DNA of 64,000 nt, from NCBI GenBank assembly GCA_032622095.1, contig CP136063.1, positions 114,410,723 through 114,474,722 on the forward strand. The letters run 5' to 3'. The notes under the pieces are model-generated. The model ran no database searches, was not told the DNA's origin, and saw only the letters and a list, made by a program, of their open reading frames with translations. The position numbers were made by a program, and so were the translations under genes. Every line of letters starts with the position of its first letter. Within the stretch, counting starts at the first letter, position 1. Of this stretch, positions 1-64,000 are shown in pieces. The DNA is from Siphonodentalium dalli (lineage: Eukaryota > Mollusca > Scaphopoda > Gadilida > Siphonodentaliidae).

Positions 1-64
1 CATGTAGCGCAATTACACCTCTGCCTATATTTATGAACTCATGACATGTACCCAGGTCTAATAT

Positions 65-1230
65 CAGGATTGGGTCGATTACATGCCAATGTAATCGATT
101 ACGATTACAATTACTTTTGATTTACATGATTACGATTACTGATTACATTTTTCCCAATGTAATCGATTACGATTACAATTACTTTAGTAAATGTAATCGA
201 TTACTTTTTGATTACATCTGATTGCAATTGTTAGTTTCCAACCATTTTGATCATATAGCAATAAATAATGAAATAATTCAAATTAACATTACAAATTTGA
301 TTGAATAAAGACATCACTGCATAATATGGTAACAAGAAACGACTGAAACTATAGAAAGATGAAAGCAATAAAATAAACATATAAACTTTTTTACATTTAC
401 ATGTATTGGAAAGGTTTCATCATGAAGTTATGCACCAATTTATTGGGAATACATTATGTTTTATGTGTATTTATTTATGTAAATATATTTTAATATATTT
501 TTAATTTTCTTACATGTATTCAAACTAACGCATAATATTTATGAAAATATCACCAGAAACAATTATAAATTATTTGCATGTTCTGTTAGATTCAATACCC
601 AGCACAATGAAGATAACACTAAGATTTATTTGATGATCATCCATTGTTAATCCTGATGAGGATTAAATGAGGCTCAACTCCAGGAGTGCAGTAAATGACA
701 AACCAGCTAATTAGGTCTACCAATGTACATCACACCTGCTTTGTTCAGTTAATTATAGCCCTATTGTACCAGTGTGACTCTACAGCCATTGTCTCAGTGC
801 AGCAGTCCCAATTCAATTTAATCATAATTGAAGTTGGCTAGCCTATTTATTCATATTGGAACATTTCATTGTCTGTATCACAAGTTTATTGCCATTCATG
901 TTGTATTCAACAATTGTGTGTTGTTATCTGTGTCCACTGCCATAATATACATACACACTGTACCACTAACATAACACATGACATGATTGTACTAACTTTC
1001 TAATATGTTGTTTGTATCTTTGCACACTCCACAGTATGAGACTATGAGTATCCAATAGCTATCCATATGGATATTTTAGTAAAAGTAATCAAAATGTAAT
1101 CATGATTAAAGGTACATTTGAAAGTAATCGATTACGATTACTTGTAATCAAGAAATGTCACTATTACTGATTACAGACGATTACCTCAATTTTGTAATCG
1201 ATTACTTTGATTACGATTACCCCAACCCTG
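65..1230. mobile_element. hAT-like non-autonomous element with 'taatcgattac' ends
   Basis: Left end CAGGATTGGGTCGATTACAT and right end ...GATTACCCCAACCCTG form imperfect inverted repeats, and both sub-terminal regions (about 65-225 and 1085-1225) are dense in the palindromic word taatcgattac. CAGGGTTGGG-type ends are typical of hAT elements. Flanks gtctaata and ggtctata may be an eroded 8 bp target duplication. No transposase is visible in the AT-rich interior. Confidence 0.65.
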
Positions 1231-1664
1231 AGGTCTATACAGCAAATCCATAGAACCAGCCCTAAATGGTATACCATCGGCCCAGACCCCTTTCTATGAC
1301 ATGGACACGGTAGTTAAGACACGTCATTTGATGCAGTTCCATATAGATAGGTCATGAACCATGGTAACTATGGGTTGATAATGGGCCCATGGCTGCCCAT
1401 GTAAATAGGAAATGGGCACCGTTTCCTAAAGGTAGTTCATGGTATCGCAGTCTGAAATAGGCCATGCTCATGTACGAGCTCCTATAGACATGTAAATGAC
1501 CCATGCCAATGTATTGACATATATGTAGTTATGGCATGGATAGGAAGGACACACAGTTAGTTCCTACCGTATAGAAACTGGTGAGGATGCTACCACACCA
1601 TGATATAGTGTTCTGCATCATGGATTCCATTGTCAAATGTAGTAGTGTGAATGTCGGATTCCAT

Positions 1665-1683
1665 GGGGGGGGGGGGGGGGGGG
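1665..1683 (+). repeat. Poly-G tract (19 G)
   Basis: An uninterrupted run of G. Similar pure C tracts occur near 21470-21478, 22233-22243, 40810-40822 and 48863-48875. These are mutational hotspots and possible assembly weak points; no function is implied. Confidence 0.9.
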
Positions 1684-2159
1684 TCAGGTGGTATCGACAT
1701 AAATGTGGGTCAATATTTTTTACATGTCTCATTAAAATGTATTCCAACAATCCATTGATGGAAGATACAATCATAAACTCCACACATGTATGTCATTTTG
1801 ATAAAAAGTTTAGATTTGTCAATGGTAGGTGGTTACCTAGCAACATTGAAACCTCAATACCAATCTGCCACATGCGAATCACATGAGAATGCATCAGTAC
1901 ACAATACAACAACCTTTTAGTGATGCATTATTGTCAATATAAGCATAATGTGGCATATTTTGAAACAATTATATCATGTAAATTTCCCGAAACGCATACC
2001 ATATTATGAAACAGTTATATCAGTTAAATTACCAGAATCTCATACATATGGTATGTTTTCAAAGGTGGATAGCAACAATTACACCACCCGTTAGGTAACG
2101 AATGCAGCAACTTTACTGTCATGTTCACACATACAACAATTATAATAATTGTTTTCAAT

Positions 2160-2236
2160 ATACCATCACAAAATTCACCCTCTGGGGACCTAATTCTGCA
2201 AATGGCAGGCACACTAAACTCAGTCTTGGTGGACTT
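2160..2236. repeat. Half copy of the 'GAATGAGGTCCCC' palindrome family
   Basis: 'aaattcaccctctggggacc' followed by 'ctgcaaatggcaggcacac' equals the right arm of the palindromic family seen complete at 61976-62128. The left arm is missing. Confidence 0.6.
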
Positions 2237-2532
2237 TGCATGTTCTTTAGAGAACTGTTGTTCTCCCATACAGATTCACATTTGTCAATAAAAATTATAT
2301 TCCTGATATTACCAGAAATTAATAGTGTGCCCTGCACTTGAACTTCGCAGCAACTCTTCCAACAACAGTAAAAAAAAAATTATATCAAACCCGTTGTGTA
2401 GACAACAGAATTGTGATATCGGTTGTTTTAGATGGTGGTTTACTTCGATGATTACTCTCTTATAGAAGAGTTTAAAGGCCCATTTAATTTTTGGGTCACC
2501 GATATTTTTTTTATAATGCCTTGATATACTGT

Positions 2533-2936
2533 TTTAACCCTTTACCCAACAAACCGGCCAAAACCGGCCAAATAAAGCTTCAACAGCCTAAAATATCTTC
2601 GGTCTGTCTCAATAGAACCATACAAATATGGATATCATTGGAACCGGCTCCTTGACCACATTGTGATAGTTACAGTTATGCCCTGTGCCAATGCATTCTC
2701 TTATATAATGCGAGTCGACCATAGGTCGCCTCGCATATATAAGAGAATGCATTGGCCTAAAAAAAATCTTCTTTTTTTAACACTTTTTACCATTTTTTCT
2801 TACATTCTTTAACAATTTTATAATTTTTAATGTGTTAAGCCAATGCATTCTCTTATATATGCGAGGCGACCTATGGTCGACTCGCATATATAAGATAATG
2901 CATTGGCACAGGGCCCTTCTGTTGGGTAAGGGTTAA
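2533..2936. mobile_element. TTAA-flanked palindromic MITE (type i)
   Basis: TTAA at 2533-2536 and 2933-2936 flank inverted termini CCCTTTACCCAACA / TGTTGGGTAAGGG. TTAA target duplications with CCC-type ends point to a piggyBac-like non-autonomous element. Inside are two hairpin modules (about 2690-2760 and 2838-2908) built on AATGCATTCTCTTATATA with a GCGAGGCGACC tip. A near-identical copy is at 63357-63757. No coding capacity. Confidence 0.8.
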
Positions 2937-3094
2937 TAACAACCTGTGCCATGAAATATGATTATAATACTTTAATTCATCACCATTTGGAACGTCTGTC
3001 TCAGAAGGTGCCCATAGAGTAATAGAAAATAGTTGAAATCATAATATTATTTCCCCCGTTATGACTCCCGGAATGCAACAGAAATCAAACTTGT

Positions 3095-3166
3095 TTATTT
3101 TCAATGGAAGGGGAATAACTCTATATCCTATCTTTATTTAGTTATTCCCCTTCCATTGAAAATAAT
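3095..3166. repeat. Inverted repeat (hairpin)
   Basis: 'ttattttcaatggaagggga' is followed 30 bp later by its reverse complement. A related, diverged segment lies near 7510-7585 in opposite orientation, so both are probably pieces of one MITE family. Confidence 0.6.
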
Positions 3167-4280
3167 AGACTTTGTGTAGAAACTTCAGCACAGAACAGAC
3201 TTCGGTTTCTCACCAAAAACAACTTGTTCACAGTTTTTACATCGAATAAGTTGAAAATACAATGATTTGGAGATTCCTCTTTCAAATGGTTTATAATATG
3301 GCATATATTTTATATAATGTGATCTGCGGGTTGGAAATTTAACTGGGCCTTTAAACACACACAACACAGATGATAAGTATAATGTTCTATAACAACTTGA
3401 TCTCCCCCAATGACTGAAGCTTCATCCTGTTGACTGGTCATAAAATTATTATATCTTCCAGTCTGATAAGAAAGTAGGAATCTGGAATAACCGGTCTAAA
3501 ATATCAGGTGATTTAATCCATGTGCAGACCTTTAAGATATCAAAAACTCGAATGCTGTGGAAATAATTCAAAATGAAAAAGTATTTCCTTGTCTCTTACA
3601 ATCCATTTTTTTTTTTTTTTTAAATAAAAGTTTTATTGATCCAAAACATGAATACAATGCATGGAATACCAATTGGTGCTATTAAAAAAATTATAAGTTT
3701 AAACAGTCCAATTTATTAAACTATTCAAGTTGATTCAATTCTAGGTGATGAACTTCAACTTTTTGGGAATGAGTTCAGTTAAATGGGACAAGGGTAACAA
3801 GGTCGGGTCGACACATCCTGTGGCAGTTGTCGACAACCTTTGCCTAGATGAACCAAATGGAAGGCTGTTGATGGATCAAGCATAGATCACTGTTATGCAG
3901 CATGCTGCCGTCCTGCTTATGTTGTACGTGGACCAAATGGTTCCAGGTAATTTAAGTCATTTCTAAATTTCTAGAAGATTCATCATATCAGGGGTGTACA
4001 GTATGATAGTATTTGGCAGAGCTTAAAATATGCCGAGAATCATAATCATGATTCTCAATTTGAGTCTCGTAAAAGCAGTTGATTCGCTGTAGAAAGCTAT
4101 ATTTTGATTCTTGCCAAATTTTATGGATTTTAAAGCCTGGTTAGTCAGCCTCTCTAAAAAGCCCTTCAATAATCTTATCCCAATTTGAATATTCTTGGCT
4201 GGTCCCTGAGGTGTACACATGCTACATGTTCTGTATCTATATACCAATGGATTTATATAAGACTGAATGAACAGCGCTTA

Positions 4281-4360
4281 CAATGTGGTCATGGGATTTT
4301 GGCCGTTTGAAAAAATGACTGCATTTTGGGGTTCATGTCAAAAACCCATGACCACATTGA
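4281..4360. repeat. Inverted repeat (hairpin)
   Basis: 'caatgtggtcatggg' near 4281 is mirrored by 'cccatgaccacattg' ending near 4359, enclosing about 50 bp. Likely a small MITE remnant. Confidence 0.6.
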
Positions 4361-4469
4361 ATTGGCCATTTAATACTTATATTTATATACTTAAGTACAT
4401 TATGAATTAGGATTTTTTTATATCATTCCTACTATTTATTCAACTTCAATGGAATCGTGTGGCTAATCT

Positions 4470-5220
4470 AATTGTTCACATAAACAAATTTGGGGGGATT
4501 ATAGAAATCAACGGTGTCCGTCCATCTGTCTAGGCATCCGTCCATCCCATATGGTTTCCGGATGAGAACGTTTAGTTATCTGATTGTTTTCAAATTTCAT
4601 ATGTGGTTTTCCACATGGAAATACATGTCAAATTCGAATTTGGGTTCGTTCCGCCAATTTTTGCTGGAGTTAATATGGTCCTTGTTGACTTATAATTTGC
4701 CAATTATATTGGTTTCTGGGTGATAACTTTAGTTCGGTCGTCTGATTGTTATCAATTTTTTTTTAGGTGAGCACTGAGCAGCCACATGAAAATACAGGTC
4801 AATTTAAAATTTGGATTCGGTCTGCCAGAGTTTTGTCAGCTCAGAATTTTCCAATTGTTTTGGTTTCCGAATGATAACTTTAGTTATCTAATTTGTTTTC
4901 AAATTTGGTATATTGATTAGTTCAACTTCAAATTTGGGGGCCGTCTGCCTATTTTTACCGCAGTTATGGTCCTTGTTACTTATAATTTTATTATTATTTT
5001 GGTTTCCGGGTGATACCTTTAGTTGTAGATTATTTGTTTGTTTTCAAATTTGGTATATGGATTACTCATATAAAAATACAGATAAATTTCGAATTTTAAT
5101 AGGATCGGTCTGCCCATTTTAACCACTGTTATGAACTTGCGGTCCTTGTCGACTTATAATTTGTCAACTTATAATTTTGTTGTTTTAGTGCTAATTTGAG
5201 GTTATATTTCGACTTTAAAG
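4470..5220. repeat. Dispersed element with about four degenerate 140-165 bp tandem units
   Basis: After a 'gtccgtccatctgtc' leader, the phrase 'gtttccggatgataacttta' recurs near 4551, 4711, 4863 and 5001, each followed by 'ttttcaaattt...' and '...cttataattt'. The style is that of bivalve-type dispersed elements also seen at 16141 and 43472. Open frames here are chance. Confidence 0.65.
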
Positions 5221-5313
5221 TCATGGATGGCCTTCGCGTTGGATTTTGCTGTTAAAACAGTCACATCTGCTAAAACCGCCATAAACAGAATTTGTTTTCA
5301 AGAAATAACTCTG

Positions 5314-5439
5314 GTTTCGATTAAGGTTATGCAGTTATAACCGATAAGTTTGAAGATAAATTCTCTAACGCGCAGAGCGCAGTTATAGAAAATTTATCTT
5401 CAAACTTTTCGGTTATAACTCATAACCTTAATCAAAACG
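5314..5439. repeat. Long inverted repeat around a GCGC centre
   Basis: Arms of about 55 bp ('gattaaggttatgcagttat...' and its complement '...ataactcataaccttaatc') flank a short centre with 'acgcgcagagcgc'. Probably a foldback MITE. Confidence 0.7.
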
Positions 5440-5798
5440 ATTTTTTTCTTATAATTTAATCCATCATTTCACAGTAAAACCACCAAAAAGTAGAAGTTGG
5501 AAGTATAATGAGCACATAACATTGAGATTATTACCGACGAAAAAGACACGTTAAATTGAATGAGACACCTGTCACTCAAAACTGGTGCTCAACGAGTGAT
5601 GAAATCGCATTGGCAATTCAGCATTTTTTACTACTAACTGATCACGCATTGCTTGGCATCGGGCAGCTGCAACTTGCATGTGGGATTGATATAATCGACT
5701 ACAGTGACACAAACCTGTGATTGTTTTAATTTCATTGTTTCACTTCTTTACATGTTCAATCGTGTTGGTTTGTCTGATTACTTGTGCACTGAATATTA

Positions 5799-7117
5799 GG
5801 CCTAAAAAAAAAATACATTTGTTTCCGCTAATGAGCTGAAAAAAATTAGGGTAGGTAGGTAGGCTTAACTTTTTTTTTTTGGTTAATTTTTGTTTTTTCA
5901 GTATCTTTAAAAATAACTGTATAATACTTGTAAATAACCCAAACTGTGCACGTCTTAGCCCCAATCAGGTTAACCCAAATGACAGAGGAACTAAAAACTC
6001 CAATTCAATCTTACATATGCTTCAATATTTACATATATACTAGTCTATATACTAATATAGTCTTTGATAATCCTAATATTTCCCATATGGCCTGGCGACA
6101 ACTGGAGTCAGTCCAGCACCACTGCACTGTCACATATTGACCGTCTTGTACCGATCTCTTAATGATGGCTTCACAACCCCACCTTCTCCTCCGCATTCGG
6201 TGAAGAATCTAGGTATTTTTTGGGGACACCTGTTTTTGGGCAATGATATGCCAAAGACATAACCTGAAGGCCTGAGCGGAGGAAGGTTTGGGAGGGGTGA
6301 TGGTGGGGGTTTTCCCCCCGGAATTTTTTTGAAAATCCATTGCATTTAGAGCTAATCTAGGGCACTTTGAGTTAGTATTTTGAATTTTACTGAGAGGTCA
6401 ATTTGATCAAGTTTCTCAAGCATAACTTTGGAAATTTTTATATATGTATGGATTGGAAATGCTTATAACTTATTGTCAGATATCTTTTGGTTCAATGGAT
6501 TATGCTTATGATGCTTGAAATGAGACTTACCATTATCACTCTAATTCATATAATAGGCTATTTTATAAAATTCAAGTGAGACACATACATAATATACTAC
6601 ATGTAGTACAGAAACAATGTCTATTTAGTTAGTATTTACTATTTATAGTACTAAGCTCTATGTTAGTTTTTCATTTGGTATTATGAGATCCCACCTGATA
6701 ACCAGGTTGATTCGATCAAATTGTTAATGTTCCTGTACTGTATTTGATTGAAATACTGAAGTCTGAAGGCTGAATCATAACAAACCTGAACTGAAACTAT
6801 TTGAAGTTTTCACAGATGAAAGCTAGATAAAGCCAAACATACCGGGTACATGTACTTTACAGTATGATTCCAACTGTTAAACTTAAATCTTTTTGTAAAC
6901 TAAAATTTCTTATGTCTATATATAAATGTTTTGCATCTTGTTATGATATGAATTAGGACCTAAATTGAAAAAATATATTTAAATAATAAAAAAAAAATAT
7001 TTTATTTGTTTTTTTGGTCCAAATTTTTTATTGCAATGGCAATAAAAAGTTTAGGGTCGGGGGGTTAAAATAGGGTCGGTCGGGTTAGCAGAAACAAAGG
7101 TTTTTTTTTTTTAGGCC
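5799..7117. mobile_element. PIF/Harbinger-like DNA element, 1.3 kb
   Basis: TTA duplications (5796-5798, 7118-7120) flank matching ends: GGCCTAAAAAAAAAA...TTTGTTTCCGCTAA on the left and the complement TTAGCAGAAACAAAGG...TTAGGCC on the right. A TWA target with GG-type ends fits PIF/Harbinger. Internal G-rich phrases ('gggtaggtaggtagg' / 'agggtcggtcggg') extend the inverted similarity. No transposase frame is recognisable, so it is non-autonomous or decayed. Confidence 0.65.
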
Positions 7118-7674
7118 TTAGCATCTAGTTCGGTTATTGTCAATACAGTCATACCCGAAGGAATTAATGCAGCACCAAAATTTCATGTTAAATCGTAGGA
7201 AGTATCGAACAGTTTAGGCGGTATAGGCGTGGTCACCTGACACTGCTGTCATTTCTGTAGCGAGGAAAGTAATCAAGAAATTTAGGTTATTGAGATAAAC
7301 CTAAATGGCCAAGTGTGTGTCAACCAATTGTTGTGCAGTATTCCGTGGATTGACAGCATATGACTAAATTATTAAAATATATACAGATTTTGTTCTTATA
7401 CCAATCATAAATGGCATGTAAATAGCATGTTATTGTCAAGTTTGTATGCTTTGTTATGTAAACAAAATGTTGATCTAATTTCGATCTGGTCTGTACTGCT
7501 AGTCTATTTTTCTCAATGGAAGGAGAATAACTGTACCCCTTAGTTGTGAATTAAGATGCATTCTGGGTGAATAACGGGGGAAGTCTTGGTGTGAATCTGA
7601 GAATCACTGTCACTTGGTGGACACTCCTAGGACACAGCTGTTCCACATTCGGTTTTGGAGCTTCCTCTTCCAAA

Positions 7675-8262
7675 TCTAATATATATTTTGGGACTTCTGT
7701 TTGTCTGTTAGCTACGGCCGGGAAAACTGCCAGACGGATTTAGCCCAAACTTGCTATCTAAGGGTAAAAAGCCATGGGAATGGTCATCGGACCGCTTCTG
7801 AGAACGTCAGAGCACTCATTCTCCAATCCCCCGCCACCGCAATGGGAATTCATGGGTTAATCGCGTGATAGTTAAAGAGTGTTCGTATCCACAGTGTCGT
7901 TGATAAAGAGCGTGTATGTGTCCAGACATGAGCGTGTTGTGTCTGTGTACAGACATGAGCATGTTGTGTGAGAATGGGGGAGATTTTCATCGGGTCAGTT
8001 TTTCCGGCCGAGGTGACCTTCTATTGAAACGGGTACCCACAAATGATCTAATATATATTTTGGGACTTCTGTCTGTTTGTTTGTCTGTTAGCTATGGCCG
8101 AGAAAACTGCTGGACGGATTTCGACGAAATTTGATACCTACGAGTAATTTTGTCTGGGGAGTGTTTTGGATGGGTCAAATAGTGACTCCGACCTGACCTT
8201 GACCTTCAAAATTGTCAATTCAAGGTCAAAGCCTGGACGAAGTCGGGTCACCCGCTAGTGGT
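7675..8262. repeat. Dispersed repeat, two related copies
   Basis: 'tctaatatatattttgggac' starts both 7675 and 8047, each followed by 'tgtttgtctgttagct' and 'gacggattt'. The second copy ends with 'ggtcacccgctagt', an end seen in widespread invertebrate dispersed repeats. The class is not assigned. The open frame across 7916-8134 is fortuitous. Confidence 0.55.
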
Positions 8263-8394
8263 ATATAATTCTGAATATGTTGTATATGTGATCTGGGCAT
8301 TTGAAAAATAAGTGGGACTTTAACCAACATTCCTTGTGTCCTTACACTGTCCCTTTTTAGTTTGGTTCAGGGACCCTTTAAATGAATTGCATAA

Positions 8395-8548
8395 GGCCAA
8401 AACAAAAAAGTGTCTGTTTCCGGTAACATTAGGAACAAATTTCAGTCAGGCAGACTAGCCTTCTGGAGAAAATTGAAAAGAAATTGAGGCAGGTAAGAAA
8501 ATCTCAGCCAGGCATGGTATTGGAAACAAAGAGGTTTTTTTTTTGGCC
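8395..8548. mobile_element. Short PIF/Harbinger-like MITE (154 bp)
   Basis: TAA at 8392-8394 and 8549-8551 flank GGCCAAAACAAAAAAG...TGTTTCCGG and the inverse GGAAACAAAGAGG...TTGGCC. The ends resemble those of 5799-7117, so it is probably a deletion derivative of a related element. Confidence 0.65.
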
Positions 8549-9173
8549 TAATAATGGGACAGAGTTTGGGGGAAAAAAATTCTGTTACAGGAACTGGAAC
8601 ATAATACGGTCATTTAACGCTTTCTTTGCTAAATACTCATTGACAAGATCCTCCTGAAATTTTATTATCTTTTCTTCTGTCTGTCGTCTGCTTATATTTC
8701 CTGAACATCCCTCCAAATGAATAAAAGACTTCCAGTATATACATTTTATAACTGTTGGGATAATCCAGGTGGTAAAGAAATGGTTAAATGTATAGAGAGA
8801 AGTCACTTCTTGATTTGAAACCTCTGGTCTCTGTATGGTTCTAAAAATAATTTTGATGGTTTCTGCATTTAATTGACTGTTTGATCAGCCACAAATTGAC
8901 TTCATAGAATTGTCACATAGCCAGTTAATAATTCATTGGAGAGCCTTTCAATCAACAGTGTTTTATGTTCATTTGAAACCAGCAACCACTGCCGATAAAA
9001 TCAGCTCTGTAAATTTAAATGCTTGCTTTAAGTGCGTAGGACAATTATAGGATATGTTGACAATCTGAATAGTGTTTTAGCTCACTCAGGATGGCTTTCT
9101 CAGTTTTATATAATAGCACCTTATTCCATACTTAATAGTATATTTTGTAACTTTCGGTTGTCCTTCCCTGCAG

Positions 9174-9332
9174 GAAGAGATGGGTGAAATAGCGCTATCC
9201 CGATCACTGATCAACAAATTTGATCTACTTTCTACAGTCAATGTTCCCAAGTTCACTGAACCGGGTTCACTACATTTGGAAGAGAAAATTCTACAGGAGG
9301 GCATATACGGTTCCAACCTCACCATTCGAAAG
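9174..9332 (+). CDS. Exon 1 of the coiled-coil gene, or an upstream internal exon (53 codons)
   Basis: A strong acceptor (pyrimidine-rich 'tccttccctgcag') precedes 9174 and a near-consensus donor (AAG|GTAAGT) follows 9332. The 159 bp between are open in frame 0 and encode 53 residues beginning EEMGEIALSRSL and ending SNLTIRK. Both ends are phase 0, which fits the phase-0 starts of 14835 and 41559. An in-frame ATG lies at 9180, so translation could begin here if transcription starts nearby, but the good acceptor argues that an upstream (possibly non-coding) exon exists outside the recognisable region. Residues are mixed polar with Leu/Ile spacing, without an obvious domain. It is separated from the next firm exon by 32 kb, so membership of the same transcript is inferred. 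The minus-strand opening over it is a shadow. Confidence 0.7.
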
Positions 9333-9410
9333 GTAAGTCTTACCAGTTAGTATTTTTGTCACGATTACCATATTTATTTATATATAATACCGGTTATAAC
9401 AAATATGTCC

Positions 9411-9827
9411 TTAAAGTACTCAATCCGATTAGACGCTCCTAAATTACTATTTCTTTGGCTTCGGAGGTAAAAATATTTGATACGAGTCGAGGAACCCACC
9501 CTTCTAAGCTCAGAGTGATCAGATATCTATTTTTGAAATTTGTTAATTTTTGGTGATGTGGTCCACTTCCACATGCTCAAACGGACAAATTGCGGTTGTA
9601 AGATGGATAACTCGAAAATCAATTGGTTACTATTAACAATAACCACTTGATTTTAGAGTTATACATCTTACACCCACAATTTGTCTGTTTGAGCATGTGG
9701 AAGTGGACCACATCTCCAAAAATTAACAAATTTCAAATATCGATATCTGATCACCTCGAATAAAATATTTTTACCCCCGAAGCCAAAGAGTAATTTAGGA
9801 GCGTCTAATCGAATTGAGTACCCTTAA
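9411..9827. mobile_element. Foldback TTAA-flanked MITE with ~200 bp arms
   Basis: TTAA at 9411-9414 and 9824-9827 enclose a nearly full-length inverted repeat: 'gattagacgctcctaaatta' and 'ccacttccacatgctcaaac' on the left return as complements on the right, with the loop near 9635. It starts 78 bp downstream of the 9174-9332 exon, so the intron can form a long RNA hairpin. A diverged half copy lies at about 34285-34445. Confidence 0.75.
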
Positions 9828-10071
9828 ACTTTTGATTAGGAAAAAAAAAATTGTATGTTTTTGCTAACGGAGTGAAAACATTTGGGTATGCAGGCAATTT
9901 TTAGTTCCCACTACACCCACTCATAATCTGTTGCATGTACGATGTTTATATTTTTCGCTTGCTGAATATTGCTATAGTGTTACAATGATTGCTAAGAGTA
10001 ACAGGAGAACATATTAGCATCCGAAAATTATAAATTGCAGATGCAAATGGATGCAATTGTACTTACCTCCA

Positions 10072-10380
10072 AGTCTTGAAATAGTATGTCTGACATATGC
10101 AGAATGAGGTTTATTTAGTCCACATTTCCGACTTCACTCGATTGTCTCAGCTATTCGTGAAGTGTGAACATTTATTGTGGTTGGGATTTGGATCAAGCCT
10201 GGATATAGTGTGTCTGACATTTGCAGAATGAGGTCACCAAATGGTGAATTTAGTGACGCTATCCCACACGGTGGGCTAGTATCACCAAATTCACCATCTG
10301 GGAACCTCATTCTGCTCAGGTCTCAACTGCTATGGGAGATCTAGGATCAGATTGAAGTTCCCCTGTGTAGCACTGTAGGA
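10072..10380. repeat. Copy of the 'GAATGAGGTCCCC' palindrome family
   Basis: 'gtctgacatttgcagaatga' leads into a hairpin whose arms read 'tggtgaatttagtgacgct' and 'agtatcaccaaattcacca', ending 'cctcattctgctcaggtctc'. A duplicate left end lies just upstream at about 10074-10110. Confidence 0.7.
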
Positions 10381-11609
10381 ACTGTCACATCTGAAGTTGT
10401 TATATCGCCGGTATTGTGATGGTTCTTGATTTGTTACGGTCCCTTATGATTAAAAATTTTCATTTTTGGGACAAAATCACGCATAATTATATATATCTTA
10501 AATACATTAAACTTTCTTGGCTGCATAAGTGCTGTTTTACCGAAACCTGAACTTTAGATCACAATTAACTCGGATATAGCAAGTGTAATTATCAACATGT
10601 AATCACTGAAAATCAAGCTTTGAAAACGTAATTACTTTGTTTTCGGTAGCATATTGAAGACGAACACTGAGTATAAATTGTACCTGTGTTATTCTTCTTT
10701 AAAATAGCTGAGGAAATATCCCGATGTGTGTCGATAATTTGGAGCATTAGCCTCCTAATCACAACTTATGAGCGTTACGGTTCTATTTCAAGGTAATCGC
10801 GGATGTGACGGTTCTTTACATGATATTTATTCGAACGATATCTGCACTTTGGGATCATTTAGTTGTATGTAACAAACATTTTAAACCCGATAATGGTTGC
10901 AGCGGATGTTACCTACATAATCCAACAAGTGTATTAAGAAATAAGAGTATAGCTATCTATTACAACAGAAGATTAAGTAGCATTACCTTCACTTCGAGTG
11001 GCAGATACAACATATTGTAAGTCATGTTGGGTATATGATCATATATAATCGTGCAGAACCGCATAATTGACCCAATGAAATTGGACATTTACTTTCATGA
11101 TATTCTGTTAATTTAAATGGACATGGCTCATTCGAGCTTCCAAATTTCTAAGGATGTATAAGATTGGTTGCAAATACAATAAATGTTGATAAGTATATAT
11201 GTCAGCCTCATATATGCTCTGAGAAATACATACTGTGGTCAGAGCCCTATTCCAGCTGTTTTTTTCATACAGACGTGAAACAAAGGCTCTTTATTTCTAC
11301 CATATCAAGAATAGACTAACACGGAATGCTCTTTTCTGTTCCATGTCGTGCAAATGGCTGTTTTTGTTTGGAACCCAAACATCGGGTTCACAGTTGTATT
11401 TTTCATGACTCCAATGTGTCTTTCTGTGACATTATTATACTGCTCATAGAAAGGTATTTCATGTGTTTATCGAGTTATTTCTTTATCTGGAAAACTTAAA
11501 AAGGTACTATTATTACGCGTATTTTGGAGCGCAAACCACCAAGTGACTGTATTTGATAAATGAAGGTCTGAGGTTGAAGTTCCAGGTCGGATATGTATTC
11601 AATTCTAGC

Positions 11610-12030
11610 CAGGATTGGGGCGATTACATGCCAATGTAATCGATTACGATCACAATTACTTTTGATTTACATGATTACGATTATTGATTAAATTTTTTTC
11701 AAATGTAATTGAGTACGATTACAATTACTTTAGTAAAATGTAACTGATTACTTTCCGATTACATCTGATTACAATTTTTAGTTTCCAACCATTTTGATCC
11801 CATATGAATAAATAATGAAATAAATCAAATTAAAATATCAAATGTTATTTAATAAAAAAAAAAACTATATAATACGTAAACAAGGAATGACTGAACAAAT
11901 AAAACAAACAAGCAATAAGCACATAATCTTTTTTCATTAATTTGTGATGTTTTGTCATGTAGTTGTGCACCAACATATTGGGAATAGACCATGTTTTTTG
12001 TGTATTTATTTAATTTTATTAAATATAGTT
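11610..12030. mobile_element. 5' fragment of the same hAT-like element as 65-1230
   Basis: The sequence from CAGGATTGGGGCGATTACAT onward matches 65-500 base for base over long stretches, including the taatcgattac block, the 'gtttccaaccattttgat' stretch and the 'tgcaccaacatattggga' stretch. Similarity fades near 12030 and no right end is present, so this is a truncated copy in the same orientation. Confidence 0.7.
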
Positions 12031-12539
12031 TTCATTTCGCTCGAACCATCCAAAATATCATCGAGTGAAATGTTAATACGCTCGTATATGCTTAGCTGCT
12101 AATTTGTATACGAAGCATTTACATAAATAACCGAAATTGCACAAGTAAGCCCAAAATAGAGTTAAAACGAACTCAATTACAAACTATATACTGGTACACA
12201 GACTGGCTAAATCGACTAGGACTCACTTTATTGTTCATACTGCATCAAGGTGAAATGACAACTGTGGACAAAATGAAATTAAAACGTGTGTCCACAACAC
12301 ACCATAAACACTCCACTCCTCCCGATCCAAATTCAATTGACCGCCATCAATTTTGGATCGTGTGGGGTTTGTGGTGACTATTTAAGGCATCTTGGGGGGG
12401 AGCAACTTACAACACCCTTTGTTTGACCTTAATATATAAAGTAACCGAGAAATGGCATGGGTCACCTATATGAACCCCTCTGCATGGGTGGTGGCCATGT
12501 TTGAATAAGGAATGGAAGTCACGTGGTTCGTATAAGTTT

Positions 12540-12645
12540 ATATAATACAAGCTGAAAAATGCGACTTTTTGAAAAAACAGTGGCGGCCATTTTGAAAAAA
12601 AGTGGAGTCCATATTGAAAAAAACTGGAGACCAATTTGAATCAGT
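12540..12645 (+). repeat. Short tandem repeat, about 24 bp unit, three to four copies
   Basis: 'ttttgaaaaaaagtggagtc' recurs with small changes ('...acagtggcggcca', '...actggagacca'). It is the source of a Phe/Lys-rich minus-strand opening that is not a gene. Confidence 0.55.
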
Positions 12646-13140
12646 CGACCATTATGATTGGTTTGTTGGGGGGAAAAATCAGTCTCCGCAGTTCACATTA
12701 TCCATTCATGTCAAATTGCATGCTTTGCGTCACAATAAAGTGAACGATTCTGTTAATACCATTGACACATAATTATATATAAGAAGGCAGTGTAACTCAC
12801 CGAAATTGATCATAACTGGTGTAAATTCAACATAATTGATATTTCGTTGTGTTCACTTGGTTATTTGCACGTATCCTTCCAAATAATAGTCATCTTATTT
12901 CCCATACAGAACCGATTAAATTGGGAGAGAACCGACCGAGATATCACAATTCGCAGTTTTCGTCGTTATTACTCGCACAATAGGATTATCATTATGTTTA
13001 CGTTATTTGGGACCATAGATTATGAGGGGAATGTCAACTGTCAAATGTTAACCGTCAACAACTCGCGAAAATGTATAATTTGGATCATCAGGAACCTTCA
13101 CAAATCAGTCAAGAACCATCACACATTGGTGATAGAACAG

Positions 13141-13190
13141 CCTCCAAATTCACCCTCTGGGAACCTCATTCACACTATTTCAAGGCTTAC
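13141..13190. repeat. Fragment of the 'GAATGAGGTCCCC' palindrome family
   Basis: 'aaattcaccctctgggaacc' followed by 'cacactatttcaaggctt' matches the right arm and right end of the family. Confidence 0.55.
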
Positions 13191-13268
13191 TTATGTCCAT
13201 CTCCTGGGAATGACTGAGCCAGATTAATTGTTCTTATACATTTATGTTAGGTTGATACTGAAATTTGC

Positions 13269-13524
13269 TTAATCCTTTCATTACTGGAGCTTCCTGACAT
13301 TTTATGAAAACCTTGTGCTAATGCATTCTCTTATATATACGAGTCTCCCAGCCTCGCATATATAAGAAAATGCATTGGCCTAACAAAATGTACCTTGACA
13401 TTGTATGCCAGTGCCTTATCTTATAAATGTGAGGCTCCCTATGGCAGACTCGCATGTATAACAGAATGCACTGGCATAGGATATTTAATGTGCTCCAGCG
13501 CAGCTCCTGTCATGAAAGGGTTAT
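13269..13524. mobile_element. TTAA-type MITE (type ii) with two AATGCATTCTC hairpins
   Basis: TTAA at 13269-13272 and a decayed TTAT at 13521-13524 flank termini TCCTTTCATTACTGGAGCT and AGCTCCTGTCATGAAAGGG. Inside are two hairpins of the AATGCATTCTCTTATATA module. The termini match 48438-48700 and the right end at 59485, not type i. Confidence 0.7.
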
Positions 13525-13659
13525 CTTTTATTGATTATCACTTTGTTGTAAAATTATTCCTTGGTTTTACTGTTGACAACTTGACAAACAAGCATAAAAT
13601 GCCCCTATTAGGGGAATGCTGTTGGTCAATTTGATCAGAACTTTAACATTGATATAACA

Positions 13660-14020
13660 AATTTAACTTTATGGGGGTGTCAGGTTGGTAATTTTCAAAA
13701 GTTTAAGAGCTTGAAGTACTGGTACCAGTTGTAAAATTCAACCTCAGAGGGATGTGCAAAAGGATTTTTGCGAACTTAGTACTGTGGTATGGTTGTCTTC
13801 TTTAAAAGGTACGAGGTTGGAGATTTGTCAGTAGTGTGCAATTAGAAAGTTCAAGATGAAGAGCCCTGCTCATCTGAGAACCTCCAGCTATGTCCATGTT
13901 TAGAACTACTTGTCTTAAGTGATTTTGTCAAGTCCTGACTGTTGTAGTCTTCAGAGTTCCAGTGTTCTCAGTCGTTACAGTCTGGTGAGCGACCCACAGT
14001 CATTGACTCTTGTTTCTGAA
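13660..14020 (+). repeat. Dispersed repeat, second copy at 46440-46785
   Basis: Shares an ordered series of phrases with 46440-46785: 'cagtagtgtgcaatt', 'agtgattttgtcaagtcctga', 'gtctggtgagcgacc' and 'cacagtcattgact'. Same orientation in both places. Class unknown. Confidence 0.6.
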
Positions 14021-14834
14021 ATTGCAGACAAAAATTTAATTTTGTTTTTTTAAATTATTTTTTTTTGCCCATTGTTTCAGTTTATGTAACCATGCAAATG
14101 TTACAAATGTTTGTTTTATTTATTTTTATTAGCCATAAATAATTTTAAGTGAACTTATATGATATTGCTTTCACCACAATTGTGTGGAATAATTGCCAAT
14201 CGGTGTGTCAAGAAGACCTGGCTGGACTTTTAAAAAATCACTCCTCCATCTAGATATTATATTCCCTGACGTAAACCAGCTAATAAAAATACTGGCATTT
14301 TTTAATAATAATGATCCCTATGGATTAGTATGGAATATGCATGCTCTAAAATGCTTTGAATGAATGGATACTGTGTGTAGAGAGCACAAAAATAAGTAAC
14401 ATGCAGAACTAGAAGCAAAATGAGCTTAATCCATGTCAGAAGTTATGCATGTTTAGCAGCTAATACCTTCAGCGTGTGAATAAAACTAACAACTGTAAAG
14501 TTTATATGGTTTTGTTTTCCATTTCTCAGCAGTGCTAATTAACAGCTTAATAACCAGTCCATGCATGATATAGAACTGCTACTTAAAATAAAACCCTCAA
14601 AAGTCATAAAGGTGCAAAGAAAAGCAGATAAATATAATCTGCTACTATATTGTCTACATGGATTTACATATCAGGTAAGGTGCCAAGAAAATTTAAAGGC
14701 ACCTATTGTTAATAGCTAGACCTGTGGCAGTGACCTATGGAGACGAGGGTCAGAAAACAAACCCACAATATTTCTCATTTGGATATAGTTTAAAGTTACC
14801 TCAGGCTTCTCATTTGTGGGTGCACTGTTTTGAG

Positions 14835-14960
14835 GATTTAACCGATATGAATTTACGTTTAACAAACATGTCTCGATCAAGGTCAAGATATCCAGAACTT
14901 CGCATTCCAGAAATCAAGGTCATGGATCTATCTTTCGACACTAATTATGGAAAATCAGAG
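14835..14960 (+). CDS. Candidate exon 2 or alternative first exon (42 codons)
   Basis: The frame is open from 14706 to a donor at 14961 (GAG|GTTTGT, the same nine bases as the donor of the 42759-43014 exon). An acceptor 'actgttttgag' places the start at 14835 and gives exactly 126 bp, the size of three other exons of this gene; an alternative acceptor 'acctcag' sits at 14790. The peptide has Ser/Arg and Pro runs (MSRSRSRYPELRIPE) that resemble the next exon (SRSPYRVPHDLPI). It ends in phase 0 and joins cleanly to the exon at 41559. An ATG at 14847 would allow it to act as an alternative first exon. The acceptor is weaker than others in the gene, so the exact start is uncertain; the alternative is a chance open frame. 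Confidence 0.5.
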
Positions 14961-15579
14961 GTTTGTTCTGTCACCCTTTTTCAGTTGATTCATGTCAGAG
15001 ACTATGTAACTGTTTTTGGCCATCAACTCAGTTCGCCAGGATCATGTTTTACAGTTTTAGTTCCATATTTCATGTGTACTGGGAAGACAAATTTAAATTG
15101 ATAAATTAACACAGAATAATTTATTTATACCTGTAGGTTAGAAAAATACTATTTTATCAGAAGTTTTTAAATTTGTTTGAGGTTATGAGTCTCTCTTTGC
15201 GACTATCTATGTCCACGAAAATGCACATTTAAGTTACCAATACCAGCCATAATCTATTGGATATTATGGAATTAAGCTAATAATTATGGGAATAAAATCT
15301 TCACATTATGACATCCCAATTAGAATTATTATAGTAATGACAGTTTTATATAGCGATTAACAATTACTTGTTCTAACATGCTTTTAAACATTACAATATT
15401 ATCTCAGTCATTTGTACAAGCCAACCGGTGAACCGCTGCAGCCATTGCAAATGCTGCTATAGTTTGATCAGAACATGCTCTGATACTCAACAGTATGACA
15501 AGCTGACTGGTACTCATTTTAGCGCGCTAGTGTTGCGAAGCCGACATAGTACGAGCGACCTTGCTTATTAAAGGTCACA

Positions 15580-15715
15580 ACTTGGCGCTGGATTTGAAAC
15601 AGCGAACAATCCAACAATTGCATGTACAATAGACCATTAACAACCAGGAATTCATAGCGCTGCATCTACAGTGAATACAAGTCCAACATGCTAACGACTG
15701 GACCACAGAGCTCCA
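15580..15715 (-). repeat. tRNA-derived SINE remnant (minus strand)
   Basis: The complement of 15687-15706 reads gtggtccagtcgttagcatg, A-box-like and followed by an anticodon-stem-like stretch. The complement of 15588-15600 gives a B-box-like gtttcaaatcc. The two are separated by about 85 bp, more than in a true tRNA, so this is a SINE head or degenerate tRNA pseudogene rather than a working tRNA. Confidence 0.4.
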
Positions 15716-16140
15716 TATTATGATGCTAACCTGTTTTACTAAATTGTTGAAAGCATCGTTATTCCTGGGGTAGGTGATCCCAGATCCAAATTTCCTCAGT
15801 CTACCTCAATACTTGCAACTTTTTAGTGATGAGATATCTGTTTAACATTCAATTTAGTGGGTGAAAAGTTGTTGAATCCTTTTTTCCTTTGATTTTGTCC
15901 AACACCAGAACACTTCAGAAGTTTTAAATTCTTTGAAGAGATGACAAATATGCTCCCTGTTAAATAGCTCTGGGGTGTTTTCTGGTAAATGTTTAGTAAT
16001 TTTTTTGATTCTTTGAACAGTTCAATCCACCTAGTTTATGGCTATATGATGCTGATAATAATCAACTCAATTATGGTTATGCAATTGCAAAGTAGTTAAT
16101 TTTGAAACAGTTTGTTTGATTAATTTTCTTCTGAATTATT

Positions 16141-17846
16141 AGCTCAACTTTACTTTGTAAAGTTTGAGCTATTGCCATGGCTTTGTCGTCCGTCGTCCGT
16201 GTGTGCGTAAGGCGTCAACAATGCAGGCTACAGGTCGTACCTTTGGTCGGATCATTATGAAATTTGTCATAGCTGTTGACATCAACATTTAGACCAGAAT
16301 GATTAATTTTGGGGTCATTCGGAAAAAAAACATGGCCGCCATCGGCCATCATGGATTTCAAAATTCAATCCATTAGCACGGGCTACAGGCCATATTGTTT
16401 GTCTGATCGTCATGAAATTTGTCATGGATGCTAATATTGACATGTAGATGGGAACGAGTCATTTTGGGGTCATTCGGCCCAAAAACATGGCCGCCAGCAG
16501 CCATCTTGGATTTTACTCTTTTTATGACTAAATTCTTTAGCACGGGCTACAGGTCGTACTTTTAGTCTGATCATCATAAAATTTGTCATGGATGTTACCA
16601 ATGACATGTAGATGGGAACGAGTCATTTTGGGGTCATTCGGCCAAAAAACATGGCCGCCAGCAGCCATCTTGGATTTTACTCTTTGTATGACTAAATCTT
16701 TAGCACGGGCTACAGGTCGTACCTTTAGTCTGATCATCATAAAATTTGTCATGGCTGTTGAAATTGGAATGTAGATGGGAACGAGTCATTTTGGGGTCAT
16801 TAGGACGAAAAACATGGCCACCAGCAGCCATATTGGATTTTACTCTTTGTATGACTGAATTCTTTAGCACGGGCTACAGGTCGTACCTTTAGTCTGATCA
16901 TCATAAAATTTGTCATGGATATTAACAATGACATGTAGATGGGAACGACTCATTTTGGGGTCATTCAATCGAAAAACATGGCCACCAGCAGTCATCTTGG
17001 ATTTTACTCTTTGTATGACTAAATTCTTTAGCATGGGCTACAGGTGGTACCTTTAGTATGATTATCATAAAATTTATCATGGATGTTAACAATGACATGT
17101 AGATGGGAACGACTCATTTTGGGGTTATTCGGCCGAAAAACATGGCCGCCAGCAGCCATCTTGGATTTTACTCTTTGTATGACTAAATCCTTTAGCACGG
17201 GCTACAGGTCGTACCTTTAGTCTGATCATCATAAAATTTGTCATGGATATTAACAATGACATGTAGATGGGAACGACTCATTTTGGGGTCATTCAATCGA
17301 AAAACATGGCCACCAGCAGTCATCTTGGATTTTACTCTTTGTATGACTAAATCCTTTAGCACGGGCTACAGGTCGTACCTTTAGTCTGATCATCATAAAA
17401 TTTGTCATGAATGTTAATAATGACATGTAGATGGCAACGAGTCATTTTGGGGTCATTCGGCCAAAAACATGGCCGCCAGCAGCCATCTTGGATTTTACTC
17501 TTTGTATGACTAAATCCTTTAGCACGGGCTACATGTCGTACCTTTAGTCTGATCATCATAAAAATTTTCATGGCTGTTGAAATTGGAATGTAGATGGGAA
17601 CGAGTCATTTTGGGGTTATTTGGCCAAAAAACATGGTTGCTGGCAGCCATCTTGCATTTTACTATTTGCATGACTAAAAGCTATCAAATGCTTTTGAATT
17701 TTATTGGAAAACAGCCGCCAGCAACCATCTTAGATTTTATATATATCTTCATGTCGATAAACTAGTATTAGACATTCAACTTTCCACATTCCTAATCACT
17801 CCATTGACTGTAATACATTAAATTATTCCCTTTCCAAGTTGAGCTA
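16141..17846. mobile_element. Dispersed element with an internal ~163 bp tandem array (eight to nine units)
   Basis: Ends AGCTCAACTTTACTTTGT and ...CCAAGTTGAGCT are short inverted repeats. After the 'gtcgtccgtcgtccgtgtg' leader, the phrase 'gcacgggctacaggtcgtac' recurs near 16379, 16540, 16703, 16867, 17032, 17198, 17361 and 17523, a period of 162-166 bp. Units also contain 'aacatggccgccagcagcca' and 'catgtagatgggaacga'. Several short frames on both strands are repeats of the same translation and not genes. Confidence 0.8.
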
Positions 17847-18705
17847 CAGTGTCATTGACACTTTCATTCCATTTAAAGTCCTGCTTGCTATCAGCCATCT
17901 ATGTTTGCTTATAAATAACATTTCTTTTTTATGCTTGTTTCACTTGAAAGTTGTCAAAAATAAACCCTATATATAGTAATCTATATATTTGTCCCAAAGT
18001 CACAACTGTTCCAAAGGTCTGTCACTGATAGTTGATGGGTTGATACACTCAACAAATCTGTTTTCCTTTCCTACTAAATCACTCCCAACAAAACTTGAAG
18101 TATGGCCATTATAAATAATTATAGATTCCCATCCAACTTTTTTGGAAAATTTGGGCAGGCAAAATTATTTTTTTAATTTTATTCGTAACCCTTTCTATAC
18201 TAAATTTTCATTGAAGAGTAGTTCCCTTAGGAAATGTTCAGTTAATAAGTAGGATGTTTGATGAACTTATTATCTGAACATTTACAACCAATGTATAAGA
18301 ATCTTTCTGCATTTGCATTATCCTTTGGTCTATATTGTCGTCTGCTCATCTTCTATGAGCACTTGCCCAGGTGAATAATAGACCCTTCCAATGCATATTT
18401 GTAAATGGTCATGATCAGTTCTATATAATACAATGTTGTTTAAATTGCCCAATTTGATTGATATATCTGGGTTGATGGGTCGTTGCAATGTACTTTGAAG
18501 GTTAGGGCATGAGAACTGAAGTTTTATACCTAAAAATTATCCAAATAAATAAAATTGAGATGGGAACCAAAAATAGGCTCGGGAGTGGACGAGAATCATT
18601 CATGTTTTTTATATTGGCCTAATGGTAGATCTAGTCAGTGTGTCACGCATGTTCAGATTGATCATGATGAAACAGCTCACTCACAGTGGAAGGGTTTCCT
18701 TTTAG

Positions 18706-18870
18706 GATATCCCCATAGCTGAGGTGGTTGGTTTGTGGATATCATCATTACAGTCTGGGCTAGATGAGGAGGTCATGTATTCGAACACCCGACATTGGTA
18801 AAAATCGAGTACAATTTAAAAACTTAGTCTGAAGGACATCTCAATGTAGCATTCTGATTGTAACATGGCC
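18706..18870 (+). repeat. tRNA-derived SINE (plus strand)
   Basis: An A-box-like 'tagctgaggtggttgg' at 18716-18731 and a B-box-like 'gtattcgaacacc' around 18777-18789 lie in tRNA order, about 60 bp apart, followed by an unrelated tail. These are the internal RNA polymerase III promoter boxes of a SINE head. The intervening sequence does not fold as a canonical tRNA, so I do not call a tRNA gene. Confidence 0.5.
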
Positions 18871-18900
18871 ATTTCATTAAGAAATTAATGTTCACACATA

Positions 18901-19108
18901 CAGTAATGCCCTAAGTAATCGACTCCTTAAACACAGCAGAATTATGGGTAACTTTTCAGGATTTAGTCGGAAATATGGCTTGTTGCCATTCATCGGAAAG
19001 CTCTCGGGCTTTCCGATGAATGGCAACAAGCCATATTTCCGACTAAATCCTGAAAAGTTACCCATAATTCTGCTGTGTTTAAGGAGTCGATTACTTAGGG
19101 CATTACTG
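18901..19108. mobile_element. TA-flanked palindromic MITE, copy 1 (arms ~101 bp, essentially perfect)
   Basis: TA at 18899-18900 and 19109-19110 flank CAGTAATGCCCTAAGTAA...TTACTTAGGGCATTACTG. The left arm is the exact complement of the right arm to the centre near 19004. TA target and CAGT ends fit a Tc1/mariner-like non-autonomous element. This copy has private bases (CTAAGTAATCG, TTAAACACAG) present in both arms. Confidence 0.85.
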
Positions 19109-21482
19109 TAAGAATGCAATGAACACATCATACTCAACCAGTGCCCATTCATAAAAAATATGAATAATGCTTGTCCATGGATTCCAGATTTCCAGTCCTG
19201 ATTACAAAACTGGTTCTTAGACTCCACTGTGCAGAGAAGTCATTGCTCTTTATGGCCGGAACCTCGCTGATAAACTACCATTCAGATGCAACTGACAATT
19301 ATAATGTTGTCTGCTGTTTGCGATATACACAATGCGGCAGCATTTAATTGTTATTGAGAATAGATATTTTGTTGTCACCAAAGCTATTATGTTCATTGGC
19401 GATTGCAGACAATAGCCAGGTAGAGATGACTGCTGAAGTGCTCATTGATTATCGATATGTTTTTACGTTTATCAGGCGATTGGAAATGACATAAGGCCAG
19501 GCAAAATTACAGTTCTTGGTTTGTAATTCCACCTGTTGTAACGGCGATATATATGGAAAACAATCAGCTCATATTCTTTGGAAGGTAAATACACAGGTAT
19601 GCGAAGGTAAATTGCACACTATGTCATGCTTATTGGATGAATGACTGGAAATTTGATGGGGTCCAGAACTTTTTAATTCTGAATGTCAAGTGATGAATCC
19701 ATAAACTGACTGATAACACAGTTTTAAAATATACAGAAAGGAATTACTTTTATACAAATTATAAATTCAGATAAAACGTCCATTTTTATGTATAAAATAT
19801 AGTCCGTGCTTGACAAAAAACAATTCCCTTGACACAGCTCACATTAGTATAGCTTGTGTACTTTGTCGCTGAGTATGCTGGGAAAGCAAATGTAGGTCTA
19901 TGTGATTGTTCAAAACCAAACATCGACTTGCGAATAGACATATCATAAAATATTAGTTTTGCGCTGTTTACAACTAGTACATTATTTCTGTGTGCAATAT
20001 TTACAATATATACAAAACTTGTCGTTATCTTAGACTGGAATTCCCTACCTTGGCACGCTAACTATGCTACTGTAAGCTGATTAAGTTAGTTCTGCTACTT
20101 TAAGAGTTGATTCCTTATTTTCCTCAAATATCTGCCAATTATAGCGGTCCTGGCTCCTGAATCACTTGTGGGTACATTTATTGTTACAAATTAAGGCTCA
20201 CTATAGCAGAACCAAATTTCTGTACATACATGTATAACATAAGTTCATAACTACTTCAGATACTTGATTCTACATGTACCTGTATATTGTCTATCAAATT
20301 CCTGTGAGATTGCTTAGCTATTTTTGTCATTGGAAGTGATTTCTTTTCAAACCATGCTACTGGCCTTGTCCTTACATGGTAACCGTCAGGACTGAAAGAA
20401 CTATGAGTTTTTTTATTTCATATTTTATTCGTATAGACTTGTCAGTACTAGTAGATGTTATGCAGGTTGTAGCACTCCTTTTAGATTTGTACTTTATTTA
20501 CTGTTTTACTGCTGAAAATTAATTGTTACTCATGATTATACACATGTAGAATTTTCTCTAATATAAAAAGTACAGCATTTCTGTGTCAACTTTAATAGTT
20601 AATCAACTTTGAGGCTCAGGGAAAAACTGAGTTTCAACTGGCTCCATGTTTCTCCCCCACCCTCTCTGTGGAGGTACACAAGGAGAGGTGGAGGTATCAT
20701 GGGGTGAGGGTGTCAATTGTCACTGGTCAGAAATGACTAACAAAATTCCAAGCTCCTGGCTGTCATAAAATCAATGACCTGGTGAATAAGTCACAATCAG
20801 TCAGACTGCGTACCTTGCAGATATGGAACCAATAATGCTTTGTTGGAGTCCTTTCTGTACAGATTGTGCCCCAGGGGATAATTCCTGGAAGCTGTTCAAC
20901 AGCCATGTGATTACATCTGTGTATGGATTGATAATAAAACATACTATTAACTGTTGAAACTAGAATGATACAACTCTATTCTGGTGAGTACATGTATCTT
21001 GTAATATTTATATTTTAGGAATGTAATACGATATTTGGTATCTGAAAAATTACAATTCCACATCAACATGTAGAAATTTCAGGGATATAATAGTGGGGGT
21101 TAGTACTAGTATACTTGTATGATTGTCTGTCCATCTGTGCATCTATCTGGTTGTCTATCTGTCCATGGAAGCAGTTTATCTCGAGTTTTTATTTCTTTAC
21201 TTTCTGGTCCAAATTTTTAAATTTGTCACATATATTAATTTGTGCATGATGCATCCCGTGTAATTAAAAGATCATTTGGACTTACTGAGCAGAGTTATCA
21301 CCCTCTGACTATTTCTTCAATTTACATGGAGGACATAAAGGGAAGGATATAAAGGATTTTGTTTAGCATGGCATTGTTTATACTGTGCTTTCTCAGGAAC
21401 CAGCTTGGAGGTTCATTATTAGGGACTGTTATCAGGGAGAAGTAACAATGGCTGCAGTTCAATTGACCCCCCCCCCCCCTCC

Positions 21483-22834
21483 ACAGCTATGATCCAATGA
21501 ATATCATGCAACAAAAGAGCATATTTATAACACCATTATAATCAGTAAGAACACCGTTATAATCAGTAACTAACTAACTATACTTTAAAATGCTGCTGGG
21601 ACATATGCATACTGGTAAAGAGAGAAGTCACAAAATTAGGGAGAAGTGGCACATTTTAGGGAGACAATGTCTCCCAAGTCGCCCTCTCGGCTGGTCCCTT
21701 TGCTCTTCTATATGCTTCTGATAAATAAAATTCATTGACTAGTCCTATTAATACATGGATTGATATTTGTTTGGAACTGTACCAGGATTACCTCATCATT
21801 TATTGACTCGAAAGATGTTATGATGCCCTGCTTTCAACAAAGCTTGAACCTTGTCCTTTTGAAATCAATGCCGATGTTAAATCGATACTCCGCAAACTTG
21901 AGCACTTCTTGAGAAGTCCATTGTATTGTTCCAATCTTGGTTGTCAAACACCTCAGCTAAAGATAAATATTGACGATTCAGCTGTGTTTTTATTAGCATA
22001 CATAGGTGTGGATCAATTACTGATCATCATTACACTGACCTCTAGCTTATGCTTATTTAATTTTGAGATTCTTGTCAGCCTAGGAAGACAAGGTGCCTAT
22101 AGGACTCGGGACTTGGCTGGAGGGTCTCCTTTGGTGGCAGAGGGGTCCAACATAGAATTTCTACCTTCCCCCTTAAACCAGACCTAAATTTGCAAGTCTG
22201 AGAAATTCCGTTAAGACCTCCCACCCACCACCCCCCCCCCCCCAACACTCCTTGGGGTAGCAATTCTCCAACTGACAGGAATTAATTTCAGTCCAAACAT
22301 TCAACTGAAAATCGCAATTTATTCGACTTTTGGATGAAAAGCAACAAATTTCAACCTGATTCCAACCCGAACCCTTTCTGCATGTTCCTGACAGTACTAT
22401 GCAGCCACTACAATAAAATAGCCTGCTTTACGAACATTTGGGTTGAAAAAAAGTGACCAGACTTGGGTGATATCTTCTCTCTCCCTAAATTGGGTCACTT
22501 CTCCCTGATTTCTCCTAGGGAGATATGACTTCGCTCTCAATATATCAGTATGCATACAGTAATGCCCTAAATAATCGACTCCTTAACCACAGCAGAATTA
22601 TGGGTAATTTTTCACGATCACTGAGAGCTTTCCGATGATGGCAACAAGCCATATTTCCGACTAAATCCTGAAAATATCCCATAATTCTGCTGTGGTTAAG
22701 GAGTCGATTATTTAGGGCATTACTGTATGTCCCTTCAGCATATTTAAACTCTATTTTCTGATTATAATGGTGTCCTTACTCATAATCATTTTATAATGGG
22801 CTTTTGTGTTGCATAATACTTATTGGATCATAGA
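21483..22834. mobile_element. Large foldback element interrupted by a TA-MITE
   Basis: The left arm (about 21483-21680, 'gctatgatccaatgaatatc', 'acaccattataatcag', 'gcatactggtaaagagagaa') returns as complement in the right arm (about 22470-22834). The right arm is split by the MITE at 22557-22725. A single related arm occurs at 39755-39935. The central ~800 bp shows no coding signal. Confidence 0.65.
22557..22725. mobile_element. TA-flanked palindromic MITE, copy 2
   Basis: 'gcata' then CAGTAATGCCCTAAATAATC ... GATTATTTAGGGCATTACTG then 'tatgtccc'. Inserted inside the right arm of the foldback element at 21483-22834. The uninterrupted opposite arm shows the empty site gcatatgtccc, which establishes a TA duplication. 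Confidence 0.85.
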
Positions 22835-22916
22835 ATGATGATGTTCGGGTGTAAAATGAACTTGAGCCATTATGACTTTTCCTTGATAACAGTCCACTTC
22901 TCTCTAATAATCAAAC

Positions 22917-22985
22917 TACACAACGTATAAAATGACGTTCGCCTCAAGCATGAAACCGGAACTAAAATAAACGCATTAACATTTG
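22917..22985 (+). repeat. Direct repeat with 24352-24417
   Basis: 'gtataaaatgacgttc' followed by 'gcctcaagcatgaaaccgga' and 'actaaaataaa' recurs at 24352-24417 almost unchanged. Source unknown. Confidence 0.7.
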
Positions 22986-23099
22986 AATCATCTAAGTTGG
23001 TCCCTGCCTTATGTCCCTTTAAAGTGCATTGAAAAAAGTTGAATAACTATTTCTTTTCTTTCAATTGCAAATACTTACCATATGTATTGATACATTGAG

Positions 23100-23812
23100 A
23101 TAACTGTGTCCAAGTCTGAGTTTTGTGTGCCTGTCATTTGCAGAATGAGGTCCCCCAGAGGGTGAAATACAACCAAACACAGTCTGCAAAAGCCCAGTAT
23201 AAATTCTTAACATTAATTACAAACCAAAACAAATTTCGTCTGGAACCTGCTGGAACCAAATCCAAATGTGATGAATATTCAAGCAATCTACCTATCACTC
23301 ATTATTTGGCAATCTCTGTTTATTTCCAAGAAATATACGGTTAGTTGAAAACAAGCCTGAGTTTAGTGTGCATGTCATCTGCAGAATGAGGTCCCCAGAG
23401 GGTGAATTTAGTGATGCTATCCTGCATAGCGGGCTAGCATCACTAAATTTACACTCTGGGGAGCTCATTCTGCTCAGGTCTCATCTTCTTTGGAAAGTTT
23501 CTTTATTATCAAATATCTATAGAAACTTCTTCACATAGATTCTATTTCTTTTTTAGTTCAGTTTCTCTATATCCCCAAATTGGCAGATGACACATTGCAT
23601 AATCGAGGTTCCCAATGGGTGTACATCACAATATTCACCATTTGGGAACTTCAATCTGAGCCTATATCTCCCATAGCCGATGAGGCCATGCAGTATGAGG
23701 TCCCCTGTGGGTGAATTTGGTGAAGCTAGCCCACTATGCGGGATAGCGTCACTATATTCACCCTCTGGGGACCTTATTCTGCAAATGACAGGTACACTAA
23801 ACTCATTCTTGC
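23100..23812. repeat. Composite copy of the 'GAATGAGGTCCCC' palindrome family
   Basis: Contains several palindromic cores ('agagggtgaatttagtgatg', 'tagcatcactaaatttacac') and the linker phrases 'catagccgatgagg' and 'gcataatcgaggttccca' that recur in the 39215 and 44655 copies. Bounded by 'gtcatttgcagaatgaggtc' and 'cctcattctgcaaatgac'-type ends. Confidence 0.7.
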
Positions 23813-24351
23813 TTTAAAGTGCATTAAGATTTTTGTTTAGTACTGTGCTGACCCTTGAATGCTGTTGCCTTCATTTTCAATAATCCGTAGTAAGTACATG
23901 TATGCATACATGGGAATCTGTTAGTAGCGCTCTTCAGCAAATCTTTACAAATGTGCCATGAATATTTTATAAGCTGTCTGAAATTATATTGACTTTTCTG
24001 GTGATTTTCCCGTGGCATTCAGCTTTTATATCGACCATGCTCTTTAACCCTTTCGGATGTAAACAAATACTTCTTGATTCGGGACAAATTTTCATTGATA
24101 AACTAATGGCAACATTTCCTTTGATGAGTGTCACTGTATATAATTTATATGTGAGAATGAAGTTTGAGCTGTCAATTCGGATATATAATTTATGAAAATA
24201 AGCACTTTATTTTGTATTCCCATTCAATCAACCCAACATTGTGTTCCAAATAACTTATTACTACATGCTAGTTCCAACAATTACAGTGTTCTTGCTGCAT
24301 CATATTTACATACCTGTATGGAACACGTATTTCATATGCATCCCGTTGATG

Positions 24352-24417
24352 TTACACAATGTATAAAATGACGTTCACCTCAAGCATGAAACCGGAACTA
24401 AAATAAAAACATCAACA
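24352..24417 (+). repeat. Direct repeat with 22917-22985
   Basis: See the partner copy: 'tgacgttcacctcaagcatg' and 'aaccggaactaaaataaa' are shared over about 65 bp. Confidence 0.7.
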
Positions 24418-26010
24418 CACATGACAAAATAAGCCCTGTATGTGCCTTAATAAATTGTAAGTCTGCTTTTTAATTCACGGATTTAGGATTAGTGGCATGT
24501 AATAAACACAGAACGACACAAGTGTGTTAATGGGTTTGTTGATAAGACACGAGTGCTAGTGTGGAAGGATAGAACAAGTGGCACATCAAACTGGGTGAAT
24601 ATTGGATATTTGGTATCCTGTATTTGAGTCCTGCACTAAGCACTTTATAATAGCAAGGTAGACTGGCAGGGGATTCATATTGCTGTACTTGAAATCTAAA
24701 AATAACTCCTGAGTATAAGATTTAGGATATTTTGAATCTTATATTATGTGACTATTATCTACTCATTTAGTTCAGAATGACGCCTTTATACTACTCTGTC
24801 ATGTGTCGTCTTACTATTCATGCGTATCCGATGTCTCGTGAAGATCAATAAGTCCACATTTAATATGTATTTCAAAGATGTGTGGTGGGCTCCTCTCCCG
24901 ATTGTTCTCAGGTCTATCAATACCTTGACCCAGTGTTCCAACAAACCGCTCTCAATTTATCCTGTGTCGCTCATTGTATTAACAATGTTTCTGCGCCTCT
25001 TAGGTTAGTTTGTCAGCATTTTAATCAATCTATATTTCTTGTTGTAACTTGATTATATAGTATTTAAGATTGGGAATATTACCAGCTTGAGCTCCACAGA
25101 AATGTAATTTTGTGGGAAATGAACTGTTTTGCAAATTCTATTCTGTTAGGAAATGTATTCTTAAATCTTATCTTTCTTATCGAAAGAGGTGAGTATTTTT
25201 TACATTTCCCAATTTCTTTCCACCATGGGTCATCTTCAAAGCAAACCTAGTTTACTACATCAAACTTTGAGGATCTATCTGAAAATCTTTTTCTGGATGA
25301 TAAGTTGGATAATATTTGTCAGACTTTTGTGAACTTTGGGAGTATGGCCAAGTTCGAATTTGGGACTGGTCTGACCATTTGTGACCAGGTTTCGTGCTGG
25401 CCCAAAATTCCCAGGTGCCAACACTGTTGCCAATTGCATTATTTTTAGAGCAAATTTTAACTTTCTGTTGCCACTTTTTTCCGACCAATATTTTTTTGTA
25501 CCACTTTTGAATTTGGTTTTCCAAAAAAAACTAAAAAAACAAGCAAATTACCTATTATATGTATATATTTATATTATCAATGATGTGCAACAATTAACAA
25601 GAAATACAAAGTAATCATAACAGTTGAGAAAAACAACATTACAACACTAATAGTAATAGATCTATCTCCTTGCACACACTTCGAAAGGTCTCTATTTCGG
25701 CTTTATTGTCATTGAGTGTAATGTCTGCATTAGTCCGTTGTTGAATGCCAGTAGGTGCGGTAGCTCATGTTCTATTCTACTCACTTTTGATTCAAGATCA
25801 AACAAGGTTGTCAAACCCGTCAACACCTTCACATCCTTGTCGGAGAATCGGGATTCTGACAGAGTTATATCCCCTTTTCTGGCTTATAATTTGCAGAATA
25901 ATTTGGTCTCCAGATGATAATTGATCAAGCTATAATTTCTGTGTTCTGATGTTAGTTTGTCAGCATTTATGCTCCATCATATTTCTTGTTGTAGCTTTAT
26001 TAGCTTTTAA

Positions 26011-26297
26011 GGCACTCTTCACACATGCTATGCTTTGCATCGGTTAATGACCATATTTAGGTTGTATGGGCATTTTTTTTATTGTCACACAGCGCGTGAG
26101 AAACTCACATCTACGCTTGGTCATAATCCTATAAATTTGACACACTTTCTCACTCGTTTTCACTTTGGTAGACCTTTTATACTGGATTAACTTTTTGTTA
26201 TATTGTTTCGCTTACTGAATGACAATCAAATAAAATACTGATACAACCTAAAAACAGTTGCTAATCAATGCATAGCTTAGCGTGTGTGAAGAGTGCC
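26011..26297. mobile_element. MITE with GGCACTCTTCACACA ends (287 bp)
   Basis: GGCACTCTTCACACATGCTA at the left end is matched by TAGCGTGTGTGAAGAGTGCC at the right end, with further inverted matching ('gctttgcat' / 'atgcatagc', 'aggttgtat' / 'atacaacct'). Flanks taa and tat suggest a 3 bp TWA-type target. Confidence 0.7.
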
Positions 26298-27384
26298 TAT
26301 GATTAGTAATAATAACAGAGCTCAAATGGAAATGTATTCTTTAATTTTATCATTATGATCTGAACGCTTGAGTTTCTTTGAAATTATTTTCACTTGCCAT
26401 CAGCTTTAAGCATGGAAATGTCACCCCAGGAATGCAATAGGTTTATTATCAGAAAGTATTAAAGAGTTACTTTTAAATCTGAGGTGTGTCCAATAATTGT
26501 TTGCCGCAGCTATAAGTCTCTCTTTGGACATAGAATGTACAGATTACTTTGAATTCTTTTATTCTTTATAAAATAAGTGGAGTTTAGATTGTTGCATTTA
26601 ACTGTTTCTTTTCTGTATTACAATATCAATTTAGCTAAAGCAAAATCTGTGATCTATTGTTACTGACTAATTCATGCCTGTTTATTTGTAAAAACAACAA
26701 GGATTATACAGTCTGTATTTATAAATTTATAATAGGATTAAGTATTTCTTAATCCCTCTTCCATATTTTACTGTTCTATGGCCTCAAAATGACTTGAGCT
26801 AAAATTATAGGCCAATTAGCGCCCATTTATGTTGATCCCATAGCATCAGTATTAATCTATTGTGTTAAATAAATGCATACCTGGTGTTTGTGCACAATTC
26901 TTATGTTATTTTGTTAAACAATTTTGATTTGTGTCTTTTGACCTCTTCATTCTATCTTTTTTCCGTGACAGAGCACTGACAGTTAACAACTGCTTCGAAC
27001 TGATCAATGGGGACCGAATATTAGTGTCGAAATATTGACTTACCTTAAACTGTTCAGAAGTGGTATCTAAATATGTTTATTTGCAGCAAAAACTGTGTCA
27101 GAAAGTGTTTGCATACTTTGACCAAAAAAAATCCTCAGACTCTGTTACTTCCGGTTTTCGTTTGTGTCTGTTGATCCACTGTGTTCACAATCCTGGAACT
27201 TCATACACTGTTTCAAATATCGAGATACAATTGTTTCGATGCACTAATTTTCAAGTGTCCATTGTGAGTGAAGGGCATCTGTTAGTGCGCTGAAGTATTG
27301 TTGGTCCATATTCAGACGTATAGCACTCAGTGTGTCATTCGCATTAAGCATATATGTAAAATATGAGTTTGTAAAACAATAATC

Positions 27385-27740
27385 GCTGAGATTGTATTTA
27401 TAAAAGAGTAGGATCTGTTTGGGGAAAAACTGCAAACAGAGAGACAGACGTACAGTTAGATCCTACTCTTTTATATATATATAGATACTAGCTTAAACAG
27501 ACTCCCCGCGGCGAAGGGGCCTCCATGCACATTTTTTTATTATCGTTTTAACATTTTTTATTTATAAAAAAAAAAAAAAAAAAAAATTTTTTTTATTTAA
27601 CTCCTTGCTCAATTGTGACGTCGTTATAACATCCGCAAGGGTACCCTGAGTCACCACAATTTGGTTGAAATCGGCCAGAGGTTTGGAAGAAAAATTGTGA
27701 TCAGAAAGACAGATCCTACTCTTTTATTTATATAGATAAA
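27385..27740. repeat. Repeat cluster with 'gatcctactcttttat' and an A/T homopolymer block
   Basis: 'aaaagagtaggatc' at about 27405 is the complement of 'gatcctactctttta' near 27460, and the same phrase returns at 27713. Between lie poly-A then poly-T at 27568-27595. A decayed dispersed element; no coding. Confidence 0.5.
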
Positions 27741-30168
27741 AAAACAAATTTGATCTATTTCTCCACTACAATGTTCTTCTCGGTGATAATGTTTTTACAC
27801 AATTTTATCTTTTTTTTCACTCTTACCCACTGCGAAGGCATCATGTCCGTTCAAAGGTATCTTAGTTTGTGATAAACTGAAGATTATAGTCACTAATTTT
27901 AAGTTTAGTTTTCGTCTGGGTTCCTATTTTGAGTTTTCCAAATTTGCCAAATTGTCTTAAAAGTGGTAAAATAATTGGCCAAAAACACTTCTTTATTAAT
28001 ATTTTGCTGTCAGTAATAATCAGTCTATGCATGCTTTTAGATCTGATGTCATACTGAATCTCGACAGTCGACAACATATATCATTTCCGTGTGAGACATT
28101 CTTACACTGTTTTGATTGTCATATGATCAGTGTAGTCGATGTGTATATCTACCAATTAATTTGCACCCAACAAAGCAGATTGCCAATCCTCCAGGTGCCA
28201 AGAAAATATCTATTTAGCATTAGCTTCTATAACAAGGCTAAATAAAGCACTCGTAATGAAGAACCCTGGTTAACATACCTGTATTAACAAAAGAATCTAC
28301 GTGGACTGTAATCTATGTGAGCAACTAATGGAGCAGAGCCATTTATCGTCACAATCGGCACTTGAATCCAGCATGTTGTAGGTACTAATGTGGGCATGTG
28401 TGCCCCATTAGCATGGCTGGTGGAGTGTACTCATTGACATTTCAAGTATCACTACAGTATTCATTCAGTTTTAGTACTATGTCACTTTCAATCAATTTGT
28501 GTTATAATATCAAGGTGTCATTCAGTGTGCTCAATGACTTCCTTAAAATGATATCTATTTTGGCTATAATGATTTTAGGCATCTTAATTGTTCTGTTGGA
28601 CAATTCGATCATTCAATTATTATCCATTTCATAGTTGAAACCACATTTTCTATATTTTGAAACAGCTTGGGATATCTTCCCCCTCCCCTCCCCTTTTTCT
28701 GCACATTATGAACATTTGTCTACTAAAGTCCTGATGTAATTATCATGTGTTTAAATTAATGTTCCATGGCTAGTTTACAAACCCTTTGACAATAATAATT
28801 GTTGAATTAAAGTCTGAATAGTCTGTTGGGTTAGAGTGGTTAAAGGCCAAAATAATTTTAAGCCTAGAGATTAATATTATTCACCCTAAGGTGTCTGACC
28901 TGTTCATGCCCTCTGGATATTTCGTCCTTAGTTGGAACATCCAGTTTTATATTATGTTTCGCCGATGTCGTGTGTTGTTCTCGATGTCTGAGTCAGTATG
29001 TGAGACATGTGACACAAAATAAGTGGTGGTTGTGTTTACTGAGTAGCTTTTGTGTGCATTTGATATATCCATATAAATGTGTTGTTGGATTCTTGTTGCA
29101 AGAGTTTAAAATAAAAATAAACATAGTACTAGTATACCAAATACTTATTACATAAGTTGTCATACTTAACAAGCAACTTACAAGAACTTAAACCGACAAA
29201 CGCGATAGTAAGACAGTTAGGATTCCATTGCTAAAATGTTTAATCTTGTAATTTTAAGGCTAGTTTGAACTCATTTAATTACCTAAATTGTAATCAAACT
29301 CAAGTCAATCTAGCCATTTTAAAAATTATGAACTTTAAGTTGATATTACCATAGACACTCAGATCAATTCATTTTAGGATGGCAATAAATGGGAGTTTTT
29401 TTACAACAATTTTGGGTATAAAAACTAATCAGAGTGCAACATATATACTGCTACATATGCCTTTATGTTATAAACCTATTCCACCCATTAGTCCCACTAA
29501 TCTTCTGGACACCTTCACCTGTGCCTATACAACTTTGCTAATTAACAGGTTGGTAATAAAACAGTTTCCTATTTCTGATACAATCCCCTTTTAAGTCACT
29601 ACACATTACCTCCTTATCTCTGCGGGTATGTTATAGATTGTCATTTGGTCTTGCGTGAGCTGTTCTTGAAGCTTATACTATATAATTGGTGCAGGCTATG
29701 ACATGTCCGAAGTCATTAATTTATTGACATAGCTCGAATGATCCCCTTCTGTATAGCCACAGTTTAAACCTACAATCTTTATATGCAATAACACTACCAT
29801 GGAATTTAGCTGTTAAAGAGATTTTATTGAGGAATATTTGGAATATTGTGAATTTATTGAGGTACCTTACTCGGGACTGGCTAGTTAAATTGATTTGCAT
29901 ACTTGGATATTGGATTACCTGCATAACATTGTGGACTGAGAACAATCATACGATATGGAGCAAACTTTTCATGTTCCTCAGGTAAGGAATATAAAGTACT
30001 TTATCAGACAGTCTGCCTCAGGGTGAAATAAATCTGTTTATGGTTTGCTTAGAGTTAACAGTAGAAGTTAACTGTCGTGGTTATCAAAAGACTTTAGAGT
30101 TAGCTTTTTGGGACTGAAAATAATTTTATATGTACCAGTAGCATTTGAGTAATATGAGAAACATGATT

Positions 30169-30323
30169 CAGTAATTCCCTAAATAATCGACTCCTTAACC
30201 ACAGCAGAATTATGTGTAATTTTTCAGGATTTAGTCGGAAATATGGCTTGTTTCCGATTAAATCCTGAAAAATTACCCATAATTCTGCTGTGGTTAAGGA
30301 GTCGATTATTTAGGGCATTACAG
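30169..30323. mobile_element. TA-MITE, copy 3 (short centre)
   Basis: CAGTAATTCCCTAAATAATC...GATTATTTAGGGCATTACAG with the central 'ggaaatatggcttgtttccg' shortened. The arms differ at a few sites (tatgtgtaa against the complement of ttacccata), so mutations here are not shared between arms. Confidence 0.8.
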
Positions 30324-30622
30324 TATGTTTTGACCTTAAATACAGTCATTGTACATTTGTACTAGATTATATGTATTGCCTTTTTGAGCCAGCTAGCAGA
30401 GTCTACATACTGTCATCATGATAGAGTCAATTTGTCTATATTCTAATCAAATAAATGACCCAAAGAAAATTAAGATGTATTCAGGGTTCCAATATTTTGG
30501 AACTTGTTTTGCTTCTTAGAAGTGTCGTTTGAAAGACACTATGTTACATAATATGGAATTTTCTATCAATCGATCTAATTTCATTGTTTTGGAGGGACAG
30601 CAATAATTATAAAATTAAATGT

Positions 30623-30964
30623 TTAACCCTTTGGCGAGTAGAACGACATATATGTCATCTATCGGTTGAGGAGTATAACGACATATATGTCGTCTCAGGA
30701 AGTGTTATTTTATGTAGACATAACTTCAATAAATCATATGATTTATAAATGATTTGTATAGGACTTATTTTGATTAATATAATGTCCCGAATGTATAAGT
30801 GCAATCGATTATGATAACGCACGTTTAAAAAAATGCACATAAATTGAAACGAATTATTGGACACTTTTGACCCGAACTTGTTAATAATTATTGCTATGAC
30901 GTTGATGTTAAATTTACTCATGACGTCATGTATATAAAGTTACAGATACTCTCCAAAGGGTTAA
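30623..30964. mobile_element. TTAA-flanked MITE (type iv), GGCGAGTA ends
   Basis: TTAA at 30623-30626 and 30961-30964 flank CCCTTTGGCGAGTA and TACTCTCCAAAGGG. Internally there are two copies of the palindrome acgacatatatgtcgt. It lacks the AATGCATTCTC module of the other TTAA elements. Confidence 0.75.
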
Positions 30965-32157
30965 GGGGTTTAATTTCCACGCCTCAGGTATGTCAGGAGT
31001 TGGAAAGTTTAGATGGATCAACACAGAAAACTACTTATTTATGAAGCTAGTACACCACACTGGAATATATGTTATCTGAAAACCACATCAAGCATATTAT
31101 ATAACAATAAAAATGTCAAAAAGATTACTTTAATCATAGTTTTAGAAGAGAAAATTTGGGAAGAGCGTTCATAGCAAGTATACAAATTGAGTGGAAATGA
31201 ATAACTGCCATAAGAAGTACATGTAACTAGTAAAAGGCTTGAATGGCAATTAATTGTTCAACACTGCTTCAAGAATCTCAAGAGAATGTTAGATGTGTGC
31301 TGGAAAACTGTGAGCATCAGTTTTGCAAGAACTGATATAAATCTTTGGGCTGAGAGGAGTTCTAAGCCTCAATTTTAGGTCATGTCCATAGACAAATTCC
31401 CAGCTTACCAGCTATCTCCAACACTGTGGCTTATTTACAGTTGATTGCTCCCAGCTTGAGTGGAATGACCTGCATTCCAACATTATTTTGTTTCCTCAAT
31501 GTAACAGTTCTTGTTAACAGCTTTTCACATTTTTCTAGCGCACAACCAACATTCTGTTATCATCCTGTTTGAAAGTTATTCCTAGCATTCTTAATAACTT
31601 CTGCTGTCCGGAGATTTTCAAAAAGATCAGACTTTAATAAAATCCTTACAAAAAATCCTTGTATTCCTTCATCATTCCGTGAAACTCTACTCTGGCTGTG
31701 CTCAGAGAAATCATATTCCACCCATTCAAATCCTGGGAATTTTTGAAGATGTTATTAGGAACTTATGTCAGTATTTGTTACTTAATAATGTATTTTACAG
31801 CAGTTACTATATAAACTAACTGTTGAAACTCCATTTATATTGTCCAAAACTCAAGTGTCATCGGTGTTCACAGACACATTTATGTTGTCTGTATTTTTGG
31901 AAGTTGACCAACAACGCCTATGAAAAAACTTCCTAGTTAAGCCAATGTAACAGTGCTTGATATTATATCCCTTTCTTTAATAAATGTATTCTCCCAACCA
32001 GTTATAGAAGTGTACGTTGGAATGTTCTATTATTGATCTGGAGGGATGTTAATGAATTATAAGCAGATGACAGACAAACAAAATGATAATACATGTGCTA
32101 GAGGTTTCCTATTTATAGGTGAGATTTCAAATTAGTCAAATCAGGTGATTGGATATA

Positions 32158-32305
32158 CAGTAATGCCCTAAATAATTGACTCCTTAACCACAGCAGAATT
32201 ATGGGTAACTTTTCGGGATATAGTCGGAAATATGGCTTGTTCCCATTCAATGGAAAGCTCTCAGTTAGAGCTTTTCGATGAATGGCAACAAGCCATATTT
32301 CTGAC
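32158..32305. mobile_element. TA-MITE, copy 4, truncated
   Basis: The left arm CAGTAATGCCCTAAATAATT and centre are present, but similarity stops at 'catatttctgac' (32305) and unrelated sequence 'caaaggcgtagtggg' begins. The right arm is absent, so it was cut by a deletion or another insertion. Confidence 0.75.
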
Positions 32306-34284
32306 CAAAGGCGTAGTGGGTAAAAATATATTGGTACGGCCATGTAATTATTGACCGCATTGCCATCGAGCCGCGAAGCGGCAAGATGGGGGGATGTTTT
32401 GGAAGGGGGGTATCCCCCCTTAAAAAAATGAGAATTTTTTTTTATTCTTGCATTTAAATGTAGCGATTCTGTGCAACCTAGAGCGATTTTAACCGAAATC
32501 CATTCACTTTGTCAATTCGCGTGTACGATGAGAGTACTTACTTTTAAGCGATAGTACACTGGTCCACGCAATGATATGCACGACAGTGATGAGACGATCA
32601 TTTTTAAAACATGAACGATGCGTGAAAAACATGCATAAAAGAGGAATAACTCTAAATTAATTTACTCATTTCTGACCATTGGATAAACTGTACACTATCG
32701 CTGTGATATATCTCCGCGGAGCGATGAGAGTTAACTCTGCCTGGAGTTTGTGGATAAACATGCCCATTCGGCAAACCTCGTCAGATAATAAGCTTCCATC
32801 ACCGTTTTGTCACATGTCGAGGATTTCGGAATGAAACATGCCTTGACAGCCAAAGCATGTTGACAGGTAAAATGTCGTTCTCCATTTTTCGCACGATCAT
32901 CGATGGTGACAATTTATATGCACATCACCACAGGGGCCTGTAACGCGCTCGAGTTTTAAAACTTCAGCAGGATGCCATGTGAATTATTTTGAAATGGGGA
33001 ATTTCCATGCAAATCTATAGTGCAAAAATATAACGTTGTCATCGAACTAAAATAGCCTAGGCATTTTCATGTCCAAATAGTCTAAGCATTCAGTTAACCG
33101 ATGTGCCAGTTTAATTATGGAATGTTGCCATATATTTATTTTTGACAATATGTTGTTTTGGAATTATAACACTTAATTGTTGCCTATACTTTTGGGGAAA
33201 AAACACAATAACATTTAATAAATAACTATACCAACATTCCTAAATAAAACCACGGAACCAGACCGGGTGGATCCATAAGGGAAACGACTTACATACGTCT
33301 ACACGGATGATGTCAAATCCGAACGTCATGTCAGTCAGTATACTGTATACCGGTATAAAGCTACATTGTATAGTTGAAAGATGGAAATGTGACGGATAGC
33401 TCTTTATTGACTGACAACGCAACACAGAAGGCATACATGTATATTTAACGTATCAGCAATGTTGATATTCAGCCCCATCTGGGGTAGTTGTTGGCTAACA
33501 TAGTGACTGGATGTTCGAACCTGTTAGTTGTGGCTGTGAAAGATGTCGGTCAACTTGACGAGTTGATTCAGTTGAGAAACTAAATTGAAAAGAATTGTCA
33601 TGAGGAATTATATGGACTTGATATGCTGCTATTACTAACAGTTTTGTGTGGGAACTCCTGTCGAAAGGGCTGTGATTTATACGTGCATGCATGAATCGTG
33701 TATAAATTACAAAATAAAAAATTAACATGGGAACATTGTCTCGGACATTGAAGGTTTGGGGATAAGATTGCATTAATTTGGTAGAATGTTATTCCGAAAC
33801 CTTCAATATATGAGACAGTACCAGACTACAATGAGTGGATGGTATGCCGCAACCAGCTAGTTCATGAACTGTTACAGACAAGTTATACATGCATTGCATA
33901 TACATGTAGGCATGCAGATTTAATAAGGTTTACCTAAGCTATTCATATTACAATATATCATTGAAGCTGCCCAATATCATATATGGCAACTTCAACGAAA
34001 AATAGCTCACATCATAATCATGGCTATCGAAAATGTTAAAATTCTGAAAACGATGTTAGTTTATTTTCTGAACATACATGTGCTATTAAAGGTATTAAAT
34101 CCGGTCAGAGGATCCCCATATCATCAAGATACAACAACAACATTTCTTCAAAATACGCTTTAGTTATCAGTATATTAATTGCAACAAAATAATACTATAT
34201 AACCATGGGTCCATGGTATCAAATTTCCAAAAATGTGCTATTTATCAACATTTCGTTTAACTAAATATGGTCGTATTATCACTT
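32306..34284. other. Non-coding tract between the truncated MITE and the transposase pseudogene
   Basis: 'caaaggcgtagtgggtaaaa' at 32306 resembles a CAGNGGCGTAG-type hAT terminus, and 'ggaaggggggtatccccc' near 32401 is a GC hairpin, so this may be the 3' flank of the transposase element. A hairpin 'cattgaaggtttggg' / complement lies at about 33738-33810. Short minus-strand frames look random. I see no gene. Confidence 0.4.
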
Positions 34285-34445
34285 TAGTATCCACTTGTAT
34301 TTAGAGTTATCCATCTTCATCCGCAGTTTTGAACAAGCGCATCCTTTTGACGGCGTGTTTTTTGTCCACAAACAATTGAAATAACTGAGTTCAAAAATCG
34401 ATATCTGATGAGTTTTGATGGGTAGGTTCCTCGATTCAAATAATT
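34285..34445. repeat. Diverged half of the 9411-9827 foldback MITE
   Basis: 'tatttagagttatccatctt', 'atcgatatctgatgag' and 'gggtaggttcctcgattcaa' correspond in order to one arm of 9411-9827, with many substitutions. Confidence 0.5.
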
Positions 34446-34519
34446 TTTTTTTACATGACACTTTGATTTGAAATTGGAAAATTCTCAGAACGAACATGTA
34501 TACATATGAGAAAGTTAAT

Positions 34520-36955
34520 TCAGTCTGTCTGGGTCTTCTTTTCACGCATTGGCACTGAACAACGAGATAAGTCAGATTGTGAAAATTGTCCAAATACAGT
34601 AGCTCGATTAGTTTGAGAACTACAGACAAACTCATTGCCAACATTGATTAGGTCAATATCCTGTGTTCTTTCTTTGTGAACATGAGTTACCATTAAGTGG
34701 TTTAGTCTGTTTTGATCCATTGTCGTTCGTAAGAAGTTTTTCAATCGCCGAAATGCACTGAAAGATCTTTCGCTTGTCGCATTAGTAGCTGGCATTATAA
34801 GGACAAGTTTAATGACAGATACTACTTGTGAAATGAGATCTTTCTGGTTCTGACTTAACGAGCGTGCATAATAGAGAATTTCTGAGAAGGTTTGGCATTT
34901 GGGAGGAATGTTGGATTTCAGTATCTGTAACTGTGCCTGCAAGATGTCGCGATTTAAATCATTTCCGTAAAATTCGGTCACCGCGCTCAATTCGTCTGCA
35001 AAATCGACTCCCCGGCAAGCCTTTGTCAAAAGTTTCTCCAGCTGCATGTATATAGTGTAGTCACTCTGATCGAAGCGGTCTTTTATTGAAACTACCAGGT
35101 ATAGTCCAGGCACTCAAAGTATACCTTTCTATACTAGTGCTGTTCTTCCACCGTCTCTGGGAACTCTGGTGTGGCGTTTCCATCCTCATATCTCTGGGGT
35201 TTTTTTCTTTGGTCGTTCCATTACCAGTTCATCAACGCAAATTTTGTCTGCTCGTTTGCCGGTGCATTCCCAAAGGAGTTTGAAGTCAGCGTCAGATCGT
35301 ATCGACTGGAGGGTCTTAACCGTCATAGCAGCAACTGACTGTGCCTGTGCAGCTGACATGTCACGCCCCTGTAGTGTCGCGCTAAGATTATCGGCATGGC
35401 TTAGCAGAATGTGTCCTAGATTGAGTCCAAAAAAGAAATCAAACTTATGCATGTAAGCCTGCACACCTAGGATGCGCGCCTTTGCTGCAGTGTCAGACGT
35501 GTTGATATAAGCCCACTCCCAGAGTTTCATCAGCTCGTTGTAGTTCTCCAAGATAGACTTGAGGGATTCAGCTTTAACAGTCCAACGAGTGGGGGCACAG
35601 TATCCTTATACTTGGACTGAGATAGTCTTCGTCCTTGTCGTTAAGCTTTATTTTATTGAACTGTGCGTCACGCTTTGGAGAACTCTTAACGAGTTTTGTT
35701 ATCTCTGATGTGATGTCCAAAGCATTTTTCATGATTGTATTGTTCTTAATAGAATCTGAGCATGCCAGACTTAGAGCATGGCCGTAACAATTTGTATACA
35801 AACACCTTGGTTCTTCTTGCTTAATGCGCTGTGCCACACCACTCCGCGAACCAGCCATCGTGTTGCAGTCATCGAAGCACTGGCTCTGTGCTTTGGATAT
35901 GGGTAGATCTAATCGTAGTAGTACATCTTTTATGGTCCTAACAATGGTCTCTGCATTTGCACGATCCAGATCAATTAGACCTAAGGGGTATAAATCCTCA
36001 TCTATCCAAGGGATACAGATCACCAGCTGCTCTTTATTGGAGAGGTCTGTAGTCTCGTCGGCGAGAATTCCATATATATCAGTGGCTTTTATTGCAATAG
36101 CTATATCTCTGACTATGGTATTCCCGAATATTTTGATAATCTCGTTCTGAATTTGTGGGCAAACAAAGCGGTCTTTTTTTTTATTCAACCATGCAAGAAA
36201 TTGTGGGTCATCTTCTGCCCGGAGTTGGCAAAGCTGCATGAAATTCAACTTAGAATCTTCATGACCACGAAACGCCAAGCCCTGCTTACAAAGAAACTTT
36301 ATGCAGGACATTATTTTGATTAGACATTTTCTGTTAAAGGCCTTCTCCTCATAATGGGCAACAGACAATTCTTCACCGATATCAGATGTTCCTGGCATAA
36401 TACGCTGAACTGCTTCTTTGTGACAATCTGACAATTCATGGGCGATAAAACCTTGGCGGGACCGACATGCTTCTTTCCAATTTACGAACCCTCGTGTTAT
36501 GAATGTTGGCTCAACTTTACGCGACGATAGTTTCTTCTCTCGGTAGGCTTGTATGCAAATTCCACAATATGCAGCATCAGATGTTTCATTATAGTGTATC
36601 CACGGCCATTTATCAAACCATCCCGACTGAAAAGATCTCAACATGGGAGCTTTCTTGCCAGGGCAATGTCAACTGCATAAATACGACTTTGGGTTTCGGT
36701 AGACCTACTACTAGTAGAATTTTCATGTTCACTGAACAAGGGTCTAATGTATTCAGACTGAGTCTCACTCACTGTGGCCGTACTCTCTGCTTTATCGCCA
36801 GTATTGGCAGTTTCGGGTAGCATTTGTTCATGTTCGACAGAATGGACACCAGGCATAACTTTATATTGTCCTGTGTTTTCATAAGCTGTGCTAATAGTAA
36901 CATTTGATTTGAAATAATTCAAAAGTTTCTTCTGTTTCAAATTTTTAGTTGACAT
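34520..36955 (-). pseudogene. Broken hAT-superfamily transposase gene, ZMYM1-like type
   Basis: Four minus-strand segments read in order as one hAT-type protein: 36955-36638 (N-terminal linker, MSTKNLKQKKLLNYFKS), 36644-35574 (TTF-type zinc finger with Cys/His ligands around CGICIQAYREKKL and IAHELSDCHKEAV, then a DUF4371-like RNase H core with ILADETTD and CFDDCNTMAG), about 35600-35186 (helical insertion, KLWEWAYINTSDTAAKA), and 35113-34520 (hAT C-terminal dimerisation domain with ATSERSFSAFRRLK and VTHVHKE). ZMYM1-like elements normally encode this as one uninterrupted frame. Here frames change near 36645 and in a poly-C run near 35594, a stop falls at 35186, and frame changes plus stops occur between 35186 and 35113. 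It is therefore an inactive remnant. It lies antisense inside the 26.6 kb intron of the coiled-coil gene. Terminal inverted repeats of the element were not found with confidence. Confidence 0.85.
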
Positions 36956-37227
36956 AATTGATTATTTGATGGTGACAACTGAAAGTCATGAAGACTGGGG
37001 CAGGGATATAGGCCAATCACTCAGTGAGGGGTCCAGGAAGAAGTAACCTATTTTTGGCATCACGTGGGGGTCGTGTGCCGTGATTCGCTACGTCATTGTT
37101 CCAAAATGGTGGCGCCCAGTCGTCTAATCCATAGATGCGTAGACAAAAGTTTTCGGTTTGCAAACACCATGGTTGGTGAATTTTAACCGCTTCAGCGGAA
37201 GGAACAAGAAGCGAGAGCAATCTAAGT

Positions 37228-37905
37228 ATATTCCTGGATCCTATTTTTTGGAAATTAATTACATTTGATTCAAAATGTCGCATGCCGACATCTCGTATAG
37301 CGAAATTACAGCCCCCCCAAACGCATAATTTTCAGAAAATCAGTTGCCATGTCAACCGGTCACAATTTGGTGGTATCAACCCAAAATTTTGGAAGATTTA
37401 TGGCCCACGGATGATCACCCATATATAATGAGTTGTCACATGGAGAATTTTGTCATGACAAATGGTCTGACCCAGCATTAAATTAGCGCATACATTGCTA
37501 TAAAATAATATAAAAGTAAGCATTTTAATGTTAGAAAACCGGGGTTTGGCTGCCATTCTGAATCCAACCCTCTGTCGGTGATGGGTGATTTTCGAGTAAG
37601 GCTAGTTCCAGATGTTGGCAAAATATTCCTGGATCATTTAATGTCGCAAACATATCGTCATATAGCGAAATTACAGCCCCAAACGCATAAATTTCCGAAA
37701 AATAGGTTGCTATAGCAACCGGTCGCAATTGATGGTATCTACCCAAAATTTCTAGAAAATTTATAGACTACGGATGATCACCCATATAGTATGAGTTGTC
37801 ACGCGGAGAATTCTTCCATGGCAAATGGTCTGACCCAACATTGAATAAATGCATAAATCAGCTGCATAAATTGCTATAAAATTATATAAAAGTAAGCATT
37901 TCTGC
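37228..37905 (+). repeat. Two-copy direct duplication (about 37228-37525 and 37620-37905)
   Basis: Both copies share in order 'atattcctggatc', 'gcgaaattacagcccc', 'acggatgatcacccatata', 'aaatggtctgaccca' and 'aaaagtaagcattt', offset about 390 bp. The copies have diverged considerably, so the duplication is old. Short minus-strand frames over it are not supported. Confidence 0.7.
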
Positions 37906-38053
37906 AAACAATCACGTCTGAGTAATGTTTTCTCAAAAGAATCACGTCCCAAACAAGTTAAAAATGAGCAGATTCAAAGGACATAGTATGCTATACATGT
38001 GGTCCAAGTTTCTTTCGACTTAAACCAACTTCTGATATCGGTTGTCCTAAACG

Positions 38054-38282
38054 AGGCCCCCACCCCACCCCCCATGGAATACACAGAGGGTGGAATACGG
38101 AATACCAGTTAACAGCCATATGGAATACATAAAAATATATGAAAACTTCATTTTTTTGAAGGTCGGCGTACGAATACCGGTATTTTTGGAATACCGAATA
38201 CCTCCTAACAGAGGGGCCGGAATACGGTGTACCTCATAACAGGGCATCGAAGACGGCATACGAAAAAGGGGGTGGGGGCCTC
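38054..38282. mobile_element. MITE-like inverted repeat with GAGGCCCCCACCCC ends
   Basis: 'cgaggcccccaccccacccc' at the left is answered by 'gggggtgggggcctc' at the right, with 'ctaaa'-like flanks on both sides. The interior repeats 'ggaataccg'-like words. A related GC-rich piece with 'ggaatccggaatccag' lies at 43218-43330. Confidence 0.55.
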
Positions 38283-39214
38283 CTAAATGCTGGTTATCGT
38301 CGAAGATCTGTTCCATTTTCATTACTCCTCTGCAGTGGTGTTTAAGCTATTTAAAGTGGCCTGCTCATTTAAAATTACTGATGCTATTGATAAAATGTTA
38401 CTATTAACCCAGTATATTCCACAGAAGATCTGAGAAGATATCTAATTACTTGTAATCACACTGCATAATTTATACATATCTTAACATAAAATTTAGTACA
38501 TAGTACATCAAGATATCAAGACATTAAGATATCACTCTTCCTAATAAAGAAAGCATTCTGTGTTGACATGTAGGCTAAATCTGCTTACAATTGATGAATC
38601 ATCCCGCCAAGAGTCTGGGGCTTAAACTTATGGGAGCCAAATTCACATTAATAAATAATTGTGCTTCAGCACAATCCAATTGAGCTTCAGCGGAAATTAT
38701 TTTATTCGTGAGGGTAAACTCCCCCTGAAATTGAATGGTTTAGTCTTCAAAATTATTCAAATCAGGTGATTGGATATAGCTGGTCTGATCTTATATGAAT
38801 GTATATGAAGACAAGGTCCACACATATCTTGTGCATTTCATCATTCTAAGGTACAGGGGTGCTATGTATTTTTATGCCCCCACAAAAAAATATTCGGGAG
38901 CTTATCGTGTTTGTCTTTTCTGTCTGTCAGTCTAGCCGTCCGCTGCCTGTCAGTCCGTAAGATTTATTGTGTCCGCTTCATAACATCGCAATGCTTAATT
39001 GAATTCTGTTACAACTTGGCATAGTTGCTCCTAATGGGGAGACGATGTGTCGCGCACACATTTGTTTTCCAATTGTTGAAGGTCAAGGTGAAAGGGTTAT
39101 GCCACTTTTAATCACTGAAGACATATAGGTCAGATAATTGCAAATATTTAGAAGTTCGGAGATACAGGAAACTCTACTCTATGTCTTCGGTGAAGTCACC
39201 TCTGATATTCTGAT

Positions 39215-39632
39215 CAAGCCTGAAAATATTGTGTCTCATTTAATTGAGGTCCTCAGATGGTGAATTTAGTGATGCTATCCTGCACAGAGGGTTAGCATCA
39301 CCAAATTCACCCTCTGGGAACCTCATTCTGCTTAGGCCTCAACTGCTGAGGTAGACACAAGATCAGACTGAAGTTCCCCAGTTGAAGTTGGTGATGTTCA
39401 CCCATTGGGATCCTCGATTATGCATTTTATCATCTGCAAATTAGGGGATATAAAAACTTCTCAGAAGGGAAAACGTAACTAAAAACAATGTTAATTTGAG
39501 AATAATCATCCCAGAAGATGAGGCCTAAGCAAAATGAGGTCTCCAGAGGGTGAATTTGGTAATGCTAGCTCAATGTACGGGATAACATAACTAAATTCAC
39601 CCTCTGGGGACCTCATTCTGCAAATGACACAG
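39215..39632. repeat. Composite copy of the 'GAATGAGGTCCCC' palindrome family
   Basis: Two palindromic cores ('gatggtgaatttagtgatgc' ... 'tagcatcaccaaattcaccc' and 'ccagagggtgaatttggtaa' ... 'aaattcaccctctggggacc') joined by the 'gaagttccccagttgaag' linker, as in 23100-23812. Confidence 0.7.
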
Positions 39633-39754
39633 GCTATTTGCAGGCTTGCTGGCAATATATTAGCTCCATGTCTTCAGTGAAGTCTGTACGTTACTGAAAC
39701 CACTTCTGATATTCTGATGGTTAATTCAAGTTCAAGTTTCACCCGAATATATCC

Positions 39755-39935
39755 CCAATCTATGATCCAATATGTATTAATTATGCCGTGCAAGAGTCCA
39801 TTTATAAAACCACTATAATGAGTATATATACACTTTATAATCAGGAAATACACTTTATATATGCGTAATGCTGTTTGGCTATATGCATGCTGGTACAGAA
39901 ATAGGGAGAAATGGCACAATTTCACTCTCTTGGCT
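39755..39935. repeat. Single arm of the 21483-22834 foldback family
   Basis: 'ctatgatccaatatg', 'aaaccactataatgagta', 'gctatatgcatgctggtaca' and 'agggagaaatggcaca' match the left arm at 21483-21680 in order. Confidence 0.55.
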
Positions 39936-41242
39936 TGTTACTGGTACAATAATATGTTCAGAATATTTTAGCATGTGAAAAAATGTGGCAAAAAATGAGC
40001 ACACAGCATAATGACATAAGTGAGTAGTGAAGAGGTTAAATGTAACTATGGTATGTGCCTCTTGAAGTCAGGTTGTGAAAATACTCTTTAGATACAAAGA
40101 CCTTCCACAAATATTTCCAGTTCATTGAGATATTCTGGCCATTTAAAAAGCTCAACAGAGATCACTAAAGTTAGATCGGAAATAACACACAACAAACCAG
40201 CAGGATAATTTAGCTAAATAACCGTTGAACTATCAATGTAGCTCAACGCCATTCTATTCAACAAAACACTTCAACATTTTGTCAAAGTAAATGTTGCGGA
40301 GATTATTATAAACGTTTACCATGCAGTGCCAGGCACATTGAATTCTCCATTGACAGTGTTTGTCTCAATAGAAGTGTGTTTATTTTGTCGAACAGAGTGC
40401 ACGTTATGTCACCTCTTATGCTTAATGAATTCATAACATAAAGACCCTTTTTAAATTAGCTCGAATCAGTTCTGCTCCATGTTAGTATATGAATTTCATA
40501 GAGTGGTGTTTTGTATGTTTGTATGACCGATTACCTAGCTGTTAGCCTATACACACTCGTACATGGTAATAATATATAGGGAATTTACTCTTCAAATCAC
40601 ATTCAATATTTGCTGACAGGTAAAGTATGCCTTAACTTGATATTTATATAAATTTAAAGGGGCTGGCCAAATTTGAATAGCTGAAATCATCAGTATGCAG
40701 TGCTAGAATGCTTTCAAAAAGATGCCGTAGAGCTGAAGTTCATAATCAGATCAGTTGTGTGCTGAAGTACTGGCCTACCACCCCAATATCCTCCAAACAA
40801 CTCCTAACACCCCCCCCCCCCCCACACCAAAATAGCCCGATTATGTATATATCTAAATATTATAGATCTTTAAATGGTCGTGCATGCTCATAAAGATAGT
40901 GTATCTCTTCTGGGCCACAATTACAAATAATTTTTATAAAACCAAATTTCAAGACCACAAACAACTTTTTTATGAATAAAATATAGATAAAATGGAAGAT
41001 TGAGTATAATGATTTGTCTATAAAAGCAAAAAAATATAGTGGTTTATTTCTGATGCCGCTGAGTGTAATTTGCCTTGATTGAGGGTGCTAACAATTAAGA
41101 TAGTGGTCTCCGTATTAGTATGCTCCATAACGTCTTTGCTAGAGTTTTGTTCTTAAAATATCCCCTTTTACTGTCCCGGCATTATATGAGAAAAAATCTA
41201 AATAAAATTGATATTAATTGATAGAAGCTTTCCTGGACAGGT

Positions 41243-41508
41243 GTCCTCAAATCATATCTATTATTTTATCCCCAATTGGGCACCTTGTCGTCTGCCAATT
41301 TGAGGATATAGAGAGATAAATAAACTAAAAAAGAAAAGAATCTAAGAAACTTTTTATTTGATAATAAAGATACTTTCCAGAGCAGATGAGGCCTAAGCAG
41401 AATGAAACCGCGAGAAGGTGAATTAAGTGATACTAGCCCGCTATGATGGGTAGCATCACTAAATTTAACTTCTGGAGACCTCATTCTGCAAATGTCTGGC
41501 AACCTCAC
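41243..41508. repeat. Copy of the 'GAATGAGGTCCCC' palindrome family next to an exon
   Basis: Core 'gagaaggtgaattaagtgat' ... 'tagcatcactaaatttaact', with 'gcctaagcagaatga' and 'cctcattctgcaaatgtctg' flanks. It ends 50 bp before the exon acceptor at 41558. Confidence 0.65.
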
Positions 41509-41558
41509 CTTTTTTGTAACTGAGGTAGATTTGACGTTCTCTGTTTCTTTATTTACAG

Positions 41559-41710
41559 TTTGATTTCATGCCTATCGGCGACCCTATCGACAGTTCCAGC
41601 ATGCCTTATTATGACAGACCATCCAGTGTCATGTCCAATTCATCACGCTCTCCATACAGGGTACCACACGATCTTCCAATAAACTTCCCAGAAACAGACA
41701 GCGGCTTCAG
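41559..41710 (+). CDS. Coiled-coil gene exon: Ser/Pro/Tyr-rich N-terminal region
   Basis: The acceptor 'tctttatttacag' ends at 41558 and the donor 'ttcag|gtatgt' starts at 41711. The 152 bp encode 50 complete codons plus two bases (phase 0 in, phase 2 out), starting FDFMPIGDPIDSSSM and ending PETDSGF. Composition is rich in Ser, Pro, Asp and Tyr with no heptads, so this is likely a flexible, possibly phosphorylated head segment. The two left-over bases AG join the C at 42759 to give an AGC serine codon. The frame runs open past the donor for about 90 bp, which is intronic read-through. A palindromic repeat copy lies immediately upstream (41243-41508). Confidence 0.85.
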
Positions 41711-41839
41711 GTATGTGTCATGTCATACAAAGGGATTCAGTTTTGAGTTCACCTTTCGTCCCATATTTTCTAATGTTTGCTTGATTAGAAAACATATCTG
41801 AATAATTTAATGTTTTTTGTTCGATGTGTTTGGCCCCCA

Positions 41840-42135
41840 TAGACAAATATTAAACCAATAATGAAGATAGGCATATAAAACATAAAATCAGGATATAAGT
41901 TTGGAGTAATCCTGATAAAGAACAATTCCAAACAGTATCTGGTGTTGTTTTCTGATTTTCTGTTTTCCAGAATGAAAGTAAACTCCGGAATAATCCCGAG
42001 AGCTTATGTAAATATTCCGAAACGTTTCCAATATATGTGTCATCATTTTCTGATATTAATTTCCCAATAAACTGTATCTGCGAATGGGATCTATCAAGAA
42101 AAAATAGGCTGATAGTAGTTTTGAGATGATACCTT
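41840..42135. mobile_element. 3'-end fragment of the 48951-51695 Harbinger-like element
   Basis: 'aataatgaagataggcatat', 'gcttatgtaaatattccga' and 'ggctgatagtagttttgaga' align in order with 51420-51690, ending 'tgatacc' then tta as at the full element's right end. Lies within the 1.05 kb intron 41711-42758. Confidence 0.7.
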
Positions 42136-42478
42136 AGCTGCGACAATTACATGTATTATATGAAATTGTGTTCATCATTATACCTCTATGACGAAGTTAT
42201 AGGTTTAAAAGTGTAATATTTTGTAAGGATAGTGGCTTTCATAGAAGTATCCAAGGTTCTTGCTTGCATTTTCCGTTATTCCTCTTTGTTCATCTGTAAA
42301 TGTTAAATCTGTCCGAGCTGATCTTTGTTCATCATATAAATGTTAATTTTTTCATCCTTTCAAGCAGATATCTCAGGTTATCAGATCTCGATGAAATTGG
42401 TAGGGTTGTTGAGGGCTTGAAAAGAGGACATTGATGTGATTGAGAATGGTTAAGGTTCAGTGATTTTTCTACTCAATA

Positions 42479-42691
42479 CAGTCATGTCCTAAATAATCGA
42501 CCCTTTAACCACAGCAGAATTATGTGAAATTTTTCAGGATTTAGTCGGAAATATGGCTTTCTGCCATTCATCGGAAAGCTCTCGGTGAGAGCTTCCTGAT
42601 GAATGGCAACAAGCCATATTTCCGACTAAATCCTGAAAAAATTCCAATAATTCTACTGTGGTTAAAGGGTCATATACTTCGGGCATTATTG
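42479..42691. mobile_element. TA-MITE, copy 5
   Basis: TA at 42477-42478 and 42692-42693. Arms read CTAAATAATCGACCCTTTAACC on the left and GGTTAAAGGGTC on the right, so the variant ACCCTTT (family: ACTCCTT) is shared by both arms. The outer part of the right arm is more diverged. It ends 67 bp before an exon. Confidence 0.82.
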
Positions 42692-42758
42692 TATGTCTAT
42701 ACACGAAGACTAAAATAATATATTTTATCGCAATGCCATACATGTTATCTTATTACAG

Positions 42759-43014
42759 CTCCAGAAGTCGGAATTTTGGGATGGGTGATGACTACTACGA
42801 TCTGTCTTTGAATGCTTCAAGACCTATGACACCTTCCATGAATAAAATGAATGGCTCAATATGTGGTGACTCTGTTATAAGCGGTACTCCGACATTCTAT
42901 AGTGGTCGAGCAATCGATAGGACTATCAAGGATTTACGTGAAAATCTCGACGATAGTGAAAACAGACGTGTTGTTTTAATTCACAAACTAAAGGAAGCAC
43001 AAGACACACTTGAG
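42759..43014 (+). CDS. Coiled-coil gene exon: end of the head and start of the coiled coil
   Basis: The acceptor 'tatcttattacag' ends at 42758 and the donor is GAG|GTTTGT at 43015. The 256 bp give one base completing a serine codon, then 85 codons (phase 0 out). The first half continues the Ser-rich head (SSRSRNFGMGDDYYD, then a SRPMTPSMNKMNG segment with an SP/TP-type site). The second half, from about 42907, turns abruptly to charged heptads (DRTIKDLRENLDDSENRR, then KLKEAQDTLE), marking the beginning of the long coiled coil. Homology searches should start with this boundary, since it should be the most gene-specific part. A TA-flanked palindromic MITE (42479-42691) sits 67 bp upstream of the exon. 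Confidence 0.88.
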
Positions 43015-43471
43015 GTTTGTGTAACATTTTGCAGATTGTATTTTATTGTATTTTGCTTGTTGACATAGACAAATTTTATTAGTCATCAGTTGATTATAAA
43101 AATTATCTTTTGAAATATATGCGAATAGAAACAACTAATAATGAATCAAGTTATGTCAATCAATGTCTATATAAGCCTTTCATGATGGGAATTCTCTTAT
43201 ATATTTGAGGCTCACTATGAGGGCCCCTTCCCCCTCCCCCCTTGAGTCCGGAATCCAGTTTTAAAATGACGCTGGAATCCGGAATCCAGCTTCAAATTGA
43301 CCCTGGAATCCGGAATCCAGTTTAAGAAACAAATACCGATTTCACGTTCAGTTTACATGATATTATAGATCTTATATTCAATACAATGGAACCATGATCA
43401 ACAAGGAAACAAGCCGTTGGCTTTATGGTGTTATCCTTGGTTTTAAAGATCTTTAAATACACTGTGCTTTT

Positions 43472-44310
43472 TAGCTCTCCGGTGGAGCTATAGTCATCAC
43501 TCCTCGTCCGTCGTCCGTCCGTCCGTCTGTCCGTCTGTCTGTCTGTCCGTCAACTTTTTTTAAAAACATCTTCTCCTCTGAAACCATCATACCAAATTGG
43601 TTCATATTTGGTGTGGATGTTCCCTAGGTGACTCTCATTCAGATTTGTTCAAATGAGGTCATTGGGTCAAATAGTTGCGAAACCAGGGCCATAATTCTAT
43701 TCCTCCACAGTAATTCTTACAACAACTTCTTGTCCATAACCATTGTGCCGATTTAGCTAATATTTGGTATGGAGGGTCCTTGGGTGACTGGTGTTCAGAT
43801 TTGTTCAAATGAGGTCACCCGGTCAATTAGTTGAGAAACCAGGGCCATAACTCATAGTAATTCTTACAATGACTTCTTCTACAAAAATATTGGGCCGAAT
43901 TAGCTTATATTTGGTACTGAGGGACCTTGGGTGACTGGGAATCAGATTTGTTCAAATTGGGTCACTGGGTCAATTAGGGGCAGAGCCAGGGACATAACTC
44001 TAAAAACCAAAAAATTACATTTTTGCATTTTGATCATATTTGGGGTGGATGTTCCCTAGGTGACTGTCATTAATATTTGTTCAAATGAGGTCACTGTGTC
44101 AAACAGTTGCGAAACCAGGGCCATAACTATATTCCTCCTTGGTAATTCTTATAACGACTTCTTGTCAATAACCATTAAGCCGATTTAGTTTATATTTGGT
44201 ATGTGGGGTCATTGAATGACTGGGGTTCAGATTTGTTCAAATGGGGTCACTGGGTCAAATAGTGGTGGAGCCAGGGCCATAATTCCCCAAAAAATAATAA
44301 AAAATTCAGG
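43472..44310. mobile_element. Bivalve-type dispersed element, left part, with ~150 bp tandem units
   Basis: Begins 'tagctctccggtggagcta' and a (gtcc/gtct) microsatellite at about 43505-43550, then repeated units containing 'tcatatttggtgtggatgtt', 'cagatttgttcaaatgaggt' and 'gaaaccagggccataa' (near 43680, 43840, 44110, 44270). The same type of unit resumes at 45800-46330, so one element was probably split by the insertion at 44655-45790. Confidence 0.65.
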
Positions 44311-44654
44311 AACTCCTTGATCAATTTAACATACAAACAAAAAATATCACCCCCACATGACCCAGAACCCCACCCCCAACCAACAGCATTCCACCCTATC
44401 TCATATCCTAACTCACAGGTAAATAAAGTATATTTATTTAAATTCCCATTACAAGGCAACTCTCCTATGAACTGATAGACATGGCAAGGCAGATAGAGAG
44501 ATAAAGAGAGCTTCTGCAGCTTTAGACAGAGTCCCCAGGGAGTGTATTCATGTCATCCATAATTTAAATGAGATTAATGGTGTTATCAATGAAGCACCCT
44601 TGTTGTTTATATTATCACTCAGTGGTCATTAAAATCAGATTAATTTCATTTTCT

Positions 44655-45790
44655 CAAAGAGTGCCTGGCATTTGTAGAATGAGGTTCCCAGAGGGTGAAT
44701 TTAGTGACGCTATCCTACACAGCAGGCTAGCATAACCAAATACACCCTCTGAGAACCTTATTCCGCTTAGGCCTCATCTTCTGGGAAGTATCTAGAGTCT
44801 CAAGATCTCATTCTGCTTAGGCCTCATCTTCTGGGAAGTATCTATAGTATCAAATTTACATTGTTGTTAGTTAAATTTCCCTTCTAGGAAGTTTCTGTAT
44901 CCCTTAATTTGCAGAAGATAAAATTCATGATTGAGGTGCCCAATGGGTGAACATCACCAATTTCAACTGGGGAACTTCAATCTTATTCTAGGTCTTCCAT
45001 AGCAGTTGAGGGCCTTATCAGAATGAGGTCCCCATAGGGTGAATTTAGTGATACTAGCCCGCTGTGCAGGATAGCCTCACTAAATTCACCCTCTGGGTAC
45101 CTCATTCTGCAAATAACAGACAGACTATTTCAAAGCTTGATTCAAGGCTAGCATCACCAAATTCACCATTTGGGGACCTCATTCTGCTTAGGCCTCATCT
45201 TCTGGGAAGTATCTATAGTATCAAATTTACCTTGTTGTTAGTTAAATTTCCCTTCTAGGAAGTTTCTATATCCCCTAATTTGCAGAAGATAAAATTCATA
45301 ATTGAGGGGCCCAATGGGTGAACATCACCAACTTCAACTGGGGAAATTCAATTTTATTCTAGGTCTTCCATAGCAGTTGAGGACTTTATCAGAATGAGGT
45401 CCCCAGAGGGTGAATTTAGCGTCACTAAATTCACCCTCTGGGGACCTCACTCTGCAAATGACAGACACACTATCACACTATTTCAAGGCTTGTTGTATAA
45501 TACATTGTGTTGCTTGAGGCCAGGCATACACAATGTAGGAACAGACACGCTTTTTGTGATGCTATCCAGCACAGCAGGCTAGCATCACCAAATTCACCCT
45601 CTGACGACCTCATTCTGCTTAGGCCTCATCTTCTGGGAAGTATCTATAGTATCAAATTTACATTGTTGTTAGTTAAATTTCCCTTCTAGGAAGTTTCTAT
45701 ATCCCCTAATTTGCAGAAGATAAAATTCATAAATGAGGTGCCCAATGGGTGAATATCACCAACTTAAACTGGGGAACTTAATTTTTATCC
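44655..45790. repeat. Tandemly triplicated composite of the 'GAATGAGGTCCCC' palindrome family
   Basis: The block 'gcctcatcttctgggaagta' ... 'ccttctaggaagtttct' ... 'cccaatgggtgaa' ... 'ggtcttccatagcagttgag' starts near 44819, 45191 and 45623. Each is flanked by palindromic cores of the family. Copies are highly similar, so the expansion is recent. Short frames here all derive from the repeat. Confidence 0.75.
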
Positions 45791-45799
45791 TTTTTTATC

Positions 45800-46330
45800 C
45801 TTTTATCCTGTGAAAATGGGATCACAAAGTCAAATAAGGGCAGAGCAAGAGACTTAACTATTTCACTACATAGTAATTCTTAAAATATGTTGCAAGAACT
45901 AGTTGGCTTATATAGAATGGAATGTTCTTCCTTGACTGCAATTCAGATTTTTTTAATGAGGTCACCTGGTCAAATAGGGGCCAAGCGAAGGACAGTTTCC
46001 CTCTTAATATGCTTCCTTCACAAGGACCATCAGGTCTATTTGACTGATATTTATGATATGTATGAAGGGTTCTTTGGTGTCTGGGATTCAAATTTATTCA
46101 GATGGGGTCACCAGGTTAAAAGGGTGGGACCAGGGACATAACTATATGTCTCTATAGTAATTCTTAAAATGTCTTCTCAAGGGATTTTGGACTATTTAGC
46201 TTACATATAGTATGGAGGAATCAGGAACATCCTTTAGTGACTGAGATACAGATTTGTTAAAATGAGGTCAACCTGTCAAGAAATGGCAGTCTATGGGGAG
46301 TTAACACTTTTGTGTCCAATAAAATCATAG
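45800..46330. mobile_element. Right part of the dispersed element that begins at 43472
   Basis: Units with 'gaaaatgggatcacaaagtc', 'gggaccagggacataac' and 'acagatttgttaaaatgagg' continue the tandem pattern of 43472-44310. A short related fragment also lies at about 55030-55150. Confidence 0.55.
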
Positions 46331-46439
46331 AAATACCAAATTCATTAAAACATCTACCTTGGAACCACCTGACTGATTGGTCTGACATACATGTATTGTG
46401 TTTTGGGACAAGGATAATTGGGCTTCAAACATGTTTAAA

Positions 46440-46785
46440 TGGTTTTAGAAAAAGGCGCTTGTGAGATTGGAAATTTCCAACAATTGAGAAAGTTGAGGTG
46501 TCGGTTGTGAAATTCCAACCTAAGACTTGGGAGTCTGGATCCCGGTCGGGAGGGGACTTGTTGAGCTGGAGGAGGGGGGTGATCAGTAGTGTACAGTTGG
46601 CAATTTCAAGGTGGTTTTTTACCAAGCTACATACTTGAAGTCTCTCTAGCCACATATCCTGTTTAAATCTACTTCTTTTAAAGTGATTATGAAAAGTGCT
46701 CACTGTTTTGGTCTCCAGAGTCCCAGTCTTATCAGTCTTTGCAGTCTGGTGAGCGACCCCACAGTCATTGACTGTCTTGTTTATT
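46440..46785 (+). repeat. Dispersed repeat, second copy of 13660-14020
   Basis: 'gatcagtagtgtacagttgg', 'cttttaaagtgattatgaaa', 'gcagtctggtgagcgacccc' and 'acagtcattgact' match the other copy in order. Confidence 0.6.
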
Positions 46786-46814
46786 ATTTATAATTTATTT
46801 ATATTTTAATACTC

Positions 46815-47050
46815 ATTACCCACCCACCACCCATCCCGCCACCCATAGTATCTTATGTGTCGCAGGCGTTCGTATAGAGGTTAATACCGACCCACCACCC
46901 CATCCCGCCACCCATAGTATCTTATGCGCCGCAGGCGCTCATATAGATTTTAGTACCCACCCACCACCCCATCCCGCCACTAACCTCTATACGAGCGCCT
47001 GCGGCGCATAAGATACCATGGGTGGAGGGATGGGGTGGTGGGTGGGTACA
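46815..47050. repeat. GC-rich tandem and inverted repeat
   Basis: The unit 'cccacccaccacccc' + 'atcccgccac' + 'catagtatcttatg' + 'cgccgcaggcgctc' occurs twice in direct orientation and then once inverted ('gagcgcctgcggcgcataag'). A second, unrelated inverted repeat follows at about 47190-47275 ('ggcgtatccatcacc' / 'ggtgatggatatgcc'). Confidence 0.75.
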
Positions 47051-47333
47051 TTTTTTGCATATTTATAAAAAATAGTTGGCCTGTTTCATAACTAGGTACC
47101 ACCGAACAACAAGGACTAGGTTATTACCAGCAAATTGTCTGGTCGGTAGTGTTTTGATCATTTATAATTTCGAGATGAACATTCTTAAAAAGTGTGGCGT
47201 ATCCATCACCTTTTCTACAGGAAGTCAACAAATTTTATCATTAAGGTATCGGTAAGTGGTGATGGATATGCCGCATCTATTTATAGGATCGTATCATTCC
47301 CTACTCGCTTCGCTTGCTCGCCCCTAATCTGTC

Positions 47334-47636
47334 TCATGGTACATATACATGACCGTCGATGATGACGTTCCAAGCTCCCGTGGTACCATGACTACTTGAG
47401 TACGACAGTAAACAGTACTCACCGTGTAAGATGTGGGTGGTCGGAGTGTTCGAAAGTAATCCCCGGACGTTGGTCCATTTGGTTTCCGTGTCGACAAGAA
47501 GAAACCGACCACTGGGGTAATCTTCGTCTCTGGCTATCCTTATCACAGCGACGTGCATTTGGTACAGGCTGACCCCCCTGGCCTTCACACAGGAGTCAAT
47601 AGCATAGTTGAAACAACACAGAAACCTTAAAATACA
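47334..47636 (-). CDS. Unrecognised protein-like open segment, possibly an exon or a gene fragment
   Basis: The minus strand is open for about 100 codons between an upstream TAG at 47637-47639 and the terminal stop. The peptide looks protein-like rather than random: balanced composition and motifs such as GVSLYQMHVAVIRIARDED, GRFLLVDTETKWTN and SSSHGTTGAWNVIIDGHVY. Local base composition is more GC-balanced than the surrounding intron. I do not recognise the family and see no convincing splice sites, polyA signal or further exons nearby. It lies in the intron 43015-52889 of the coiled-coil gene in antisense orientation, next to GC-rich inverted repeats (46815-47275). It may be an exon captured by a mobile element, a fragment of a multigene family, or chance. 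Confidence 0.35.
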   Translation of the reverse strand, partial: CILRFLCCFNYAIDSCVKARGVSLYQMHVAVIRIARDEDYPSGRFLLVDTETKWTNVRGLLSNTPTTHILHGEYCLLSYSSSHGTTGAWNVIIDGHVYVP

Positions 47637-48437
47637 CTACATCAAAATGTCATGGGTCTATCCGAGTCCACAATATAAAATGAAACTTACTGGTTAACAG
47701 CCATACTTTTTATAAAATTTTACAAAATGTGACATATTATGTTATTGGTCTGTCCCTCTGGCCAGTACTGAAAATATTTTGTTGTATTTCTTGCCAAGAC
47801 AAATTGGCAGATTTGAATTATGGCAGGGTTTCAGTTTATGGGTGGCTGTAGTCCTCTGACATTTTCTAATTAATCATCTTGGTAGCTGTATATATCAAAT
47901 GTAAAGCCTTCAGCACAGTAATGTAGTTGAAGCTATGATGCAGGACACATCAGGATAAAATCAACACCTATTTGGATTCATCATGGATTTTTCAAACAGA
48001 ATAAATATGAAGATACACCTGGTTCTAGAGTAAATATGAATTAATTTATGAGTGTCCAACATGGAATAAATCGAATTGTGGTAGTTGTTATATGCCAAGG
48101 TAGTGTAGACATGGATGATATAATTCCAGTGTTTACTCAACACCTGGAGGCAATATTAAACTCATTGTGATCCTGCTCTTGTTAGATCACCCAAGTACAG
48201 GAATGGGACCTTGAGAGGTAGAATATATAGTGGTTTGGCAGCCCTCATAATTGGCTACGGCAATCAGCAATGCCGAAGCCATTTGCTGAAGAAAACTGGG
48301 CCACGACAAAGGGTTGCCATAGCGGATACCGAAGCCAAACAGTCTGAATTAAGGGGGCTGGTTTGGTGAGGGAGTCCTGGTGCTTCTTTCTCAGTGACAT
48401 GCGTTGTGTATAATAAAATCAAGTGACTGCGAATGCT

Positions 48438-48700
48438 TTAACCCTTTCATGGCGGGAGCTGCGTTGGTGCAGCATTAAACACCCTGTGCCAGTGCATTCT
48501 CTTATATATCCAAGTCTCCCATAGGGAGCTTCGCATATATAAGAGAATGCTCTGGCTTACAAGGTCGAGGTAAATATTCTTAGACCAATGCATTCTCTTA
48601 CATATGTGAGGCACCTTATGGGCAACTTGCATATATAATAGAATGCATTTGCACAGGGTTTTCGCAAAATTTCAGGAAGCTCCAGTTATGAAATGGTTAA
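48438..48700. mobile_element. TTAA-flanked MITE (type ii)
   Basis: TTAA at 48438-48441 and 48697-48700, with termini CCCTTTCATGGCGGGAGCT and AGCTCCAGTTATGAAATGG. Two hairpins of the AATGCATTCTCTTATATA module sit inside, separated by 'aaggtcgaggtaaatattct'. Confidence 0.78.
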
Positions 48701-48950
48701 TCACCAATCTCAACGAACATGAGTGCATTGCTATTTGCTTATTCCAACTAAATTCACTTTCCTCAAAAGGTTGATTTTATATTTTCAAATTTAATAGTGT
48801 TGCTATTGGGATGCAGATGGAAGAAGAACACTAAATTGGTTTTGTTATTTTGTCAATTCTTCCCCCCCCCCCCCCTGATGTTGAAACTGAAAAATCTGAT
48901 TGAAGGGGTATTGGAATTTAGTGAAGTGACAACTATTCGTGCATCGTTTA

Positions 48951-51695
48951 GGGGTCATCTCAAAACTACTATCGGGATCCCGATAAATATCCCGATAGGA
49001 TCCCGATAACTCAAAACTATCTTCTAAATTTCCCGATAGATCCCGATAGATCCCGATAGATCCCGATAGAGCGGTTGCCATTTCCCGAAAATATTCCGAT
49101 ACCACATCTAAATATTCCAATAACACTGGATAACACGCTGATTTCCCGAAAATTTCTCGACAACTTTCCGATAATTTACCCATTTATTTCAAGAACAATT
49201 ATGTCTGTTTTGATAATCGATGAATCGAGCATGTTGTTTTGTTTATATATTTGTTTCTGTTTCCGGTTCAATGTGTTGTCATTACTTTTGGATTTGTCCA
49301 CAGCTTCCTTCGTAAGCACATTTTTATTGGGGTGGAAGCTTCTTTAAAAGAATTAAAACGTTTCAAGTTTTGATTCGAAGTTATTAAATTGTCCATTGAA
49401 TTATTTTTGCATATTATTCATACAGCACATATCTCCTAGAAGCGCTCTGAAGGAAACATAAAAAGAAATGGTTTCATAAAGGTAGTATCCCTTCAACACT
49501 AGCAATAGACTGTTCCAAAGTGAACGTGATAAAAAAAATTCAAATTTATATTTGATAAAAATCAAATAAATTACCAACATGTGAAATAAATGCCATAAGA
49601 TTACGATAATTACTACACATTGGCTTCAAATATTTGATTTTCAATCGCAGGTATCTTTCTTCAAACAATGTTTGAGAACTATATTGTTCGGCTGATTTTC
49701 CCCGCATGACTTGCGCATATTTTTTGGCATCATCAGTGTCTAGTAAACAATTCACGCTGCCGGGATTTCGATTCATCATTCAAGAATATATTTGTTCTCA
49801 AAACTACGGCCAATAAATATAATTTTTCTCGTGTATTTTTTTTTATCAATCATACTCAGTGTAAAATTAACAAGGTAATTCTTAAAATGCAGATAACGAA
49901 ATGCGCTAAATCATTATTTTTGAAAATGGCGTATCTTGCACGTGTTCGCCTCGCCGCCTATACTGACACAAATAAAACATAACACAAGTTTTACGCTGTC
50001 AATTCTTTAATTTTTCACATCACAATTTGGCGAATTTCCTGGAGACTATCTAAGTGATAATGCGCAGTGAATGTGAATATAAGTAATCACACAAGAACAA
50101 AATAATCAGCACTGACAAAATTGTTTACCCCTCTGAGAACCTCATATGCACCTAATGTTCGTACTTGACCCAGTTATGATCGATAGATCCCTGCACATTT
50201 CGATGCGTCGATCATGCCCGTCATATATGACATAATATTTATTGGCAAGTCATTTTAAAACGATGGACTGGCTATTAATATCGATAAAAGTACACGCATT
50301 TGAGATATCAAACTAAATAAAAGTTAGCAAGACATCTTTTTGAAAAAGTCAACATTATTAGGCTTTGTTCAACTTATCTAAATAATCAATGCAGCCTATT
50401 TATAATTAGTAGTAATTACAGAATACAAAATTAATGTAGAGTAGGAAAAGCAGCCCATGCACACATTTAATTGCCAGTTAAATGTTATGATTGCTTCGCG
50501 TATTTATAACTTTTGCACTGAAGATTTGCATGGAATTATCCATTCATATTTTCACAGGTCTGTATAGACGCTCTTTATTTACCATATTACGATTCATGAA
50601 CAAACTATGGAATATTACTGCTACCGAAACTGCATTACCATGCAGAATGTAGGCATAACAGCAAAATTTCATGCTTAAAGTTTAACCCACTTCGGAGTTA
50701 TATTTTTCTTTCTACTGGCTGTCTACTGGCGAGTTTTGTTGTTTGCGATCCATGCATGTGCTGGTAAACAAAAATGCAATTGCGTTATAAAGCACATCAA
50801 ATGCTGTCGCACATTGCAATAAATTTTGCCTAGGCTATGTATATTCGGAATATACGTACAGGCCCGATATTTTTTTAAGCTGGAGTTGTCCCATGTTTGA
50901 AATTGTTTTATAAATCCGTTCACTGTGTGAAATCTGAAAATGATTTGTCTTCTTCAAGACATACTCTGCAATGCCACATGTGTTGTTCCCAGAAACGTAA
51001 ATATTGATTACCCCAATTCCTGGAATCGGGCTAAAGATAGAACATACGACATCTCATGTTAAGACTGCACTCGATTGTGCATGCATTAATTGTGTAGTCG
51101 GCGATTCGCGAATAGATACAAATCTTTTACAGTTGCCATAACATATTTATATCTTTATTTCCTCCATATTTAAAATCGGAGGTATTTAAACATATTACAA
51201 ACACAAGCTTTGAAGATAGTATACAACTGTATACATATTTGGGTATGCTCCCCGCGAATTGATTTTGAAGATTTCCCGATGTGTGGGGTGTATTGTCCGG
51301 GTAAAATACCGATATTGTACGTAGCACCCACTGATCACCACAGTATAACATATAATAGTTCTACGACACATGTCCCCTGATACTGTAAAACTTTATACTA
51401 ACGATTTCTCATATTAGGAAACTATTAAATCAATAATAAAGATAGGCCTATAAAACATAAAATCCCGATAAAAGTCCGGCGTAATTCCGATACAGAAACT
51501 TTCCAAACAACATGCGTTGTTTTCGGAATATGATACTCCGATAGAATCCCGATAGACTATGTAAATATTCCGATAATTTCCCGAAAAATGTTGCGTCTTT
51601 TCCCGATAATTTCCCGATAACTGTACGGTATATATATGCTATCTGGATCTATCGGGAAATAGGCTGATTTCCCGATAGTAGTTTTGAGATGACCC
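48951..51695. mobile_element. PIF/Harbinger-like element (2.75 kb) with CCCGATA sub-terminal repeats
   Basis: The left end GGGGTCATCTCAAAACTACT and its complement at the right end extend about 29 bp, both bordered by tta, giving a TTA target duplication. Both sub-terminal zones (about 48970-49170 and 51465-51675) are full of the heptamer CCCGATA in various forms, possible transposase binding sites. The ~2.3 kb interior has no recognisable transposase; the best frame (49779-49546, minus, 77 codons) is unassigned. A second copy of the right end is at 41840-42135. Confidence 0.7.
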
Positions 51696-51831
51696 CTTAC
51701 GAACCGCAAAACAACCTGCGGTTGTTATAATCGTCATTTCCCATCAGATCTATCTCAAACTTCACATATTGACCTCTAGTATTTCTTACATTTAAACTTT
51801 ATGTATTCCTTATTGCTCCATTGACTGTAAT

Positions 51832-52665
51832 CAGGTTCCGCTAGGGGTTAGGGGAATGGTAACCCTATAGGCGCTGGGGGAAATCTCAGTCCATCAACAA
51901 ACTGCGAATATCTAATAGTATTTAGTAAACAGTTTGATAATTTAATCCAAGTTCTGAATGTCTACGGGAAATAATAGTAAGTCAAGGAATCGTAATTGTG
52001 TTTTATTTGTAACAATTTGAAAGGTTAAGTATATAATGTAATGGTATTGTCATTTGGCGTTGCCTATAAACATTGATATTGTATATAGGTACCGTAAGCA
52101 TATTGCACCAAAAGTCAAGTTAAATTCTCGGGTAAAATAAGTGTATACTGAAAAACATTTTTAATCAACAACGGAAGAGGAAATTGTTACAGTTCGATCA
52201 CTATATTGCTATGTCCAACTTCACTACATTCATGACAACATGTTGTACCATTGCCAATTCCATGAAATATTCCTGATCATCCTTCAGTGGCTAATATCTG
52301 GACCTCGTCTACATAATCATAAATTAGAACCAGTCAGACCAGTGTTTTTATTTGAGAACGTCATTTTGCGACGTAACCAGGCAGAATCACCCATGTGCCA
52401 TTTAGCAATGTCCACTTAGATTTTCTTTCAGAATAATGTAATAATTGTATTTAGAACTGAAAAGCATTCTTTTCCCGCAAAATTGTTCCCTAGTGATCAG
52501 CGTTATCTTCGTCTATCGCTCCCTGTTGGTTTTATTAGTGGCAGATACACAGGCGATGTAGGCATTAATCTGTGGATAGGGGAGGGGAATATGTCAGAGG
52601 GGACATTTGGGTCAGGGGAAATGGACTCTTAAGAGTGACCCACTGCTCCTATAGCGGAAACCCTG
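51832..52665. mobile_element. hAT-like non-autonomous element with CAGGGTTTCCGC ends
   Basis: The left end CAGGTTCCGCTAGGGG and the complement of the right end, CAGGGTTTCCGCTATAGG, match as inverted termini. The 7 bp ctgtaat occurs directly outside both ends (51825-51831 and 52666-52672), consistent with an 8 bp hAT target duplication that lost one base. The interior is AT-rich with no transposase. Confidence 0.72.
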
Positions 52666-52889
52666 CTGTAATGTATGACAATATCTGAACTAATTGGCTG
52701 AGTATCGATCTCTACAAATGAATCAATTGGAATCAAGTAACTACTCATCACTGGGTATTCAGATAAAAAAGGTCTATTACGACAAGTTACTCTTTAGGAT
52801 TTACTTCAGCAAGTTAGCATGATAGCTTTGTTATCATGTTGATATTATAACATGTTCCAAATCATTGGCTTTCTCTATTTTGGAAACAG

Positions 52890-52973
52890 TTGCAGAGTGA
52901 AAGACTTACCAAAATAGAAAATCTTGCCAAAGACAACACAATGCTAGTGGAGGACCTGAAACAGAAGGAGCGG
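52890..52973 (+). CDS. Coiled-coil gene exon (28 codons, four heptads)
   Basis: The acceptor 'tattttggaaacag' ends at 52889 and the donor CGG|GTGAGT follows 52973. It is 84 bp, phase 0 at both ends, with 28 codons reading LQSERLTKIENLAKDN at the start and VEDLKQKER at the end. Leu/Ile/Met occur at a/d-like spacing with many charged residues and no Pro or Gly, so the whole exon is coiled coil. The length is exactly four heptads, so inclusion or skipping would preserve frame and heptad register. It is too short to stand out as an open frame and is recognised by its splice sites, phase and continuity with the neighbouring exons. Confidence 0.85.
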
Positions 52974-53616
52974 GTGAGTAACTCTATTAGATCTAGGGAT
53001 AAATCCAGGACTGGCATTTCCCAATTCCAGTCCCGCATTTTACAAACCGGGAATTGGGGGTAAATTGCCTGCCATTGGGGCTGTCTATCTTTTTTGTCTG
53101 ATTTTCTTCATAATATAAGGCTCCTGTTAGAAATAAAAGAACTACAATTTCTGCAAATTTGTGAAACCTTCGTTTCCTGTATTCTCCCCATGTGTAACAT
53201 TTGTACCCCTATCAAGAAGAAATGGTTTATCACACAGCTTGTCAGTAATCTATTTTAGGACAATAACTTTATTTTAACACTTGTTATTATATTGACTTGA
53301 TGTCCAATTATTGTAACAACTTCAAAATATCATCAATGCTACTAAATAACAAGCATCTCATGCCAATGCTATCTGCATTTGCTTCCATTGAAAAATCTAC
53401 ACTGAACTGCCAGCAACTGGACATCATTGCATTCAATGTTTATAAATCACGTTTTTGTGAACAAGAAAATTGTCCAGTTGATGAAATGAGCAAACTCTCA
53501 GCCATGTTCACAAATTCTTTTGCCAAATTTAAAAATGGGACAATTTCCCAATTACAGTACTAATAGCTGTAACCTATGACATATATATTTGGATAGATAT
53601 ATTATTTTCTCTTCAG

Positions 53617-53714
53617 GAGTATCGAAGGAGAATATCAGAATTAGAAAAGGCACATGATAACAAAGGAATGTTACAATTAGAAAATAACAGGTTGCGAGAA
53701 GAAATGCAAGAAAG
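53617..53714 (+). CDS. Coiled-coil gene exon (32 codons plus two bases)
   Basis: The acceptor 'attttctcttcag' ends at 53616; the donor is AAG|GTAATA at 53715. It is 98 bp, phase 0 in and phase 2 out, encoding EYRRRISELEKAHDN at the start and ENNRLREEMQE at the end; the leftover AG pairs with the A at 55833 to make an Arg codon. Charged, Leu-spaced, Pro-free sequence continues the coiled coil. The intron before it is only 643 bp. With the following 145 bp exon it makes 81 codons, so the two behave as one frame-preserving unit and skipping either alone would shift the frame. Confidence 0.85.
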
Positions 53715-55832
53715 GTAATATAACTCTTTACTGTTTCTCTAGACCAATTCTTCTTGGCACAATAGCTTGGGATGATGTTATTTTGGACCGAGTCCTACCC
53801 CGTTGCTCTTCTATAATTGATTTTTATTCAAAAGACGTACTGCATGTACACTTCGAACCCAGGCATTCACGTAAACCATGAATGTGATTAATCATCTGAC
53901 ATGTCTCCAATTAATCTTGTCCTCAAATTAATATATCATTTACCGTGATTGAAAAATGTATAGTGATGATATGATCGTTTAATGTATTGTTTACATGCAT
54001 TTCTGATAGCGTGACAAATCAAAATTCTCTGGAAAACAATTTTAAGGCTAAATTTGTTTACTTATAAATCCTTGCTTAGACATTTAACGGATCTCTGATA
54101 TACACATGTTTGATATTATCATCCTTGGGGAAAGGCTGCCCTCTATGTTCACATATGCAAAGCTTCCATTTGACCTAATCCAAAGACATACAAGTAAGAT
54201 AACTCCTTCCCGCGATTCTGGCCATAGAGTCCATTATAGAAGAGTAATGGGATGGGACTCAGCCCAAAACAGCATCAACACAACCGATATTCCAAACTGT
54301 TGTGCGCCGAGAAGACTTTGTCTACTGTTTCTCTTGAACATGGCCATTGGAAGCCTGCTTTATTGCTGGATCATTTGGCAAACTCTAAAGGGAACTCTTA
54401 ACCTTTTGAGTGCCAGGGGCCGATCTCATCGGCCCTAAACCTACACAATAAGTCTGTTAAAGAATATAAGAATAAATTATTAAAATTGTAAAAAAAAAAA
54501 AAAAAAATTAGGCCAATGCATTCTCTTATATATGCGAGGCGACCTATGGTCGACTCGCATATATAAGAGAATGCATTGGCACAGGGTGTATGGGTCGATA
54601 AAAAAATCGACCTGGCACTCAAAGGGTTAAGGCTCATCAGAGACAAACCTTCTTCTGGAGCCACATGCGTTACCACTCTTCATGCATTATCCATCTGCCC
54701 CAATATTTTAAAACTAACATTGTTATATTTGAGCATTCAAATTATGTATACATATGTATCAAGATTATATATATACAGGTAATTTGTGAGAAGATATATA
54801 AAAACATACTCACATAGAATATTTATAACCAAACTCATGATGTAGTTCTGAAAAATGTGCTTTCTTTCTTATAATTTTTCTGTGCAAAAAATTGGTAATT
54901 TCTATGATTTCACTAATTTCTTCAGAGGTATGTAATGTCCGTATGAATGTATTTCACATATTTATGGACATATTTTATTTCCTCAACCAGGCAGGAATAT
55001 GACAAAAGATATTTTACTGCTATATATAATTTGAAGTTCCAAACAGCCACTGGGCTTTAAACGTATTCTTACAAGGACAATTAAGGCTCATATTTGGCAT
55101 GGATGGCCCTTAGGGCATTTGGATACAGAAATGTTCAAATGGGGCCTGTCATTGATATGGAAGTAGATAATTGCTTGCATTTCAATCAAACGAAGCTTGC
55201 TAGTTTTGTATAAACTAGGAAACATTTGAATGGGAATATCAAATGACTGATGGCTTCGAAACCTGCTTACATAATGACATAAAAGTTTGCATCACTATGC
55301 ATGATGCACTTAATATAGCGTCGTGTTTGGTCACTCGGTGAGGATACGCATTAAAAGTAAAACAGGTCTAATTGAATTTGCGGTAGAAATATAGATAATA
55401 ATTAAGGCATAAATAAAATACACCCATAATAACCGAGAGTACAACATTTTAACCACTCATGGCCAAAAGGCTTGATGTTAAAACATAATTGCACCCGTTT
55501 TGAAAATTTGGTACTCGGCTACTATGGATGTATTCTATAATGTATGTATGTAAGTATATGATTTATTTCAAACTGAGAAGTCCATATTAAGCATGTTTAC
55601 AACATGAATATAAGAATACAATTTATCAGTGTTAATAAATAGGTGTTATATATAACAGATCATTCCATGACTTGAATAGTTTAGATTTAAACATTATATT
55701 TATATACATTCACTCATACGGGAATGATCATATTACCCACATCTCAGAGAAAACATAAAAATCTCTCAGAAGCTTCTTGGCAATATAGCTCCAAAGTTAT
55801 TCTACAACTGGTGGCAATGTATTTTATTTCAG
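53715..55832 (+). other. 2.1 kb intron: remaining stretches
   Basis: 53715-54397 and 54631-55832 contain no supported gene. The opening at 54106-54438 runs into the type iii MITE. The intron before it (52974-53616) has an 88-codon opening at 53297-53563 that ends just before the exon and lacks splice sites; it may be degenerate mobile-element coding sequence. Confidence 0.45.
54398..54630. mobile_element. TTAA-flanked MITE (type iii)
   Basis: TTAA at 54398-54401 and 54627-54630 flank CCTTTTGAGTGCCAGG and CCTGGCACTCAAAGGG. Near the centre is one hairpin with ~33 bp arms built on AATGCATTCTCTTATATA with a GCGAGGCGACC tip, matching type i. A poly-A stretch precedes the hairpin. Confidence 0.78.
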
Positions 55833-55977
55833 AATTGATACCTTGGACTTCCAATTAAAAACACTCAAGTCTCAACACCAGCATTCAGAAAATGAAAATC
55901 TACAAAGAAGTGCTCTTCTAGATGAGACCTCTCGGACATTATCACTGATGGAAGAGGAAAATGCCAATCTACAGAGG
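55833..55977 (+). CDS. Coiled-coil gene exon whose 3' end founded an intronic minisatellite
   Basis: The acceptor 'tgtattttatttcag' ends at 55832 and the donor is AGG|GTAATT at 55978. The 145 bp complete an Arg codon and add 48 codons (phase 0 out), beginning IDTLDFQLKTLK and ending MEEENANLQR, all coiled coil. The last 13 bases (caatctacagagg, 55965-55977) plus the donor are the first copy of the repeat unit that fills 55965-58890. If this donor were bypassed, the reading frame would meet a TAA at 56002-56004 inside the first repeat, so correct use of this first donor is required for a full-length product. Confidence in the exon is high; which of the many identical donors is used cannot be read from sequence. 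Confidence 0.87.
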
Positions 55978-58890
55978 GTAATTACAGGCTTATTTCTGTT
56001 ATAATTCAATCTACAGAGGGTGATTACAGTCTTATCTGTTATAATTCAATCTACAGAGGGTGATTACAGTCTTATCTGTTATAATTCAATCTACAGAGGG
56101 TGATTACAGTCTTATTTCTGTTATAATTCAATCTACAGAGGGTGATTACAGTCTTATTTCTGTTATAATTCAATCTACAGAGGGTAATTACAGGCTTATC
56201 TGTTATAATTCAATCTACAGAGGGTAATTACAGGCTTATCTGTTATAATTCAATCTACAGAGGGTAATTACAGGCTTATTTCTGTTATAATTCAATCCAC
56301 AGAGGGTAATTACAGGCTTATTTCTGTTATAATTCAATCTACAGAGGGTAATTACAGGCTTATTTCTGTTATAATTCAATCTACAGAGGGTGATTACAGG
56401 CTTATCTGTTATAATTCAATCTACAGAGGGTGATTACAGGCTTATTTCTGTTATAATTCAATCCACAGAGGGTAATTACAGGCTTATTTCTGTTATAATT
56501 CAATCTACAGAGGGTAATTACAGGCTTATTTCTGTTATAATTCAATCCACAGAGGGTAATTACAGGCTTATTTCTGTTATAATTCAATCCACAGAGGGTA
56601 ATTACAGGCTTATTTCTGTTATAATTCAATCCACAGAGGGTAATTACAGGCTTATTTCTGTTATAATTCAATCTACAGAGGGTAATTACAGGCTTATTTC
56701 TGTTATAATTCAATCCACAGAGGGTAATTACAGGCTTATTTCTGTTATAATTCAATCTACATAGGGTAATTACAGGCTTATTTCTGTTATAATTCAATCT
56801 ACAGAGGGTAATTACAGGCTTATTTCTGTTATAATTCAATCCACAGAGGGTAATTACAGGCTTATTTCTGTTATAATTCAATCTACAGAGGGTAATTACA
56901 GGCTTATTTCTGTTATAATTCAATCCACAGAGGGTAATTACAGGCTTATTTCTGTTATAATTCAATCTACAGAGGGTAATTACAGGCTTATTTCTGTTAT
57001 AATTCAATCTACAGAGGGTAATTACAGGCTTATTTCTGTTATAATTCAATCCACAGAGGGTAATTACAGGCTTATTTCTGTTATAATTCAATCCACAGAG
57101 GGTAATTACAGGCTTATTTCTGTTATAATTCAATCCACAGAGGGTAATTACAGGCTTATCTGTTATAATTCAATCTTCAGAGGGTAATTACAGGCTTATT
57201 TCTGTTATAATTCAATCTACAGAGGGTGATTACAGGCTTATTTATGTTATAATTCAATCTACAGAGGGTGATTACAGGCTTATCTGTTATAATTCAATCT
57301 ACAGAGGGTGATTACAGGCTTATCTGTTATAATTCAATCTTCAGAGGGTAATTACAGGCTTATTTCTGTTATAATTCAATCTACAGAGGGTGATTACAGG
57401 CTTATTTCTGTTATAATTCAATCTACAGAGGGTAATTACAGGCTTATTTCTGTTATAATTCAATCTACAGAGGGTGATTACAGGCTTATCTGTTATAATT
57501 CAATCTTCAGAGGGTAATTACAGGCTTATTTCTGTTATAATTCAATCTACAGAGGGTGATTACAGGCTTATTTCTGTCATAATTCAATCTACAGAGGGTG
57601 ATTACAGGCTTATTTCTGTTATAATTCAATCTACAGAGGGTGATTACAGTCTTATCTGTTATAATTCAATCTACAGAGGGTGATTACAGTCTTATCTGTT
57701 ATAATTCAATCTACAGAGGGTGATTACAGGCTTATCTGTTATAATTCAATCTACAGAGGGTGATTACAGTCTTATCTGTTATAATTCAATCTACAGAGGG
57801 TGATTACAGGCTTATCTGTTATAATTCAATCTACAGAGGGTGATTACAGGCTTATCTGTTATAATTCAATCTACAGAGGGTGATTACAGGCTTATCTGTT
57901 ATAATTCAATCTACAGAGGGTGATTACAGTCTTATCTGTTATAATTCAATCTACAGAGGGTGATTACAGGCTTATCTGTTATAATTCAATCTACAGAGGG
58001 TGATTACAGGCTTATCTGTTATAATTCAATCTACAGAGGGTGATTACAGGCTTATCTGTTATAATTCAATCTACAGAGGGTGATTACAGGCTTATTTCTG
58101 TTATAATTCAATCTTCAGAGGGTAATTACAGGCTTATTTCTGTTATAATTCAATCTACAGAGGGTGATTACAGGCTTATTTCTGTTATAATTCAATCTAC
58201 AGAGGGTAATTACAGGCTTATTTCTGTTATAATTCAATCTACAGAGGGTGATTACAGGCTTATCTGTTATAATTCAATCTACAGAGGGTAATTACAGGCT
58301 TATTTCTGTTATAATTCAATCTACAGAGGGTGATTACAGGCTTATTTCTGTTATAATTCAATCTACAGAGGGTGATTACAGGCTTATTTCTGTTATAATT
58401 CAATCTACAGAGGGTGATTACAGTCTTATCTGTTATAATTCAATCTACAGAGGGTGATTACAGTCTTATCTGTTATAATTCAATCTGCAGAGGGTGATTA
58501 CAGGCTTATCTGTTATAATTCAATCTACAGAGGGTGATTACAGTCTTATCTGTTATAATTCAATCTACAGAGGGTGATTACAGGCTTATCTGTTATAATT
58601 CAATCTACAGAGGGTGATTACAGTCTTATTTCTGTTATAATTCAATCTACAGAGGGTAATTACAGGCTTATCTGTTATAATTCAATCTACAGAGGGTGAT
58701 TACAGGCTTATCTGTTATAATTCAATCTTCAGAGGGTGATTACAGGCTTATTTCTGTTATAATTCAATCTACAGAGGGTGATTACAGGCTTATTTCTGTT
58801 ATAATTCAATCTACAGAGGGTGATTACAGGCTTATTTCTGTTATAATTCAATCTACAGAGGGTAATTGCAGGCTTATATCTGTACTAAAT
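55965..58890 (+). repeat. Minisatellite of about 70 units (42 and 40 bp) seeded by an exon end and its splice donor
   Basis: The first unit starts inside the coding exon: bases 55965-55977 are the last 13 of the exon, followed by the donor GTAATT. The unit reads caatctacagagg, then gtaattacagg, then cttatttctgttataatt (42 bp); a second form lacks two bases (cttatctgttataatt, 40 bp). Most early units carry GTAATT and many later ones GTGATT. The stretch 56250-57160 is nearly pure 42 bp; 57640-58080 is nearly pure 40 bp. Each unit also holds an acceptor-like ctacag just before the donor-like AGG|GT. Because 42 is divisible by three, long frames appear on both strands, including 243 codons on the minus strand; these are repeat artefacts. 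The last unit decays at about 58860-58890. Confidence 0.95.
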
Positions 58891-58904
58891 TGAAACTCAT
58901 CATC

Positions 58905-59270
58905 AGGCCTCAAAATATGGAAATTTGCAGAATGAGGTCCCCAGAGGGTGAATTTAGTGATGCTACCCCACCTCATTCTGCTCAGGCCTTATCTTCTCTG
59001 GAAAGTATCTTTATTATCAAATTAACAAGTTTATTTTAGTTTAACTTTAGAAAGTTTCTTTTTCTTTTTTGAATTTGTTTCTCTATATCCCAACATTGGC
59101 AGAGGACACAATGCATAATTGAGGTTCCAAATAAATGCACATCACCACCTTCACCACCTGGGAATTTAAACCTGTGCCTGGGTCAACAGAGGATGAATTT
59201 TGTGACTCTAGCCCACTGTGCAGGGAAACGTCACTAAATTCACTCTCTGGGGACCTCATTCTGCAAATGT
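58905..59270. repeat. Copy of the 'GAATGAGGTCCCC' palindrome family
   Basis: 'tttgcagaatgaggtcccca' with a shortened core, the 'ttatcttctctggaaagtat' linker, 'gcataattgaggttcca' and a right end 'cctcattctgcaaatgtcc'. It abuts the end of the minisatellite. Confidence 0.65.
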
Positions 59271-59485
59271 CCAGTGAATTCTCTTATATATGTGTGTCTC
59301 CCATGTGGAGCCTTATGTATATATATGAGAATGTACTGGCTTACAAAGTCAATGTAAATATTGTTAGGCCAATGTATTCTTTTATATATGCGATGCTCCC
59401 TTAGGGAGACTCGCACATATAACAGAATGCATTGGCACAGGGTTTTCTGAAAAATTTCAGGAAGCTCCAGTCATGGAAGGGTTAA
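59270..59485. mobile_element. TTAA-type MITE (type ii), left end missing
   Basis: Two AATGCATTCTC-type hairpins (about 59275-59335 and 59365-59440), then 'cacagggttttctgaaaaat' and the terminus AGCTCCAGTCATGGAAGGG with TTAA at 59482-59485, as in 48438-48700. The left terminus is replaced by the palindrome family copy. Confidence 0.68.
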
Positions 59486-59820
59486 AATAGGGGCAGGTGG
59501 TAATGGAATTCTGGCAATTATTTAGTTTTTGCCTTAGTTATTATTAAATAGGATTTCAAAGACTGAATCCAGCTGAATCTGGAATTAAATCTAATTTCAA
59601 TGTAATCACAGGCCTTAAATAATGGCGTTAAAAGGTTCAAAAAATGACATGTCATTTCTCAGCAATCGCACAAGTTCCATAATTTGTTAGTTGGTAACAC
59701 ATGTTCAGGTGTCACTATTAAACATCTCTTATGATATGCATTCATATTAAATATTTCAATTGAAAAATCAAACTTTTGTGAACATTTTACGTTAATATCA
59801 CCACTTTTCCTTTTCTTTAG

Positions 59821-59946
59821 GAACGCAAAGATTTAAAGAATGACTTAGGTGCTGTTAAAGACACTCTGCAGATGCAGCAGAGCAGATTTGACAACTTAGA
59901 TCAGGAAGAACGAGGCAATAAATATGAGCTGGCCAGACTAAAAGAT
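59821..59946 (+). CDS. Coiled-coil gene exon (42 codons, six heptads)
   Basis: The acceptor 'ccttttctttag' ends at 59820 and the donor GAT|GTATGC follows 59946. It is 126 bp, phase 0 at both ends. It encodes ERKDLKNDLGAVKDTLQM at the start and NKYELARLKD at the end, continuing directly from NANLQR of the preceding exon. Heptad spacing and charge are maintained, with one Gly-containing stretch (EERGNKYE) that may be a local stutter. The length is exactly six heptads. The intron upstream is 3.8 kb, of which 2.9 kb is minisatellite. Confidence 0.87.
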
Positions 59947-60503
59947 GTATGCTAGCTATTCTATCTCCATAGTTTCGCTATCAAGTTTTGCATGTGTATT
60001 AAATGAGGCCTCTGTTCTTGTGCATAATTTCTCTGAGTATAAAGCAAGCTTTATCAAACAAATTAAATAATTTTTACATATTCAACATAACCAAACCTGG
60101 ATTATGAAGCTGAGTTCATGGGTTGGCTTGAATAAGCATGCATGCACGTCGATCATGTTTCATATTATGTAGATGGAAGTCACGAAGTAAAAGCGGAAAT
60201 ATGAAGAAATATTTCAGAATTACCAACTAATCTCATCGTTATAACAATTTATAATAATGTATTGGTTTATATGTGGATAAATTATCACGAAAGGATTAAT
60301 ATGTTACAAATGAAGAACTAAATATTTCCTTTTTTGTGTAGTTCATGTCATATATTATGATAGGGTACAACCAATGTTATTGTAGATTTCGCCAACAGTA
60401 GTTCATTGCTACATATTTCAAATATGAGTATTGTCTGAATAGTAATATTTCAATTTGAAGTTTTAAAATAAGCATATAATAAGTCTTCAATTGTCTTTAA
60501 CAG

Positions 60504-60629
60504 GAAAATATGGCATTAACAAAAAAGGTGCATGATACGACAGGCCAGGTAGCAGAACTTACATCAATGTCACAGTCAATGCAAATGGAGAATGAACGAT
60601 TAGCAACAGCCTGGAAAGCGTTAGCCGAG
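60504..60629 (+). CDS. Coiled-coil gene exon (42 codons, six heptads)
   Basis: The acceptor 'ttgtctttaacag' ends at 60503 and the donor GAG|GTGAGA follows 60629. It is 126 bp, phase 0 at both ends, encoding ENMALTKKVHDTTGQVAEL at the start and ERLATAWKALAE at the end. It is richer in Met, Ser and Thr (SMSQSMQMENE) than its neighbours but still heptad-like and Pro-free. The frame stays open about 90 bp past the donor, which is read-through into the intron rather than coding. Flanking introns are short (557 and 858 bp). Confidence 0.87.
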
Positions 60630-61487
60630 GTGAGAAAGCTGTCTGCTTTGTTTTATTTTGTGTTCAGAAGAACAGGGTCAAAAGAGAGTCCAATGACATT
60701 GTTTGAATTTCCATTCTAGAGTTATTGTTCTTTGTCAGGAAATGTTGATTTTTCTGTCTGTCTATGCAGATATCTTAGCGATGTGTTATCAGACCTCAAT
60801 ACAATGTGGTATGGAATTCACCTTCAGACGTGCTTTCCTAAAAATGATGCAAACAATTTCTTTGAATTTTCATTCCAGAGTTATTCACCTGTTATAATAT
60901 GATATGTCAGACTAGGTATGCCACACCTGGGTGACAGCCCACCTCAAGTTTTGTTGTTTTTTCAAGAACAAGAAAGAAGAATATTTTAAGAAAAACTATA
61001 CCAAATTATGTAAAAGCACCAAAACATAAAAGATGTAGGCATCTGATGAGCTCTAAAATTTATGCTACATGAATTTATTCATCACCTAGCATGAAATACT
61101 TTTATTCACTGGAAATCTGGAATCCCACAATAATTCAAGCTGGAATGACTTGGTGCTGACGTTGCCAGGAGTGATGATGTAAATTTATCACCTGCCTGTT
61201 TACAATTATGTCTGAATGACTGAAGGTCTCATCAGGATTAAAATCATTAAATCACAATTCTGGTACTAATAGTATCCATGAAACTTAATGTCAGAGATTG
61301 GGCTTACCTGTTACACGTCTGTGGAATAACTTTAAACATAGAGCGCAAATGGCATCAGAATTTTTTAATGAATTAATTGTGTATAGTCTCATTTTATTTG
61401 AGAATTTGCTCTTGAGAGATGTATCTGTACACCATCCTTAACTCATTAACTGAAATTATTTCAACATACTATTTATTTTTTCAACAG

Positions 61488-61655
61488 GAAAAACAGCGTC
61501 TTACAAGACAGTTAGATAATCGCGGAGGTGATATGTCGGATGTAAAAGCTAGACTAGCTAACGTGTCTTCAGAGAAGGACCGACTGTATCATGATAAAAT
61601 TGAACAACAACACAAAATGCAACAGTTAGAAATTGATAAAGAACAACTACTTAAG
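61488..61655 (+). CDS. Coiled-coil gene exon (56 codons, eight heptads)
   Basis: The acceptor 'atttattttttcaacag' ends at 61487 and the donor AAG|GTAAAT follows 61655. It is 168 bp, phase 0 at both ends, encoding EKQRLTRQLDNRGGDMSD at the start and EIDKEQLLK at the end. A Gly-Gly pair near residue 14 probably marks a break or hinge in the coil; the rest is a strongly charged coiled coil with a Gln/His-rich patch (KIEQQHKMQQ). The length equals eight heptads exactly. The open frame upstream of the acceptor and downstream of the donor is not supported as coding. Confidence 0.88.
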
Positions 61656-61975
61656 GTAAATGACGAAAGTAAAATGATAGAGATTCATTGCAGAACTGTA
61701 GCATCAGCGAGTGTGGGGATCCAAAGTTTAGAACTTTTTGAAGTTTGAGGGTTTTTAACCCTCAAATGCTGACAAGTTCACGATTGAAGATACAACAAAA
61801 ATTTATTTTAATAATTTCCTTTGTCACTGAAAATTTAAAGATTTATTCAGGGCTACAGATGTCCAGTTACAACAACAACACAATCTAATTTTACATAGTA
61901 TTTTTGCTTTGTTCTGCTAAAATAATGTTGAAAACCAAGTGTGACATAAAGTAGACCCATATCTACCACAATCAA

Positions 61976-62128
61976 GGCTTGAAATAGTGTCTGACATTTG
62001 CAGAATGAGGCCCCCCAGAGGGTGAATTTAGTGATGCTATCCTGCTTTGTGGGCTAGCATCACCAAATTCACTCTCTGGGGACCTCAATATGATAATGTC
62101 AGACACACTCTCTCAAGCCTTGACCACA
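61976..62128. repeat. Complete short copy of the 'GAATGAGGTCCCC' palindrome family
   Basis: The best-bounded copy: 'ggcttgaaatagtgtctgac' ... 'agagggtgaatttagtgatg' / 'tagcatcaccaaattcactc' ... 'gtcagacacactctctcaag'. The inverted ends show it is a foldback mobile element; the target duplication is not clear. Confidence 0.72.
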
Positions 62129-62656
62129 ATATCGTTTTGTTATGGAAAAAGTAACTATTTATTGCTGGCCATCTAAAACGTCAAAACTATATGAAATAAA
62201 TGGATAGTAAATATATGTAATAAGATAGTGTCGTTCAGGTGACATCTTTGATATTTTATATTTTATACCCTTAAATCTCAATAAGAAGTAAAATAGGTCT
62301 GCAACCCTTAATACATCTCTATTGAAATTGACCTATTTCCATGTAAAATATACAAAGTTTATGATTGTACTTTTAACTTGGAGAACGAGATGGAAAAATT
62401 CAAAAACTGGTAATTCATGGAACTGACTTTTATCTAAAACATAAAACAAATATGGAAATTCAGTCAGAATATTCATACCAAAGTTGGGGATGGAATATTA
62501 TTATTCAAACTTGAAAATTTGACTTGCACTTCAAGGGGGGTTGGAATGGCATAAGTTTGAAGGTGTACCTTCTTCTCCCACAATTAGGTCCCCCCAGAGA
62601 CATCCCTGTTTAACACTATAATCTGTATGCCATACCTACATGTTGTACTCAAACTA

Positions 62657-62791
62657 CAGTAATGCCCTAAATAATCAACTCCTTAACCACAGCAGAATTA
62701 TGGGTAATTTTTCCATATTTCCGACTAAATCCTGAAAAATTACCCATAATTCTGCTGTGGTTAAGGAGTTTGATTATTTAGGGCATTACTG
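62657..62791. mobile_element. TA-MITE, copy 6 (short centre)
   Basis: TA at 62655-62656 and 62792-62793. The left arm has ATCAACTCC and the right arm gives ATCAAACTCC on the complement, sharing a change from family ATCGACTCC. It lies in the intron 61656-62865, 74 bp before the next exon. Confidence 0.83.
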
Positions 62792-62865
62792 TAATTGTTC
62801 GCATCCTCTGTATTTGTTAAATTGACCTCTGCTCAAATCATTGACATATGTTGTATTTTTTACAG

Positions 62866-62991
62866 ACCAAGCAAGCTTTAGAAGATGAGCTGGAAGAACA
62901 ACAAAATGAGATTCGAAAAAATAAAAACAACAAAGACAGAAACTTTGATGAAAAACACAGGCTACAAGATGAGCTACAATCTGTCAAGCAG
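62866..62991 (+). CDS. Coiled-coil gene exon (42 codons, six heptads)
   Basis: The acceptor 'tgttgtattttttacag' ends at 62865 and the donor CAG|GTAATG follows 62991. It is 126 bp, phase 0 at both ends, encoding TKQALEDELEEQQNE at the start and RLQDELQSVKQ at the end, with a basic Asn/Lys patch (RKNKNNKDRN) in the middle. Still coiled coil. This is the last complete exon in the window; the next probably begins at the right edge. A TA-flanked palindromic MITE ends 74 bp upstream at 62791. Confidence 0.87.
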
Positions 62992-63356
62992 GTAATGTGA
63001 AGTTCAAATAAAAGGAGATTTATACTTATTTAGTTTGGAGATAAACGTACCCTGTTGAGTTGGATATTTTTTAATTTCATGCCTCAAAACCGCAAATATC
63101 CAATGAAACTTGGTGCGTTTATCTCCATGGTAATAATAGTAACCTAAAACTGGCAAAAGAAACTGCACAAGAAAGCACTTTTTATAATTAAAATATGTGC
63201 CATGAAGTGAGATATCCTATTCCAGTGCATTGATCAAAACTCTGGGTACATTCCATGGGATTACTTGGAATCGAAGATGACTCTATAGTAACCAAATTTT
63301 GGTTGTGCTATATTAAGTGACTCCTGGCTAGGCAACAACATATTTGAAACACGTTG

Positions 63357-63757
63357 TTAACCCTTTACCCAACAAACCGGCCAAAACCGGCCAAATAAAG
63401 CTTCAACAGCCTAAAATATCTTCGGTCTGTCTCAATAGAACCATACAAATATGGATATCATTGGAACTGGCTCCTTGACCACATTGTGATAGTTACAGTT
63501 ATACCCTGTGCCAATGCATTCTCTTATATATGCGAGTCGACCATAGGTCGCCTCGCATATATAAGAGAATGCATTGGCCTAAAAATAAAACTTTTTTTAA
63601 CACTTTTTACCATTTTTTCTTACATTCTTTAACAATTTTATAATTTTTAATGTGTTAAGCCAATGCATTCTCTTATATATGCGAGGCGACCTATGGTCGA
63701 CTCGCATATATAAGAGAATGCATTGGCACAGGGCCCTTCTGTTGGGTAAAGGGTTAA
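63357..63757. mobile_element. TTAA-flanked palindromic MITE (type i)
   Basis: TTAA at 63357-63360 and 63754-63757 flank CCCTTTACCCAACA and TGTTGGGTAAAGGG. Nearly identical throughout to 2533-2936 (including 'accggccaaataaagcttca' and 'ttttaatgtgttaagccaat'), so both are recent insertions. Two hairpin modules inside. Confidence 0.85.
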
Positions 63758-63997
63758 CCACAACATGCTACATTCAACATTTATTCAGTGTTCACCTAGC
63801 TGTAGGTGATGCTTGTTATTCAATAACTAAAGTGACCAGTTCTCACCCAAACAGAATGTCTCATTTAGGGACAAATATTCAATTTAATAAAATAACATAC
63901 CAAACTTTGTATATTTCACATTGAGTCAGCATTCCTAAATGAAATTTAATATCAATTTGATACATGTAACTTACCTTTTCATCTTATTTTATTAAAG

Positions 63998-64000
63998 AAA
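63998..64000 (+). CDS. Possible first codon of the next coiled-coil exon, cut by the window edge
   Basis: A T-rich stretch ends in an acceptor-like AG at 63996-63997 ('cttattttattaaag'). The preceding exon ends in phase 0, so AAA at 63998 would be Lys, typical of this coil. Only three bases are visible, so this rests on acceptor shape and expected position. Confidence 0.3.

What the first reader, a model, noticed from the sequence alone, without database searches (positions are those of the whole stretch)
55965..58890. An exon end with its 5' splice site has been amplified about 70-fold inside the following intron
The minisatellite unit begins with the last 13 coding bases of the exon at 55833-55977 and includes its donor (AGG|GTAATT). 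The array runs straight on from the exon without a spacer, so the exon end is literally unit one. The intron therefore presents the spliceosome with some 70 copies of the same exon-end/donor context, in GTAATT and GTGATT forms. That the gene could tolerate this implies the first donor wins by position, or that many donors are used and products are removed. I know of no standard description of an intronic satellite founded on a constitutive donor in this way.
Basis: partly seen in the sequence, partly recalled or inferred. Interest (0 to 1): 0.85.

Follow-up and report, generated by a model that had tools for sequence, protein, structure and literature searches.

The report
Exon ends amplified into intronic arrays
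In this animal genome the last bases of an exon and its splice signal have been copied head to tail 71 times into the next intron, and the same thing has happened at other exon edges, which suggests that introns can grow by copying the exon border.

Summary
A 71-unit array (42- or 40-bp units) starts at 55965; unit 1 is the last 13 bases of exon 55833-55977 plus its donor, without spacer, and 71 of 71 units keep AGG|GT. Searches found the array at one place in the genome. The case is not isolated: of 21 arrays carrying AAGGTAAGT in tandem, 7 begin in an exon end with Pfam support, 12 counting those judged by eye. A mirror class ends in exon starts. In a sample taken by fn3 domain, 5 of 99 matches have their exon end straddled by a tandem duplication. 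Best reading: a duplication across the junction is tolerated because the exon-side copy stays intact; the intronic copies expand and drift. Later donors all give a premature stop (70 of 71), so the first is probably used; no RNA was available. A splice-donor minisatellite is already cited for human IFI6 (Turri 1995, title only). Recurrence at both intron ends of one genome is the new part; that junctions are hotspots is only suggested.

The parts
55833..55977 (+). coding exon D (145 nt; 1 nt + 48 codons) whose last 13 bases are the exonic part of unit 1
   Evidence: open frame, acceptor TTTATTTCAG, donor AGG|GTAATT
55965..56006 (+). unit 1: last 13 exon bases + 29 intronic bases that begin with the donor (42 bp)
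   Evidence: unit split
55965..58883 (+). minisatellite array, 71 units of 42/40 bp
   Evidence: TRF; unit map
58849..58896 (+). last, divergent unit, where the array runs out into other intron sequence
55978..59820 (+). host intron (3843 bp); its acceptor TTTTCTTTAG lies about 930 bp beyond the array and does not resemble the unit
59821..59946 (+). next coding exon E (42 codons, phase 0)
53617..53714 (+). coding exon C of the same gene (borders read by eye)
   Evidence: open frame and splice signals
61488..61655 (+). coding exon G of the same gene (borders read by eye)
62866..62991 (+). coding exon H of the same gene (borders read by eye)

Best explanation
A segment straddling the exon end and its donor was once duplicated in tandem. 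The exon-side copy stayed under coding and splicing selection, so the gene still worked from the first donor. The downstream copies, now intronic, expanded and were homogenised by unequal exchange or slippage into a 71-unit array. The same process has acted at other exon-intron borders of this genome, at donors (array begins in the exon end) and, mirror-wise, at acceptors (array ends in the exon start), so introns grow by copying their own borders. Shown: anatomy, recurrence, and exon-to-array direction at 8 donor loci whose Pfam match reaches into unit 1. Inferred: the duplication mechanism, use of the first donor, and removal of mis-spliced products by nonsense-mediated decay.
For: Window anatomy; one place found for array and gene. 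Recurrence at donors: exon ends with Pfam support at E<0.01 in L001 LEM 34.7 bits, L009 USP47_C 47.9, L012 PSI_PlexinA-B 32.8, L014 TSP_1 42.3, L021 MRP-S22 53.5, L027 Peptidase_A22B 28.7, all over the curated cut-off, and, below it, L017, L018, L020, L025. Mirror at acceptors: L040 SMG1 52.3 and L041 Pkinase 53.6 over cut-off, L034 and L046 below it. Sample taken by fn3 domain only: 5 of 99 fn3 matches straddled (4 with at least 3 copies), namely 72 bp x6.9, 72 bp x4.5, 44 bp x3.3 and 99 bp x1.9 in a titin-like gene and 59 bp x11 or more in L127; arrays sit at donors more often than random placement gives, 3 of 10 against 0.48 expected, P=0.0097. Two SPP-like paralogues keep the same exon copy while the array has 4.2 and 6.2 copies. 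Periods show no frame constraint: 8 of 21 donor arrays and 3 of 8 acceptor arrays, by-eye loci included, are multiples of 3. The 70 later donors in the window give a stop (70 of 71 donors).
Against: No RNA data, so donor use is unknown. No orthologue of the window gene could be searched. Hotspot claim is weak: by codon+acceptor score 8 of 21 AAGGTAAGT arrays look exon-founded against 3 of 40 single AAGGTAAGT sites (P=0.005), but against the 13 of those 40 that share no repeat with another sampled site it is 3 of 13 (P=0.30). The two 72-bp arrays are probably one event. No acceptor-straddling array was seen in the titin-like gene; the other 40 fn3 loci were cut at the donor side only. Raw pattern counts against the reversed control are mixed: 2221 to 2154, 1337 to 279, 123 to 387. 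About 9 of 21 AAGGTAAGT arrays and 5 of 12 are not, or not clearly, at exons.
Confidence: 0.75

Rival explanations
1. The extra donors are used: several or many units join to 59821, or the array is removed in steps, and the resulting mis-spliced transcripts adjust the gene's output through decay, as multi-donor minisatellites can make alternative transcripts.
For: Unit donors pair with the U1 5' end as well as the genuine donor of the exon (-6.0/-6.1 against -6.0 kcal/mol; C -6.6, G -6.8). [quoted passage not shown] 71 of 71 donors are intact.
Against: 70 of 71 choices give a stop. With few variable sites in a homogenised array, intact donors need no selection. In a C. elegans test with a duplicated donor pair most splicing stayed at the upstream pair (passages in PMC8865678). 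The unit has GG before GT, not AG|GT, so it is not a classical recursive site.
Confidence: 0.15
2. The array came first and the exon end is an exonised unit.
For: The first unit equals a common array variant (type B, 12 of 71 units), so sequence alone does not give direction here.
Against: Adding thirteen bases to an exon would break phase with exon E; a continuous leucine spacing crosses the border (my reading, no program run); at 8 comparable loci a Pfam domain match reaches into the exonic part of unit 1; in the SPP-like gene several intronic copies have drifted while the exon copy keeps frame.
Confidence: 0.05
3. The array is an assembly artefact or was joined wrongly to the exon.
For: No reads were available.
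Against: Fifteen unit variants in blocks, a clean edge at each end, and the same design at unrelated loci.
Confidence: 0.04
4. Junction arrays are simply the share of random minisatellites that happens to cover a splice site in a repeat-rich genome; nothing about junctions matters. (This rivals the novel reading, not the origin of the array.)
For: Arrays of a control motif also exist: 9 distinct in the listed rows from C1 to C4:286.7 Mb against 11 donor arrays in the same stretch. Enrichment is not significant against non-repeat sites.
Against: Placement test P=0.0097 in the fn3 sample. Per single occurrence the donor motif forms arrays more often (15,064 against 52,574 occurrences), though repeat-borne copies may inflate the control.
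Confidence: 0.4

Closest known systems
IFI6 (6-16) minisatellite, Turri, Cuin and Porter 1995, NAR 23:1854
   Same: [quoted passage not shown] one sentence on donor use in PMC4526556).
   Different: I could not read the paper. As recalled, its units are about 12 bp; here units are 40-42 bp, 71 copies, donor use unknown, and the design recurs across one genome and at acceptors.
[quoted passage not shown] potato RdRp PMC4974935, abstract)
   Same: Tandem duplication that copies splice signals; in the potato case the duplicated piece crosses an intron-exon border.
   Different: Those make a new intron from a duplication. Here the host intron keeps its own acceptor outside the array and the copies stay inside it, amplified many times.
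Dual-specific splice sites and introns inside tandem repeats (UBC; PMC10809524, passages, part of the abstract among them)
   Same: Splice sites carried on the units of a tandem array.
   Different: There intron length is a multiple of the unit and both sites lie in the repeat; here only the donor does.

Membership tests
Splice-donor minisatellite (IFI6 type) | tandem array of a minisatellite unit, each unit with a donor | tested here: met
   71 of 71 units carry AGG|GT
Splice-donor minisatellite (IFI6 type) | array begins at the exon end | tested here: met
   unit 1 starts 13 bases inside the exon; that IFI6 has this feature is recalled
Splice-donor minisatellite (IFI6 type) | more than one donor used in mRNA | not testable with these tools
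   no RNA data
Intron gain by tandem duplication | both splice sites of the intron come from the duplicated segment | tested here: not met
   acceptor before 59821 lies outside the array and is unlike the unit by reading
Introns in tandem repeats with dual-specific sites | intron spans a whole number of units, same sequence as donor and acceptor | tested here: not met
   intron 55978-59820 ends about 930 bp beyond the array
Recursive splice sites | juxtaposed AG|GT | tested here: not met
   GT is preceded by GG in all 71 units

The most novel reading that the evidence does not exclude
In this genome exon-intron borders, donors above all, are preferred birthplaces of tandem arrays. Several per cent of exon ends carry one, so introns grow outward from exon ends by repeated copying of the border itself, and the spliceosome routinely faces ladders of equal donors and must rank them by position.
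Probability: 0.35. Interest if true: 0.8.

Novelty: new variant of a known kind. Interest (0 to 1): 0.62.

Why it matters
Intron growth is usually put down to transposons (general knowledge). Arrays seeded by the exon border itself are another source, easy to recognise because the seed is known. They are also natural experiments in donor choice: many equal donors in a row, of which one keeps the frame. They are likely to confuse RNA aligners and gene annotation: the EASTR paper (PMC10632439, passages) describes false junctions between tandem repeats.

Tried and rejected
Gene identity: a 370-residue joined exon translation gave only ERM_helical (19 bits, cut-off 40), and one solved-structure match at E=0.0012, a construct named after a viral spike protein, set aside as a chance coiled-coil match. 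No paralogue of the gene was found: the 7 matches at E<=0.001 are its own exons.

Hairpin in the unit as cause: fold z-scores -0.66, -0.96, -0.53 and +0.30, no unusual structure.

Exon-derived duplications at the other seven donors of the gene: none.

PF00069 as a source of random exons: swamped by a tandem kinase cluster, replaced by PF00041. CAGGTAAGT search: the listed rows come largely from a dispersed repeat family; apart from two arrays already in hand (L007, L009) its arrays were not examined.

Species: not identified. Print status: searches listed no title that describes junction-founded arrays as a genome-wide class; I read titles and abstract starts, not the papers, and the library lacks most subscription journals.

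Full report
OBSERVATION. TRF gives 55965-58883, period 42, 70.8 copies. Splitting at CAATC gives 71 units: 42 of 42 bp, 28 of 40 bp and a divergent last unit, in 15 variants arranged in blocks. Unit 1 consists of the last 13 bases of the exon 55833-55977 and 29 intronic bases that begin with its donor; the base before it differs from the other units, so the exonic overlap is exactly 13. All 71 units keep AGG|GT (39 GTGATTAC, 31 GTAATTAC, 1 GTAATTGC). In the genome (2.23 Gb, 9 contigs) searches found this array at one place (28 and 34 matches, all inside it) and the gene at one place. The gene is an unidentified protein that I read as coiled coil; Pfam and solved structures do not name it.

SPLICING CONSEQUENCE. 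Pairing energy with the U1 5' end (typed from recall) is -6.0 for the real donor and -6.0 or -6.1 for the unit donors, near those of exons C (-6.6) and G (-6.8) of the gene; other donors range from -1.9 to -13.1. So the later donors are not weaker. Joining any later donor to exon E gives a stop (70 of 71 donors), because unit 1 continues GTA ATT ACA GGC TTA TTT CTG TTA TAA. Only the first donor keeps the frame. Position can favour an upstream copy: in C. elegans unc-73 with a duplicated donor pair most splicing stayed upstream (passages of PMC8865678). But factors can push choice either way (passages of PMC5585400). RNA would be needed.

RECURRENCE AT DONORS. I asked whether this is unique. 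The pattern AGGTAAGT three times in tandem gave 2221 places (reversed control 2154). The first 100 rows, all on C1, hold a 26-bp satellite near 232 Mb, set aside, and 12 other arrays, all fetched (L001-L012). Three of 12 begin in an exon end with Pfam support: LEM, USP47_C and PSI_PlexinA-B, all over cut-off. L002, L007, L010 and L011 look like exons by eye; L003-L006 and L008 do not, although L003 passes the score used below (9.1). The rarer AAGGTAAGT in tandem gave 123 places (control 387), 100 of them listed, 22 arrays. I examined 21 (L002, L013-L032); the 22nd, L136, is a paralogue of L027 fetched later. Seven of 21 have Pfam support at E<0.01: TSP_1, MRP-S22 and Peptidase_A22B over cut-off; AA_permease_2, EMP70, Cpn60_TCP1 and Dynein_AAA_lid below it. 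L018 has two array blocks, and only the first, of 3.1 copies, touches the exon. L002, L015, L024, L028 and L029 are exons by eye, making 12 of 21; nine are not or are unclear. In 8 of the 10 Pfam-supported loci of both sets the domain match reaches into the exonic part of unit 1 (LEM to residue 30 of 30, Peptidase_A22B 25 of 25); in L021 and L025 it stops short. So the exon is older than the array at those 8.

RECURRENCE AT ACCEPTORS. TTTTTCAGG in tandem gave 48 places (control 1), all listed, 16 arrays; I fetched 14, leaving out two of families already represented. In the mirror position, array ending in an exon start, four of 14 have Pfam support at E<0.01: SMG1 and Pkinase over cut-off, Acyltransf_C and SSF below. 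L037, L039, L044 and L045 are exons by eye; L039, L044 and L045 had no Pfam match and L037 was not scanned. The other six (L033, L035, L036, L038, L042, L043) are not or not clearly at exons.

A SAMPLE CHOSEN WITHOUT REGARD TO REPEATS. The fn3 family search gave 150 matches. I took 59 in one titin-like gene (82 kb) and 40 elsewhere, leaving out apparent duplicates, long open frames and weak rows. Some matches may share an exon. Five of 99 have the exon end straddled by a tandem duplication: 72 bp x6.9, 72 bp x4.5 (a similar exon, probably the same event), 44 bp x3.3, 99 bp x1.9, and 59 bp x11 or more in L127 (cut at the end of the piece). Counting arrays with at least 3 copies and period at least 20, and the two 72-bp arrays once, 3 of 10 straddle a donor against 0.48 expected under random placement (P=0.0097; donor positions approximated as match end + 40). 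No acceptor case was seen in the titin-like gene.

LIMITS OF THE HOTSPOT CLAIM. Forty single AAGGTAAGT sites from the first 7 Mb of C1 were sampled. By a codon and acceptor score trained on 963 codons, with 258 AGGT sites of the window as null, 3 of 40 pass the 98% level, against 8 of 21 array sites scored leave-one-out (P=0.005). The score misses three Pfam-supported arrays (L014, L021, L027) and picks another frame in L018. But 27 of the 40 share sequence with another sampled site; against the 13 others (3 of 13) P=0.30. Pfam gave only one weak match, below cut-off, in ten peptides from those sites. A reversed motif gave 9 distinct arrays in the listed stretch where the donor motif gave 11, with 52,574 and 15,064 single occurrences. 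So recurrence is shown, preference only suggested.

HOW ARRAYS AGE. Two SPP-like paralogues 0.7 Mb apart keep the same exon copy while the array has 4.2 and 6.2 copies (L027, L136); several intronic copies carry a one-base insertion and substitutions that the exon copy lacks. Periods are multiples of 3 in 8 of 21 donor arrays and 3 of 8 acceptor arrays, by-eye loci included and the window taken as 42, about what chance would give, so the units are not constrained as coding sequence. In 7 of 10 loci tested a retained first unit brings a stop; in the other three the unit length is not a multiple of 3.

PLACE AMONG KNOWN THINGS. A minisatellite providing multiple donors in human IFI6 is the nearest relative (title; passage; paper not held). 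Tandem duplication across an intron-exon border is described as a route to a new intron in potato (abstract), and tandem duplication of AGGT-bearing exon pieces in a review (passages). Introns within tandem repeats with dual-specific sites are described for human UBC (passages). The window array meets the anatomical definition of the first and fails the defining feature of the other two. What I did not find in the searches listed under Tried and rejected is a genome where both kinds of border have seeded arrays repeatedly.

Noticed in passing
G000 C2:149826753-150603706: Most of the 135 protein-kinase matches are similar open frames, many of 281 codons, in a cluster of some 0.8 Mb on C2.
   Followed up: no
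G000 C1:231979802-232050096: A 26-bp satellite whose unit contains CAGGTAAGT, spread over at least 70 kb; exons beside it were not tested.
   Followed up: no
window 58925-59270: Just right of the array lies a transposon-like piece with inverted arms (GCAGAATGAGGTCCCCAGAGGGTGAATTTAGTGATG...); the same piece occurs at L007:2642-2836. It shares CAGAGGGTGA with the unit, taken as chance and not tested.
   Followed up: partly
L003, L004, L005, L006 and G000 C1:257632637, C2:19745375, C3:13675330: Arrays with related units (around AACCAATACAGGTAAGTGG or AGGTAAGTGGGTGTCTGACC) lie at several places, so a dispersed repeat family carries its own donor-like minisatellite.
   Followed up: partly
L136 and L027: Duplicated SPP-like genes with the same junction array at 6.2 and 4.2 copies: a pair for timing array growth.
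   Followed up: yes
window 16226-17678: A 164-bp tandem array of 8.9 copies, 88% matches, not examined.
   Followed up: no
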